From: Polytrichum commune
Taxonomy: Eukaryota; Streptophyta; Polytrichopsida; Polytrichales; Polytrichaceae
NCBI GenBank assembly: GCA_950295325.1
Contig: OX485807.1
Location: forward strand, 14,163,001 to 14,227,000
DNA length: 64,000 nucleotides
Direction: 5' to 3'
The notes beneath the pieces are model-generated. The model worked only from the letters and a program-made list of their open reading frames with translations, searched no databases and was not told the origin of the DNA. A program made the position numbers and the translations under genes. The stretch's first letter is position 1, and the number at the start of each line of letters is the position of its first letter. Below, piece after piece: positions 1 to 64,000 of the stretch.

Positions 1-39
1 AAACCTATATGACCATTCGACAAGCATGAGAGTTTTCAA

Positions 40-1340
40 TTTGACAATGAACAAGACATTCATGGGATGAGGAGAGTGGGCATGGCCTCGATTTGATAAG
101 CATTTCATACTAATCGACCACGTCTTTCGTATCCTAGAAGAAGTGGGCTAGTTGGAGAAAGTAACCATTGAAGACCCATCGACCTTATCATGTATTTGAT
201 GGGGCCTAACATGTTGTATTGGTTTATTGAAGCCTTAACAATGTGAAACTTAACCCTATTATATCTCCAAAGTGGTTGCATTGCTACAATGGTACTTAAT
301 AAGTTGTTAACAATCATTGAAGACCAAGCCTACGATCGAGTCATAAGTAATATGATCAACACGTTGTTTTGTCATACCATAAATGTGGAGAATCACCTTC
401 AGGACGACTTCATTCCTCTTAACATTCTTGAACATGCTCATCAAAACCCTTCATTGTTCCCGTATACGTCGAATTTAAGAACATTTATAACTCATACCTA
501 GTAGTCTACAACCACTCTAGGCCTCAACCGTAGTCTCTTTTAGTTATCAAAGTTGACACTTAAGAAACTCACTCCCAAGGTGGATGTGCTTGATTCTGTT
601 ACTTATCTTAATTGGACACTTAGATTTGAGTGGTATGTGGTTAGGTGTGTCTCTAAAAACGGATGCCATAAAAGCATGTGTTCAAAAGAAATTGGACTGT
701 GCATTTTAAGTTCAATAGTCGACATAATCGAGGAAACATGTGTGACCATTTTAATGAGCACGCGAATTTCCACTTTGATAATGAACAAGATATTCCTAAG
801 AGTTCCAAATTGATATGAGGAAAGTGAATACAATCTTCATTTGGATTTGCTGATTGTCTCGTACTAATCACGTATTTCGTATCATGGGAGAAGTGGGCTA
901 GCCAAAAAAAAAAACCGTTTAAAACCCATCTACCTTATTCGTACACCGATTCAATTGCAATTCAAAGTTCAACATACTCCACAACACCTCGATTAAGCTA
1001 GACATGCCTAAATCAAATATAGCAATAGGTTAGAAAACAATATTTGAGTAGTATGTGGTTAGGTGTAGTTTAAGAATGGACACCAAAAACACATGTGTTT
1101 GAAAGAGAGTGGTTCACGTGTTCAAAATATCCAATCCATTATAGGTTCAATAATCCACATGATCAAGGGGACACGTATGATTACCATATAAGCACAACAA
1201 TATTCCATTCGATAATGAATAAGATATTCATATGAACTCCTTCAATTACGAGGCAAATGACTACGGGCACAATTTGGATTTGCTAATCATCTCGCACTAA
1301 TTGTGTGTTTCATATCCAATGCGAAATGGGTTCAAAGAGA
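40..1340. repeat. Three diverged direct-repeat copies
   Basis: The phrase 'aatgaacaagatattc' and the following text ending near 'agaagtgggctag' recur around 46-160, 780-900 and, more decayed, 1215-1335. The first two copies also share the next 60 bases ('acccatc.accttat'). Spacing is uneven (about 735 and 435 bp), so this is more likely a broken dispersed repeat than a clean tandem array. No coding capacity was recognised. Confidence 0.45.
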
Positions 1341-3074
1341 AAATATCCAAAGTAACACACTTCTATTTTACAATATGCATACAAGAAGGGCCTCCCTTGT
1401 GTTTTGTATACACATGCGTCCATTTGTATAAAATTGTTATGTTGGATTATGGTGGCCAATATGTTGGATTGTAAGAGTTGGCATCAAAAATAGTAATCAA
1501 CAATGGTGTGTGCAACTATAATTGGATACTTGTGGTTTGGCAAATGTATGTATAACATAGTTTTCAAAATCTTTACATTGTGTCAATCTCAATAATGTTG
1601 TGATACGCAACATGATTTACATTACACATATGAAAGAGAAAAATAAACTTGAATATCATCAATGGAACATGCATAGTGTAAATTTTGTTGTTGCAAAGTC
1701 AAGGCTACATACTACACAATTTGCAACCCACCATATGCCCTTCACCATGTCAATTTGTGTTTGGCCACATACAAACCACATGGTATCCTCCAAAACCCTC
1801 AAGAACTCTTTGAAATTGCACTGCATTACTATCATCATAATGGGAAGTCCTTCTCGAATCCAAAATCATATTGGTAGTATTTTGCATAGGTTCTTGGCTC
1901 CAACATATAGACCCAATAGACGGGGTTTACATACATCGATGGAAACAAAGCAAGCATTAATATTCACCTGGACCAACATATTACATAGACATGACAATCT
2001 AATGATCGCATGATGAAGAATTTCAGTTGGTTTTGTTATTTGTTTAATCCAACTTTAAAATTGATGATAAGATGTAGTTCTTTTCTAAACAACAGAGTTA
2101 GGTCACAAGGGAGGAGCTATCATGGTTGATTTGTTAGCGGTTGATATGTTATGTGCATAATGTTTGATGCGGTAACTTGGCAAACCACGTTGCTTTGTTG
2201 GTTTTTTTCCACCTATTTCAAGATTTTGTTCTAAACCAAAAAAAGAAAACAAACAAACAAACAAAGTCATGGACATATTTTCAACATTTGGAATTTCCCC
2301 CCCCCCCTACAATTCTACAGGTGGATCCATTGATACATTTTTGATACACCTAAGTTTCATGGGAGATATGTGATTCCTTACCAATTACTCGAATGTGATG
2401 CTCTTCGTACATGATTAAAAAACATAATATTTTTTTTGTACATCAAATCTACAAATTTAAACGCTGAATACCAAAATCATAACATCTACAAGAATATTAT
2501 CATGATCAACATTGCATATTCTATTGTAGGATCCCAACATGCAATTCTATTGGAGGACCCTATGATATAATTCAACACATTCTAATTATGGACTTGGACT
2601 TAGTCCGATTTTACTTAAATATCAATTCACCTCACTATTTATGGTGCATTTTGGCCTCATGAAACCGACATAAAAAATAAAAATTGCCATTGCGACTAAT
2701 TAGTGTAGTTGCCGGACCTCCTTGTTCATTCGTGATATGATGATAACTTACCGAAGATTGGTCCACAAATTCACGTATTTCTCATGCACTAATCTAACTT
2801 ACTTATGCCCAACACCATATGGCATGCCTTCGGTCCAAGTGTTTAAGGACGTTAGTAAAGTACATGACAACAACCCCTCCTTAGTTCACACTTGTTTTTG
2901 GGAGCAAATTGTATGGATGTGGACATGAAAACACTTGTATTTGTGATGCTATTTCAATCCCTAAATGCCTTTGGGTATTTTGGAGTGAAAACGGGCAAAC
3001 TTTGGTGATGTGGATTTAGGAATTTCTTGAAGGAGATCAACATATGTTTAGTACAATGTGACCATACGGTTGTC

Positions 3075-3305
3075 AATTGTAGTGATTATCCCAATTAGTG
3101 CGTCTACTATTTGGAGTTACGTAGTGTAATGACGTCTTGTTCATGAGTTCAATTTTTAGAAACAAGAGTTCAATAAGTTGTTAAGACATTATAGAACACA
3201 AATGAGTTTGCTTGGTAATATATCACATTCTTGTTGACTAGTTATAGCATTGCACAACTCGTAATAGTAACACGCACTAATTGGGATAATTGGTGTACCT
3301 ACTTG
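3075..3305. mobile_element. Inverted-repeat MITE-like element, copy 1
   Basis: The left arm (about 3087-3125, 'attatcccaattagtgcgt') matches the reverse complement of the right arm (about 3245-3297, 'acgcactaattgggataat'). The arms enclose roughly 120 bp of non-coding sequence. Related arms occur at 4790-5030, and related interiors at 16125-16290 and 58638-58860, which suggests a small non-autonomous DNA transposon family. Target duplication was not resolved because the ends are decayed. Confidence 0.5.
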
Positions 3306-4789
3306 TAGCATATTTAGTTCACTTTCTTTTGCATTTTTAGGTAGATTCTTCACATCAATAGAGTATTCATTGGAATTGATGTACCACACAATTTTACAGT
3401 TTGAGATGCGTGTACAACAATTTTATTGGAAGGTGGTATGAAACATTGGCGAATTAGAGTATTATTTGGAGTTTAAAAGAAATGATGACCTCCCTATTTA
3501 AAAAAACAAAATTTCACTAAAACCCATGGGGGAATCTCTTCATCGTCTCCATACCAACTCACCAACTATTTTTTTTATAGTATAAATTCAACAACTAACT
3601 TGAATATGAAAGTTTTATATAATATAAATTCAACAACTAGCTTGAATGTGGTTTTTTATAATTATTATTTTTTCAAAAGATTTCAATGTGCTAACCCTAA
3701 ATGTTGCCTCTAATGAGTCCAAAACTTCAACTAAATGAATGGACGCTCAATAATGCGGATTTGGAAAACCTTGACGGTATATGTTTGCTAATTGGCAATT
3801 AATACTAACAAACTAAATTTCAGGCCAGTGGATCAATTTTTGCTACGTGGAATCAAATTTTGACATGTGGGATCGCAAGAAATTGCCTGACTCAAATCAT
3901 TATTGGTTGGGTGAGCTTTGCCGCATGATTTGCTGACCTATTGAGTGTGAGTGTAAGTCACATGACATGACTAGATGGCACAACCCCATACCCCTTCCCA
4001 AGTCTGCTCTCCTTCTTCTTGCAAGATATTGAGATGCAAAAGTGATAAGATAACAATGTGATTATTTTATCGCTCTTTAGATGATCACACATGCTTGGAA
4101 TATTGTCTTGCTTATTGAATGTGGAATGGAGCCTAAGTATGATTTTATCACATAGTCCAATCTCATCGAGCAACATGTCTTTCTAGTGCCCATTCCCAAC
4201 CACAAGCCTTGTTGTACAACATTGAAAATTATGGGGGAACAACTCTTCATAACACAAACAAACTAATGCGAGTACTAAAAGTGGCAAAATTTGAGGCATT
4301 GACGTATGTAATATACATAAAGGGAGGTATTTTATGTTCTTCGTTATGTAAACATAGAATTCAAAGAGATTATTGAGAATTACAAAGTAGAGCTAGATGT
4401 ACAAGAGGAGATCCTAAAGTTTAGGGATGTAGGGTCATGTTTTGCATTAGTGTTGCTTCCAACTTTGAGATATTGTAATGAAAGACCAAAGAAAAATCAA
4501 CATCAAGGCTAAAGGCTTCCAAGTAAACACAAAACAAAGAGGAACCAATGAATAATGAGAAGGCAAAGAATGTGAAACGATGAGGTGAGAAGACGAGAAT
4601 ATGGGAACCACATAGTGCGAAAAGATTAATGAATTTGGTTTTGAAGATTCATCCAATTGCTAGGTAACAATCTAGTATCATGAAATTGAAGTATGCCACA
4701 TGTCAAGTCGGTTTAGAAGAATCATGAACTAATTTAGAAGGTTTGTGAAATTGGTAGAACAATTTGATGACGTTGGTTGGAAGGTTCAT

Positions 4790-5030
4790 GAACTACACTA
4801 TTTTGTCTAATTGGTATGGATTACCATTCAGAGTTACGTGTTGCTATAAATTTCTGCTGACAATATCATTTTTTACCAACTAAGTTATATCATTGTGTTC
4901 TTCGATGTGCATACTAACTACTTTTGTTACGTGGGTTAAAAATTGTACTCTTAGTAAAATGTCATAGCAATGCATAACTCCAAATGGTAACCCACACTAA
5001 TTAGAGAAAGCAATGTACCTTAGAACCTTC
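4790..5030. mobile_element. Inverted-repeat MITE-like element, copy 2
   Basis: The left arm 'ggattaccattcagagttac' at about 4818-4837 pairs with the right arm 'aactccaaatggtaaccc' at about 4977-4994. The arms share the 'catttggagttatgcattgct' type motif with copies at 3.1 and 58.7 kb. No coding sequence is present. Family membership is inferred from the arm sequence only. Confidence 0.45.
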
Positions 5031-5512
5031 ATGAACTAGCTTGGAACCTTCACGAAATTGAGTTTGCACTTATTGTGAAGTCATCTTACCAAAGGAGTAT
5101 TACAAGTTGCTTCATTTGGATGGAAGTTTCTCTACTACCTTCCTCAATGGAAAGTGAAAGTGGATTCTATATATAGTGAGACATGTTTCTTTCATGCTTC
5201 AATTATGTGATAATATGTTGTGAAGCCATTTAGCACATTATATTGAAAACTCGAGTATGAATGCATGAGATTATTTTCTAGCAAACCGTTAGTACATATA
5301 CTTATTTTTTTGTCCTCTAACAAAATCTCATATACAGAGGATTTAATCTCATAGTCACGAACACACATGTTGTAAAGTGCCACTGAAGAGTGGACCCTAC
5401 GGGACCTAAATATAGTTGTACAATTGAGGAGATGGACCACCTAAAGCCCCGATTTCAATTTTACAAAAATGACGAAATCACCTAATCATACTAGAGTTTA
5501 ACTCGTGTCCCC

Positions 5513-5875
5513 CAAAAACTCATGTTTTGGTAGAGTGTACCGCCTTGTTCTTGACATCTTATAATGTTTAAAGAGTATTAAAGTAGAGTTGAAACCCTCG
5601 ATTTTGATTAAATATAAGGAGTGTGCATGATTGTGGCCAAAAGATGGCTATATAAAAATGAAATTTATGGCAAACTTTTGAAGACAACTAGAACGACAAT
5701 CGAAAATTAGGAAGAGAGGTCATTTATATAGCCGCTTTAGGTCAAAGCCAATTGCCTCCCTTTAGTTTCGCCAAAACCGGAGGCTTTGACACCATTGAAC
5801 GATGCGATTCCTTAAACCATTATAAAATGCCAAAAATAGGACAAAACTCCCGCTCTACCAAAACATAAGATTTTG
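5513..5875. mobile_element. MITE-like element with ~25-bp inverted ends
   Basis: The left end 'caaaaactcatgttttggta' followed by 'gag' is the near-perfect inverse of the right end, which reads 'ctaccaaaacataagatttt' on the plus strand. The enclosed 310 bp has no recognisable coding content. The ends differ from the other inverted-repeat elements in this window, so it is treated as a separate family. No target duplication was recognised. Confidence 0.45.
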
Positions 5876-6213
5876 AATCGCTTAAGAAAATAGTACATTA
5901 ATTGTTAGTATTTATTTGGGGGTGAATGTCACATTCTATCCAAGTTCATGTCATAGAATGGGAATCTTGCTATGACGGCGAGTGCCACTTTGGCATTATA
6001 GCAAAATGAATCTAATATACAAATGTTCCACACACGTTAATTGTTTGGGATTCAAATGAATTAGGCAATTAGGGTTTGAGGGGAGACAAGAGACTCCGGA
6101 GAGATTGAAGGGGCGGGTGCCCCTCGATTGCTCCGGAGTTTGCTAGATTTGCTGGAGCTCGTCGCTCTGCCCCGTGAATTCAACGGGGAGAGAAGAGAAG
6201 AGACGCAACAGCC

Positions 6214-9200
6214 ATGGCGCTCGCATTGCGATCGCTGCTGTGGTTCCGTCCATCCCCGCTCCAACTTACCGCTGGCAAATCGGTTCGGAACTGGCAGAGT
6301 TCAACGAGAGTGCGTCGCCCTGCTGCGAGGGTTTGGTGCGGGGGGAGCGATGGAGGAGGCCAGGGGAGGAGCAGGCAGCAGGAATGGCTGGCGATGTCGA
6401 CGTGGGGGGAGCGTGAGCGTAAGCACGATGTGGCGTGGCGAGGCGAGACTGCGTTGCGGTGTTTATCTGTGTCTTCGTCCACCACACCTCCGCGCAAGGA
6501 AATTGCGGTGGAGGTAGCTGTGGTGGTGGACGACGAAGTTCCTCTGGACCAGTCTCTTCAGGTTGGTCTAGTCAATTCGCTTGCCTTCCTTCCTTCGCGC
6601 ATTTGCCTGCAGCCGAGACGGAGGTGAATTTGGTCTTGAATTGAGTTTCTTCATGTTACATTAGCTCTTCGATTGTCTGGAGCTTCTGTAATTCGCCTTC
6701 GATCCCGATGTTGCGTACGTAATTCCTTTCGTGTCGGAGCGGAACAACCATAGGGACTTATGTTGGCAGGGAAAATTCTTGAACTCTTCAAGCTGTTGCC
6801 ATTCTGCCAGGCGTCTGAGATGTGAATTTGGTCCTCAATTGGCTTTCTTTTGGTGCAGTAGCTCTTGGATTATCTGGAGCTTTTCTAGTTTGTCTTCAAT
6901 TGCGACGTTGGTACGAACTCCCTTTCGTATCGGGTATGGAACTACTAGAGGGACTTATGTTAGCAGGGAAATTTGTAAAATTGTAGTGCATTGGCCATTC
7001 CGCAAGGTGTCTGAGGTGAAATTTGTCCTGAATTGAGTCTCTTTTGGTACATCAGTTCTTGATCTTGTGGAGCTTCTGTAGTGCACCTTCAATTACGAAA
7101 GTGTGTATGGAATTCCTTTCGTACCTGAGTGGAGCTACTAGAGGTATCATTGTTAGCGGAGGAGTTTTTAGGTCTTGAAGCATTGGCCATTTCGCCCGGG
7201 CTGTTACTTGCCTTCAATCGCGATGTTGGGTACAAAAGTCTTGCGTACGAAATTTTTCGTATCTGAACGGAACTACGAGACGGACCTCTGTTAGCAGGGA
7301 AAATTGTGAAGTCTTCAAGCATTGGCCATGCCGACAAGGGCCTGTGGAGGGTAAAAGAGATTTTCGTTTGTTTGTTGGGTTGGAGTATTGCAGTAGGTAA
7401 ATCCTGGATGGTCACGCCACCTGATTGTTGGGAAGGCCCCTACTTAACGTTACAAAGCAGGACTGATTCGTATCCAAGATATCTCTGTGGGCTAGGTTGT
7501 GAAAGTGGGACTTATGACTGGGAAGGGAGAGGTCAAATTGATAAAGCTCGACGGGGTGGAAAGAGGACAGAGAGTTCTGCAAGATGGTTAACTTTGCAAA
7601 CATATTGACCTTTTTCCGAGCTTATATAGGTTGCTTTGGTGTGACCTAGAACTAGGTGGTTTAGCTGTTGGCCATGTGTATGAAGAGTATTGTGCACCTT
7701 TTTCTCATCTCTTGGTCACAACCTTGTCGCAGCCAGTTCAAGTTGGACATGGCTTTGCAGAGTGTGGCAAAACCTTTAGCAGCTTCCGACGGCATTTCCA
7801 ACCCTTACTGATGTCTTTTGGGGAGGATAAGTGCCATATTTGAGGGAGGTTCGGCGAGAATTAGAGTCTGGGTCTTGATGTTGATAGGTTGTGAACGCAG
7901 GCTCTGATAGAGCAGCTGGAAGTGGACGGCCCATTGGCAGTGAAGCTCGCTATCGAAAATTTTGAAGATTTTGATCAATCCGAGACAGTAGAGCTATCTG
8001 TAATGCTGTGCAATGATGCCTGTATTCAAGAGTTGAACAAGCAGTGGAGACAAAAGGATACCTCTACCGATGTTCTCTCGTTTCCTCAGGACCAACCCCC
8101 GGGAGAAACTCCTATTGTAAGTCTTCTGCCCTTTTATAATGGATACTGCAAAGAATTCGGAATTTCTCTTAGGAGGCCTTGATGCTGGTGATATTTCAAG
8201 CAGGGAGGCATGCATCGTCTCGCTAAATTGCTTAGTCGAGCTCTGATACCCATGCACCAAACGATTTGTAGTATAGTCACACTTTTTGTACTTACTGCCG
8301 CCACATCATTATAGATTCTTGTTAAAGCTGGAAATCATTCCCGTACCTTCAGGTCTTATTGCAATTTCTAATGCTGTTCGCTCTTGTGGGGTTTTTCATG
8401 AACAGCTCCTCTTGGGCGATGTAGTCATATCTGTAGAGACTGCAGCAAGGCAAGCAAAAGAAAGGGGCCATTCATTACTTGACGAGCTGCGTATCCTTCT
8501 GGTATTCTCTTAATACCCTGTTTGCAAGGTGTGGGGGTGAAGCTTGTGTCGTTCTTTGGGTGACTAGTTGCATGATCAATGTGTATTGCTAATCTGTTGT
8601 GTTAGAACAGGTTCTATAAATCTCGACCGGTGCAAATTTTCTAAATTAACACCGCAATGAAATAGTGTGCTTTGTGATCACATTCACAAAGCAAATGTGC
8701 TTTAATTTATCTGCACTTACTTCTCATGAACATGATGAAGAAATTGTTCACATAGTTGTATTCAGATGCTCGCAGGAACTGATATAGGGTAGTGTCTTTG
8801 TCAACTGTAGTGGGGTTGGTGTGTATGGGTAATGGGATTTCATGAATCACAGGAGAAGGTTGATACAACTTTCTCATTATGTAGTAGTCCCTTAAATGGG
8901 ACCTGGACTATTGTTTTTCCTGATTATTATTGCCTGTTGAGTGGTGTTTGTCCCTTTACCTGCTGAGGTTCATGTTATTTCTGCATCCAATTTTAGGGGA
9001 AGCGGTTTTACAGTTCATATATGACCTTGTAGACTTCTCATTGCTACTGCCACTACTCCCAAGCAGTTTCAAATCTCTTGTGCTCTGATAACCTTCGACC
9101 AGCAAAAACTAATAATTAATGACTGCAGGATGGCTTTTGTTTTCTACAGTACTTGCATTTTATTATGACTAAAAGTGTACATTATCTCTCTGCATTAGAT

Positions 9201-12200
9201 CATGTTGTAAAGTGCTGTATGAGTTGTAAGTCTACTCCAATTTGAAGATTGGTCTTGATGATATTATGATGATGCACATTACTTGGTATTGGAGGTTTTC
9301 CTAGCATAATGTTTACATCGACTTGTAAAATGTACATACTGCCCCTTCAGGTCCATGGGTTATTACATGTCTTGGACTATGACCACGAGTTGGGCCCAGA
9401 AGCTTCGCAAGAGATGGAGGAAGAGGAGGGACGCATTCTAAGCAAGCTCGGATGGAAGGGAAAGGGTCTCATCAATGCAACTGCTGTTGCTGTGGAGGAT
9501 GGTCTTCCACATCTAATTCCCGGCAAAGCTGGTAAGTTTGTCAGGCTTTGAAGACCTTAAACATGTTATATGGCTGAAAGTATCTGTTGAATGACATTTG
9601 TGTTCAAAGATTGTGCTGTTTACAGAATTAAGGATCTAAGCCTGCAGGCTTCAGTACTTGAATTATGTGTATGGATCTAATTCCTGTCATTGGTTTTCAA
9701 AGTCAATCTGAACCGCAAATAGAATGTATATGAACACATGAGTTATGAAACCTCAAGCCCTAGAATGTCAGTTTCTCTTTTACAACGAGCCACTGATATA
9801 CTCCTTTCAATTTAGTGTAGCTGCGGTGATGAGAAAACCACAATAGCTGCCTATCACACTTGCAGACAGCAGTGGACAGAAGCCATAAGCTCTGTTTGGA
9901 ATGGTTGTAACCTCTGTGCTTGTGCAAGTATGGCAATCAAGATGCAAGTATATGATTTCACATTGTTCCTGTTTTGGTCACCAAGCAATCTTTGGTCCAG
10001 GCCTGTGAATGAGGCCCTTTTAGGGTTTTCTGGTACTGTCACCTGCATTGTCCAATTTAGCAGGTACTGAATTTTAGTCAGAAATTTTGTAGCCTTTTCA
10101 GCTTCTTTGGTGTTCAAATATACTGGTACTTCATCAATTTGAAAGAGGAATCAGATGATAGTTGTCCAGATTTTGCTATGAAAGTGATCATTTACTTTAA
10201 GTGACTTTGTCGTACTGGGACGTAATTTGGCTTGTTAGTTCTTAACATCGTAAGCTCCCACTCTTTTTTGCAGAGTAAAGAATAGACAATATGTTTGAGG
10301 AAGAACAGTCTGACACAGATGATGATAATTCTGGAAACAAGCAAGGTATAACAGTGGAAGTTGTTGATAGAGATGATAGCCTTGTTGCTCTGGGTCAATC
10401 TATTTTCCCCGAATCGGAAGATGACACAGTATCACCTCCAGAAAAGAAGAAAGGTGCTGGTAAACTAATTTTAGGCCGAGCAGCTCCACCTGACAAGCCT
10501 ATTAATCCTTCTAACTTCATGGCTGAAGGCCACAGTATTGAGCTAAGTTCTCAGGATCAAATTGATAGAAACTACACTGCAGTCCAATACGAAAATGATT
10601 TTACACCAAAGGGCAGGAGCAGTGATCTGGTGGGCTCTGCCCCAACTGCAGTAGAAATTACAAAACCTGAAAAGGACGATGACCTCACAACTCGTGCCAT
10701 TAGGGCATGCCTAGCTGCTGAGGCAGTCATGGCTGCCCTTAGAGATGAATGTAGTTATTTACAGCCCGGTGTTACTGAAGACAAACCACAAGGGAATGGT
10801 GGCCATGCAAGAAGAGATTGCAAATGTCCTGGTAAGGGTGCCACATGCAATGGGACTCTCAGCTTGCAGCTACAATTAGCTGCATGTGAGAACTTGTCAT
10901 TGGCAGCAACAGCAGCTTTTCGTGAGCTTGTGGCTGCTCGTCTTGGAGTCCCAATGGCTGCACCCCTGCGCGGAAGCTCACCTAGGAAACAGCGAAAGAA
11001 ATCCAAGAAAAGCAACAAAACTGAGAAGCCCACAGTTGCTCAGAACTCTAAGTCTGGTCAAATAACAGTTAAAGAAATGAAGGTGGCTCCTAGACGATTT
11101 TCTGCAAGGCCAAATGATGAGACAGACAGTAAAGGAAATGTGTCCAAAGGACAGGAGCAGCTGCTGTCTCAGGGCCCTTTCAGTTGCTCACATCCTCCAG
11201 TACTATGTTCAGGGCAAAGTGCAGTACAATGCGCTTCGCCCTTCAGCTGTAACTGCTCCCCTTCTGTAGTGGCTGGTGCAATGCCTTCCTGTTTTCGAGG
11301 TATGTGGGAGAGGTCTCTGTGTCTAGAAAGAATTTGGAGATGTGTTCTCCAGTTCATGATGACTTGGTTCTTTTGATTATGTTCGTTAGTGTCTGTGGTT
11401 TATGTGGATGTAAAAGGGTTTCCTTGTTACAGCTTTTGGAAAGTTTACCTTTCAGAGGGGCTGCAAGGCATTTGTCCATATTAGAAGTTTCAGCTGGACT
11501 TAGTGACTCCTTCATGTGATTCAAAAAACTTGTTTTATAGAGATTGTGTTGACCATGGATCACCATTCTAGAATCATATCATTGATGTCTCAAGTGCTCA
11601 TTTCACGTAGCTCCCTCACTTCTGCAGTTCGAGTGCAGGGTAATGCTTACTTTGAAGTATACTGACTCCTCAACAAGATCTGGATTGAAACTTATCCAAT
11701 TTCCTGTGGTGAAGGCTAGTTCAGGATAGCATCCAAGGCAAAATTCAGCCTGGACTGAGATTACTTTTGAGAATTTATCCTTGGGCCAGGCTCAGGTTTT
11801 GGTAGTCTGAATTTCCAAATCCGTCAACTGTAGAGTGTCCCTTAAATAATGGATCACTGCCTATTATGACTTCTTCCTGTTGCTTGTGACTTCACATGTT
11901 GAGCTTTGAGGAGCAACATCATGTTGGTTTTTTTAATCTGTTTGTTTGTTTTATTTTTTCTGCTGCAAATGACATTCTATTCCTGAAAGAGACAATACAA
12001 TAAGAGAAATTTGGAACTCAAGCCCTTGGATGGGAGAGCAACCTTTCAATAGTGTTAGAATGAATTCACACATAACGGGCTTACATTCTCTACTGGTTTC
12101 TGATGTCGGGTTTGGTGTATTCATTACAAGTATGAAGGCAAATATGTCTGATATTCTTAATTCCAATCAACCCCAGGAAGTCCCTACCAAGTTCTTGGAA

Positions 12201-14847
12201 TCAACGAGTTACTCCAGTTTACAATGATCTGTGTACTAGTGAATGTGAGTGCATATTCTTGAATGACGGGGTCATTGGCACATTTGTAGCTACGCCATGC
12301 TGGCCGATGAGGATAAATCGCGTGGGGATGCAGATTCTGTTCCTGGTAGCGAGGCATCTGTACCACCAAAGTTCAAGATTCTGTTTTGCGACATGGATGG
12401 TACATTCTAAGGACTCCACAAAAATGACAGTTCAACTGGGAAATTAACAGTCCCTATTCTCCCGTTCAGGGAGTTTTTCCCAGCTCCTTGTCTATGCATA
12501 AACTGCCATAGTTGTCATACTCAATATTGCTTGTTCGGTTAGATATCAACTGATTTGAAAGGTTTGTCTTGAACTGATGTGATATTTTTGAAGTTCTTGT
12601 TCTCTCAAGCGTCATCTTTTAAGTCATAAGTTTTGCATGCTCATCATTTTCACAGCTGTTGAGATGACGAGATTGCCTTCTTCTATAACTTGCAGGGACA
12701 CTCCTCAATAGCAAAAGTATGATCACACAGAAGACAGCAAAAGCCCTAAAGGAAGCTATGAAGAAGGGGGTTCAGGTCATCATTGCCACAGGCAAGGTAA
12801 GAGTAAGAACCTGCAATGCTTTTTCTTCTCCTTGCTTGGTATGGCAATGACTCTTATGACTCAAATACTCTCTCCATGTAACCTGTGCAGACAAGACCGG
12901 CAGCTCTTGCCGTGCTTGAGACAGTGGGGCTGGCTGGCGAAGGGGGCGTACTTTCTGACTCCACACCTGGAGTATTCTTGCAGGTCAAATTAACTCTGCT
13001 TATGTAGTGTTATCTAGAAACTGGGTCTTGATGTATCTGGACCAAGGAGGGCAAATTTCTTGCACAGCTTGTGGTTCATGCATTGTATGAAACAGGTTTT
13101 ATAATCCCCTGACTTCTTTGTCTTAATTGGCTTAATATTCTGGCAATGTCCACCATTGTGATATTATCAAATCTTTGTAGTATCTAATAAGTTGGAGGCA
13201 GGTGGTTGAGTTCAGGGCTTGCAAGTATATGGAAACGGTGGATCACTCCTACACAGTGAAAGGCTTGATCCCTTTGTTGTCACAGAGGTAACCTAAGGTC
13301 AAGTGTGTGTGTTTTCCATAAAATAACTGCTGTTGTTTTGTGTACTTCTTAATTGTTCTTGAGTTGAAAATAATCACTCATTGTGGTTGTCTTGGCTTTC
13401 TTGTGTTTTGTTTTCTTGTTGTCTGTATGCTGTTCCAGCAGATTTGGTATGTTGAGAGTGTGTTGTGAACTCATGTAATGTGACAGACTTTTGAGTTCTC
13501 TGTGGAGCATCAATCTCCTCTTATTGGTTTCAGTGCCGATCGTTGTGTAACGTTGTTTGCACACACTCTGGTTGATGTGCTGCATGATATTTACTACGAG
13601 CCAAAGGTGACTTGTTCTTTTGCCTTTCCTAAGCAAAGAGTTTTACTTGAAGTTTGAGCTATTGTGCCAATGTTGAGCCTGTTCTTGTGTCTTTGTCAGT
13701 ACTAGTGTATATAACCTCTGTAGAAGTAGGCAATCACCTACTTAGCTGAAGGTGACCATCAATAATCTATCAGAATGGCCGACATGTGTGCATTCCGTGT
13801 TGTCTGGAAAGATTCTCAGCTAAATTGTTAGTGTGATTTGGTGTCTTTATGGACACCTTCTCGCTAACTTGTGCATGTTCTTTTGATGGACCTTCACATG
13901 CAGGCAGAAGTGCTTGAATGCATAGATCAGATTAACAAGGTCCGAATCCAGGTAAGAGTTGCATCACTACCTGTGCTTAGTTTGTGCATTTCATAATTGG
14001 GTGGCATCTTATACGATGTCATATCAGATTTGCTGAACAAGTTTGTTTTAGTTTATGTAGCAAATCTTGAACATATTGAGCACCACATTGTTATTAGGTT
14101 TATCCACGTTTCACTATATTCTGGTATTATGCCTCTTACTTTTTGATATTAAAATTTCTGTTCCTTCAGCCATCTCATCGGCATGCTGCAATCAGGTAGT
14201 TCCAAGGGTTGAATAGTTGGAATACTTTATCAAGCTGTTGCTAAAGCTGCTTAGCTAATCTTCATTGTAATTGTGCAGAAAGTATTGTTCTACGACACTG
14301 CAGAACGTGTGGCCAGTTTTTTGCGTCCTCATTGGACATTAGCTGTAAATGGACGTGCCACAGTTGTGCAAGCTTTACCTGAGATGATGGAAATTTTGCC
14401 TGCTGGTGCCTCAAAGGGGACAGGTGTACAGCGACTATTGGATCATTTAGGCGTGCCTATTGACCAGGTATTATTAGGAAGTTTTGCTAATGGTTAGATT
14501 TCTAGTGTTTTGCTGGAGATATCTCTGTTTCCGGTGTTCCGGTTCAGTATTTTGTTTTGAGAGTCTTCAAATTGGACACATTCAATAGAATTCTGACTTT
14601 GAAAGTGAGCAATTTGTTGAAGTTAATGCAAGGTGCTGCATGGGATAATTTGTGAGTTCCTTTTGTTATTGTCCTCTAGGTGATGGCTATTGGAGATGGG
14701 GAAAACGACATTGAGATGTTGGCAATGGTTGGATGGGGTGTTGCGATGGCTAATGGTACAGAACGCACTAAATCCGTTGCACAGGCTGTCACTAGCAGCA
14801 ATGACGAAGATGGAGTTGCAAAAGCAATTGAAGACTACATTCTTTGA
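6214..14847 (+). CDS. YbeY endoribonuclease / HAD hydrolase fusion, 13 exons
   Basis: Likely chloroplast rRNA-maturation endoribonuclease (YbeY) fused to a Cof-type HAD phosphatase, the plant architecture known from Arabidopsis At2g25870. Exons: 6214-6561, 7901-8116, 8406-8501, 9351-9531, 10286-11299, about 12334-12399, 12696-12796, 12891-12983, 13216-13287, 13487-13606, 13904-13951, 14279-14467 and 14680-14847. All phases agree, giving about 903 residues. Residues 1-100 are Ala/Arg/Ser-rich and fit a transit peptide. The YbeY part (about 105-260) holds the metal site H-x3-H-x5-H (HGLLHVLDYDH, 222-232). The HAD part (about 630-903) has motif I FCDMDGT (Asp638, Asp640), split by an intron, and motif IV GDGEND near 853-858. 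Exon 5 adds about 338 residues between the domains that the Arabidopsis protein, as I recall it, lacks. The exon 5 acceptor uses 'aatag', because the nearer 'cag' at 10271-10273 would put a stop in frame. The exon 6 acceptor is the least certain boundary. Fusion and catalytic motifs are seen; chloroplast location is inferred. Confidence 0.88.
6620..7330 (+). repeat. ~195-bp tandem repeat in intron 1 of YbeY-HAD
   Basis: The same ordered phrases recur: 'tgaatttggtc(c/t)t.aattg' at about 6624, 6824 and 7018; 'ctggagcttctgta' type text at about 6678, 6877 and 7068; and 'gggacttatgtt.gcaggga' type text at about 6753, 6951, 7143 and 7276. This is roughly 3.5 diverged units of about 195 bp. The first unit begins next to the end of exon 1, so the array may derive from duplication of the exon 1/intron 1 junction. 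Confidence 0.7.
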
Positions 14848-16124
14848 GGATGTTCTAGAGCATGATCTGTTTTCAAGTGAGTCATTGATTCAAATTCATC
14901 AATAAGGAGATGTCAATGTCAATCAGATGATTGACTACTACAATGGATATTGTTTTCAGCCTTATTTTTCATCCTTGATTCTTTCCAGCTCATGAAACAT
15001 TTACATAGCTGGTTAGGACTCTATTTGAACTATTCTTAGTGTTGCAGATACTTCTACTTTCATTGTTTAGGTCCTCAATCCACGTGATGGTCTATATTCA
15101 TTTATGTTCTGGGGGATTTTGCAAGCAGCAGTTGGTTAGACAATCAGAACACTATAGCAGTGATGTTGATTCACATATGTTAGCATGAACTGTGAACACA
15201 CATTATCAATTGATTTTCCTGATATGGAGATTCAAATCACTATCCTAATTGTTGACAATGAGAGTATTGCAACATTCTGTTCCTATGATGTTTTAATTGT
15301 CTTTTAGATGGTTTTTTTTAGAAGTGAAGATTCTTGATCTCTGACGTTTCACAAATTTTTACATAGGAAGAATTGCACTGTCCACCAGGTTAGGCCAAGG
15401 ATTTGTGCTATGCATGTAAGATGAAATTTGGAAGTGATAGTTTTGTGAACACCTTGTAGGTCGAAAGTTTCTTCTTTCAGCAGATTTGACCTGGAATTAC
15501 TCTGGTGAGATTAAGTTGGAATTAAGTTGGAATTAAGTTGGGATGAGTCAACCATAATCATAGAGGGGGGTAGGTACACATTCAAATGGCATGAACCCCA
15601 AGCTCTGGGACTAGACTTCGTGGTATCTTGGTAAACTCACCCATTGGAAGAAGAAAATCACAGTAGATGACCAAAGGTAGAGGTAGATGTCATGGCCAGT
15701 GTTCTTAAAGCAGCCAATATCTTCTTAAACGTGGCATGCCTAATCTTTTTGGAATGTAAATTTAGGACAACTAATTGATTAGGGAAGGTGTCTATAACAG
15801 GATATAACTTGCCTATTATAGACACTCCACTCCACTCCACCCCACCCTCCTCTGTAGATGTGAGAATAAACATCTCAAAGGCAACATAATGACATTACTG
15901 ACAATGTAAGGTGAATGTACCTATTACAGGCACTTTTAGGAATGCTTGAAGCAGAAGACAAAGATAATCTACAATGGTTTTCTTACGGAAATGTACAAGT
16001 CAGACATGGATATGTACTTATATGATAGAATCCAGTATAGGTTATTGTTTGTGGTTGGTGCAGTGACCTTAGTTGCCATCCTTGCTCATGCTATTCTAAG
16101 ATAGTGCTATATGTTTTTACTCTT

Positions 16125-16290
16125 GATGTAATGTTTTACAATGTGAAGTTGATAATGTTCTATAATATCTAGATAACCAATTTGACATTTGTTGACAAAA
16201 TTGAGATATATAATAAATAGATATAGCATTACGCAATTCCAAACAGTGACAATAAATACAATATTTAGTGTAGAAAGTCCACATCATGAC
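16125..16290 (+). mobile_element. Degenerate MITE-like copy (same family as 58638-58860)
   Basis: The ordered phrases 'atgttctataat', 'gacatttgttgacaaaat', 'aaatagatatagcatta' and 'caattccaaacagt' match the interior of the element at 58.7 kb. The right side ends in 'atatttagtgtag', like the 58.86 kb end. The left terminal repeat is not clear, so this copy looks truncated or decayed. Confidence 0.4.
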
Positions 16291-18486
16291 CGTAGTCATT
16301 TTCTTCTCATAATTTTTGGAGCTCATATGCATGTCTTATTCATTATCAAAGTGAAGTTTCTCGCTTTCATTAAGTGATCATATAGCCCCCCCAACTACGT
16401 TGAGTTAAGAACTTATAATGTGTAGTTAGTTTTTTGGCTACAAATAAAACCCAGGGAATCACTCAGGGAAGACTTAAAAGGTGATTGTAATGATATCTAG
16501 GTGTCTCAAATAGGATTGATTAGGTAATTGATTGGTTTATTACACTTCATTTCAGATTTAGAATTAACATTTAGATGAGAAAGGTGTAATAAAAGTTAAT
16601 GTATCTCTCAATAGCAGTACATGCAATGACAACAGTCACTCACCTCACTCTAATTCCCCACACCATAGTCTGGCAGTGGGTTCATTTAATGTAGGCATTA
16701 GTGCGGTGCACAAGCATAGGCACAGCCATAGTCAATTGTCATGTATTTGTAGTTCCAATTTGTTGTCTAATTCCAGAGGCAAAGGCCCTCTGGAGAAACC
16801 CATGGTCTTTTCCTTCATTAATCCTTTTAGTGTAAATTGAAATGTCCGTCAGTAATCCTTACAAGGTTTTCCAGTTTTCCTTAATTAAATCATTATTTTA
16901 ATGTGGCAGTCCGACAATTGTCTTGTCGATACATACCTTGAAACCGCTACAATCAAGCTCATTGCCCTGTTGCTTGCAACATCACTCTCTGATATCACTC
17001 TCCTTCCATAGAATAATATTCATTTAACTTGTAAGATTATCAGTGGTCTTACACCAATTGATTAAGCCAATGCAAATAAGATTTCTATTATACGTGTAGA
17101 AATCAATACAGGGTACCATGAATTCTGGTCCAAGGGTTCTCAGCCTGCTCCAAGTGGTAACTCCACAGTCTCTTCACAGACCATGGACTTCGTCACTCGT
17201 CCCCTCAGCTTCACCGAAGTCTATTGACAGTCACCAGTTGGTGAACAGTAAAACTGCTTCGTCTTCAAAGGGGTAGGCCATCAGAACAACCGCGGCAAGT
17301 CTATCGTCCAATCAAACTGCTCGACTATGGCCCTGTAACTCCATCTCTACCGGCAACAGCACTCCGGCTATAGAACAACTTTGCGCTTCCTCCACTACTC
17401 ATCTCCAGGCTATGACGAATGCGACAACAATTGTTCACGATTCCTTCTCTTATGTGAAGAGTAATTTTATAACAGAGAAATTCCAAGTGCGAAAGTGGGA
17501 GAAAAGACTAAACTTTAGATTCTGCTTCGAGTCACTGCAATTTTTCACCACTGATTTTGCGCTCTCAATCCTTCTACGGGTCGGTTGATCACTTCAAACA
17601 ACTCGCCCTCTAATCAGCCCAAACTCTCTGATTAATTCATGCTCAATGTAACATTCTCAGGATTCATGCCATGACTCAGAAGACGACGACCTCTCACGAC
17701 TTATTCTCTCGTGCAGGCAATAGTGTTTATCCAGGGTAAACTTTAATGCGATGATTGCAGGGACAATAAAGTTTCTGATTCTTCTCCCTCGCGCCACATC
17801 TGGTTGCGACCGCTCTCAAACTTATTATTACTTCTGTTAACACGATACAAACTCCAGCAACTTGCGACAGACGATAGACCAACAATTACTTCGAAGCCAA
17901 TGGTCTCTGGAATCGCTCCTGACCGAACTGGGTAATCATCTCTTTGACTAGCTACACACTCAGTCAAGGGGATTCTCAAATTCGCTTACTTCACAGACTG
18001 GTTTAGATTATCAGACGAGAACACAAAGCTTCAATACTTCCAACAACGTTGATCTCTCATCAGACAATTGACCATGCATTACAAATTCAAAGAAACCTTA
18101 AAAGGTTCTGTTCACTCAAACATCAGATTATAGACATTACAAAACAAATCCAATTAACTCTAGACCACAATGCTCACTCCAGATAATAGTCAATGGCTCG
18201 ATGGCCGAATAGAATTATATTCATCAAAGACAATAGCATATCAAAATCACCAAAGAACAGAGGGTTCCTTCTCTCAAGTGAGGTTCAGGCTATATACTTT
18301 TACTACGAGAATCCAGGGATTGCACTCCCTCAAATCAGACCATAGCCCTACATATCAAGAGTTTCTGATATCTCGAGATAATAGCCTAACATTTGCATTC
18401 TAGTTTGATATTATCAGGCTATTGTCCTACCCTATTCACACTTAAATCTGAAATGACTATGGAAAACCAAAAAATTTGGACGACAT

Positions 18487-18600
18487 AATGGTTAATAGTT
18501 TTTAAAAACATAGTCTAATCCCTATTAGACGTGTCTTTTTGGTGTCTGTTCTTAGATTTAAAACTAACCACACACAATCAAATATAATATAGGTGGTTGT
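18487..18600. repeat. Dispersed repeat copy ('taaccaca' family)
   Basis: Text of the form 'gtgtc..tttggtgtctgttcttagat' followed by 'aactaaccacac' also occurs at about 35392-35490. It occurs in reverse complement at about 621-705 and 1041-1112, and partially at 18812-18870. There is no coding content. It is probably an end fragment of an older transposon family; identity unknown. Confidence 0.45.
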
Positions 18601-20282
18601 TTAAGATGACAAACCAAATTAGGCATGCATACCTCATATGCTACATGCCTACACCATGACCTCCCATCATATAACACTGTACATTGATGGTTTCTCAAAG
18701 TTAACGCAGTGTAGCTGGCTTACCACTTGCTACACCTATCTAGCCAAGCTCAAACCCCATTGGCCTAGACTATGAGAACAAGTTGAGGTAGATGTGACTA
18801 ATTTGTTGTGTGATCTTAAATGGAGAACTATATTTGAGTGGCCAAAATGACATGTGTTGGAAAGAGATTGGGAAGATCTAAACAATCACTTAATAACTCA
18901 GATACATGATATTGCTAGCATACTCCTCTCTAGTCACATCACCAAATGTTACACTCATTAATGCAGGTGCACAAAATAACCAACCATGGGACAATACTCT
19001 TACATTTTGTCATTACAGATGGTCAAGGGGTTCCATAGCATTCAAACTACAAAAATATAACCCAATAATAGACAAATTATGCACACTAGGCTAGCCTAGT
19101 CTAGCCATTAATTATACTCACAGTCGGGGTCATAGGGGCCATTCACACACCCACAATACAATCCCTTACTAATCTCAAACTCCCCAATCATCCATCTCTA
19201 CTCTAATGGGAAAATTGTATCATACAATATTTAATGTATGTCATTCTTAATAAGCACAAACTAGAACATAGTTAAACCCCTATCAAACAACGAGCCATGC
19301 TTCAATGACACCCTTTATATTTCCAAAGCCACATGTTACACACGCTCCCAAATGTGAAGCTAATGATGAGTGACCAAGAGTTTCTTAGCTAAGGAGAGCC
19401 ATCTTCAATCATGCCTTGCCTGCACAAAACTATCCTAGCCCAAACCCAGTCAACCCCGAACCACTAGGTTCAAGAGTCACAAAAGCCACTAGCTGCTTTG
19501 TCAACATCACATCCAACAACAAGGGCAACATAGCACCCTCAAACAATAATCATAGTTGTAAACCATATTACCATCCTCAATCCAACTAGAAACAACCCCA
19601 TGTGCTCCCTCATAAGCTCCCAATAAACTTGTGGTTGATCAGACCCAAGAGTTGAAGGGCCCTCCTCCATCACGATCATTAAACTCCGCGTCGCCACACC
19701 AAGAGGCCCTGCCCAATTAGGTGTCCACCTAGCCAATCGGGGGTCACACACAACAAACCGAACCACCATCAAGTTCTCCCTCCCTCAGCTGTCGCAAACC
19801 TAAATGTGAGGAAACAACATCATGAGGGGCATCAATTGGAGCCTCCTTAGCCACATGCCTCTCCTGTGCCAATGCAGTTGGTGTTCCCACGCCATCTTCG
19901 ACTGCATCGCCCCCACAAGTTATTGTCAAATTGGACACCTCCAAATCAATTGCCCCATCCACTCAAGCCATCTCCCAAAAGTGCAAAGAAAAATGTGTGA
20001 ACAAGACTACGACCCATAGCATCCTCAACTGACTAAGTATGTAAGAATGCCACTTCCCCAAAAATACTACCCTACCACATTAACTCATTCAAAACCCCAC
20101 CCATCATAACTTCACCTGCAAACTAACAAAATATCTCGCCCAAACTACTTCACGCCACCTCCCCTCCCCCCCCTTCACCTCTCTCTCTCGTAAGCACTAA
20201 CAAAATGCCAAGATAATATGATAGAGAAGGACCCACCCCCTGTCAAAGCTTAGAATCAGGAATAGCGCTTTCTAGCATCTAC

Positions 20283-20345
20283 TAACATCGCGGGCTCACG
20301 AGGATTCGACCTCGACCCTTCATATAGGATAGAGTTACCACCCCT
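20283..20345 (-). mobile_element. Possible tRNA-derived SINE head
   Basis: On the minus strand the text 'ggtggtaactctatcc' is followed about 15 bases later by 'ggtcgaatcctcg'. This resembles the A-box and B-box spacing of a tRNA-derived pol III promoter. No acceptor-stem pairing or anticodon arm was convincing, so it is not called a tRNA gene. The SINE assignment is an inference from promoter-box resemblance. Confidence 0.25.
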
Positions 20346-20703
20346 CAAACATGAAATCTCAACATCCCTCACATGTATGTATATGGGTGTCCCACCACTC
20401 CCACCCTCGTACTAATGCAACCCTTCCATCCCACCAAAAAGAAATTCATACAAAAACTATAATTTTAGTTACAAAGCCCTCTTATCTAATGGAGAGAATA
20501 TTTCTAGGAGTAGATCAAACGAGGTGTGCCCATTCGACAAACTCTACAAAGAACATGCCCTTAATCACTCATAACTCAATAACTCCATAATCCAATAATC
20601 CAATAACTCAAAAACTCTTCACTTGAACAATACATAAGACATTCATACAAGCTCTAAAAAAATGTAGGAAAGCAGCCACACGCACGACTTGGATCACCTC
20701 ACA

Positions 20704-21006
20704 CTACACCAAATATGATATTTAGTGTTTGATTAGATTTAGTGTTTTACCACCCTACTTTGCTCAACACTAATTTTCAATACTTTGATAATTAGTGTTA
20801 GACATAAATGCGCCGCCGCCGCCTTCCTTGTTGCCACCTCTTTCCTACTAAACACTAAATTCGTGCATGTAACTTTCACATATTACCATAGATGATATTT
20901 AGTGTTTGAGTTTACATGTAATGTTACTTACTTTCATAGGGTTAGTGATATTTAGTGTTGTGTTCGTATTTAGTGTATCTAACACTAAATATCATATTTT
21001 GTGTAC
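20704..21006. mobile_element. MITE with ~25-bp TIR and AACACTAAAT subterminal repeats
   Basis: The left end 'tacaccaaatatgatattta' continuing 'gtgtt' is the inverse of the right end 'aacactaaatatcatatttt' continuing 'gtgta', with one mismatch. The motif 'tttagtgtt'/'aacactaaat' recurs at least six times inside, as expected of subterminal transposase-binding repeats. The outer 'cactacacc' resembles CACTA-class ends, but the 3-bp target duplication was not confirmed. Termini match the element at 58638-58860. A short run of CGCCGC lies in the centre. Confidence 0.65.
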
Positions 21007-24000
21007 CTACAAATTTGATACCCTACGAGAAGTGGGCACATTGATATAAAAGTGTCCGTTTAAGACACACTTTATTTTATCCTCAGCCATGCTTCCAAGC
21101 CTCCGACCAAGCGGGCAGAAAGACCTGAAATGAGTGTGATAGCATTTGGTGTTGGCTTGTTGGCCTTCTGTCTCAAAAGAAATTAAAAAATTAAAAAAGA
21201 GTGTGATGCCCATGTGAGGCTGCTGGTGAGACACGAGATCCACACTATTTTAGTTTTTCGCATCCACTCATAAAGCTGGAGCTTGGTAGCATGGAATTCA
21301 TGTCTCTGACCTTGCCACCATATATATATATACGGTCAAGTCTAGATCATACTATATATGGTCAAACTATATGGCAGATGAATGAATGGGGAGAACTGAC
21401 CGCTAGTTATAGATCGACTGGTTGAGTTTGGGAAACAACTTGTTGAAGTTCAAGACTTTAGGAAAATTACCAATCAATTTAGAAGAATCTATGGAATATA
21501 CTCCGAATAAAGCAAAAGCACCCTTTTGAAAGATCACAACATGTACCTGGTTGGACTTGGAAACACTGGCATATTGACCGAATTATGCCAAAAAATCTCC
21601 CCATACACTGTGCTAGACTGTACACGATGAACGTCCCGGACTCTTCCCATAAAAGAATTTAGACTTCACCAATGTTGGTGAAGCTTTGGACATATTCACC
21701 ATCATTTTGTTGGATTTCAGTTCACGACTCTTGTCATAGCGTTTGTGGTGAAACTTTGCCCCTCCCAAGTTTATTGTCGATTTGTTTCAATTGTGCTCAC
21801 TGGAGTAATTTGGGGTCCTATCACCTCGGTTTGTGCATTTGTATAAAAGTAGAAACCCATGGGCTATAAAACGTTTCTCTACTTTTTTTTGGTTATTTTT
21901 TTTATAATTTAAATTTCCCCTGTGATCGAATATGTCACAAAATGTCATCCCCATTTTGTTCGTCGAGGCTTGAGCGTTTCCTAGCATGTGGAGTATGGAG
22001 TAGATTATACAAAAGAGTGAATTTGTCTTGTTGTCAAACAAACAAGTTGGAATTTTGGTATCAATCTATTTAATCGTTTTGGATGTTGTAAGGGTGCATT
22101 GCTTTCATGATTTGAAAATTTTGACTAATCAAAATAAATAGAACACATCTAAGAACTTTGGGGAATATGTGAATAGCAAATGTGCCATGGGGAATGTGTG
22201 AATAACAAGGCATCAACAAGATAGGCTATATCCTTTGTTATGTGCTTTAGTATGTTTTGGATGTCTTTCACTTACTCGGCTATCTCCCAACCTAGGACTT
22301 GGCTGTAGCCTTTTGACTTCTAGTAGTAACAATAATGCCATCCTAGGCTCTTTGAGTCCTCTCACTTACACTTAGGTGATTAGCCTTCTATCTCCCTATT
22401 GGAATCGACTTCATTTGACCCTGCACAATTCATGCGTTTACTTAATCTTCCCAAGGCTATTGCCTTTTCCCCAACTTATGGATTCTCCATCATTCAACAA
22501 ACACTTCACTCTCACGCATTCTCCAGAGGCTTACGCCCTTGAAATGGAAATTAAACTCCACTCTCCCTCACGGACCGAGTGGTTATGCTCACATGCTTAT
22601 GCCCAAAAACTCCCCTTCTCTATGCTTTTCGTAGTCACAACATAACATTATTCAACTGCATATAGAGGTTGGGTGGGGCCAGGAACATGTTAGATAATGT
22701 TTGCGAATAATGCTCGGTGAGGTGCCTTCTCCAATGCAAACAATTAGATTCAACTTGAAAACTAAGTATTCGCAGGGTGAAACCCACTGGTAATAGACAA
22801 CGATGCCTTCCATGGGCCTGCAAGTGCACCAACTTTTCCTGGTTTTTGGCCTCCCATTAACATCAAGGTTTAACCTCTATCGGAGTATAAGTGGGGTGAA
22901 AGACTCGTCTCCAAGAACTACGATCATGACATCGAAAATTGCAAAATGCTAACAACCACAACTGTGCGCAATGGACCTTATGTTGTTAAATTTTGTTTGA
23001 ACCCAAGAAAGAAGTGAATTGAAAATCGTTGAAGCAGTGTAGAAATTAGGCGATACCTGCATACGGAATCCCTATGCCATTTGTGGTGCCAAGGTGCGAT
23101 TATGGTGGAAGTTTTTGTAACCATGTGAAGTCCCTAGTGACCTCCCTAATCCTACTTGTGACCTACTTGGGCTGGTAATTACCTCCCATTTGTGTGGGGA
23201 CATGGCTTTTCCAAGCACGTTCTCTGCAACCTACCATCTTTTTTGTACACATGGCAATTTTTATAGACCTTCCATGTTGCCAGTGGGCCCAACCAACACA
23301 TTGTTGCCGAGCACTGGTGGCTCCATCATGAAATTCCTTGATTCCCTTGAAATTATGATGAGGTGGAATTATGTTTCAATCACTAAAGACAAAATTTGAC
23401 ATAGCCCGAGGGAAGAGAAATGGCTTGGACCAAAATGGAAACCCAATTTTTGGATTCCTCAGGGCTATGTCAGTGCTTCCTCCCTTCTTGGCCCGACAAT
23501 ATTTTGTGCGAATTGGCTTCAAAACTTCAAAGGCCTTGACCCCTCGTGTAAAGAGGATCTTAAAGCATTCTTTCATCCTTCTTACACCATTCCTACAGTA
23601 GGCTGGATTTTGCTATCAGTACTTAATGCCGCATGTGATTAGTTGCTTTTCACATCGGCTTACTTAGAGACAACAATGCACTCATTTGTTGATGGTTCAA
23701 AGATTTTAAAACCAGGGTGATTTCAAAAAGATGTCACTTTTAGGCTCCTTTACCATATAATGGATAACCATGATTTGTACAAGGAGAACGGGTTCACATT
23801 CATGTTGGTGCATGAACACCATCATTTTCTTTTACTTTTAGCACCTTCACGTACACTACATCAAATGTGTTGTAATAAAGAGGGAGAATAGTACCAGACA
23901 CCACGAAGTTGTAGGCTTGTAGCCCACATGTGAATTATTTATAGCTACCACTATACATGGATCTGACAAAAGCCATGAGCAATATCACTTTTTGAAAGTC

Positions 24001-24502
24001 AATGCAGGCTAGTGGCGTCTGGCACTTTTATATAGATATATATACATCAGTTAGTGCAAAATAGTCATGTATGCTTGCGGCAATAACACTGCAACTCATG
24101 GATTGACGTTTGAAGTAAGAGCCAATGTCCGAGGAGATTTTTGGGCATATCCAGTCGTGATCCTTGTGTTTCCAAGTCCAACCGGTCACATGTTACATCT
24201 TTCAGTTTTTCTATATTCTATAAATTCCTCGTTTATGTTCGGTAATTTTCGTGAAGTCTTGGATTCAACCGGTTATTTCTCAAACTCAACCAGTTCATTT
24301 GGAACTAGCGGTCAATCCTCTATCATTCATTGGTAAGAGGGTGTATATAAGTATCTGCAAACAGAATTCCCACAACTACTACTGTCACTGCCATCAGTCA
24401 GGGTAGAGAATGTGAGTAGAATTGCACTAGCCAGGTAAGGCCAGGTCTCCTTGTTACTTTCGGAGTTGTTGCTGCAGAACTCTTAGGGGTACTTCACACA
24501 CG

Positions 24503-24662
24503 AGCCAAGAGCCATGACTATGAAATTGTGAGAGCCCAAAAGAAAGTATCCAAAGGCCGTCCCCCAAGACACCTTCAAAATCATGTAGTGTGGTCGCGGA
24601 CCCTAAGTGTAGTGTGAAGCCGTATGTTACCGGGCCCTCAACCAAATGCTATTTCAATGAAT
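24503..24662 (+). repeat. Dispersed repeat shared with 48121-48284
   Basis: The phrases 'gccatgactatgaaattgtg', 'aaaggccgtc' and 'accaaatg.caatttc' occur in the same order and orientation at 48121-48284, inside an intron of the ankyrin/BTB gene. Length is about 160 bp in both places. No coding content was recognised and the class is unknown. Confidence 0.45.
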
Positions 24663-26589
24663 TTTCATTCATGCGGTTCCTCACACATGATAAAATAAAA
24701 TAAACCAACGGTTGTGAGCGTTTGGAGTGCCATTGTCTCCCGGTTTTGTGGTAGGTCTACGTCCAAGAGGTAATTCTGGAAAATAGTCCAAGTGACCATG
24801 AACACATGATCCATACGATGTCACGTAGGAATCCATGTAGACTTTACATCCATCTTGCATTCACAAACTCTGTTGGTCCCTCAAGTGTAGTGTGAAGTGA
24901 ACTTGGACCGGCTCCGCCTTTTCCACCAATGAGAGTGCTTGAAGTGTAATGGTCACGGGCTCTCAGTCTCGTGTGTGAAGGGTCCCTTAATGGAACCTCC
25001 TTATCATTCTGATGTCGAAACATCTAAGGTGCGTGGGGCTTATGATTGTGGGCGCTTATTCTCCACAGGCAATTAGCTGTTGGATCGGATTGGGAATTGC
25101 CTAATCTCGCCCGCAATTGCAAGTGGCAAAGATTTATCGTCTCAAGTTTCGGGATTGGAGTGTCACAACAAATTTAAACGGTGTCTAGAATTTGAGCACA
25201 TACTCCAACCTTACCTCAACACATGTCATTTTTGTGTGTGTGTGTGTTGGGAATACAACCTTGTCATTTGAGTTTACCACTGAAGTATAGGTGATGAATT
25301 AAAACCTGTCATCACATTGGTAGGGTAGTAAGCCCTACCCTGCACCAAGAGGATTCTTGAGCAGGGTAGGGTCAACGGGTTCAAATTCACATCAGATTGC
25401 TTGATGTTGGTTATTTATTTATTTATTTATTTGTCATTGCATAAGGACCACATACATTAGTCAAAAATCCAAGAATCACAAGGAAATCTAGTCCTTGTCG
25501 TTTTGATCTCGAAATGTCCAATGCCAAATGGGCACCAAATTCTAGGTCTGTACTAGTAACATGAAGTTTGAAGAGGTTGAAGAGAAAATCATACGATAAT
25601 CAACTGTTGTCATTTGTGGTAATTAGTGTGTACAAATTTGCACCAAACAATTTCGTAGTACCTGCAAGTGGCATAACATTATTTAGCTGCAATGAGCCGT
25701 TTCATTCTAAAATTGATCAACCTAATCCAGGGCTACTAGTTTATCAAGCTCAATCTACTACTAAGAAGCATCTAGGAGGTATAATTCTGGCACCTTATAT
25801 GACATATTCCAGGCCCCACCCAACTTGCTCACTCAGTTGGATAACGTTATGGGGCACCATGAGTCGTGGGCACTGCTCTCTTGGATCAGAGTTGCTAATG
25901 AACGTTTATACTCAATATAAGAGAAACCAACCTTGAAACCAAGCTCCCCAAAGTTAGGTACATGTCAAAGGCCGAAATTCTTCTTATGCCATGACCCACC
26001 AATCTCTGTTTCGAAACCGGCGTCTTTGGAATGTGTGTGGCCTCCACATGATTGAACAAGCTAGCGCAAGAGGCTCCTCTTTGTCAACAAGAAGGTTGCT
26101 TTCTTCAAGCTGCTCGCACTCTTGGATCTCTCTGCAACCTCTCTAATTTAAAGCCTGGGGCCTAATACGAAGCATCCATTCCAAACTAGCCAAACTTATA
26201 TGCATCGGGACTAGCTTTTCAAAGCACCTTATGAAATGTGTGCTCAAAGTCATAATCTCCACTCTAATTTCAGGAGGCACACGCATGCTCTGTGGCAGCG
26301 TCCACTTGGGAGCCCACTTGGAGCGGATCATTCAGGCAGCCTGGACATTTATCACTTGCCAAGGGCCCGCAATTCTCAGGTACAAATGCCAGCCACAAAA
26401 CATCTGTCCACATGAGATGCATGTTTAGCACGCACCGAGACTCGGATCATCATCTTCTCAAGGTTAAGCAAGCAGTTCTTAGTTGTGGCAGTGGTGAGTT
26501 CACGACCACCAGCTTTTTGGTTTCGGTGCTTAAGAATCGCCTCATCATCCAGTTAGCAATCACGAGTCGTGAATTACAAAGATTTTCCT

Positions 26590-27850
26590 TTGAATTTCGT
26601 GAATCAGGCCAGATTGTTGCAGGTACAAGTGGTAGGATCAGGTCGAGGTGAAGATGAATAGCCTCTTGATTTGTGAACGATCACAGGCATGACAGGCCCA
26701 ATGTGTTTGTTCACTGTTGAACAATGTGGAGTAGCTGTAAATATATTTTGCTGAGCATAGAGTCCAATCTCATTGTAACGCATCATCCCTTTTGGCTGTT
26801 CACTTGCTATTAAGAAGAACGAACACATAAGAAAATAAGGCCCAAGTACCGTTTACTATACTTTACTTCGTCTTGTGTATGATCGTGATGGGCAAGATGA
26901 CATCGCCGATAAGAGACCCTGAGATTGTCATTTTGAGTTCCAGAATCCCTGGGAGTTCCATAAGATGCAAAAGTTGTAGGATCACGTCGAAGTGAAGATG
27001 AGTGTCCCGATTCGCAAATGATTACGTGGGCTTGATCAATAGGCCTTCCCAATTGTGTCATGTGTTCACTGCTCAAAAATCTAGAATAGTTAATATGCTC
27101 TGCAGAGGAGCACACAATCCAATCTTATGGTTAATGGCACTTGGAATTTTTTTATTTTTTTTATTTTTTTTTATTAATCTTCTGGTGTTCATAATTCTTT
27201 GCCATGAGTTTCTTTCTTTGTAAATAATCACAAGGTCAAAGGACCCTCCCCATTGTGTGTGTTTATTGTGTGCCATTCAAGAATAGTTGGTGTACGTTTC
27301 AGAGGACACAGTCCAATCTTATCGTTAACATGATACAGGCCTTCTCGTATCCATTTTTAATTACAGGCCTTGCCATATACTTACCATTGATATCTGATTA
27401 AGAAAAGTGACCACATCAGGCTCACATACCTTTCTCCACATTACTTCCCATTGGGCCTAGCTCATAGACGTGGACCTGAAAACAGTTTGAGATGGCATTG
27501 TTAATTGGGTTACTCCTTGAGATTGTCACTTCAAGTTTCCAGAATCATAGGAAGTTCATAAAATGCAAAAGTTGTAGGAGGTCAAAATAAAGAGGAGTCT
27601 CTTTTTGTTTGTGAATATCATGTTCTAGAATGGTTGGTGTATTTTCTGGGCTCATGGTTTGTAATACATGATGTCTTTCCAGAGTCCATTTTTTGTCTAC
27701 AAGCTTTGTCATATACCTACCACGCAAATGTAGGTGTCCCGTCAACCAAGAGGAGTGACCACATGAGGCTCTCATACGTTACTTCCCCGTCTTATGTATG
27801 ATTTTCCCATTGGGCTAGGTTAAAGGCGTGGACCTTGTAATCAATCCGGG
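26590..27850 (+). repeat. Complex duplicated tract upstream of phytoglobin
   Basis: At least three diverged units repeat here. One block ('gcaaaagttgtagga', then a 'gtcaatctca'-like end) recurs at about 26620-26790, 26965-27140, 27210-27330 and 27560-27680. A second block recurs at about 26865-26920, 27420-27500 and 27770-27875 and consists of 'acttc..cgtcttatgtatga', 'cattgggc' and a following ATG. The third member of the second block is the phytoglobin 5' region itself, including its start codon. Related sequence occurs inverted at about 30295-30450 and 50260-50400. It may hold duplicated promoter DNA, but that is inference. Confidence 0.5.
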
Positions 27851-29567
<1,717 letters not shown>

Positions 29568-30721
29568 ATTGTTAAAAGTATGTGTAAACACTTTAATTGA
29601 TTCAAATATTAGGGGTTGTTTACACCATCTATGAAGTCGTCCCAAGGCCCTGTAAAATCTGTGATTGGTTGTTGAACTTGCCTTGGGACCACTTCGGTTA
29701 ACACCAAGGAAAAAATGTCAAAGTAATTATGGAGTTCGAAGTCCCCAAACGACATATTTTAAGGCCTATATTATCCACTGACATGGTCCAATGGGTTTTG
29801 TGGTAGGAGAGGCAAAAGAGATGCTCTAGTAGAAAAAAGGAGGGGCCAATGCAAAGAAATGTTGTTATAATAAATTCTTAATGAAATTTTTGTTGGGGAA
29901 GAGAAGGTGAAGACAAGAGAAGAAAAGGGAATGGTCAGACTTGAATTTTTCTCATAATTGTCCTTTTTGGGCATATATTAAAAAAATCAACACATTCACT
30001 TTTTGGTGCATGGTCATTCCTCTTGTTCCACATTCGGTTAACACCTAATGAGGAGCCCATAGACTTTGTGAATTGATTTTTTAAGAAATCCGACCATCAA
30101 GTCGGATCATGGAAAAAGGTCATCTTCCATGGTCCGACTTCATGTCAACCCTCATTGAAGAGGGAGTGCACACCAAATGAAATTTGCTTTATTGATTGGA
30201 TCCATCAGTTCAAGACTAAGGTAGGTGGCCCTTATGTAAATCAAAGACCTACGTTTGTAGTGGTGAATGTATTTATAAAGGGACATCCGAAGAGCATTTA
30301 TGATGAGATTGGACTATATTCTCAAAATATAGCTGGTAGATACCATTCTAGGGTCAACATTTAACACAAATGGGAGGGCCAATGTGATCACTAATAGAAA
30401 GTACAAGTCTTCACTTGGATCTCTTCAAACTTTTGCATCTCACCTTTGATTTTGTAATTTGAATTGACAATCTTCTGACTTGCAAATGCAAAGTGGATGA
30501 TACAATACCCAAGCCCATCCAACATCAAAAGGTTCCTGTTAAGTTGGATGTGCCCACAATAGCATACCTTACTTCTTTTCTGTCAAGGTCTCCATACACA
30601 CCATGCCAAAAAAAAAACACATCTGCAACCCATGTACGAGAAGTTCTTCTTACTTTCTAAGGAATGGAACACTTTCAGGTGCTCGCCAAACCCTGTCTCT
30701 ATACACCAGAGCCCTACATTG

Positions 30722-30890
30722 GGTGCCCATGCCCATGCCCATGCCCACCCATGCCCATGGGTTTTGGGTGGGCATGGGTGCGATATTATTGTTCATGGGT
30801 GGGCATGGGTGGGCAAGGGTGCGATATTATTGTTCATGGGTGGGCATGGGTTCGATATTATAATGGGTGGGCATGGGTGGGCATGAGATC
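30722..30890 (+). repeat. Left subterminal minisatellite of the hAT element
   Basis: The array starts with 'cccatg' units in one orientation and flips through a palindrome near 30745-30765 into 'gggtgggcatgg' units. It includes two copies of 'gtgcgatattattgttcatg'. A shorter array of the same unit occurs at the right end (about 31208-31270). Repeated subterminal motifs of this kind are known transposase-binding sites in hAT elements; that role here is inferred. Confidence 0.75.
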
Positions 30891-31136
30891 ATTGCAGTGG
30901 TGAGCTTAGCATTGCCAATGAATTGGGATACCACTGCTAAATTCAATATTCTCTTGTGGTGGAAGCTGAAAGGAGCCCCCACATTCCCCATCATGTCGCG
31001 CGTGGCGTGTTCAGTTTTGTGCATCCCTGCATCCAACTCCAAATCGGAGTCAAACTTCTCGGATGCAAGGAATACGCTAACCAAGAAGCGCTCCGAGCTA
31101 AAGCCAGCGATAGTGAACGACCTTTTATTTGTCTGA
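30867..31136 (+). pseudogene. hATC dimerisation-domain fragment of a hAT transposase
   Basis: The translated frame contains FNILLWWKLKGAPTFPIMS, then VACSVLCIPASNSKSESNFS, then RNTLTKKRSELKPAIVNDLL. This is the ordered signature of the hAT C-terminal dimerisation domain (WW..., IP.S...SE..FS, R..L.P..V). The frame is open for about 89 codons up to the stop at 31134-31136. The N-terminal BED zinc finger and the RNase-H-like catalytic core are absent. It is either a deletion derivative or a peptide that could interfere with transposase dimerisation (inference). Confidence 0.85.
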
Positions 31137-32464
31137 TCCAACCAAGACTTGGTGTAGGCGGGGTAATACACATTACATAATTTTTGAATACATGGGCGCA
31201 ATTTGAATAGCATGGGTGGGCATGGGTGCGCACATGTCATGCTATGGGTGGGCATGGGTGGGCATAGGTCGCTTCTGATGGGCATGATCTGGGTATGGGT
31301 GCAATTTAAAAGGAAAATGTTGAGCTCTGCTATACACCGAAAGGCCACCTGGAATCTGCTATGTAACAGGATATAGGGATTTTCTTCAGAATCACAAGAA
31401 TGTTAGATGCCTTCAAAATACTTCTTAAATGGAGATGCCACATGCCCTTTGCAGTTAAATACAGATGCAAAAATGGTAATCAAAAGGCAGAGGTATATCA
31501 TGAACTACTCTACGGTATGTGGATTTAGGTTACAAGACTGCTGAGGGTGCTGAAGGGAGATTTTTCATACATGATAGCAAACTGCATGCCTGATCCTCTA
31601 TATACAACATTAGGTGAATCACTTCCCTTGAAGTAATGCAGAGCAGATCACCTCAGAATCTGCTCAACAATGTACAGTGCAAGGGGGAGTTCCTTTAGAG
31701 AGCAACAGATATGCAATCACGATGTCTTTGTATTCAGGAGACATACGGCCTCTCATTGATGACAACTTGGCCAGAAGCATTGGCTATTATTTGATAATTG
31801 ATGTTGAGAAAATGCAACATGGAAGACTTACATTGCTTTAACCATTCAGATCACCCATACAAATCATGGTTCACCTTCAAAAGGATGGACCAAGAAGCAC
31901 CTCATGTTAGTCACGTATGTACCAATGGAGGCCTTTACCCTATTTCTTCACAAGCTGTGGTACAGTTTCACCTGGCTTGTCTGGAGATGGTGAATCATTT
32001 GCTGGACCATAATCTATCCTATGCTATTTTGGAAGAGCTGTCTTGCACTCTCTGTCATCGCTATAATGCTTGCACTCATTTAGCATTCTCTGGATCCTGT
32101 GTGAATAATATCCCTGTGCAGAATATGTTGTGATCAGTCTATTCTTGGAGGCTCAAACTAGTAGCCGCTGCTGCTCTGCAGTGAAACATAGCCCGATACA
32201 CGTCATACATGGATTCATAGATCTTTGGCAACAAATGCTCTGTCCCTAAATTTTTCCCAGCTCAGAGTGATCTGTTGTGAAATGAGCAGCTTCCAGGAAA
32301 CGCACAAGTAAAATTCATTAGAGTAAGGCTCTCTGCAATAACCTAAATTTACAAATTGCAATTTGCAACAAAGTTAGTAACCCTGAACGTGTTGCTCAAG
32401 TTAGTAGCAAATCTTAATAGCTTACCTTCTGAAGCTCCTCTGTGCCTTGCTCCTGCTGTATTGT

Positions 32465-33455
32465 TTAATCACCGATTTCTGGGCCTGAATTACATCTCTT
32501 CAAAATTTCATATCTCAACCTGAGCACTGCCACAGTATCTCAGTTGTCGCAGGTGCTGGCTTCATTGGTTGGCAAACTTCACATATATTACCCACCTTCA
32601 TGATTGCTCCCGTCTGGATCTCCAGCTTGCTTATGCTTGTGCTTGGGCTCACCATACATCTCAAAAAAATCGTAACCATCTCTATGAAAACTTCCCTCGC
32701 GAGCCTTTGACCTCTGCAGGACAAAACCCCAAGAGAATATCCTTAACTTGAGGATACCTAAGTTATTGATGCACCAGTTTACCTAAGCACTGATAGAAAC
32801 TGTACTCTTTTTACCATATGGCAAGAAGATCAACAACAAAGTTTGCCAACAGCCTCAAAATGTCGGAATGTTTGAAATTCTTGTGCTCTAGAAATTAGTG
32901 CCTGCCGAATGGTGGCTCCATAGCTTCTTCATTGCAACCTACAGTAGAGCATTTCTCTACACAGTCTTGACAAATTAATTTTTTTCATTCTTCATTGCAA
33001 ACCTCCCTCTTAATATAACAAATTCTTGATCAGGTCTCGAAAGCATACATTGAAGGATATTAGTCTAATCTTCCGTTATGCAGGTAGAGATATGTTGACT
33101 CCATCACATGAAGGAACTAAGTCGAAAATAGGTAGACACAAGAATGTCATGCATCATTCTCAAGAAAAATATGATGAGCTTACCTCTAGATGAAGTGATT
33201 TCAAGGCTCTGTCCTCGAAGTCGGCAGAATTGAAGTTTGCAATCTCTACCTATTTCAGACAATCCCATCATACTACATCTAGGATTGAAGGTATCCACTA
33301 TTGTAGTGCAGTTCGATAGCGATGGAAACAACACAATCCACCAGAGAAGGAAGGGGAAGAGAATTTACCTCAATAATAGCCAAATAAGCAACGGCAACGG
33401 TGGCTTGGAAGAGAGCCAGCACTGCGAGTCGCTGTGACATTGGTAACTTTGCCAT
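32465..33455 (-). CDS. Small single-pass membrane protein, 4 coding exons
   Basis: I do not recognise the family. Coding exons on the minus strand are 33369-33455, 33184-33249, 32596-32713 and 32465-32484. All joins keep phase at GT-AG sites, giving 96 residues. The N-terminus MAKLPMSQRL leads into a hydrophobic stretch (about 10-28, LAVLALFQATVAVAYLAII) that fits one membrane helix or signal anchor. Next comes an acidic segment, VEIANFNSADFEDRALKSL, and a charged His/Lys-rich tail containing YGEPKHKHKQAGD that ends in EGPEIGD. The start ATG at 33455 sits two bases after a likely acceptor ('gaaacag'), so an upstream 5' UTR exon is likely. A donor after the stop codon (near 32426) suggests a 3' UTR intron. 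Confidence rests on splice consistency, not homology. Confidence 0.6.
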
Positions 33456-35030
33456 CTCTGTTTCAAGATCGGATCCCAATCATAAATGTGTCTCCACACC
33501 AAGCACTTAATCTCCGGGGCACCCTAGCACCTATGCTCCACCCAACCATAGTGGGTAATCATAGTGGGGATATACGGTTGAACTGTACATTTTCATCAAC
33601 CAACTATGGGGCTTGCCCTTAGCGGAAGGATATAGGTGCAGGCCTGTCTTTTCGCACCGTTGTAAGTGCTCCACCTTTGAAAAGACGCAGTCGTCTTCTG
33701 GGACACCCTGATTCTCTCGATGCCTGTTTCCGAGTTAAACCAACTCGAAGCTGAAGCAACACCATAATTCACGCCGTGGCAACATCGGAGTTATCTCTAC
33801 TCTTCCGCTTCTGTTTCCACACACCCCATAGCAGCAAACCCTAAGCACCTCTGCTGCTCTTTCTGACCCCTCAAACCCTAATTCCAACATTGGTCGCAAG
33901 TCAAACTCCTGTGACATATTGCAAACATGACAGACGTGATATCATTACAAACATATTGCAAATAATTACATTGCAAATAAGTGATATTATAACTTACCTA
34001 CCTTTGCACACACGGCGACAAGATGGTAGAGGGTGCCTCTAGGGGTTCAGCTGTCCTGGACTCCCGTTCCTGCTTTATGCCTGTGCGACAAGACACAATG
34101 AAACGATGAAATTCTGAATTTTCTTTCCCTGTGGGACAATCATTCGACTCAGTTTGTGTTGAAATTCAGATTCAGGCGGCAATTTGTTCACTACTCCACA
34201 AGGATCAAACTTGACGAGGTATGTTGTGTGTTAGTTTGAGATTCTCTGAAGAGAGAAAATGAACGTCAACAGCTTCATGCTGTGTGAGTGAGGACCCGTT
34301 CGCCATATCCAGTGTCAAATTCCTATAAAGGCTCTTGACGGGCATGTGACGGGTAACTTTTTGGCTACATATCGCGTGACGTTCAAATTCTTTTTGAAAT
34401 TCTTTCTGAATAAATTGTTTTCAATATACTTACGTAGAGATTAGATCATAATGATAATGAAAAAACATTCAAATTTCACAAACTAAGTAATGTATGTATA
34501 GAAATACTAGGTTACTAAGGTCAACTTTGGCTATAGTATTTAAATGTAAACAAAAGGTAGAAAAACAACCTATTGCATTGTAGATGAAACTTTAATCTCC
34601 ATAACATCATTTAGATTCATAATAGTGTTATGTAAAATTGACAATATTCCATAGAATATTCCTTTATATTTCCCACATTCAAACTTGGAATAATAATTAT
34701 CTGCAAGGTGGAATTCAAGTTTGACCAACCAAAAGCCTCAAAGGGGCTCATTAAGACCTCTACCAAAAACTAACACCCTCCTACAAAAACTTTACATGGA
34801 AGAAACATTTTGTTGATGTTCAACAAAAAAATAAGAAACATAAGGTATTTTTCAGAGGTCGTAGTTAATTATAAAGCGATCATTTTTTGTTGATAGAATT
34901 TCAAATTTTGATTAAGGTAGATGGTTGCAATTCTTACCATTTTGAGCATTGAGCGTAGATACTATTATTGATGTTAAACTTTTAAATTATTCTCATTAGC
35001 ATTTGACAAGACTTTCTAGCACACTTTGTA

Positions 35031-35278
35031 CTCGGGGGGTTCACTCCCTCTTATATTTTGCATACACGTGCGTTCGGGACCTATTTATTGGGGGGGGGGT
35101 TATTTACCTTGCAGAAAAGATTATAAGATGATGGTATTTTACATGTAAACATGTTTCATTATTTAAAAACCCCCTATTTTACATGTACATTTTTTACAAA
35201 ATTTATTTACAATGAATATATTGGACCTTATTTTTTATCGCACGTTGTTCTACGATTTTCGCCAGTGAACCCCCCGAG
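35031..35278. mobile_element. MITE-like element with perfect 15-bp TIR
   Basis: The left end CTCGGGGGGTTCACT at 35031-35045 is the exact inverse of the right end AGTGAACCCCCCGAG at 35264-35278. The 248-bp unit contains a G-homopolymer near 35090 and is otherwise AT-rich and non-coding. No matching target duplication is obvious at the flanks, so the superfamily is open. Confidence 0.6.
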
Positions 35279-35391
35279 ACTCTGTAACCATGTTAAAAAG
35301 TAGATGTGTGTGATCCAAATTTAGTGGTCATATAGGTCTCCCCCGCTCAAATGTGTTGACTATTGAGCTTAGAATAGTTAGCATACTTCAA

Positions 35392-35490
35392 ACACGTAGT
35401 CCAATCTCTTTAAGAACATGTGTCCTTTTGGTGTTTGTTCTTAGATCCACACCTAACCACCACATACCATGTTTCAAATATAAGTGTCCA
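35392..35490 (+). repeat. Dispersed repeat copy ('taaccaca' family)
   Basis: The text 'gtccttttggtgtttgttct' followed by 'tagatccacacctaaccacc' matches the copies at 18487-18600 and, inverted, those near 620 and 1040. At least four copies occur in 64 kb, so this is likely an abundant family in the genome. No coding content was recognised. Confidence 0.45.
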
Positions 35491-38052
35491 AGTTATATTT
35501 CTATGTTTGAATATTGAGCACCTCTACCTTAATTGGATTCCATTTGCGAAGTTAGAAGGGCTTGGAGTTTTATTCGTAGATGACTCAAAGCCAAAATGGA
35601 AGCTAATAAATATCAAGGTGGTGAGCATTCTCAAACTCAACAAGAATTGTTTGCGCAAATTTAGGGTGTTGGTTTTGGATGGGATATTGGCTTTAGCATT
35701 GTCTACCTTGGTAGTTGTGCAATGTAAATTATGTCCCTACTCCTATGAATGCGTATATCTTATACACCGATACACTTCAAACACTTGTCAAATGGTCTAT
35801 AAAGATACCTCACTAAAATTTTAATTCATATGTGACAGGTGTATATTTCATAACTGGTTTTTACACAAGCATCTTTACGAACGCATGTCTTTTGACGGGT
35901 TTAAATTGTTCTTGCCTTTCACACGATGGTTGTGCAAGTATTTTTTTATCAAATTTTGACGTATGATGGGCTAAAATGGGCACTTAAATTAACCTTGGCC
36001 CTATCCATAGCAATTGGATTCAACCCATTTGCTTCCGGCATAGGGTTATTGCCTACCTATTCTATTTTCTATATACTTGATTTGTATACTATACAAGAGC
36101 TATTCTCAAAGTCTTGGCATCACTCTCCTATTGAATTGATTAAAACATGAGTTCAAGAGCTTGTGCATAAAATCATCCAAGTTTTCTCAATGCTTAGATT
36201 ACCATATTCAAAGAATGATGCCAGGTTGTTAAATACTAACTTTCTAATGTGTTCTACTAAGATGGGTGGGCCAAACATACGTTGATCTTGGATTCAAGAT
36301 GACGGGTACCATGGGCATACATAGTGACAACTAGTGGTGCATTTCTTTTTAATTTCTTTTAAAATACACATTCTAAAATGTATTTAAAAATACTCGGCAA
36401 ATTTTGAGGCATTTTTTATGTTTTTGAAGCACGACTATAGCCAGTCCAAGTCAGTAGGGCAAATATAGACACGCTCAACTTCGCCAATTGTTTCATATTA
36501 CCATATAGCATTAGTACATTCAAACTCAATGGCAGTGTCTGAGCCTTGAGTGTTGCCACACTAACTAACAAATACTGGAATACATTATGCACCACATGGC
36601 ATGGCACACTGAACAAGTCGTGAATGATGGTTTGCATTCGCAATGTCTTCATTCTTGGATCAATACTTGGGTGGAGAAGAGCTCGAAGAACCGATCTTAG
36701 AAGAGGGGAATGTTTTCGACAATAATGGCCATAAAGGACCTCATGGATTGATGTCTTTGATGATTTTCAATTAAAAAAACATATAAAACATATAAAAGTA
36801 TTTTAATTTGATTTTATAATGCCACCTCCGATCTCTAGAATAAAAAATGCAACAGTAGTGACAACCCTAGAAGTTACCTGTGTGTTCCAATGCTTCAATC
36901 ACATTACCCTACACAGCTGCAAGCACCAAGGAAAGTGACTATTAGTTTGACAATATATATACCATTGGACTCAAGGGCCACCACTTTGACAAGTGCGAGT
37001 GGCCGATCGAGCCTAGCAGTTAAAACATGGCGCATTCATTCTCAAGCTACAAGCAAAAGTGTGGGAACTTGAGGAAACCTCTGCGTGCTACTGAAAGAAT
37101 TATCTCATTCAAACTCAAAAGCATTGAACATTTGAGATTCACTGGGGCTGTGTGAAGATCTGAACAAACTTCATGAAACTGAAGATTTGAGATTGACTTG
37201 TGTCATGAGCAAAGGTTCAGTGTTAAAAAGTACTAGACGTTCAAAACTCATGATCAGCTAACCAAGTTAGCAACTTGACATGTAATAGTTTGGGTGGCAA
37301 GTATCTGTAGCATTCACAGGAGTACGCATTTTCAGAACTTTGTTTGGAGCTGCTAAACCATATTTCTAAGAAGCATAATTTTGAAGTTGTTTTTGTATTA
37401 CAAGCACTAAATTAAGACTTCAAACACTCTCAGAAGCAAAATTCAACATTTGAGGGATGTGGACGGTGATTTTTGTTTTTGCGAAAATTGTTTTCAATTG
37501 GTTCTAAAAATGACATTTGACCGTGCAAACCTTATCTAATTCAGACATGAGTAGCATCAAGTACATTCTCCGCAATGCCCACTATCCAAGCATGGTGCTC
37601 CTCTTTGTAAAATAACTAATCATCAATTCACTACAAGACTTATTAGAATTGAATTAGAAACAATCATTGTTCTGAAGGGGAGGAGTTGCCACTTGGGAAC
37701 TTAATATAGATGATCGAGGTATACAATTCAGGATCATCTGCATTACTCCAAGTGTAAGGATCAAAAGTTAGGGTCGATCCAACTACAATAAGGTGTAGCA
37801 AATTAACTTGTGTCACACATCACCCTTTTCTCATAGCCCTTGACACTTTTTTCAATGCTTCTCAAGTTTTTATTGTGAACTTTACTTAGGCTCATCGGCA
37901 ACCCTTATCACAGCTGTAGATATTCTCATCACAACTGATTAATGATTCGTAATCAATCTGCAATATCATCTCCAACTGTAAACATGAGTCGTTATGAAAT
38001 GTAAGGACTCCTCTCTAATGTTGAGTCCTTAGTGGTAGGGTATGGGATGGTG

Positions 38053-41000
38053 TCAAGTACCTGTGAAGGTCATGCTAAACCCAGCTGAGATGGGGGCGGG
38101 GCTGCGCTTTCCATCCGTCACAAAATTGACGTCAAACACCGTTCCCGCAGCAGTCACCACAACGTTCGATCCGAACCCAGTGAGAGTGGTCACGAGCTTT
38201 CCATTCTGCCACACCCGGATATAGTCCAGGGCATCATAGCCGAGGGCGTAAATTCCAAACGTGAAGGTGACGGTCTTCTGAACGAAGTATTTGATTTGCC
38301 ACGTGCAGTTCTGGCCAGGGGCGTAGGCTTGCAATCCGACACCGTTGAAGAAGTAACCCCTGGAGATAGTTCCGTTAAGAACGTTAAGCTTCGTGACAGT
38401 CGCGGCGGGACATGCTTCTGCACACATCCATCGTCATTCAAGCAAATTCAATTTGATTTAGTGATTGAGGAAGTTATTATTCACATTGATCAATCTGAAA
38501 TATCGTAAATCGGGAGTGGCAGTCTGTACGAACCAACCTGTACACTGGTTCCTTGGAGGCAAGGGTTTAGGCATCCAACAAGGAACGAGTGTATGGATCG
38601 GTTCGCCCAAATCCAGTATGTACATGCTTGATTAGTACACCAAATGATTCTATTAGTGTGGGTGGGAGATTAGTCTGGAAATAGTTGATGTGAGGTTGGA
38701 AATTAAATGGGCCCAAGACCGGGGATCGTCCTTGAGATTTCCAACGAACACCTTGCGTTTAGGTCAAGGACAAAAGAAGCACATAAACTAAAATAGTCAT
38801 CACTCACTCAATTTTCTACAAAACAATCAATGTGGTTCACAATCCATTAAATGTAAAGATTTAATGTATCATGTAGCCACCATATTATGGTGTTGGTTCT
38901 TCTACGAGTTGGACTAGGTTTTTGTGTGATTCCATAACATGCATCCTAATTCACAATAATTAGAGGGCCCCTGAAAACTATTGGCTTCTTTCAAAGGTGA
39001 ACACCTCCAATAAGCGTGGACAATCCAACTTGCACTTATCTCCCCCAAGAGAAAAACAAAAAAAACAAAAAAAAAACCCTAGGTTCACATATGGTTAAAT
39101 TGAAAATATCCTCTTCACCCAGATAACCCCCACTATGACTAGGTGGGCCATAGACATGTGTAGAGATGCACCGGAAAATCATCCATCCAAGCTCTATTGT
39201 GACTTTAGGCTGCTTAGTTCCTTGCAAATCCCATGAAATTTGGGTTAAGGCCTTGGATTGAAGTCAATGACGGGCCCGTAACTTACATACTTTATTAATG
39301 ATATCGTAGAACCCACTTGACTAGATCTATCAAAATTGTAATACTAGTCAAATATGGATATTTGATGGTTAATTCAAGGTGAGATAATCTTTGAATACTA
39401 TATTTAATAAAATGGGGTCAATACCGTTCCACCACATATTGACACTACAATGAAGGTTCTTGGATGGTTTATAGACTTGAATGATGTTGGAAAACAACAT
39501 CTTCACATATGCTCATACTTTATCAGTATCAAAAAAGAAGAGAGTGAAAACCTCATTGTAGAGACCCGAATAGTGTTAAGAAAAATACATAATAAATAAA
39601 ACAATACCATTCCAACACTAGTTGAACCCTTAAAGGCGAAGAAGGACAAGGGAAGGACTCTATTGACCAAGTAGCCACCGATACCCGACTATACTAGGGT
39701 ACACGTTTACATTACAATGTGTTGATTTGGAACATGTGGATGGTTAAAATTATGTGTTGACAATCGTAACTTCACAAAGATGCCATCTGTACACGGGGAG
39801 GTCACTTCATTGTCAAGTTGACACCACGTGTGGACAAAGTTTGCTACCCCTATATTACATGCCATATATAATTTTAAAATTTATGATATTTTTTCTACAT
39901 ATACATAACCATTGATAGTATCTTTTGTATACTTTTTTGAAATTTTTGGTCATCTTTATTTTTTTTAGTAATTGTTTTAGTTCAATTTTGTGTCATTCTA
40001 GTTAGAAACGGTATGTTTTATGAAAAAAACAAATCATCAAATTTAGTTACGAATTTTTGAATATGTCATAGGTACTGTGTATATCTACTCATGAAAAAAA
40101 ATTGATAAAAATTTGACCCATTTTGGTGGTGCAACTTACCAAAAGAAGATTTTTTTTGGTCGCACGTGGTGTTCAACTTGACAAAGGAGTGATCTACCCG
40201 TGCATCTGTATGATGAAATCCACCACTAGAGATATACCCAAATATAGATTGTCTTCAATAATATGTTGAAGAACTTCAGGTAGATTTCGTTGTGGCCTTC
40301 AAATTTAGAGGTTAACAAGCCACCCTTTTAGGCGTGAGTTGAGAATTAACGTGGGATCTAGACTCTAGAGAATGAGTGTGGCCCAAACTCATAGGAGCAC
40401 AGTTTAGTGTGTGTACCTTCCGGTGCCAAAACGCAACCTTTGTTGTCCAAGCTCCACAGCTTCTGAACCAGGAACTGAGATCCGCCCACCCCGAACTGAT
40501 TGAAAGACACGTTTGTAACAGGATCTTTGAGCGAGCGCGGGTGGTCTCCGGCTACAAAGTTTTACAAGTGAAGACGTTGGATGTGTTGAAGTCAGGGTAC
40601 AAAATGGGGAGTTGGCAGTAATACCATTCCCCGGCCACATAGTTGTATTGGCAGAGGTCTGCGGTCTCGCTGTTTTCGCTAGTATTGTACCAGTAGGCGG
40701 GCATGGAAAAAGGGTAAGGATCGGCCGAAAGCTCCAGCAGCTCGTGCATGATGACACTGATCATGGAGTCGAGAGTGCCGTTTGGTGACACGGCCGCGTT
40801 CGGTGGAGTCCCTGGAATCAGGCCGGGGCGAAATACGTTGCAGGTCGCGTAGATGTTGTTCGCCGTCGGCAAGGGGACGAAGGAATACACCAAATTGTTG
40901 AGAGTGCTGTTGCACTCTGCAGTCAGGACATTGAATAGTTAACAACCACTGACAAATGTCATAGCGTCTCTGTCCTTCCCAAGGACGTCGTTGGTACTTA

Positions 41001-44000
41001 GGGGCTTTACCCTTGTTATATAGATTATGGCCCTTTCCCATCCGGTCTTAAGTAAAAGTGGCAGTGTTTGATTTGAAAAACAAAACTAAAAACTAAAAAA
41101 AAGACGCCCTCCCATTTCCAGAGCTAGGTTTGCATCTAACAGAAAAGCTTGGATTCTGCAAACTTTTCTAGTTATTTAGGACCTAAAAGTAACCGAGTCT
41201 GTACAATTGTTGTTTGTTTTAGACTGAATGTAGGGAGCAAAAAATGTCATGGGAGTCTTTGAGGCGACAATAACCAAAACCAACGCTTACAGGATGACGG
41301 CCCATGGGAGAGGAGCAACAAGACCAAGCTCTAGCCCTGCACACATGATACGTTTTGCTAAGCCATTCGCCATTGTGGTTCCCACCACCTGGATGGGGCG
41401 AGTGGTGGCGAAGGTGAACATATGGCTGTGGTGGTAAAGAGTAAATTTTGGTTAATACGTCTCACCACTTTCACCATATTCATCAGCTTCAGACTCCACG
41501 GTGTGAGGCGAAAGTGAAGACATATGCCTTCATGTGCGAGGCCTATCTATCTACATGGAACTTGGCAACAAAGTAGCAGGCCCCTGTAGCATCTGGAGAA
41601 GTTGATTAGGGCCAAGTTCCATGTGCCGGTCCCGGTCCGTTTTTTAAATGGGTGAGAAACGGGTGACATCATCCAAAAAATGGGTGATGTCACCCATTTT
41701 ATGGAGGGGTACTTCTATGTGGGGTGCCGGTTTTTTTCGATTTCCTACTTTCTAACTAAATTTGGTGAGTGATAAGACATGACACTTTATGAAGGTCACC
41801 GGCAATGAAGGTCATCTAGATTCTAAAAACATCATAAAATACATGGTTCCCTAGGAGTACTCCTCAAAAGAAGGGACTAGAAGAACAAAGTGGCCTTTAG
41901 TATCCAAGAGTGTACCCTAGGTGACCGGCTGATCCGGTCACTGGAGCTTTCTAACCGGCACATGCCCTTCTTGTGACCGTTAGGACCGCCGGTCCTTTGG
42001 GACCCGTTCTTGCACAACACAAAATGTGGGACACCCATCCATGGGGGGCACCGGTCCTTGGGTGAGAAGGATGGGCACATGGCACCACCCTCTTTTCACC
42101 GGCCCACCCATTTATTTTGAAAAAAACAGACCAAGACTGGCACATGGAACTTGGCCCTTAGTAGCATGGGTCTTAGAGCATGCCAGCTCACATGCAAATC
42201 ATGCTCAGCCTACATAAACATTTATGTGTGAACAACCAGCAGATAAAAGCAAAACTCTCTCTTAAAGCAACCACTTTACGATCAGTTGGGAATGGGCCCA
42301 TAGCGTATTACCCATATTCATCTGCAAGTCATACGATTAGGTGGGTTATGCACCCCTTCCCACCTGATTTTTGCATAACTTCACTTAGCCTAAAAGTTCA
42401 TGATAAAACCATGGCTTCCACACCATTGTTACTATCTAGTCCCGAGCCCAGTTGACAAAGGACGTGGCATGGTCTAAAAATAGATTTGTTAAGCCTTACA
42501 TACCAACCTTCCCAACGGTACCTAAAGATGAGGCAAGAATGTAGGACCTTTAAGAGTGTCGTCGATTAATAGCTTTTAATTTTAGTATCAAAGAGGATGA
42601 GAGCTCCCACAACAAAAATTGATGGTAAGGTAAATGATTGGTAACACATTTGGCCTTGCTTCCAAAAAGTATCCAACATAACATTGCTTGGTAAATAAAA
42701 CAATGAACATGTGTTAATGAGAACTACTTAACTAGGACCTACTTGAAAATCTCCATAGCAAGTAGCTTGTAGGTGCATCGAGATAGCCAGGGTGCCTCCA
42801 CCATAACCAAGAGAGTTATACCCAATTTTTGGAAAAAGACTTTGATTATTTGGTAAAGCCAAGTATGAAGATGGACCTTTATCCATTTACCTTCAAAGAG
42901 AGAGAATTATTGTATACAAGCGTACCTCAACATAAAGATTTGACCCCCTATGTTGTGGATTCATCTCTAACGACCTCAACTTGACAAAATCAGGGTCTTT
43001 AAACTAATTCCTCCTTCATGTATCAAGATTCTTTTTTCTTTTTTCTTTTTTTAACCTCCAAGAGACTGCACACTATTTGAGGTACGCTCATATACAATCT
43101 CTCTCTCTCTCTCACACACGTATGGAAATCAATCAATTTAATTCATTTATTCAGCCATTCTGGCATACCTGAGACACCTGTCACCGTGGAGTTGATGGAT
43201 ACGCAGCGGCTTAAATGGTAACCACAGAAAGGCAGGAACTTTTCCAAATAAGTGACGTCGGAGCCTGTGAGGACGAAGTAAACGCCTTGGGCATAATCTT
43301 CGGGTAGGTTGCCGCGAATAATTTCACCTAGAATGATCAGGAGTGGGTCGACAGACGAGTTGATAGTCTTGATAGGCTGGCCGGCGTCAACCTCCTGCAC
43401 CACGGTGACGTTGTTCGTAACGTATGCGGGTCGAGCCTGGCCGGGCACTCGCTGCTTGTATTTTGTCATCACCGTCCAGAGCTTGCTCAGATTGGGGAAG
43501 TCGGTGATGGGCACAGCCGGTGTGAGCGATGTCAGAGCCGTTCTTATGACGTTCTTCTCAGTCGCCGCCCACGCACCATACCATATGATGTAAAGGTGGA
43601 TTGGTTTCGACAGAACCTGCCATGCCGCACCACCCACAGCGTGACATTCGCTATGAGATTCAGATAGATACAGTATAAACGCCGGCTTCCGGAAGAGGAA
43701 GCATGAACGAAGTGCCTCTTCAACAGCAGCATATATAGGTTACTTCCCGTAGACATGAAGGAAGAGCAGCTTCTTCCCCGCCTTGTAACAACCTCAGAGA
43801 TTCTTTTTCCTTTTCTTTTTGTTATCTTGAGGAGATTATAATGCACAACCTTGGTGTTAGCGGGATTTCCCTGAAACCGGTTGGTACGGGAATTGCCGCC
43901 GTAATCACTACATTCTACCCGATTCAGTAGCCTAGATCCCGATATGGTAGTAGGTGGCAAAAATCTCTAAGGTTTTTACAAAAAATAAGTCACTTTCGCT

Positions 44001-44962
44001 CGGGATTTCCTAAGTTCTCGCTTCCTGCACACTCGGCTCCGTCCTCGTGCAAGGGAGCCTCAATTCAAGGATGTCCCTTGTTAAAGAGATTTATCCTATA
44101 CTTCGGCGACTAGTTATTGTCCTTGAAATGTGAATGCAAAGTCTCTTCGCCGGCAAGCTAAGTTACAATCCTGAAACATAAATGAAGAACCTCTTCGCCT
44201 GCAGACTAGGCTAGTCTCGTAAGACATGGATGAAGCATCTCTTCGTGTACATGCTATTGTTCTTATAAACGTCTTTTCGTGTACACGCTAGTGCCCCCAA
44301 ACTTGAATGATACAAGAGTCTTTTCATCCGCAGGCTACGACTAAATAAGGCCTCTTCGTCGGGGGCCGGGCTCGGCTAAATCTTATTTGCACCACAAGAC
44401 GTATTTGGAGCACCGCAAGAGTTGGCCGGTGGGTCAGTTGTGACCGATGAAGGTATGGGTTCGAAACCCCAAGAAGCCCCTTGAAAGAAAAGCTAGCGAA
44501 ACAAAGAAAACATTTCATCTCAATTCCTGAAAGTTGATTGAGACAAGTAAGAGACTTACCCGCTAGCTATGCATCTTTGAGGCTTTATTGAAAATTTAAC
44601 ATAAATTCTTTGCTAGTTAATGGCTGTCACTTCGTTGAGAGGAGGTGCTGATCACTATCTAAAACATCCATCAATACAAGTCACGGGTTTAGCTGGTTGT
44701 ATTTTCATGAACTCACCGGACCACCTTGGGACTTGAAGTTGATAATGGGTGGCCTGTATCTGGCAGCCATTTGCAGCGCCGTCAGGTTCGTCGCTGCGGA
44801 ACTGAGAAATCGTGGACCGCCATGTCGGTGAGGCGAATTTGCAACGTCAATGTCAACTAATTGCTGTGCATAGGCGAGTGCCAATCCTGTACAGCTGGTG
44901 AGCAGGATGAGCGATATCAGAGCCACTGTCGACACGATCCATGGCGGTGAATGTTGTCCCAT
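38053..44962 (-). CDS. Secreted EXORDIUM-like protein with C-terminal CUB domain (frameshifted)
   Basis: EXORDIUM/PHI-1 proteins are apoplastic and linked to growth control; CUB is an extracellular beta-sandwich binding module (family knowledge). Minus-strand exons are 44717-44962, 43169-43616, 40417-40916 and 38053-38417. Residues 1-33 form a signal peptide (MGQHSPPWIVSTVALISLIL onward). The EXO part (about 70-395) shows GGP|VLSKPIHLYIIWYGAW across the exon 1/2 join, GVYFVLTGSDV, FCGYH, DSMISVIMHELLELSADP, ADLCQYNY and FLVQKLWS. The CUB part (about 400-519) has GTISRGYFF, NCTWQI, YDALDYIRVWQNG and GFSMTFTG, with two cysteines. About ten NxS/T sites suit a secreted glycoprotein. One base appears to be missing in exon 3 at the T run 40560-40563. 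With one extra base the frame runs through to the CUB exon and the downstream splice phase becomes correct; without it the reading ends at a nearby stop. This is a sequencing error or a recent null allele. Confidence 0.85.
38528..38608 (-). repeat. 80-bp foldback hairpin, copy 1 (intron 3 of EXO-CUB)
   Basis: The left arm 'acgaaccaacctgtacactg' continuing 'gttccttgg' pairs with the right arm 'ccaacaaggaacgagtgtat' continuing 'ggatcggttcgccc', enclosing a loop around 'aagggtttaggc'. The reverse complement occurs with few changes at 53372-53455. Such a long near-perfect stem in two copies fits a tiny foldback element or a structured RNA source. Confidence 0.65.
41606..42160. mobile_element. PIF/Harbinger (Tourist)-like MITE with TTA target duplication
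   Basis: The element spans 41609-42157 (549 bp). The left end GGGCCAAGTTCCATGTGCC is the inverse of the right end 'ggcacatggaacttggccc', and similarity continues for about 45 bp to 'aaatgggtg'. It is flanked on both sides by TTA (41606-41608 and 42158-42160), the preferred target of PIF/Harbinger elements. The interior is rich in 'caccggtcc'-type repeats and shows no transposase. It lies in intron 2 of the EXO-CUB gene. Confidence 0.85.
44100..44345 (-). repeat. ~50-bp degenerate tandem repeat in EXO-CUB intron 1
   Basis: Five loosely matching units share the pattern 'gaatgaag..tctcttcgcctgcaggcta'. They centre near 44135, 44185, 44230, 44270 and 44315. A further copy in the opposite orientation lies upstream of the gene at about 45127-45165 ('aggcgaagaggctcctcatt' then 'catgcttggtccgcagg'). 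Shared motifs in intron and promoter could be regulatory, but only the repetition is seen. Confidence 0.5.
44420..44475 (+). mobile_element. Possible tRNA-derived SINE head in EXO-CUB intron 1
   Basis: The text 'gttggccggtgggtcag' (A-box-like) is followed at 44458-44470 by 'ggttcgaaacccc', a near-consensus B box. The spacing of about 35 bases is like that in tRNA-derived SINEs. Acceptor and anticodon stems do not form convincingly, so this is not a tRNA gene. SINE origin is inferred. Confidence 0.35.
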
Positions 44963-45114
44963 CTTCTGTAGAATCCTGCAGAATGACTCTCCGAACACAA
45001 GTTAGGCAAGCAAGAGTGTTTTGGGAATGAAACAGAATTGCTTCATTTTTCTCACAAAAAAATAAGAATAAAATCTGACAGACCACTTGTCAAACGTACG
45101 AACATCAGAGCAAA

Positions 45115-45126
45115 CCCATATATACA
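45115..45126 (-). promoter_or_regulatory. Candidate TATA box of the EXO-CUB gene
   Basis: On the minus strand the text 'ctgtatatatgggt' lies about 155 bases upstream of the start codon at 44962. It matches a plant TATATA core. A transcription start roughly 30 bases downstream would give a leader of about 125 nt. No experimental support is available. Confidence 0.4.
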
Positions 45127-46983
45127 GTATAGGCGAAGAGGCTCCTCATTCATGCTTGGTCCGCAGGGAGCCGGCGTTTATATCTATTTATCTGGGAGCT
45201 AGTTTGTAAACGAAAAATATTTTCGAATTCCTCTCAACACGATCAATGCGCCAAGCCCGCCGCAAGGATTTTCTTGGGAAGAAGATTCTCAAGGAGACTA
45301 ATGTCAAAATGCAATTTTTTTGGTGAGAACTTAGGATTTCTTGATGTAATTCCATTAGTTCTGCGTTTTTGTGTGAACCCAGGATGCAAAAATCTGCCTC
45401 TTCTGATCTGACAACTTAGGCCCTCAAGATCTATTCCTCTGTCCCCTCAATATCTAGGAAAATGGTAGCTTTACCACATCCAGCAGTGGTACCATCTACG
45501 AACACCCTAGATACTGGACAGAAGTGATGAAGCATACGATGATTATAGCTCACTCAATCACACAAATTCCTGACGAATTCAACCATTCTGACCTCTCCTT
45601 GAGTGAACAACTTCAATCAAACACCAACTCCAAATCCTAGACTGGATACAACGAAGAAATGAGGGATGCATATCAAAGTCTGTGTTTGGGGGTTGTTTGG
45701 ATCAGTTTTCATCACCCTGGAATTCGCTTCTGAATTGTGCTCGTCCCGGTTCTAAGTCGATGGGGATACTCGAGATTTAAAATTCAATTGCCTGCAGGAG
45801 TAACCCTTTATTGCTACCGAGAGTCCCCACAGGAAGAAAAAAAAAGCCACCGTGGAGCCACTTCGTGTCTTGGTTGGGGCCCGTCCTAGTGGGTATGGAG
45901 ATTCTTTAATGTTTCAAGAATATGAAGGCAAGTTTCATTCAATTTTATTTTGAATTGAAGGAGAATGTTGTTTTAAAGTTCATTTTTGAAGCTCATACAA
46001 ATTGGAGGAAGAAAATTTGTAATGTTCATGTCTTGGGTGTTGTCCATTGCAAAGATCGATGATTTTTAGTGTGGACATCACCCAAAATCAAACGTGTGTC
46101 AAAATTGGAATTCAAGTACATTGTGAGAGACACTCATCATTTGGTCAATGAGCTTTGACCACCTCTAAAATAGGCATATGAGTTTCAAACTTGGAAATTT
46201 AAATTCTCATATATGTGTATTTTAAATATGCAAGTGCCTCTAATTTTATTGAACTTCCTTATCCATCATGTCATCCAAATTTGGACAAAAAAATCACTAG
46301 CCACCTCAACTTGGGTACTTCAACTTTGCAACCATCAGATCATCTCAAATTTTTGTTGAAACAAAGATATTTTTCTTCCTATATTTTCATAATAAGATTT
46401 GCTTTCCAAGTGGCTAGTCAATAAATGTATTAATGATAATGAATTGAATTGCCTTCATATGGTATGAAAGTTCCAAGTTCATTGGAATGCATCCTGTAGC
46501 CAAAAAGGTTCAACTTGCCTGCCTAGAACTCTTCAAGTTCTGAGGCTCTGAAATTTTAAGTGAGTGTCCACTACCAGCTCCCGAATATATATCCCCACAA
46601 ATATATACGCAAACAATCCAAATGTGCATTAGGATTTGTACTACATTGGCACATTAAATTTTGTCTATTAGATGTTTCTTTTTATTGGACAGGTGCCATA
46701 CTTGTCAACCATCACAGTTACATGTGTCAATATTCTTACTGATTATATGGAGTAGTGAGTGTACATGTACGCCTCAAATTGAGGAAAAGGATGATTGATT
46801 CATCAACATACTTTCCATCCACTGGACTAGTGGACTAATAGGCTAGACACAGGAAGGCTGAAGCTGGGTAAGCCTCTAACCACACCACTTACAACACTAT
46901 TATATAAGGTCACAAGTTAGCAGCACGTGAACCACACCAGTGTGACCATTCATTTCTGCTGATATTGGTCGATTTAGTGTCGG

Positions 46984-47130
46984 AATCACTGTGATCAGGC
47001 TCCAAACATTCCTTTAGTGTGTTCACCTCAAAATGAGGAAAACAAGGGTTGACTAAATCAGAATCACTGTGATCAGGCTCCAAACATCTCCTCTAGTGTG
47101 TTCACCTCAGTGAGGAAAATGGTAGTTGAC
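46984..47130 (+). repeat. 78-bp tandem duplication
   Basis: The string 'aatcactgtgatcaggctcc' followed by 'aaacat' begins at 46984 and again at 47062. Both copies continue through 'tagtgtgttcacctca' and 'gaggaaaa'. The units differ by small indels. A weaker relative of the second half lies near 46765-46790. Function unknown. Confidence 0.65.
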
Positions 47131-47869
47131 AAAATGCACACCTTGATATTTTACTTATTGACACCAGTGACTAGGCCAGACCAAGCCTATTTGAGTCTGG
47201 ATGTTCCTTGCTATGTACTTTGAAAGAAACTATGGAGTCGAGACAACTCAATTTTCAGGGATATGCCAAATGCTCTAGAATCATAAGGTGTCCACAAAGT
47301 CCACAAGTGTCAAGGCGGTGTTGACAATTGGCATTTTCACATCCCAACCAACGAGTCATGTACATTGATCCTTGGAATAAAATATTAACACCAAAAAGTA
47401 GGTGTTTGAATAAGGAGGCTGTTTGAAACATGAAACATGCTCCAACATTGAACAGCAATTAATCCGCAAGTTTTGTATGCAAGATACCAGCCAGTTCATC
47501 TCTTTAGATTCCAAGTTATCATGCTTTGCAGCCAGAGGTTACATCGTGCATGTGCAATGCACACCATGTCAACAATTTCCTGGTGCACTATTTTGGAGAT
47601 GATTTAACCCGAACTAGTGTAAGTTGCTCCCAATCACAAGTCCATGTGAACAGGCAAACTGTACAGATAGATTGGAAATCAGTTCAACACAAAGGAGTTG
47701 TGAATGTCATCTCCATACTGCATCTGAGCAGTATATATTAAGGTCAAACACCCAAAGCATTGAAAGCATTCAACTGCCACTACCCTTGCATTTCTCCAGC
47801 TATATCTATACACAAAATGCTACAGTCCAGTTTCTTGGAGCTTATTGAGATTACATACATATGCTCCAA

Positions 47870-50800
47870 TCACCGACTCGAAAACAATTGGTAAGGGGCA
47901 GTTTGAATATCCGAAAAACTTTTCTTGAGATCATTGTGTTGACCATGCCGTTTGTCCATTACTTGTTTGATGGACTCGGCACACTTCAGTGATAGCATAT
48001 CGGAGTTGCACTCCATTGCTGCTGACAGAAGCTTGATCCAATTATCTGGCAAGTGAAACAGGAAACAAAATCAGCCATCGTGAAGAACTCTTTGGTCAAT
48101 TAAGGGCCACTTTACACTAAGGCCCAGGGCCATGACCATGAAATTGTGTGGGCCATCCGAAGGCCATACCATGGAAAATTAAAAGCGAATTTTGTGCGGT
48201 CACAGGCCTTCAAGTCTAGGGTAGAGAAGTCTAGGGTAGAGACATATGCAATTGGGCTCACAACTAAATGGCAATTTTCCTTGACTCCCCGGCAGCATGG
48301 ATTCTCTTATTTCCTAACATACGAAGTACACATTCCTTGCATAGGAAAATTCTCATCACCAGGGATGATTGCTAAATCTAAAAATCATGGGAAGCATGCC
48401 ATTGCAGGGTTATTGTACATGAAAACTTTTGTACAGGGTCTTCAGAACCAGGTAGAAACAAATGCTTAGATCACCTAATACCAGCAAACAATCATTCAAC
48501 TTTAATAATTTTGATCATGTCAAGGTCTCATGTATTTCACCAAAGTTGTACTCAACATACCTTGAGTAGCATGAACGGAGTCCTCACAAAGCCAAGTCAA
48601 GCACTTGATGCCGTACTGTCACAAAAACAGAATAAGAGTGAGTGCAGCGTTAAGGATTAGATACATAAACTTCATGAAGCACAAAATATTGAGTATGACT
48701 CATATTGCACCAGATACCAAAACCATTATTGAAAGTAGCTTCATTAGCCAATTGGCATATTCCTGAGGGTGCAGGACCAGTCCAATGATATAAATCCTTT
48801 CCAATTTCCCTTGACAACTTGCACAGGACCCAAGATTTAGGCGTCCTAACAAACTATATACTATGTAGATTTGTTAGGTCTTGAAAAAAGGCCTGCTGGA
48901 TGAGATGCTAACCTTGTGAGCAGCAAGTAGAAGATCAAGGCCCCTACTTTCCAGAAACTGTGCCTCAACCTTGCCAGTGTACAGAAAATGCATAATGGCC
49001 TTCACTACATTGAATGAGGCATCCTTGAAGTCCAATCTATTAGAAGATTGCATCTCTGCATTGTCAACGTTGTGCTTCAAGTTCTGCAGGAGACAAAATA
49101 ATAAAATATAGAATAAATAAAAATTCTAATCTCTATTAATGATATTATGCAAAATCAACCAGAACACCTTAAACTGACTACATATTGTGAACATTATTGC
49201 TCCTTGTGTCAGCTAGTGTCTGCAACTAACAAGCGCACAACTTTCCAGCAAGGGAGATGGCATCAGACAAATACACAACCACCCATCTGTACAAAGTCCA
49301 ATCACTCCATACCAAATTGGACATATCATACATGGTCCATCACTTAGGGCAATAAATTTATTTACCTTTGATGCTCCAGTGAGAAGGAGCTTGAGCACAT
49401 TGAGGTGTTTTCCTTCTGACCAGACTTCGATCATCTCATGCTTCCCACTCTCAAAGACTGCAGCCCAGTTTTTCTGAATTACAGAAATCGGTGACCGTGC
49501 AGACCTAAGTTCCTGTTTGCTGCTTAAGTGCTTGATCGTGGCATCAGCCAAAACCCTCAGCATGTCATCCCAATGACGATATTCCCAGCCTGCAATCAAG
49601 AGAGGAGCACCACTATTAAAAACCAGGTAGAGTACCAATCATCAATGGGGAAGAATTGATCACACATAAATTGGTCCTTCCATGTGTATACTTGAACCAC
49701 CCTCATTGCTCTATAAACACCAAAGTCTTTTTGTTGGCAAATCAAGCTTCCCTTTTCTACCATGATGGGTTATATCATCTCTATCAGGTTACAACTAAAA
49801 CATTATATGGCAAGCCAGGAGCACCATTATCAACAACGCTGGAGAGTACCACTTGTCAATGGGGAAGAATTGATCGGCCATAAGTTGGCCCTCCCGTATG
49901 TATACTTGAAGCACATGTTTATAAAGCAACCTAATTGCATAATAATCACCAGTCTTTGTTGGCGAATTGAGCCTCCCTATACTAACATGATGGGTTGCAT
50001 CATCTCTCTTATGTAATCACTTGGATATAATCTTCTCTAATGCTGGCTTGACAGCATTATCACAACATGCTCCTTGAGCCTAATCTCACTTGAGGCCATA
50101 AGCAAGAGATTCAAACTGCTACTCTCTCCTGTCATTTTCATCAACCACCTATATTTAAGTGGTATATAGCAACGCGTGCAGTTGAGAACCAACACAAAAA
50201 AGATACATGTTACAATGAGGTTGTATTGTGTGCTCAAATCATGTTAACCTCTCTAGCTCCAATAGTTAACACAAGTGGGAGGAGGGCCTATGTGATCACT
50301 TAAAGAGAATGAAATTCTTGCTTAGACCTCTTATCACTTCGGCATCTCGTGAAACTCCATTTCTCAAACTTGAAACGACAAGCTTCATGATTCATCATAA
50401 TTTCTAACCGGGACAAGCCAAATCCTGCCCCAACAGCCGAAGCTGTTGGAGTTGGAAGTGCCCACTATAGGGCCACATACATGATGCCTTCAGAATTTCC
50501 CAGGATGCTTTCAAGGGGAAATAATAGGAGTGAACAAGACGGTTATTATCGCTGTATACATACCTCTCAAGTAAAGAGTGGACTTTAGCTCCAATGCGAC
50601 GAGCAGGGGAGTCTTCTGGTCCAAGCTGATCTTCTTTGTCTCCATGGGGAAATCTGGAAAGAAGGCATCATTTTTGCCATGGCGAATGATAGAAATTTTA
50701 TGTGCACTCGGTGGCACGGCAGCCTTCAGCGAGATGTCGGCACCATGAGCGAGGAGAAAGTTGATCACCTCAAGGCTTCGAACCTCCTCATACTTGTACA

Positions 50801-52751
50801 CTGCCAAATGCAACGCTGTCACGCCCTGTAAATAAATAGAACAAGCTCCTGTTGGTAAGGATCCTCTTTTTCCACAATACCCAAATCCACCTAGTTCTGC
50901 TAAAAGTAACAAATGATCAACCCAGTCTAGGACATGACCTAATGGCTACAGCCCCGGTACTCAAGAAGAATTGGTCACTATCAATCGGTAATACAGTGAA
51001 TAGCTACCAATAGCAAATTCTGAGCTAAGGGTTATGTTCAGGTCTCTACACATCTAACCTAATCTGACAGGACACCACATGGATAAGCCTGCATATAAAC
51101 CTGCAAACAAACCAGCTTCTGTCGCATAGCCACATCCACCTAATTCTGCTACAAGTAACAATGATGAACCCAGTCTAGGTCACAATCCGATGGCCACAGA
51201 CCACTACTCAAGAGGAATTGGTCACTGTCAAGCGGTAATACAGTGAAAAGCTACCAATTCCGAAGCAAATTCTGAGCTTAGGGTTACATTCTCATTTCTA
51301 CACATCTAACCTAAGCTCACATGGAACCATTTAAATAAGCAGTCACATGATTGTCCTATTGCAACCATTCCACAAAAAAAGCTTTGTAGATTCACACAAC
51401 AGTAATCACAATTTATCACACGGCAATTGGTCACATCCGCCTAATTCTGCTACAAGTAACGGTGTTGAACCCAGTTTAGGGCATAACCAAACGGCCACAG
51501 ACACAATACTCAAGACGAACTGGTCTCTGTCAATGTGTAACCAATAGCACATTCTGATCTTAGGGTTACGTTCACCCTACACATCTGATCTAAGTTAACA
51601 GGATACCACTGGACACCACAGTCACATGATTTCCTGTTGAATCGATTCCCCAAGGAGTAGTAGATTGCAACAAACAGTAATTGCAATTAATCAGAAAGAA
51701 ATTGGATACTTAAACAAGAAAACGGTAGAACCGTGAGGCTCTGTCCTTTGCTATGAAAGACTACAATTGTAGCTCATTACTTTGCTCACGCCAATCCATG
51801 GCTATTCACTATACCAAACCTTTCTTGGATTTTGTGCACCTTCTTCTCAAATACAGGTCAAGGATTGAAGCTACTCAATTATCACCCGAAATTTTTAAAA
51901 TAAATAATCAAGAACTGCCACATTAACTATAGTTAACTAGATTTCTTTCAATGCATTTTAGGGAGCACTTGTATATATATATAAAAACTATAGTTAACAT
52001 ACACAATACATAAAGTGGACCAAAATAACAAGAACAAGTAACGTCCAAGTGTGAACACAAAGTGGTTAGGAAATTTGCTCTTGAAACGAAGAAGTTGATG
52101 CATAGTCTCTGTCCTACAGACAGAGCCAATAAATAAATAAAGTTTAAAGAATACTCTGTTAGTATGTCCGAGTGCTTAGCTTCGAAGCTTACAAGAAAGG
52201 AATCCTGGGTTCCTGATGATATTCTATCGAACTCAGGATGTTCTCGAACAAACTAACTACACCTGCAAAGTCGAGGTTGTGAATTTCGGATGTCTACCCT
52301 GTAAGCCGCAATGTTTACATCCACAGACTTCCAAAGAAGCGATCGAAGAGTCACATGGCCTGATTGCAAAGCAGGATCTTAATCCTGTGCACAGGTAAAT
52401 GCGATGGGTGTAGAAGAAGAATCCAAGGAGGGAGAAGGAATCGAGCTAGCATCCATCCTCAGAGGGAGGATCAAGCAACCGATCGATGGGTATGGAATGT
52501 CCGTCTCCCTATCTATCTGTCTGTATCCTTACCTCATCGTTGTAGGCATTGATGTCAACATTCCGGTGCTTGAGTAACCCTGATAGAGACGAAATGTTGC
52601 CATCCTCCACACATCGGAAGAGTGTGGCCTGATCCAGCTTCAAGTTCTGCCCAGCATCCTCCGCCAATCCCGCGGCCTCCACTCCCGCTTCGATCTCCTT
52701 TGTCGACACAGCCGCAGCTGGACTGTCCACTCCCACCTCCGATGTGGCCAT
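47870..52751 (-). CDS. Ankyrin-repeat / BTB-POZ protein, 6 exons
   Basis: Probably a protein-interaction adaptor; BTB proteins often serve as substrate receptors for CUL3 ubiquitin ligases, but that role is inferred. Minus-strand exons are 52533-52751, 50564-50825, 49366-49589, 48913-49083, 48561-48615 and 47870-48045. They join in phase to 368 residues with no internal stop. Residues 40-106 form two ankyrin-like units (LDQATLFRCVEDGNISSLSG, then GVTALHLAVYKYEEVRSLEV followed by INFLLAHGAD, with a canonical TALHLA turn). Residues about 211-310 form a BTB fold: EVWSEGKHLNVLKLLLTGAS, FKDASFNVVKAIMHFLYTGK, then LDLLLAAHKYGIKCLTWLCE. A BACK-like helical tail follows (DNWIKLLSAAMECNSDML). The BTB N-terminal half is diverged. 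The start ATG at 52751 opens an Ala/Glu-rich leader. Introns 1 and 2 contain tandem repeats. Confidence 0.87.
48121..48284 (+). repeat. Dispersed repeat copy in intron 5 of the ankyrin/BTB gene
   Basis: The phrases 'gccatgaccatgaaattgtg', 'gaaggccatacc' and 'aactaaatggcaattttcct' follow the same order as in 24503-24662. The copy sits antisense to the gene, between exons 5 and 6. Class unknown. Confidence 0.45.
49604..50012 (+). repeat. ~215-bp tandem duplication in intron 2 of ankyrin/BTB
   Basis: The phrases 'aatggggaagaattgatc', 'gtatacttgaa' and 'catgatgggtt.catcatctct' occur at about 49643, 49686 and 49761, and again at about 49858, 49900 and 49987. The first unit starts just beyond the acceptor of exon 3. 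Divergence is around 15-20 percent by eye. Confidence 0.6.
50885..51600 (+). repeat. Three-copy ~250-300-bp tandem repeat in intron 1 of ankyrin/BTB
   Basis: The phrases 'aattctgctacaagtaac', 'gatggccacag', 'ctcaaga.gaattggtcact' and 'cacatctaacctaa' recur in order, with units starting near 50889, 51138 and 51438. The units differ by substitutions and indels and show no open frame. The array fills most of the 3' part of intron 1. Confidence 0.65.
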
Positions 52752-53371
52752 GCCTCCTACTGTCTGTCTTCTTCCGTTCCTACACGGTGAGAAACTTCCT
52801 CGAATTGCGTCACGTTGCACCAAACTTTTGAACTCAACTTAAGCAGTTCCCCGGCCACTCACAAATTGTCAAGTTGTACGTCCACAGCTCAACTCTGGAG
52901 TCTGAAATACTCTGAAGCGATGATACTCGCAGGACGATAAACTTCGGTGGCATGCAGAAGAGTCGAGTTGAGACCAGATACTGACTCCACTCCCTCGGAA
53001 TTAGTCACATGCATAAAGGACGAAAGATTTTTGTTGCGAGTAAGCCGGTCTACACATAGCCAAAGCACCGTGTCAGAAAAGCGGCAAAGCGGATTGGATC
53101 ACCTCGTCATACCCTAAGTCCATCCACACATGCCACATAATTACATACATCCCACTCCGGTGGGCCCTGTGTCATGAGGTCACGATGACGGACTTCTCAC
53201 GCCAATTTCAGCGGCATCTTCTCTTCCTCACGCAATGTAAGTACACTAGTACAATATGATACAGTAGTCAGTGAGGGTTGCAGCAACATTGAACCTGACA
53301 ACTTCGTCAAGAAGAGAGATCATTGTATTCTAATCCTCTAACTTAATTCGGCAACCACTTGCCGTGGATTT

Positions 53372-53455
53372 GGGCGAACCGACTCATGCACTCGTTCCTT
53401 GTTGGACGCCTAAACCCTTGCCTCCAAGGAACCAGTCTACGGGTTGGTTCGCCCC
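53372..53455 (+). repeat. 80-bp foldback hairpin, copy 2
   Basis: The arms 'gggcgaaccgactcatgcac' continuing 'tcgttccttg' and 'caaggaaccagtctacgggt' continuing 'tggttcgcccc' are inverse repeats around the loop 'cgcctaaacccttgcc'. It is the reverse complement of 38528-38608 with about 10 differences by eye. Two copies in opposite orientation suggest a mobile or structured unit rather than chance. Confidence 0.65.
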
Positions 53456-53525
53456 AGCCCTTGCCGTGGCAGTTGTAAGGGATTTGATTGACTGACGAAT
53501 GTGGGAAAAACTTGAAAACGGTGTC

Positions 53526-54015
53526 AGCGGCTAAGTAAGGATTTACTTGCAGAGTTTTAAAGGATTTGAAAGGTTCACATATCCAGCCTGCAGTTCACGC
53601 ACACAGATGTTGCGGAGATGATCAAGCGCCTCCGAAATGGGGAGTATCCAAGGTGTAATTACAGGGTTTCGTGAACCAGGTACATCATTCCTCATGTAAT
53701 GTACCTTAAGCAAGTTAAGTAACTTAGTCCATGCAGAATGGAGGCACAGGAGTCAGTGACTTGGCGGGGTTTGCAACGAGAGTTCTGAGTGATTTTTTTG
53801 TTATTTATATTATAATTCGGTAACTCGACCACTTGCAACGGCAGTAGTGTAATGGTGACGAGAGAAGTGGTCAAAAATTATTGCAAACAGCCACCACGGC
53901 GGCTAATAAGTTACCTGCAGAGTTTTCAAAGGAAATTGATAGGTTTAACCTTTCAACAATCAACGCACACAGTTCACCTGAGGCACCTCCGGAAACGGGA
54001 GTATCCAAGGTGCGC
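53526..54015 (+). repeat. Direct repeat sharing 'gggagtatccaaggt'
   Basis: Two units (53526-53660 and 53898-54015) share 'cggctaa', 'cctgcagagtttt.aaagga', 'cacgcacacag', 'cctccgaaa' and 'gggagtatccaaggt' in order. A third copy lies at about 63487-63578. Sequences just downstream of the first two units also share 'agtcagtga'. Non-coding, class unknown. Confidence 0.5.
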
Positions 54016-57000
54016 AGTATTTTGCATACCGATGCATCTGTCCTCGTCTTAGAATGTAAGGTACAGTAGTCAGTGAGGAATGGAGCAGCAGATCTAACAA
54101 CTTAGGTAACGAGACTCCAGAGTGACTGTTTCGTAAACTCTTCTTAAGTGTTCGCTGTTCAACTGGCCACATCGGTGAGGAATTTGATGAAATGTTGCAA
54201 ATAGTGCCAAATTCTCTGCAGTGTAATTGAGGATTTCAAAGGTTCGAATCTCCAACATTTCACCAGACGGATCAGAAGCAGCATCGAATATCTCAGCAAC
54301 GGAAGCAAGAAAAACCAACGTCGGACAGGCTGGGGTTTGCTACTTTCCTTGTTCTGGGTGGGCTCTTGTTTGTAAAAATATGTGAAATAAAATGAAACGA
54401 GCCGCTAGGGGCCAAAGGCCTACCGCTGGTGGGAGAAGAAGTCCGCAAGGAAGTTGACAAAGCCGGAAGTTGATGAATTTCAACCTTCGTGCGGACGGAA
54501 AATCATGGGGGACCAACTCCCGAAAAAAATCCCATTAAATTAAAGGATAACTCTAATCTACGAAACTCAATATACGTGCACGTACTTAAATTATATTGTA
54601 GCCTTCTAATCACACTTCTATTATTTAACAAATTGAGCTCATGCACCTTGAGTAACCGATCTGGACGTAATCGCATCCATAAGCATAGAAAACTGCATGA
54701 AGCGGTGATGGATTACTACTATGCTGTAAAAATTCATGCTCCCCATCGCCACAGCCGGGCACAACATGTCAGTATACTTGGCTCCTGCAAATCATGCGAA
54801 AAGTTTATAAATATTAATCTTCTTACCTCAAGTGTGAAGAACCTTGTAGGTTTGGACTTAAAAGATTTTATTTCAGAACTTGTTTCGAAAATTATTATGA
54901 GTTACATATCCTACAAAAAGTAGGCGCAAAGCTAAAAGTGTCCATTTATGGCCCATTTACCTGAGGGTTGATATTTTCCATTTGTAAGGTACTAAAAAAG
55001 AACAACATTACAAAATTATGCATCACCCACAACGTTGATATTATAACCCCAACTCCTAAATGATTGGTACTATAACTCTAAATCTTTGTCACGCCACATA
55101 TTCCACAACAATATAAATGTTTAAAAAAAGAATTCGTATGTTTTGACCAAGAATCGTGCATATCACTTCTATGAGACCACGACCGATCCCATAGTTGAAA
55201 TCGTTGCATACGCCTTATTCAAATTCGTTCGTGTACCTCTTTTCGAACCTCATCATATTAGTTATGCCTTACTTCAACCAAGCTATTGAATTCGACATAT
55301 TAAGTTGTTTGAAGGCTTGTTTGTGTGAGAAAATCAGGGTTGTTGATTTATGACATGAGTAGAGCTTTATTTTTGTTCAGCGCTATAACTTCGTTTAATT
55401 GCTCTTTTAGGATATGCACAATGACAAGCTCTTATGTATGACTCTGAATAGATTGTATCACACGTGTAGGTGCAGCGTAACAATACGCGTTGCAATTGAT
55501 TATTCGCGCAGATGAAACATAACTGATTATGTTGAAACATCTCCCTGGCAAGTGCACAAAAGTAGTTTTCTAGATGAAGTGCTTTTGGAATATGAGGATG
55601 TCATAACAGGCTCCCTTGTATACTAATAGGTCAAATTGAATTGCTCTTGCAAGAGAGTTTTATATAATGTATTGAAATTTCAGTGAAGGAGAACTGGAGT
55701 TGTGAGGTTGAGATGGAATGTGCGTTGAATGTATGTGTTGCATTTCTTTCGTCTGAGAAGTTTTGAAAGTACATTGTAGATCGCAGGAGATATCTTCTCC
55801 ATAGATCCACAAACGTAACTGTGAGTGCAGAATCTATCACAGATTGAAATTACGTTAATTTCAAAAACAGAGACATTGCCAAGAACCACCAAACTGCCTC
55901 TTTGAATGTTTGAGAAACAAAATGCAACAGCAACAGCAATTAGCATGAGCTTTTGAAAAAATTTGTACTACAAAATAAACTTGCAGAGAAGAGCGACGAT
56001 GGAGTAAACCCCATCTTCCCCACAAATCAACGAAACAATGTTGGCCTCCATGCTCGGATGCAGCCAAAGCTGATGAGTCCGAACTCAACATAATTTACAA
56101 AGTCGACATCCGCCATAAATTTAACCTCACAGAAACATAGTAAAACAGTTCTGGCTTATAATATGAGCTCTCGACCTCAAAAAAGCTACTGGAAGTTTTT
56201 TGAAAATATATGTAAATTTGTCAGTATATTACAATGCCATAGTTCTGAGCAAGTCCATCCACATTTTTGTTGTCTATGTCAACTGGAAGTGCTTAGTTTG
56301 ATGAAAATCCCTACATAGAGCAATCAAAAATAAATAAAATTCACATGGGCACTGAACCCTAAATTTTCCACACCAACTTCAAAAAAAGAATGAAGTACAT
56401 TCTGAAAAGATCAATCATGCGTCCAGCACCACTATATTATCATGGTTCTGCCTTCCAACCTACAGAATGCTTGCAGCACTGTAGATAAGTCATAAAATGT
56501 GACATGCTAAGCGCTCTTATAGTGTACAGACTAAATTAAACTTACCTAAGTATTGTTTGTCACAGTGGCAAATAATCAGACCCATTCTTAAGAAAATGCC
56601 TGAAAGTATAGACGTTTAGACCACCCTCTCACTTGTATAATTAAACAATTCAATGGCTTCAGCCTGAACCCTAAACCACTTGAAATCACCATTAATCAAG
56701 GACAAATAATATGTTGAACACTTCTTTGTGAAACCCAATAACTAGTCATACCGGTCCTTGAGATTTGTCTGGGGCCTTGTCTCCAAAAATAAAATTCATT
56801 AGCCCAGGAGGTCCACAATCCTGTTGTAGTAGATCACAGCATCAACAAAATGAAATAAATTACTTACAATGAACATCCTCACAGTGGCTGGACAAATGGC
56901 ATAGCTTGTTCCACCATATACTCCAAATTCCTGTAATACTAACAAATCACACTGAAGGTTTTCCAAATCTGAATATCTACATCTAAATGCAAGGTGCTAC

Positions 57001-57320
57001 CATTTAATCAAACCAGTAATAAAATTTAAAAAAAAACATATGGAACAATTGAACAATCACATGCCAAAGATGAAGAATGTAAAGAAGAGAATCATCACAA
57101 TAAGTGCTACATACATACCAGGATAAGTGAATCATTGCATGGAGAAGGTAAGCACTTAGTGCTTTCAAAAGGACATCCTTATTGATATGTCCTCTACCAC
57201 CCTTTCAATCCTCTGAAGGCATGTCACATACATAAAACACCTGCAAGAAAATTCATTGAGATGTTTACCACCTAACCTCATCCAAGAAGACCATGTAAGA
57301 CATCCAATATTATATAGCAG

Positions 57321-58127
57321 AGTCCAAAAAATTAGCTAAAGCAGGACGCGCCAAAGGCCGCAATGCTGATGTGGAATATAATCTGGCCAAGCAGGTCGAG
57401 AAGCACATATAAATGTTCATTTCCAATATTTTATCCTGCTGTCTCACTGCTAGAATAAAATTGCTCTTGTGAATGCAGGTTGGGGGCAGCAATCCAGAGA
57501 CTAACTAGTCTTTGTTTAGTGCTTAATGAGATGGAGCCTTTGCGTGTCTTCAACCACACGTTTGTACCACGGGAGGTACATGTTTCTGATGACCTGGGTG
57601 ATATGTTTTATGTGGTACAGGGAAATTCACTAGACAGGCAGCTGAAGTTGCAACTGCTGAGTGCTTAAATAGTTTTGAAATCATCTGTATAATTTGTGCA
57701 TTCTGGTTCCATTGATGTGGTTGCAGTACTTGAGGGATCGAGTTGTGAAAAACTTTCGGACATGGTTAGCTAGTATAATTATGGTGGATGGTGATCTTCA
57801 ACGACCATCTGTAGTGGAGGCTGCAGCGACACATGAGCATCTTGTGGAACAACATGTACAGTTGGACCTAACACGAGGTGTGTGGGAGGTTCCCCTAACT
57901 GAGTCCTTTGCACGTCATATGCAAGACTTGCACCCTGATGATCGAGAAGTTGGAGCAGGTGGTGATGTTGTGTGCACAATCACAGATTGGTATGTGGAGA
58001 ACTTGCTAAAAGATGGAAAAGCTTCAGGAGTCATATTCTCTCCCTTGGATAAGTGTTTTAGAAGCACAAGGCCTATTGGACGTGTGGCTGCAGAATCGGT
58101 TGCAGATTTAGCGCAGCTGAAGGCAAT
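57321..58127 (+). pseudogene. Truncated NAP1/HEM gene fragment (SCAR/WAVE complex)
   Basis: NAP1 is a subunit of the SCAR/WAVE regulatory complex that activates ARP2/3 actin nucleation. Three pieces can be read on the plus strand. Piece 1 (57321-about 57412) has KKLAKAGRAKGRNADVEYNL and AKQVEKH, then a stop. Piece 2 (57479-57575) has AAIQRLTSLCLVLNEMEPLR and FNHTFVPRE before a splice donor. Piece 3 (57727-58127) has YLRDRVVKNFRTWL, LVEQHVQLDLTRGV, ITDWYVENLLKDG, CFRSTRPIG and ESVADLAQLKAI. The order matches the plant NAP1 sequence as I remember it, but residues between pieces 1 and 2 are missing and similarity stops abruptly after piece 3. The intron between pieces 2 and 3 is retained, so it is a DNA-level copy, not a retrocopy. 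The full protein is far larger (over 1000 residues), so this is a non-functional fragment. Confidence 0.75.
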
Positions 58128-59624
58128 TATGTTGGAATGTCCCCTGTATAACTTCGTTATAAATAAGTCTCCCTCATTATTTGAGAATGTAGTTCTACAT
58201 AACACTATTTATATCCATAATAATGTTCTATGGAATATTTCTCACATTCGGTCCCACATATCATTGTTATGGATCCAAATAATGTTATGTAGGAAGCTTC
58301 AAGTATTTCTTTTAATTGGACCATCAGGTTGACATTGACGTCTATCTCATAGAGGCGGCCACACTATGTCATTCTAGATAATTAGCTAATTGAAACCATC
58401 ATGATGTATTTCAATCCCATTAGCCTTTTTGGCTTCCTAGACTTCAAAATCAATTTCATTTCATAGACCACTAGGGGATTTAGGATGTTGGATCCAATGC
58501 TCATATATTCATCTAGTTTTGGAAACATGGACAACTCAATTGTTTTGTGAACAATTCTAACTTTACAAAGATGCTTACAATCGGTCAAATCTATCATTAT
58601 GCCATGCTGATTTACTTTGATAAGTTGTTGAATTGGACTACACCAAATATGATATTTAGTGTGACTTTCTATTTGGATGTACATGGTGCTATATCTTTTT
58701 ACTATTGGAATAAATTTTTACCAAGTAAAGATGTCAATGTTCTATAATGTCCCAACCATGAATCTAACATTTGTTGGTAAAATATGAGATGTATAGTGAA
58801 TAGATAAAGCATTGCATAATTCCAAATAGTAAGTCACACTAAATATCATACTTAGTGTAGTGTTTTAGGCAATTTTGGGGGCAATTTTGGGGAGATTTCA
58901 ATTCAGCCTTTACAGAGGGCTTAAATCGTATGCATAGTTGCAACAGGCTGGGACAGGACAGGCCCATACTAGTTCATTTGGATGTTGATTTAATGTGGCC
59001 TATTGGTTGTGCACACCCTCCACATTCTATGCCTCTGAGATGGTTCAGCCCACAGTGGTTCATTGATGCACGGTTAGAACTTAGTGTGGAACATTAATCA
59101 CAATCCTATACCTAGATAACTGAGATGGCAGAACTTTTCAAAGTCAAACTTACTCAAGTATGCTTTCCATTCTGAAAGGCCTGTGACATTCCAATAATTT
59201 CCATAAAGCCCAGCAATCTTGCATACAGGTTGCAGTGTACAGTAGATAAACTAGCCAATGAACGTAGGTACAAAGAAACCCCCAAACCCTTGACCCACCA
59301 CCAACTTGCAATTTACTCATCAAACTGAGTATCCTTTTCTTAAAAAGAATGATATCCTTTGCTGAGTTCCACATCTAAGAATGGCTGTCTTTAGATCTGC
59401 ATTCATTACTTCAGGTATGCCAAAAACAATGCTGTCTGTGTAACCCTCTGGACCAACCTGCTTGCTCCTTTACAAAGTACTCTTCCATATCAAGGAAAAG
59501 ACTCCAATGTGTGACACCAACAAAATAGGAGAATTCCTACTGAAAGGCCCCAAATATTTTAGTGGAAGTTTTCATTAAAATACAGAAAATTACTTTCTGA
59601 TGAGAAATTCTAACCGAAAGGCTC
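58128..59624. other. Spacer between NAP1 and RRP43 fragments
   Basis: Apart from the inverted-repeat element at 58638-58860, no feature was recognised. The left part continues an open frame past the NAP1 similarity (to 58332), but those residues show no family resemblance and are read-through. The right end may contain the 3' UTR of the minus-strand RRP43 copy. Confidence 0.45.
58638..58860. mobile_element. MITE, ~60-bp inverted ends (ctacaccaaatatg family)
   Basis: The left end 'ctacaccaaatatgatattt' continuing 'agtgtgact' is the inverse of the right end 'agtcacactaaatatcatac' continuing 'ttagtgtag'. Weaker pairing extends inward for another 30 bp ('tatttgga'/'tccaaata'). Total length is 223 bp. 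It shares ends with 20704-21006 and its interior with 16125-16290, so it links the two sets into one non-autonomous family. Confidence 0.7.
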
Positions 59625-60743
59625 CTATTCTACTTGCATCCCACTTGTGTCACCATAGACTTTTGCAAGAGCATCATCAAGTATCTCTTGTACTTCTTTG
59701 GACCTCCTTTTTGCCAACATAATGCAATCCTGCATCCAAAAAAAAAATGGTGATGAATCTCATTACTTAGCTAGTCATGCAAGACTTCTGTGCGCGCTTC
59801 CCCGTTATCCTCTAATAAATTTAGAAAAAAGTATAACACAAGATGATACATGTATGCTTGTCTAATCAAGTTCCATTCTACACTGATTACTGACATTTCC
59901 ACCAAAGTATACTGGAGCTGACAGTTGTTAGATGACCAAGGCCTTCCAACACAGACCTTCCACAACCACCACATGCGGGGTATACACAAGGAGATGAACT
60001 ACAAGACAAACCTGGAGAGTTGCAGACGTCGCACTAACAGAACCCCCAGGCTTGAAGAATGAAATAAGCCTCTCTGATGAATCAGTGGCAACTGTAATAG
60101 ATGATTGCAGAAGACTCTCTTCCTCTGCAGACGGATCTGCAAGCAAATGCTTTTTGTGTATCATACATGTGAGTGCAATTGGCGCTGGTTGGAACTGCAA
60201 TTGCTGCTTAGACTTCACAATCCGGTCTTCATCATTCTCTTTCATATCATCCTTGTCCTGCTGTGTACCTCCATTTTTATCATTAAGAGGAATCACCCGA
60301 CCCCCTCCAGACATTGTCACAGCTGGCAGTTGAACTGCAATAATAACAAAATGCATACAGTCAACCCATTAAGCCAATTCTGATTGATCGACCATTAAGT
60401 ATGAACAGGCATACTAGAGCTATATTGAAGCAGCATGCACAAATGACAAGATTAGCATAAACCACATATCATGTACATAATTAATGGACCAATTCTTCCA
60501 AGGAAAAATAAAAAACCATACATTCAATGAGAAAATCCAAGTTTTACAAATTTCATAATTGGCTAGACCTTAGGATACGGAGCTACTGAAGAAGACACAC
60601 TGCTTGAACAATTAGCAAGAGGAAACTCTCAACAGCTGGAAATATTTTTATGGTAACAGGAGCATACGATGGGCCAATGCAGCAACTGCAGCAAGCAATG
60701 CAGCGTCCACCAGTGATCCATCTGCATCCAGACAATAAATATC
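59625..60743 (-). pseudogene. 5'-truncated exosome subunit RRP43 (RNase PH fold)
   Basis: RRP43 (EXOSC8-like) is a catalytically inert RNase PH-type subunit of the RNA exosome ring. Minus-strand exons are 60668-60743, 60012-60334 and 59625-59729. They join in phase to about 167 residues ending at a normal stop. Signature segments are DIYCLDADGSLVDAALLAAV, then LQLPAVTMSGGGRV across an exon join, KKHLLADPSAEEES and RRSKEVQEILDDAL. All fit the C-terminal half of plant RRP43 (about 300 residues in Arabidopsis). The N-terminal half (first RNase PH strands) is not found between 60744 and the next gene copy at 61294, so this copy is truncated. It has no stop or frameshift, so the loss may be recent, or missing exons could lie elsewhere with the locus misassembled. 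Confidence 0.75.
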
Positions 60744-61293
60744 CTGCCAAAACATTGACAAATGCGATAATGAACATAGCATTCTTAAGTGGTATAGCTT
60801 TTTCAGAACAGGTTGTGGAGTCAACTTTGCAATTCATTGCTTCAGTTTGCCTAAACTATGCAATTCATTGTTTTGTTTTGTAACAACAGACACTTCAATA
60901 ATTGCCTGCCATACAAGGATCTAGTACCAAGCAGATAACAAGTTCAAGAAGAAGATTGTGGGTGTGGGCCCTAATTGATACATGATGAACTGCTAACACA
61001 ATACTTGACTTTCGTTGAACAGGTTCCAGTTTCTATCACCAGCCCACCAGAACTATACTCCTACCTTAAAAGGCATATCCTAGGATGTAAAGCTCAGCAA
61101 GTGTGCTCAACCAAAGTTCCAAAAAATGTAACAGCAACATTATGCATCAAAGACATAGCTATGTACATGCACAAAAGTGCTTACAAATTCAGGTATCAAT
61201 TTGTTGTGAAACCATAATAATCTGGAAGATTTGAACAAAGCAGAGTCATGTGGCGCAATACTCCTCACTGGGCTCCTGGTTTGCAAACAATCA

Positions 61294-62343
61294 TCAACCA
61301 ACTTTTTCATCCTCCTCCCACATTTGTTTTTCTAACCTTGCCCGCTCAGCAGCCTGCCGCACCTTCCGCAACGTTAAATCCTCATAGGACCTAAACCCAG
61401 CTCCAACAAGCTTCAGCTCTGCCATCTCTGTATTCACAGGTTTGGTCCCTAAAGGCATGGCAGGTACGACCAGCAGGGGATTGGAAAGGCCACCACACTG
61501 TCTTTCAGTAGCCGCTATCTGTTTAACCACCAACAAATTCCAATCAGAACACCACAATCCAATCCAAACTGAACAAAATATAATAATAATATAATAAAAG
61601 ACATCGCATGCCACTGAAATATTGATCACTTTTTGAAGCCATGACAAGAATGCACTCAATATCACTAACTATTTCAGCTGAGTAGCTGAACCAAGGAGCC
61701 CTACCAGCAAGTTGAAATACAACAAATTCAATACAATAGGAACAATGAGCAAAAGAAATTGCTTCAAAACAGTAGAATAACCACAACTTGACAAATAAAA
61801 CACCTTAAAACACTTATGGGACATGGTACTTACGGCTGCTTCTTTGGAACTCATCACAATTAGTGCCGAGGATTTCTTCTTCGACTTGCTTTGTCGGAGG
61901 GCTATATCTTCTACTTGACCAAATTCCTCAAAGATCTCCCTCAACCTGGCTGCTGAATACCCACCCCCACCACCTTCCAAGCATGTCCAAGATGCCGTTA
62001 GGGTCTTCTCCATTTCAGAAGCACTAGCAGCTGGAACCTGGGCAGAGGCCTGCGGTTTTGCAAATTCAAAAGAGGGAGATTCTCCGTTCCTCTTTTTCGC
62101 CTGAGCTTTCCGAATTCTTGCAATTTCAGTTTTTAATCGAACAGATGCTTGTTCCTCCTCAACTTTGAATTTTCTGTCAAGTTCATGTGCACGCTCCTTC
62201 TCTTTTAAATCATTTAGCATCTTCCGCCGTTTCTCACTCTGTTTGTTTTCCTTCTCGAAGCGCTCCTTCCTGACCCGAAGCAGCTCATCGAATGCAGCTC
62301 GAGCCTTCTCATCATTAAGTATTTCATAAGCCTTTTGCAACTT
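61294..62343 (-). pseudogene. DNAJC17-like J-protein/RRM, lacking the HPD half of the J domain
   Basis: DNAJC17-type proteins couple a J domain to an RRM and act with the spliceosome. Minus-strand exons are 61834-62343 and 61294-61518, joined in phase for 245 residues. The first begins in J-domain helix III (AYEILNDEKARAAFDELL), followed by a long charged coiled coil (KRRKMLNDLKEKERAHELDR onward). Next is an RRM-like part (TASWTCLEGGGGGYSAARL, then REIFEEFGQVEDIALR, then SSALIVMSS) and the family tail ending RQAAERARLEKQMWEEDEKV. The HPD motif and helices I-II should precede this exon, but I could not find them up to the window end. Upstream DNA instead holds a duplicated 82-bp segment. Either the 5' exons are lost, or the start is rearranged. 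The remaining frame is intact. Confidence 0.75.
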
Positions 62344-62579
62344 CTGGTTTCAAGCTTGCCCTCTGCCTAAAGTGGAAGGATCTATCTAGCTTGCAGTTAT
62401 TTGCGATTCTGGCTTAGTGTGTGAATTGCAATTTACACAGCTCCTGTCGCAAACATGCGCATCGTAAACCCCAATCGACTCTAGTCCGTTTCTAAATGCA
62501 TCTTCTAATTATGCCTCCACTGACGCAGAAACCTCCACAGAATCCAATCCGAACTGAAAAAAATAACCCTAACAATCAT

Positions 62580-62920
62580 CAAGCATCGTTTTGCAATCTC
62601 CCCCGTAGCCAGGATCCGAACTCTCAAAAGATGACGAAACCCTTCCTGAGGCTAGAAAAAGTCAAGCTACGAACAAGAAACCGTGGAATACCAAAAGAGA
62701 AGCCAAGCCAAGAAAAGCCAAGCCAAGTAAAGCAAAAGATGGTCCTCACCTGATGATCCTGATCGACACAAAGTATCGTCACTGCTGCTACCGCTGCTGC
62801 TTTCCCACCTTGTTGCGGATCTCACGACCTTCGCAGGACAAGCATCGTTTTGCAATCTCCCCCGTATCCAGGATCCGAACTCTCAAAAGATGACGAAACC
62901 CTTCCTGAGGCTAGAAAAAG
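62580..62920 (+). repeat. 82-bp direct duplication (259 bp apart)
   Basis: The segments 62580-62661 and 62839-62920 are identical except for one base ('cccgtagcc' versus 'cccgtatcc'). The 177 bp between them includes a short 'gccaagccaag' repeat and an apparent minus-strand splice donor context near 62750. The near identity indicates a recent duplication at the 5' side of the DNAJC17-like copy. Confidence 0.9.
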
Positions 62921-64000
62921 AGGAGACGGAGCAAACGAGGAAGATGACGACGTTTTCCAGGTTTTCAGGGTGACGTGGCCTCACGAGAGGCCAGAACCCT
63001 GTTTTGGGTGCCATAGACTTCTTCTCGACAATAATACATTATATTGATACCTATTTACTATGTGGGGGGAACAGTGGTTCTTGTTTATTGTCAAGCTTTT
63101 TCGTATTAAGTACTAGGTATGTGAGATAATTGTTGACTATTTTGTGGATGGTTTTCATTTTTTTTATTAAGAACGGAAGCATCTAATGTTAGCCAGCATT
63201 TTGTCCTTCAAATCCATCTATCCTCCATACACCTAATGTAACTTGGTTCACGCCGCACAGAGTATAGTCTACCCTCCATATTACAACACTCAATTATTAT
63301 GACACCTCCATCACCCGGGCCCTATTACCACTCAAAGGTAGACTCCACAATGCCTCTAACCGGATTAAAAAATCAAAAACCATGTAAAAAAAATGGAATA
63401 TATCGACATATAATTGGTTGGGCTTGGAAACATTTGGATCTTGACCGATTGTGTTTGTAATCTCTTGAACCTTGGTGCTAACAATGGCAACGGCTAAGTT
63501 AAATGCATAGTAACGGATATGAAAAGTTCAAACACCCAACAATTCAAGCACCTCAAAGGGGGAGTATCCAAGGTTGGGTGGGTAGTTGGTGATCTCTTTT
63601 TGTGGGCACCTCCAAGTCCACAAACATTTTTTATTGTTGGATTGGATTGGGAATTGGCTCATTCAATTAGCAATTGTGAATCATGAAGATTGTCATTTCA
63701 AGTTTTAGATTTGGAAGTGGGATGCAAGTGTCACATTCCTCTTTTACATAAGAATAATACATTCATGAATGCAAATGGGACACCAATATTGAGAACTTTC
63801 AAACTTTGTACAATACAAAAGCTTTACAACTTAATCACAATATTATGATTGCTATGAGCTTGAGCCACCCAACCATAGGAGAGACAAAAGGTTGTCCTCT
63901 CTCCTCCCCCAAGCTCTCTCTTATATCCCAAAGGCACTTTTAGTCTTATTCATCCTTACTCATAGTATCTAAGAGATACTTTTAGAAGTCTCAAGTCATG
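62921..64000. other. Right-end spacer
   Basis: No gene was recognised. The first 130 bases remain GC-richer and may include a leader or promoter of the DNAJC17-like copy. A copy of the 'gggagtatccaaggt' repeat lies at about 63487-63578. No J-domain exon could be found here. Confidence 0.45.

Follow-up and report, generated by a model that had tools for sequence, protein, structure and literature searches.

About 20 loci in the genome of the moss Polytrichum commune constitute a family in which the domain of EXORDIUM (EXO), a protein of plant cell-wall growth, is joined to a C-terminal CUB domain. A gene in the 64,000-nucleotide window analysed here (the whole stretch from 14,163,001 to 14,227,000 of contig OX485807.1) is probably a member of this moss-type family of secreted two-domain proteins, in each of which a signal peptide would be followed by a divergent EXORDIUM (Phi_1) domain and, at the C-terminus, by CUB. 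The gene runs from 44962 to 38053 on the minus strand, as first annotated, and its features, with splice sites picked by eye, are as follows:

44717..44962, minus strand: exon 1, with the start codon and a conserved YRPPIINF..GGP; donor CCG/GTGAGT, phase 0
~44873-44962, minus strand: signal-peptide-like hydrophobic stretch in exon 1
43169..43616, minus strand: exon 2, coding for the N-terminal half of EXO/Phi_1; acceptor CAG/GTT, donor CAG/GTATG
40917..43168, minus strand: intron 2 (2,252 bp), within the EXO domain
41606..42161, strand undefined: 556-bp repeat with inverted ends (~38 bp), within intron 2
40417..40916, minus strand: exon 3, coding for the C-terminal half of EXO, with a frame break; donor GAAG/GTACAC
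40732..40746, minus strand: HELLE motif inside exon 3, the HExxE site common to bacterial EXO homologues
38053..38417, minus strand: last exon, which encodes the CUB domain and contains the stop codon; acceptor TGTGTGCAG/AA (phase 1 across the family)

All three introns have GT-AG ends, and exons 1-3 as bounded measure 246, 448 and 500 nt. In the Pfam analysis, exon 2 matched Phi_1 (E 9.4e-13; 48.6 bits taken alone) and exon 3 held weaker Phi_1 pieces, which bears out the EXO/PHI-1 domain of the first-pass annotation. The signal peptide claimed for this gene corresponds to a hydrophobic N-terminal stretch that is signal-peptide-like by sequence. Exons 1 and 2 are 61% and 71% identical, respectively, to their counterparts in L017, the closest paralogue. 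A Nckap1-like exon is also found within the window.

Beyond the window copy, the CUB exon matches 22 places in the genome (E<=6.7e-4); of the 23 matches in all, 20 share their strand with an EXO match and lie within 10 kb downstream of it. Twenty of 22 divergent EXO loci are followed by a CUB exon on the same strand, or 21 if a CUB remnant in L057 is counted. These ~20 paralogous loci rule out a one-off fusion or a chance CUB match, while contamination was ruled out by the 53-Mb scaffold that carries the window and by the Nckap1-like exon nearby. None of the 12 canonical EXO genes found in the same genome features a CUB domain, and no CUB match lies within 200 kb of any of them. A genome-wide PF00431 search found two CUB exons only, and is therefore insensitive to possible CUB genes lacking EXO. 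In scans of viral collections, six EXO relatives were found, four of them with HExxE, and no CUB relative was confirmed. The EXO-CUB sequences form a single clade (100/99, unrooted tree). L025 (broken) and L048 (long insert) were left out of both trees, L002 (the same gene as L058; frame unrecovered) is absent from the first and L066 from the second; the first tree and first motif comparison used three canonical genes, whereas all 12 were fetched for later versions.

Gene models were built for loci other than L026, L031, L034, L035, L056 and L057. The 13 full-length models all show the order signal-peptide-like stretch, EXO, CUB; the frame is unbroken across the EXO/CUB border in 13 of 14 models, and the border intron is in phase 1 in all 14. 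Exon shuffling, as proposed in the first-pass annotation, may have been the route; the CUB exon is the last, so that no downstream phase can be compared. The join and the matching phase that were originally read in the window hold for the family but not for the window copy, in which the CUB exon does not continue the upstream frame. Pfam analysis of 10 of the full-length models placed Phi_1 above its curated cut-off in every case (83-139 bits versus 25), and a CUB model matched all 10 at E<=0.02, albeit with marginal single-protein scores: a curated CUB cut-off was clearly passed by only three and equalled by a fourth. A hydrophobic N-terminal stretch is present in 14/14 EXO-CUB sequences, each of which carries between 2 and 13 N-glycosylation sequons. 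The window's CUB exon is out of frame with exon 3 and 2 kb away from it, as would be seen if it were part of a separate downstream gene, but the continuous frame of the 13 full-length models, with border introns of 112 bp (L017), 135 bp (L019) and 177 bp, and the recurrent position of CUB matches behind same-strand EXO matches make this extremely improbable.

The first-pass reading of the last exon as CUB was upheld by Pfam, where the window exon scores above the curated cut-off for PF00431 (22.4 versus 21.4 bits) and for PF02408 (23.2 versus 23); trimmed to the exon proper, it scores 22.6 and 22.9, the latter just under its cut-off. All 15 family CUB exons match Pfam CUB at E<=0.05. A profile of these 15 exons (A1) matched cubilin in the PDB (E 3.9e-12 summed over four CUB repeats; best single 2.7e-3), PCPE-1 (E 6.3e-10; best single stretch 2.2e-4) and MASP-1 (E 1e-5 via a single stretch), as well as Kremen and neuropilin, and we take 30 of the 31 rows at E<=1 to be CUB-bearing proteins. 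When the CUB exon alone was compared with the PDB, WD-40 proteins came first by way of a short stretch of repeats and cubilin scored E 2.9e-4; the profile search superseded this single-sequence result. The conserved order C..Y.PG..C.W.I..F..DYI.V is that of CUB domains. In the A1 alignment the invariant cysteines are the first pair only (C2 and C37), so the four-cysteine, two-disulfide CUB pattern is absent, as is its second cysteine pair; one-pair CUB domains exist. The usual CUB calcium glutamate is matched by Gly in the family's alignment with cubilin.

A single-sequence AlphaFold2 model of the window CUB domain is nine-stranded and all-beta, albeit weak (pLDDT 60.8, pTM 0.62). GOLD domains (Z 9.2) head its structural matches, together with carbohydrate-binding enzymes or modules, including CBM35/36/6-bearing proteins, and CUB chains rank below them (Foldseek places C1r/C1s 44th; Z is 7.1 for Kremen, 7.0 for enteropeptidase and 6.7 for neuropilin-2). 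This ranking, and the fact that the strongest PDB profile E-values add up several CUB repeats per chain, would fit another beta-sandwich, such as a GOLD domain or a carbohydrate-binding module. We regard this as very unlikely in light of the Pfam matches across all 15 exons, the MASP-1 match on one stretch and the conserved motif order, and we retain the CUB assignment.

The window copy was first described as four in-phase exons, which does not hold: read jointly, exons 1-3 run into a stop codon within exon 3 (TAG, 40554-40552). Only in a different frame, from 40561 onwards, is the last part of EXO open, and ~2 kb separate exon 3 from the CUB exon. In L017, the frame is open through the site of this TAG. 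Intron 2 has no counterpart at that place in 14/14 paralogue models, and the unmodelled L031 is interrupted ~15 residues upstream of it; the 556-bp repeat within this intron has at least 39 other near-full copies (96-98%). Formally, 38 GT..AG pairs inside exon 3 would restore the frame (the shortest as a 41-nt intron), but no pair is known to be supported by a paralogue, and we propose none. The window CUB exon has a 100% match at a single genomic place, so there is no second copy to arbitrate an assembly error. The TAG indicates that the window copy is either recently broken or mis-assembled, and, if the assembly is correct here, its product has probably lost the CUB part.

Selective constraint was estimated from dN/dS between the window copy and L017, which is 0.22 for EXO before the break, 0.17 for EXO after it and 0.17 for CUB, with 0.74 for exon 1; L017 versus L018 gave 0.23 and 0.17. 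Values of ~0.2 on both sides of the break indicate past constraint on the window copy. The most recent pairs (dS 0.02-0.10) show little constraint, with 0.92 (EXO) and 0.29 (CUB) for L022-L023 and 0.57 and 0.46 for L029-L030. It is about as likely as not that this copy has become a pseudogene or yields just a truncated EXO protein, leaving the paralogues as the only evidence for EXO-CUB. The TAG with the remaining EXO in another frame, the additional intron carrying a high-copy repeat and the occurrence of other broken members (a stop in L025, a large insertion and frame breaks in L026, CUB frame breaks in L031 and L034) all point that way. Against it, dN/dS holds at ~0.17 past the break and across the CUB exon, the gene retains intact splice sites, an intact CUB exon and its HELLE motif, and a base-level assembly error may account for the break.

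For the family as a whole, EXO and CUB were most likely joined once, before the family spread. Beyond the domains, gene structure, single clade and past constraint, we infer secretion, location, binding and activity: the protein would be exported to the apoplast, where its EXO domain would carry the growth or wall activity of the family, while the CUB beta-sandwich would bind a glycan or protein and thereby tether or target the EXO domain.

To our knowledge, no biochemical activity has been assigned to EXORDIUM. An exact HExxE occurs in 8/9 bacterial homologues, there with subsequent [DN]P and E..D.C, and in 11/14 EXO-CUB sequences, having been lost in L019, L020 and L023. It is also kept by three of the 11 canonical EXO genes readable at this site (L059, L062 and L064; the read exon of the 12th, L066, does not cover it) and absent from eight, which rules it out as a mark of EXO-CUB alone. 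Together with the added CUB domain, a putative binding module, the retention by most EXO-CUB members of a motif that most readable canonical paralogues lack offers a way into what EXO binds or does. The bacterial homologues (L041-L049) all feature Phi_1 and otherwise gave one weak transglutaminase row in Pfam.

In animal tolloid/BMP1, substrate-presenting CUB modules come after a metzincin protease, and EXO-CUB would parallel this plan if the EXO domain were a metal-binding enzyme or former enzyme with a metzincin fold and HExxE. Besides the distribution of the motif in bacterial, EXO-CUB and canonical sequences, this reading draws on an AlphaFold2 model of bacterial L045 (pTM 0.74), for which the best Foldseek rows are ADAM33, ecarin, ADAM17/TACE, ADAM10 and fragilysin (E>=2.1e-3). 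The model aligns with TACE over 170 residues (Z 8.0, rounded; rmsd 4.3), and its HExxE helix ends at H+7, where the metzincin helix also ends. However, no Foldseek match reached E<=0.001, 0/1000 chains reached Z>=8 with the whole model, and common arrangements also reach a Z of ~8. The modelled protein is a bacterial homologue rather than the plant protein, with a low mean pLDDT of 65.8. The site also departs from the HExxHxxGxxH/D zinc site, as the second metzincin histidine is Glu and there is no conserved third His, and three EXO-CUB members lack HExxE altogether. A profile comparison of EXO with a shallow set of seven bacterial reprolysin-type sequences gave no signal (probability 0.06%); an eighth locus, L068, was dropped as it contains no metzincin motif. 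We therefore consider a metal-binding, metzincin-type EXO domain, enzymatic now or formerly, unlikely and the metzincin-like fold a weak lead from a bacterial homologue. Even less probable is that non-flowering plants independently evolved a tolloid-like plan, with a secreted, metal-binding, metzincin-fold EXO domain that kept the bacterial HExxE and gained a CUB domain selecting a substrate or wall ligand. If this were true, EXORDIUM proteins would descend from enzymes and have an active site open to testing.

Our preferred reading, a secreted EXO-CUB family, can be set against several known systems. In the literature searched, no description of an EXO-CUB protein was found, in line with the first-pass annotation. 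PMC13103426 presents EXORDIUM as a poorly known effector of brassinosteroids in cell expansion, and PMC8792609 lists EXO-like proteins in the Marchantia wall proteome. Plant EXORDIUM and EXORDIUM-LIKE proteins (PHI-1, PF04674) share with EXO-CUB a hydrophobic N-terminus, one Phi_1 domain and the same order of conserved blocks, whereas EXO-CUB differs from canonical EXO of the same genome by its second, C-terminal domain, its border intron and its own clade. A non-angiosperm clade V of EXO genes comprises nine from Physcomitrella and two from Selaginella in the portion of PMC8481617 available to us, which reports no CUB domain for them; these may be the same group as EXO-CUB, a correspondence drawn from its text rather than from a comparison of sequences. 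The bacterial proteins resemble EXO-CUB in Phi_1 (9/9) and HExxE (8/9); PF00431 had no match in their nine genomes, where equally silent control genomes mean that this does not demonstrate absence. CUB domains, best known from animals, are hereby documented in a land plant, where nearly all of those found are joined to EXO. They share the CUB core, the first cysteine pair and the DYI.V strand with those of cubilin, PCPE-1, MASP and tolloid/BMP1, but unlike these animal proteins, EXO-CUB lacks the second cysteine pair and carries a single, C-terminal CUB domain joined to EXO.

The EXO-CUB gene of the window is a frame-broken member of a Polytrichum commune family in which an EXORDIUM-like (EXO/Phi_1) domain is followed by a CUB domain. 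Its parts are as follows:

44962 to 38053, minus strand: whole EXO-CUB gene
44962-44717, minus strand: exon 1, hydrophobic N-terminus and conserved YRPPIINF..GGP
43616-43169, minus strand: exon 2, first part of the EXO/Phi_1 domain (with exon 3); Pfam Phi_1
40916-40417, minus strand: exon 3, second part of the EXO/Phi_1 domain (with exon 2)
38417-38053, minus strand: last exon, CUB domain; Pfam CUB and CUB_2

The introns (1,100, 2,252 and 1,999 bp) have GT-AG ends. Pfam searches bore out both domains proposed in the first-pass annotation: exon 2 matched Phi_1 (E 9.4e-13), and the last exon exceeded the cut-offs of both CUB_2 (23.2 against 23 bits, E 6e-5) and CUB (22.4 against 21.4 bits, E 1.6e-4). 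The four in-phase exons of that annotation proved wrong for this copy: the reading frame of exons 1-3 ends at a TAG (40554-40552), EXO stays open beyond it only in a different frame, and the upstream frame does not match the phase of the CUB exon. The closest paralogue, L017, whose CUB is 83% identical, is open at this position. Between the two genes, dN/dS was 0.22 over the 258 EXO codons upstream of the break, 0.17 over the 47 downstream of it, 0.17 over 120 CUB codons and 0.74 over the 78 codons of exon 1. By these values the gene was constrained as an EXO-CUB gene during most of the time since the L017 split, and the frame break is a recent event or an error.

EXO-CUB is a real multi-copy family. 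A Phi_1 search of the genome gave 37 rows, of which 13 were assigned to 12 canonical genes and 24 to 22 divergent loci; the window CUB exon had 23 matches. A CUB match lies within 10 kb downstream on the same strand at 20 of the 22 divergent loci; the 21st (L057, C5:27924076) has a 35-residue CUB remnant, and no CUB was found over the ~4.9 kb examined at the 22nd (L056, C6:26748910). No CUB match lies inside 200 kb of any of the 12 canonical genes. Three of the 23 CUB rows have no nearby same-strand EXO match, one being 3 kb from an opposite-strand EXO-CUB gene. Searched directly with PF00431, the whole genome yielded two hits, each in an EXO-CUB gene, and most CUB exons of the family were missed; therefore, CUB genes without EXO could still exist. 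These counts include copies with identical scores: one locus on C46 scores the same as one on C3, and C2 and C7 each carry an inverted pair of EXO-CUB genes (C2:40362392-40389332 and C7:41550215-41581552, ~26-31 kb apart). These pairs may be either recent inverted duplications or assembly palindromes. Elsewhere, 14 LHC matches with identical scores are clustered inside 95 kb (C5:1751760-1846160). The best matches of an LHCII gene are 9vfj and then 8htu and 7xqp, the latter two being Physcomitrium entries. Of the 408 Mb assembled, 406 Mb lie on seven scaffolds of 42-78 Mb, and a set of seven chromosomes agrees with Polytrichaceae mosses.

Gene models were built for 14 paralogues, with splice contexts judged by eye. 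Thirteen are full length (504 to at least 609 residues, the L018 length being a lower bound), while L025 has a stop inside EXO. All 14 models have a phase-1 intron, 112 to 2,215 bp long, at the EXO/CUB border. This border intron is the more widely shared feature, because the 5' intron varies by subgroup, being phase 0 after GGP or phase 2 within the WYG tryptophan codon, and L032 and L033 have an intron at neither position. The pattern fits a single fusion event before the family spread. Exon shuffling, as first proposed, is a possible route, with no downstream intron for phase comparison.

The window intron at 40917-43168 (donor CAG/GTATG, acceptor CTGACTGCAG) has no counterpart at the same place in the 14 models and is a candidate intron gain, its origin unexplained apart from a repeat inside it. 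L031 is interrupted ~15 residues from this place. The 556-bp repeat (41606-42161) has inverted ends of ~38 bp, TTA on each flank and at least 39 further near-full copies (96-98%); it looks like a young MITE of the Tourist/Harbinger type. The window also holds an exon (57679-58332, Pfam E 2.7e-16) of a homologue of Nck-associated protein 1, a SCAR/WAVE complex protein.

That the last exon is not a CUB domain is very improbable. A profile of 15 family CUB exons matched 31 PDB rows at E<=1, 30 of them, by our assignment, CUB-bearing proteins. The best E-values, for cubilin (3.9e-12) and PCPE-1 (6.3e-10), are whole-chain sums over several CUB stretches, as the non-CUB reading would stress, with best single stretches of 2.7e-3 and 2.2e-4; MASP-1 reached 1e-5 from one stretch. 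All 15 exons matched Pfam CUB at E<=0.05, and 12 matched CUB_2. Among 10 of the 13 full-length models, Phi_1 was above cut-off in all and some CUB model matched all at E<=0.02, the curated CUB cut-off being clearly passed by only three and equalled by a fourth. Run on the window CUB by itself, AlphaFold2 gave a weak model (pLDDT 60.8, pTM 0.62), and structure searches with this model were not decisive.

In an unrooted tree of 33 EXO rows, the EXO-CUB sequences form one clade (100/99), separate from the canonical (99/95) and bacterial (100/99) groups. The nine bacterial homologues, from a search for related loci, all carry Pfam Phi_1 and, except L049, share H-E-x-x-E..[DN]P..E..D.C. Exact HExxE occurs in 8/9 bacterial, 11/14 EXO-CUB and 3/11 readable canonical sequences. 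Canonical L059, L062 and L064 keep HExxE..NP..E..DLC, the motif of the bacterial homologues, which is absent from eight others; this may mark a functional split among plant EXO proteins. EXO/Phi_1 homologues with HExxE (L050-L053) also lie on IMG/VR contigs of a viral collection, which could be misbinned bacterial DNA. The constraint seen between the window gene and L017 does not extend to every pair: for the two youngest tested, EXO dN/dS was 0.92 on dS 0.10 (L022-L023) and 0.57 on dS 0.02 (L029-L030). The CUB of L022-L023 gave 0.29 versus 0.92 for EXO, and L023 has lost HExxE; as a side reading, selection on the EXO of this pair may be relaxed or changing.

With an AlphaFold2 model of bacterial L045 (nine-sequence input, pLDDT 65.8, pTM 0.74), Foldseek ranked metzincins first (best E 2.1e-3, none <=1e-3). 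VIA-align, in which Z under 8 may mean merely a common arrangement, gave TACE at Z 8.0 (rmsd 4.3, 170 residues) and counted zero chains at Z>=8 for the whole model. Profile comparison of EXO with seven bacterial reprolysin-type sequences gave no signal. A metzincin-like EXO fold is a lead only.

The EXO-CUB protein would be secreted, with the CUB serving as its binding module. In the library searched, no paper joined EXORDIUM with a CUB domain, or PF04674 with PF00431, and no EXO-CUB title stood among the other papers listed. A Marchantia 'CUB domain' match was a polyphenol-oxidase paper, where, judging from its listed entry, the term denotes a copper-B domain. All five 'cub' strings in PMC13103426 are journal DOIs, 'CUB domain' is absent from the text of PMC12820192 and PMC11840003, and 'cub' does not occur in the text of PMC8792609. 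Marchantia is reported to have 18 EXO genes, 10 detected in its wall proteome (PMC8792609), and Physcomitrium (P. patens) 17; EXO clade V is reported to consist solely of nine P. patens and two Selaginella genes (PMC8481617).
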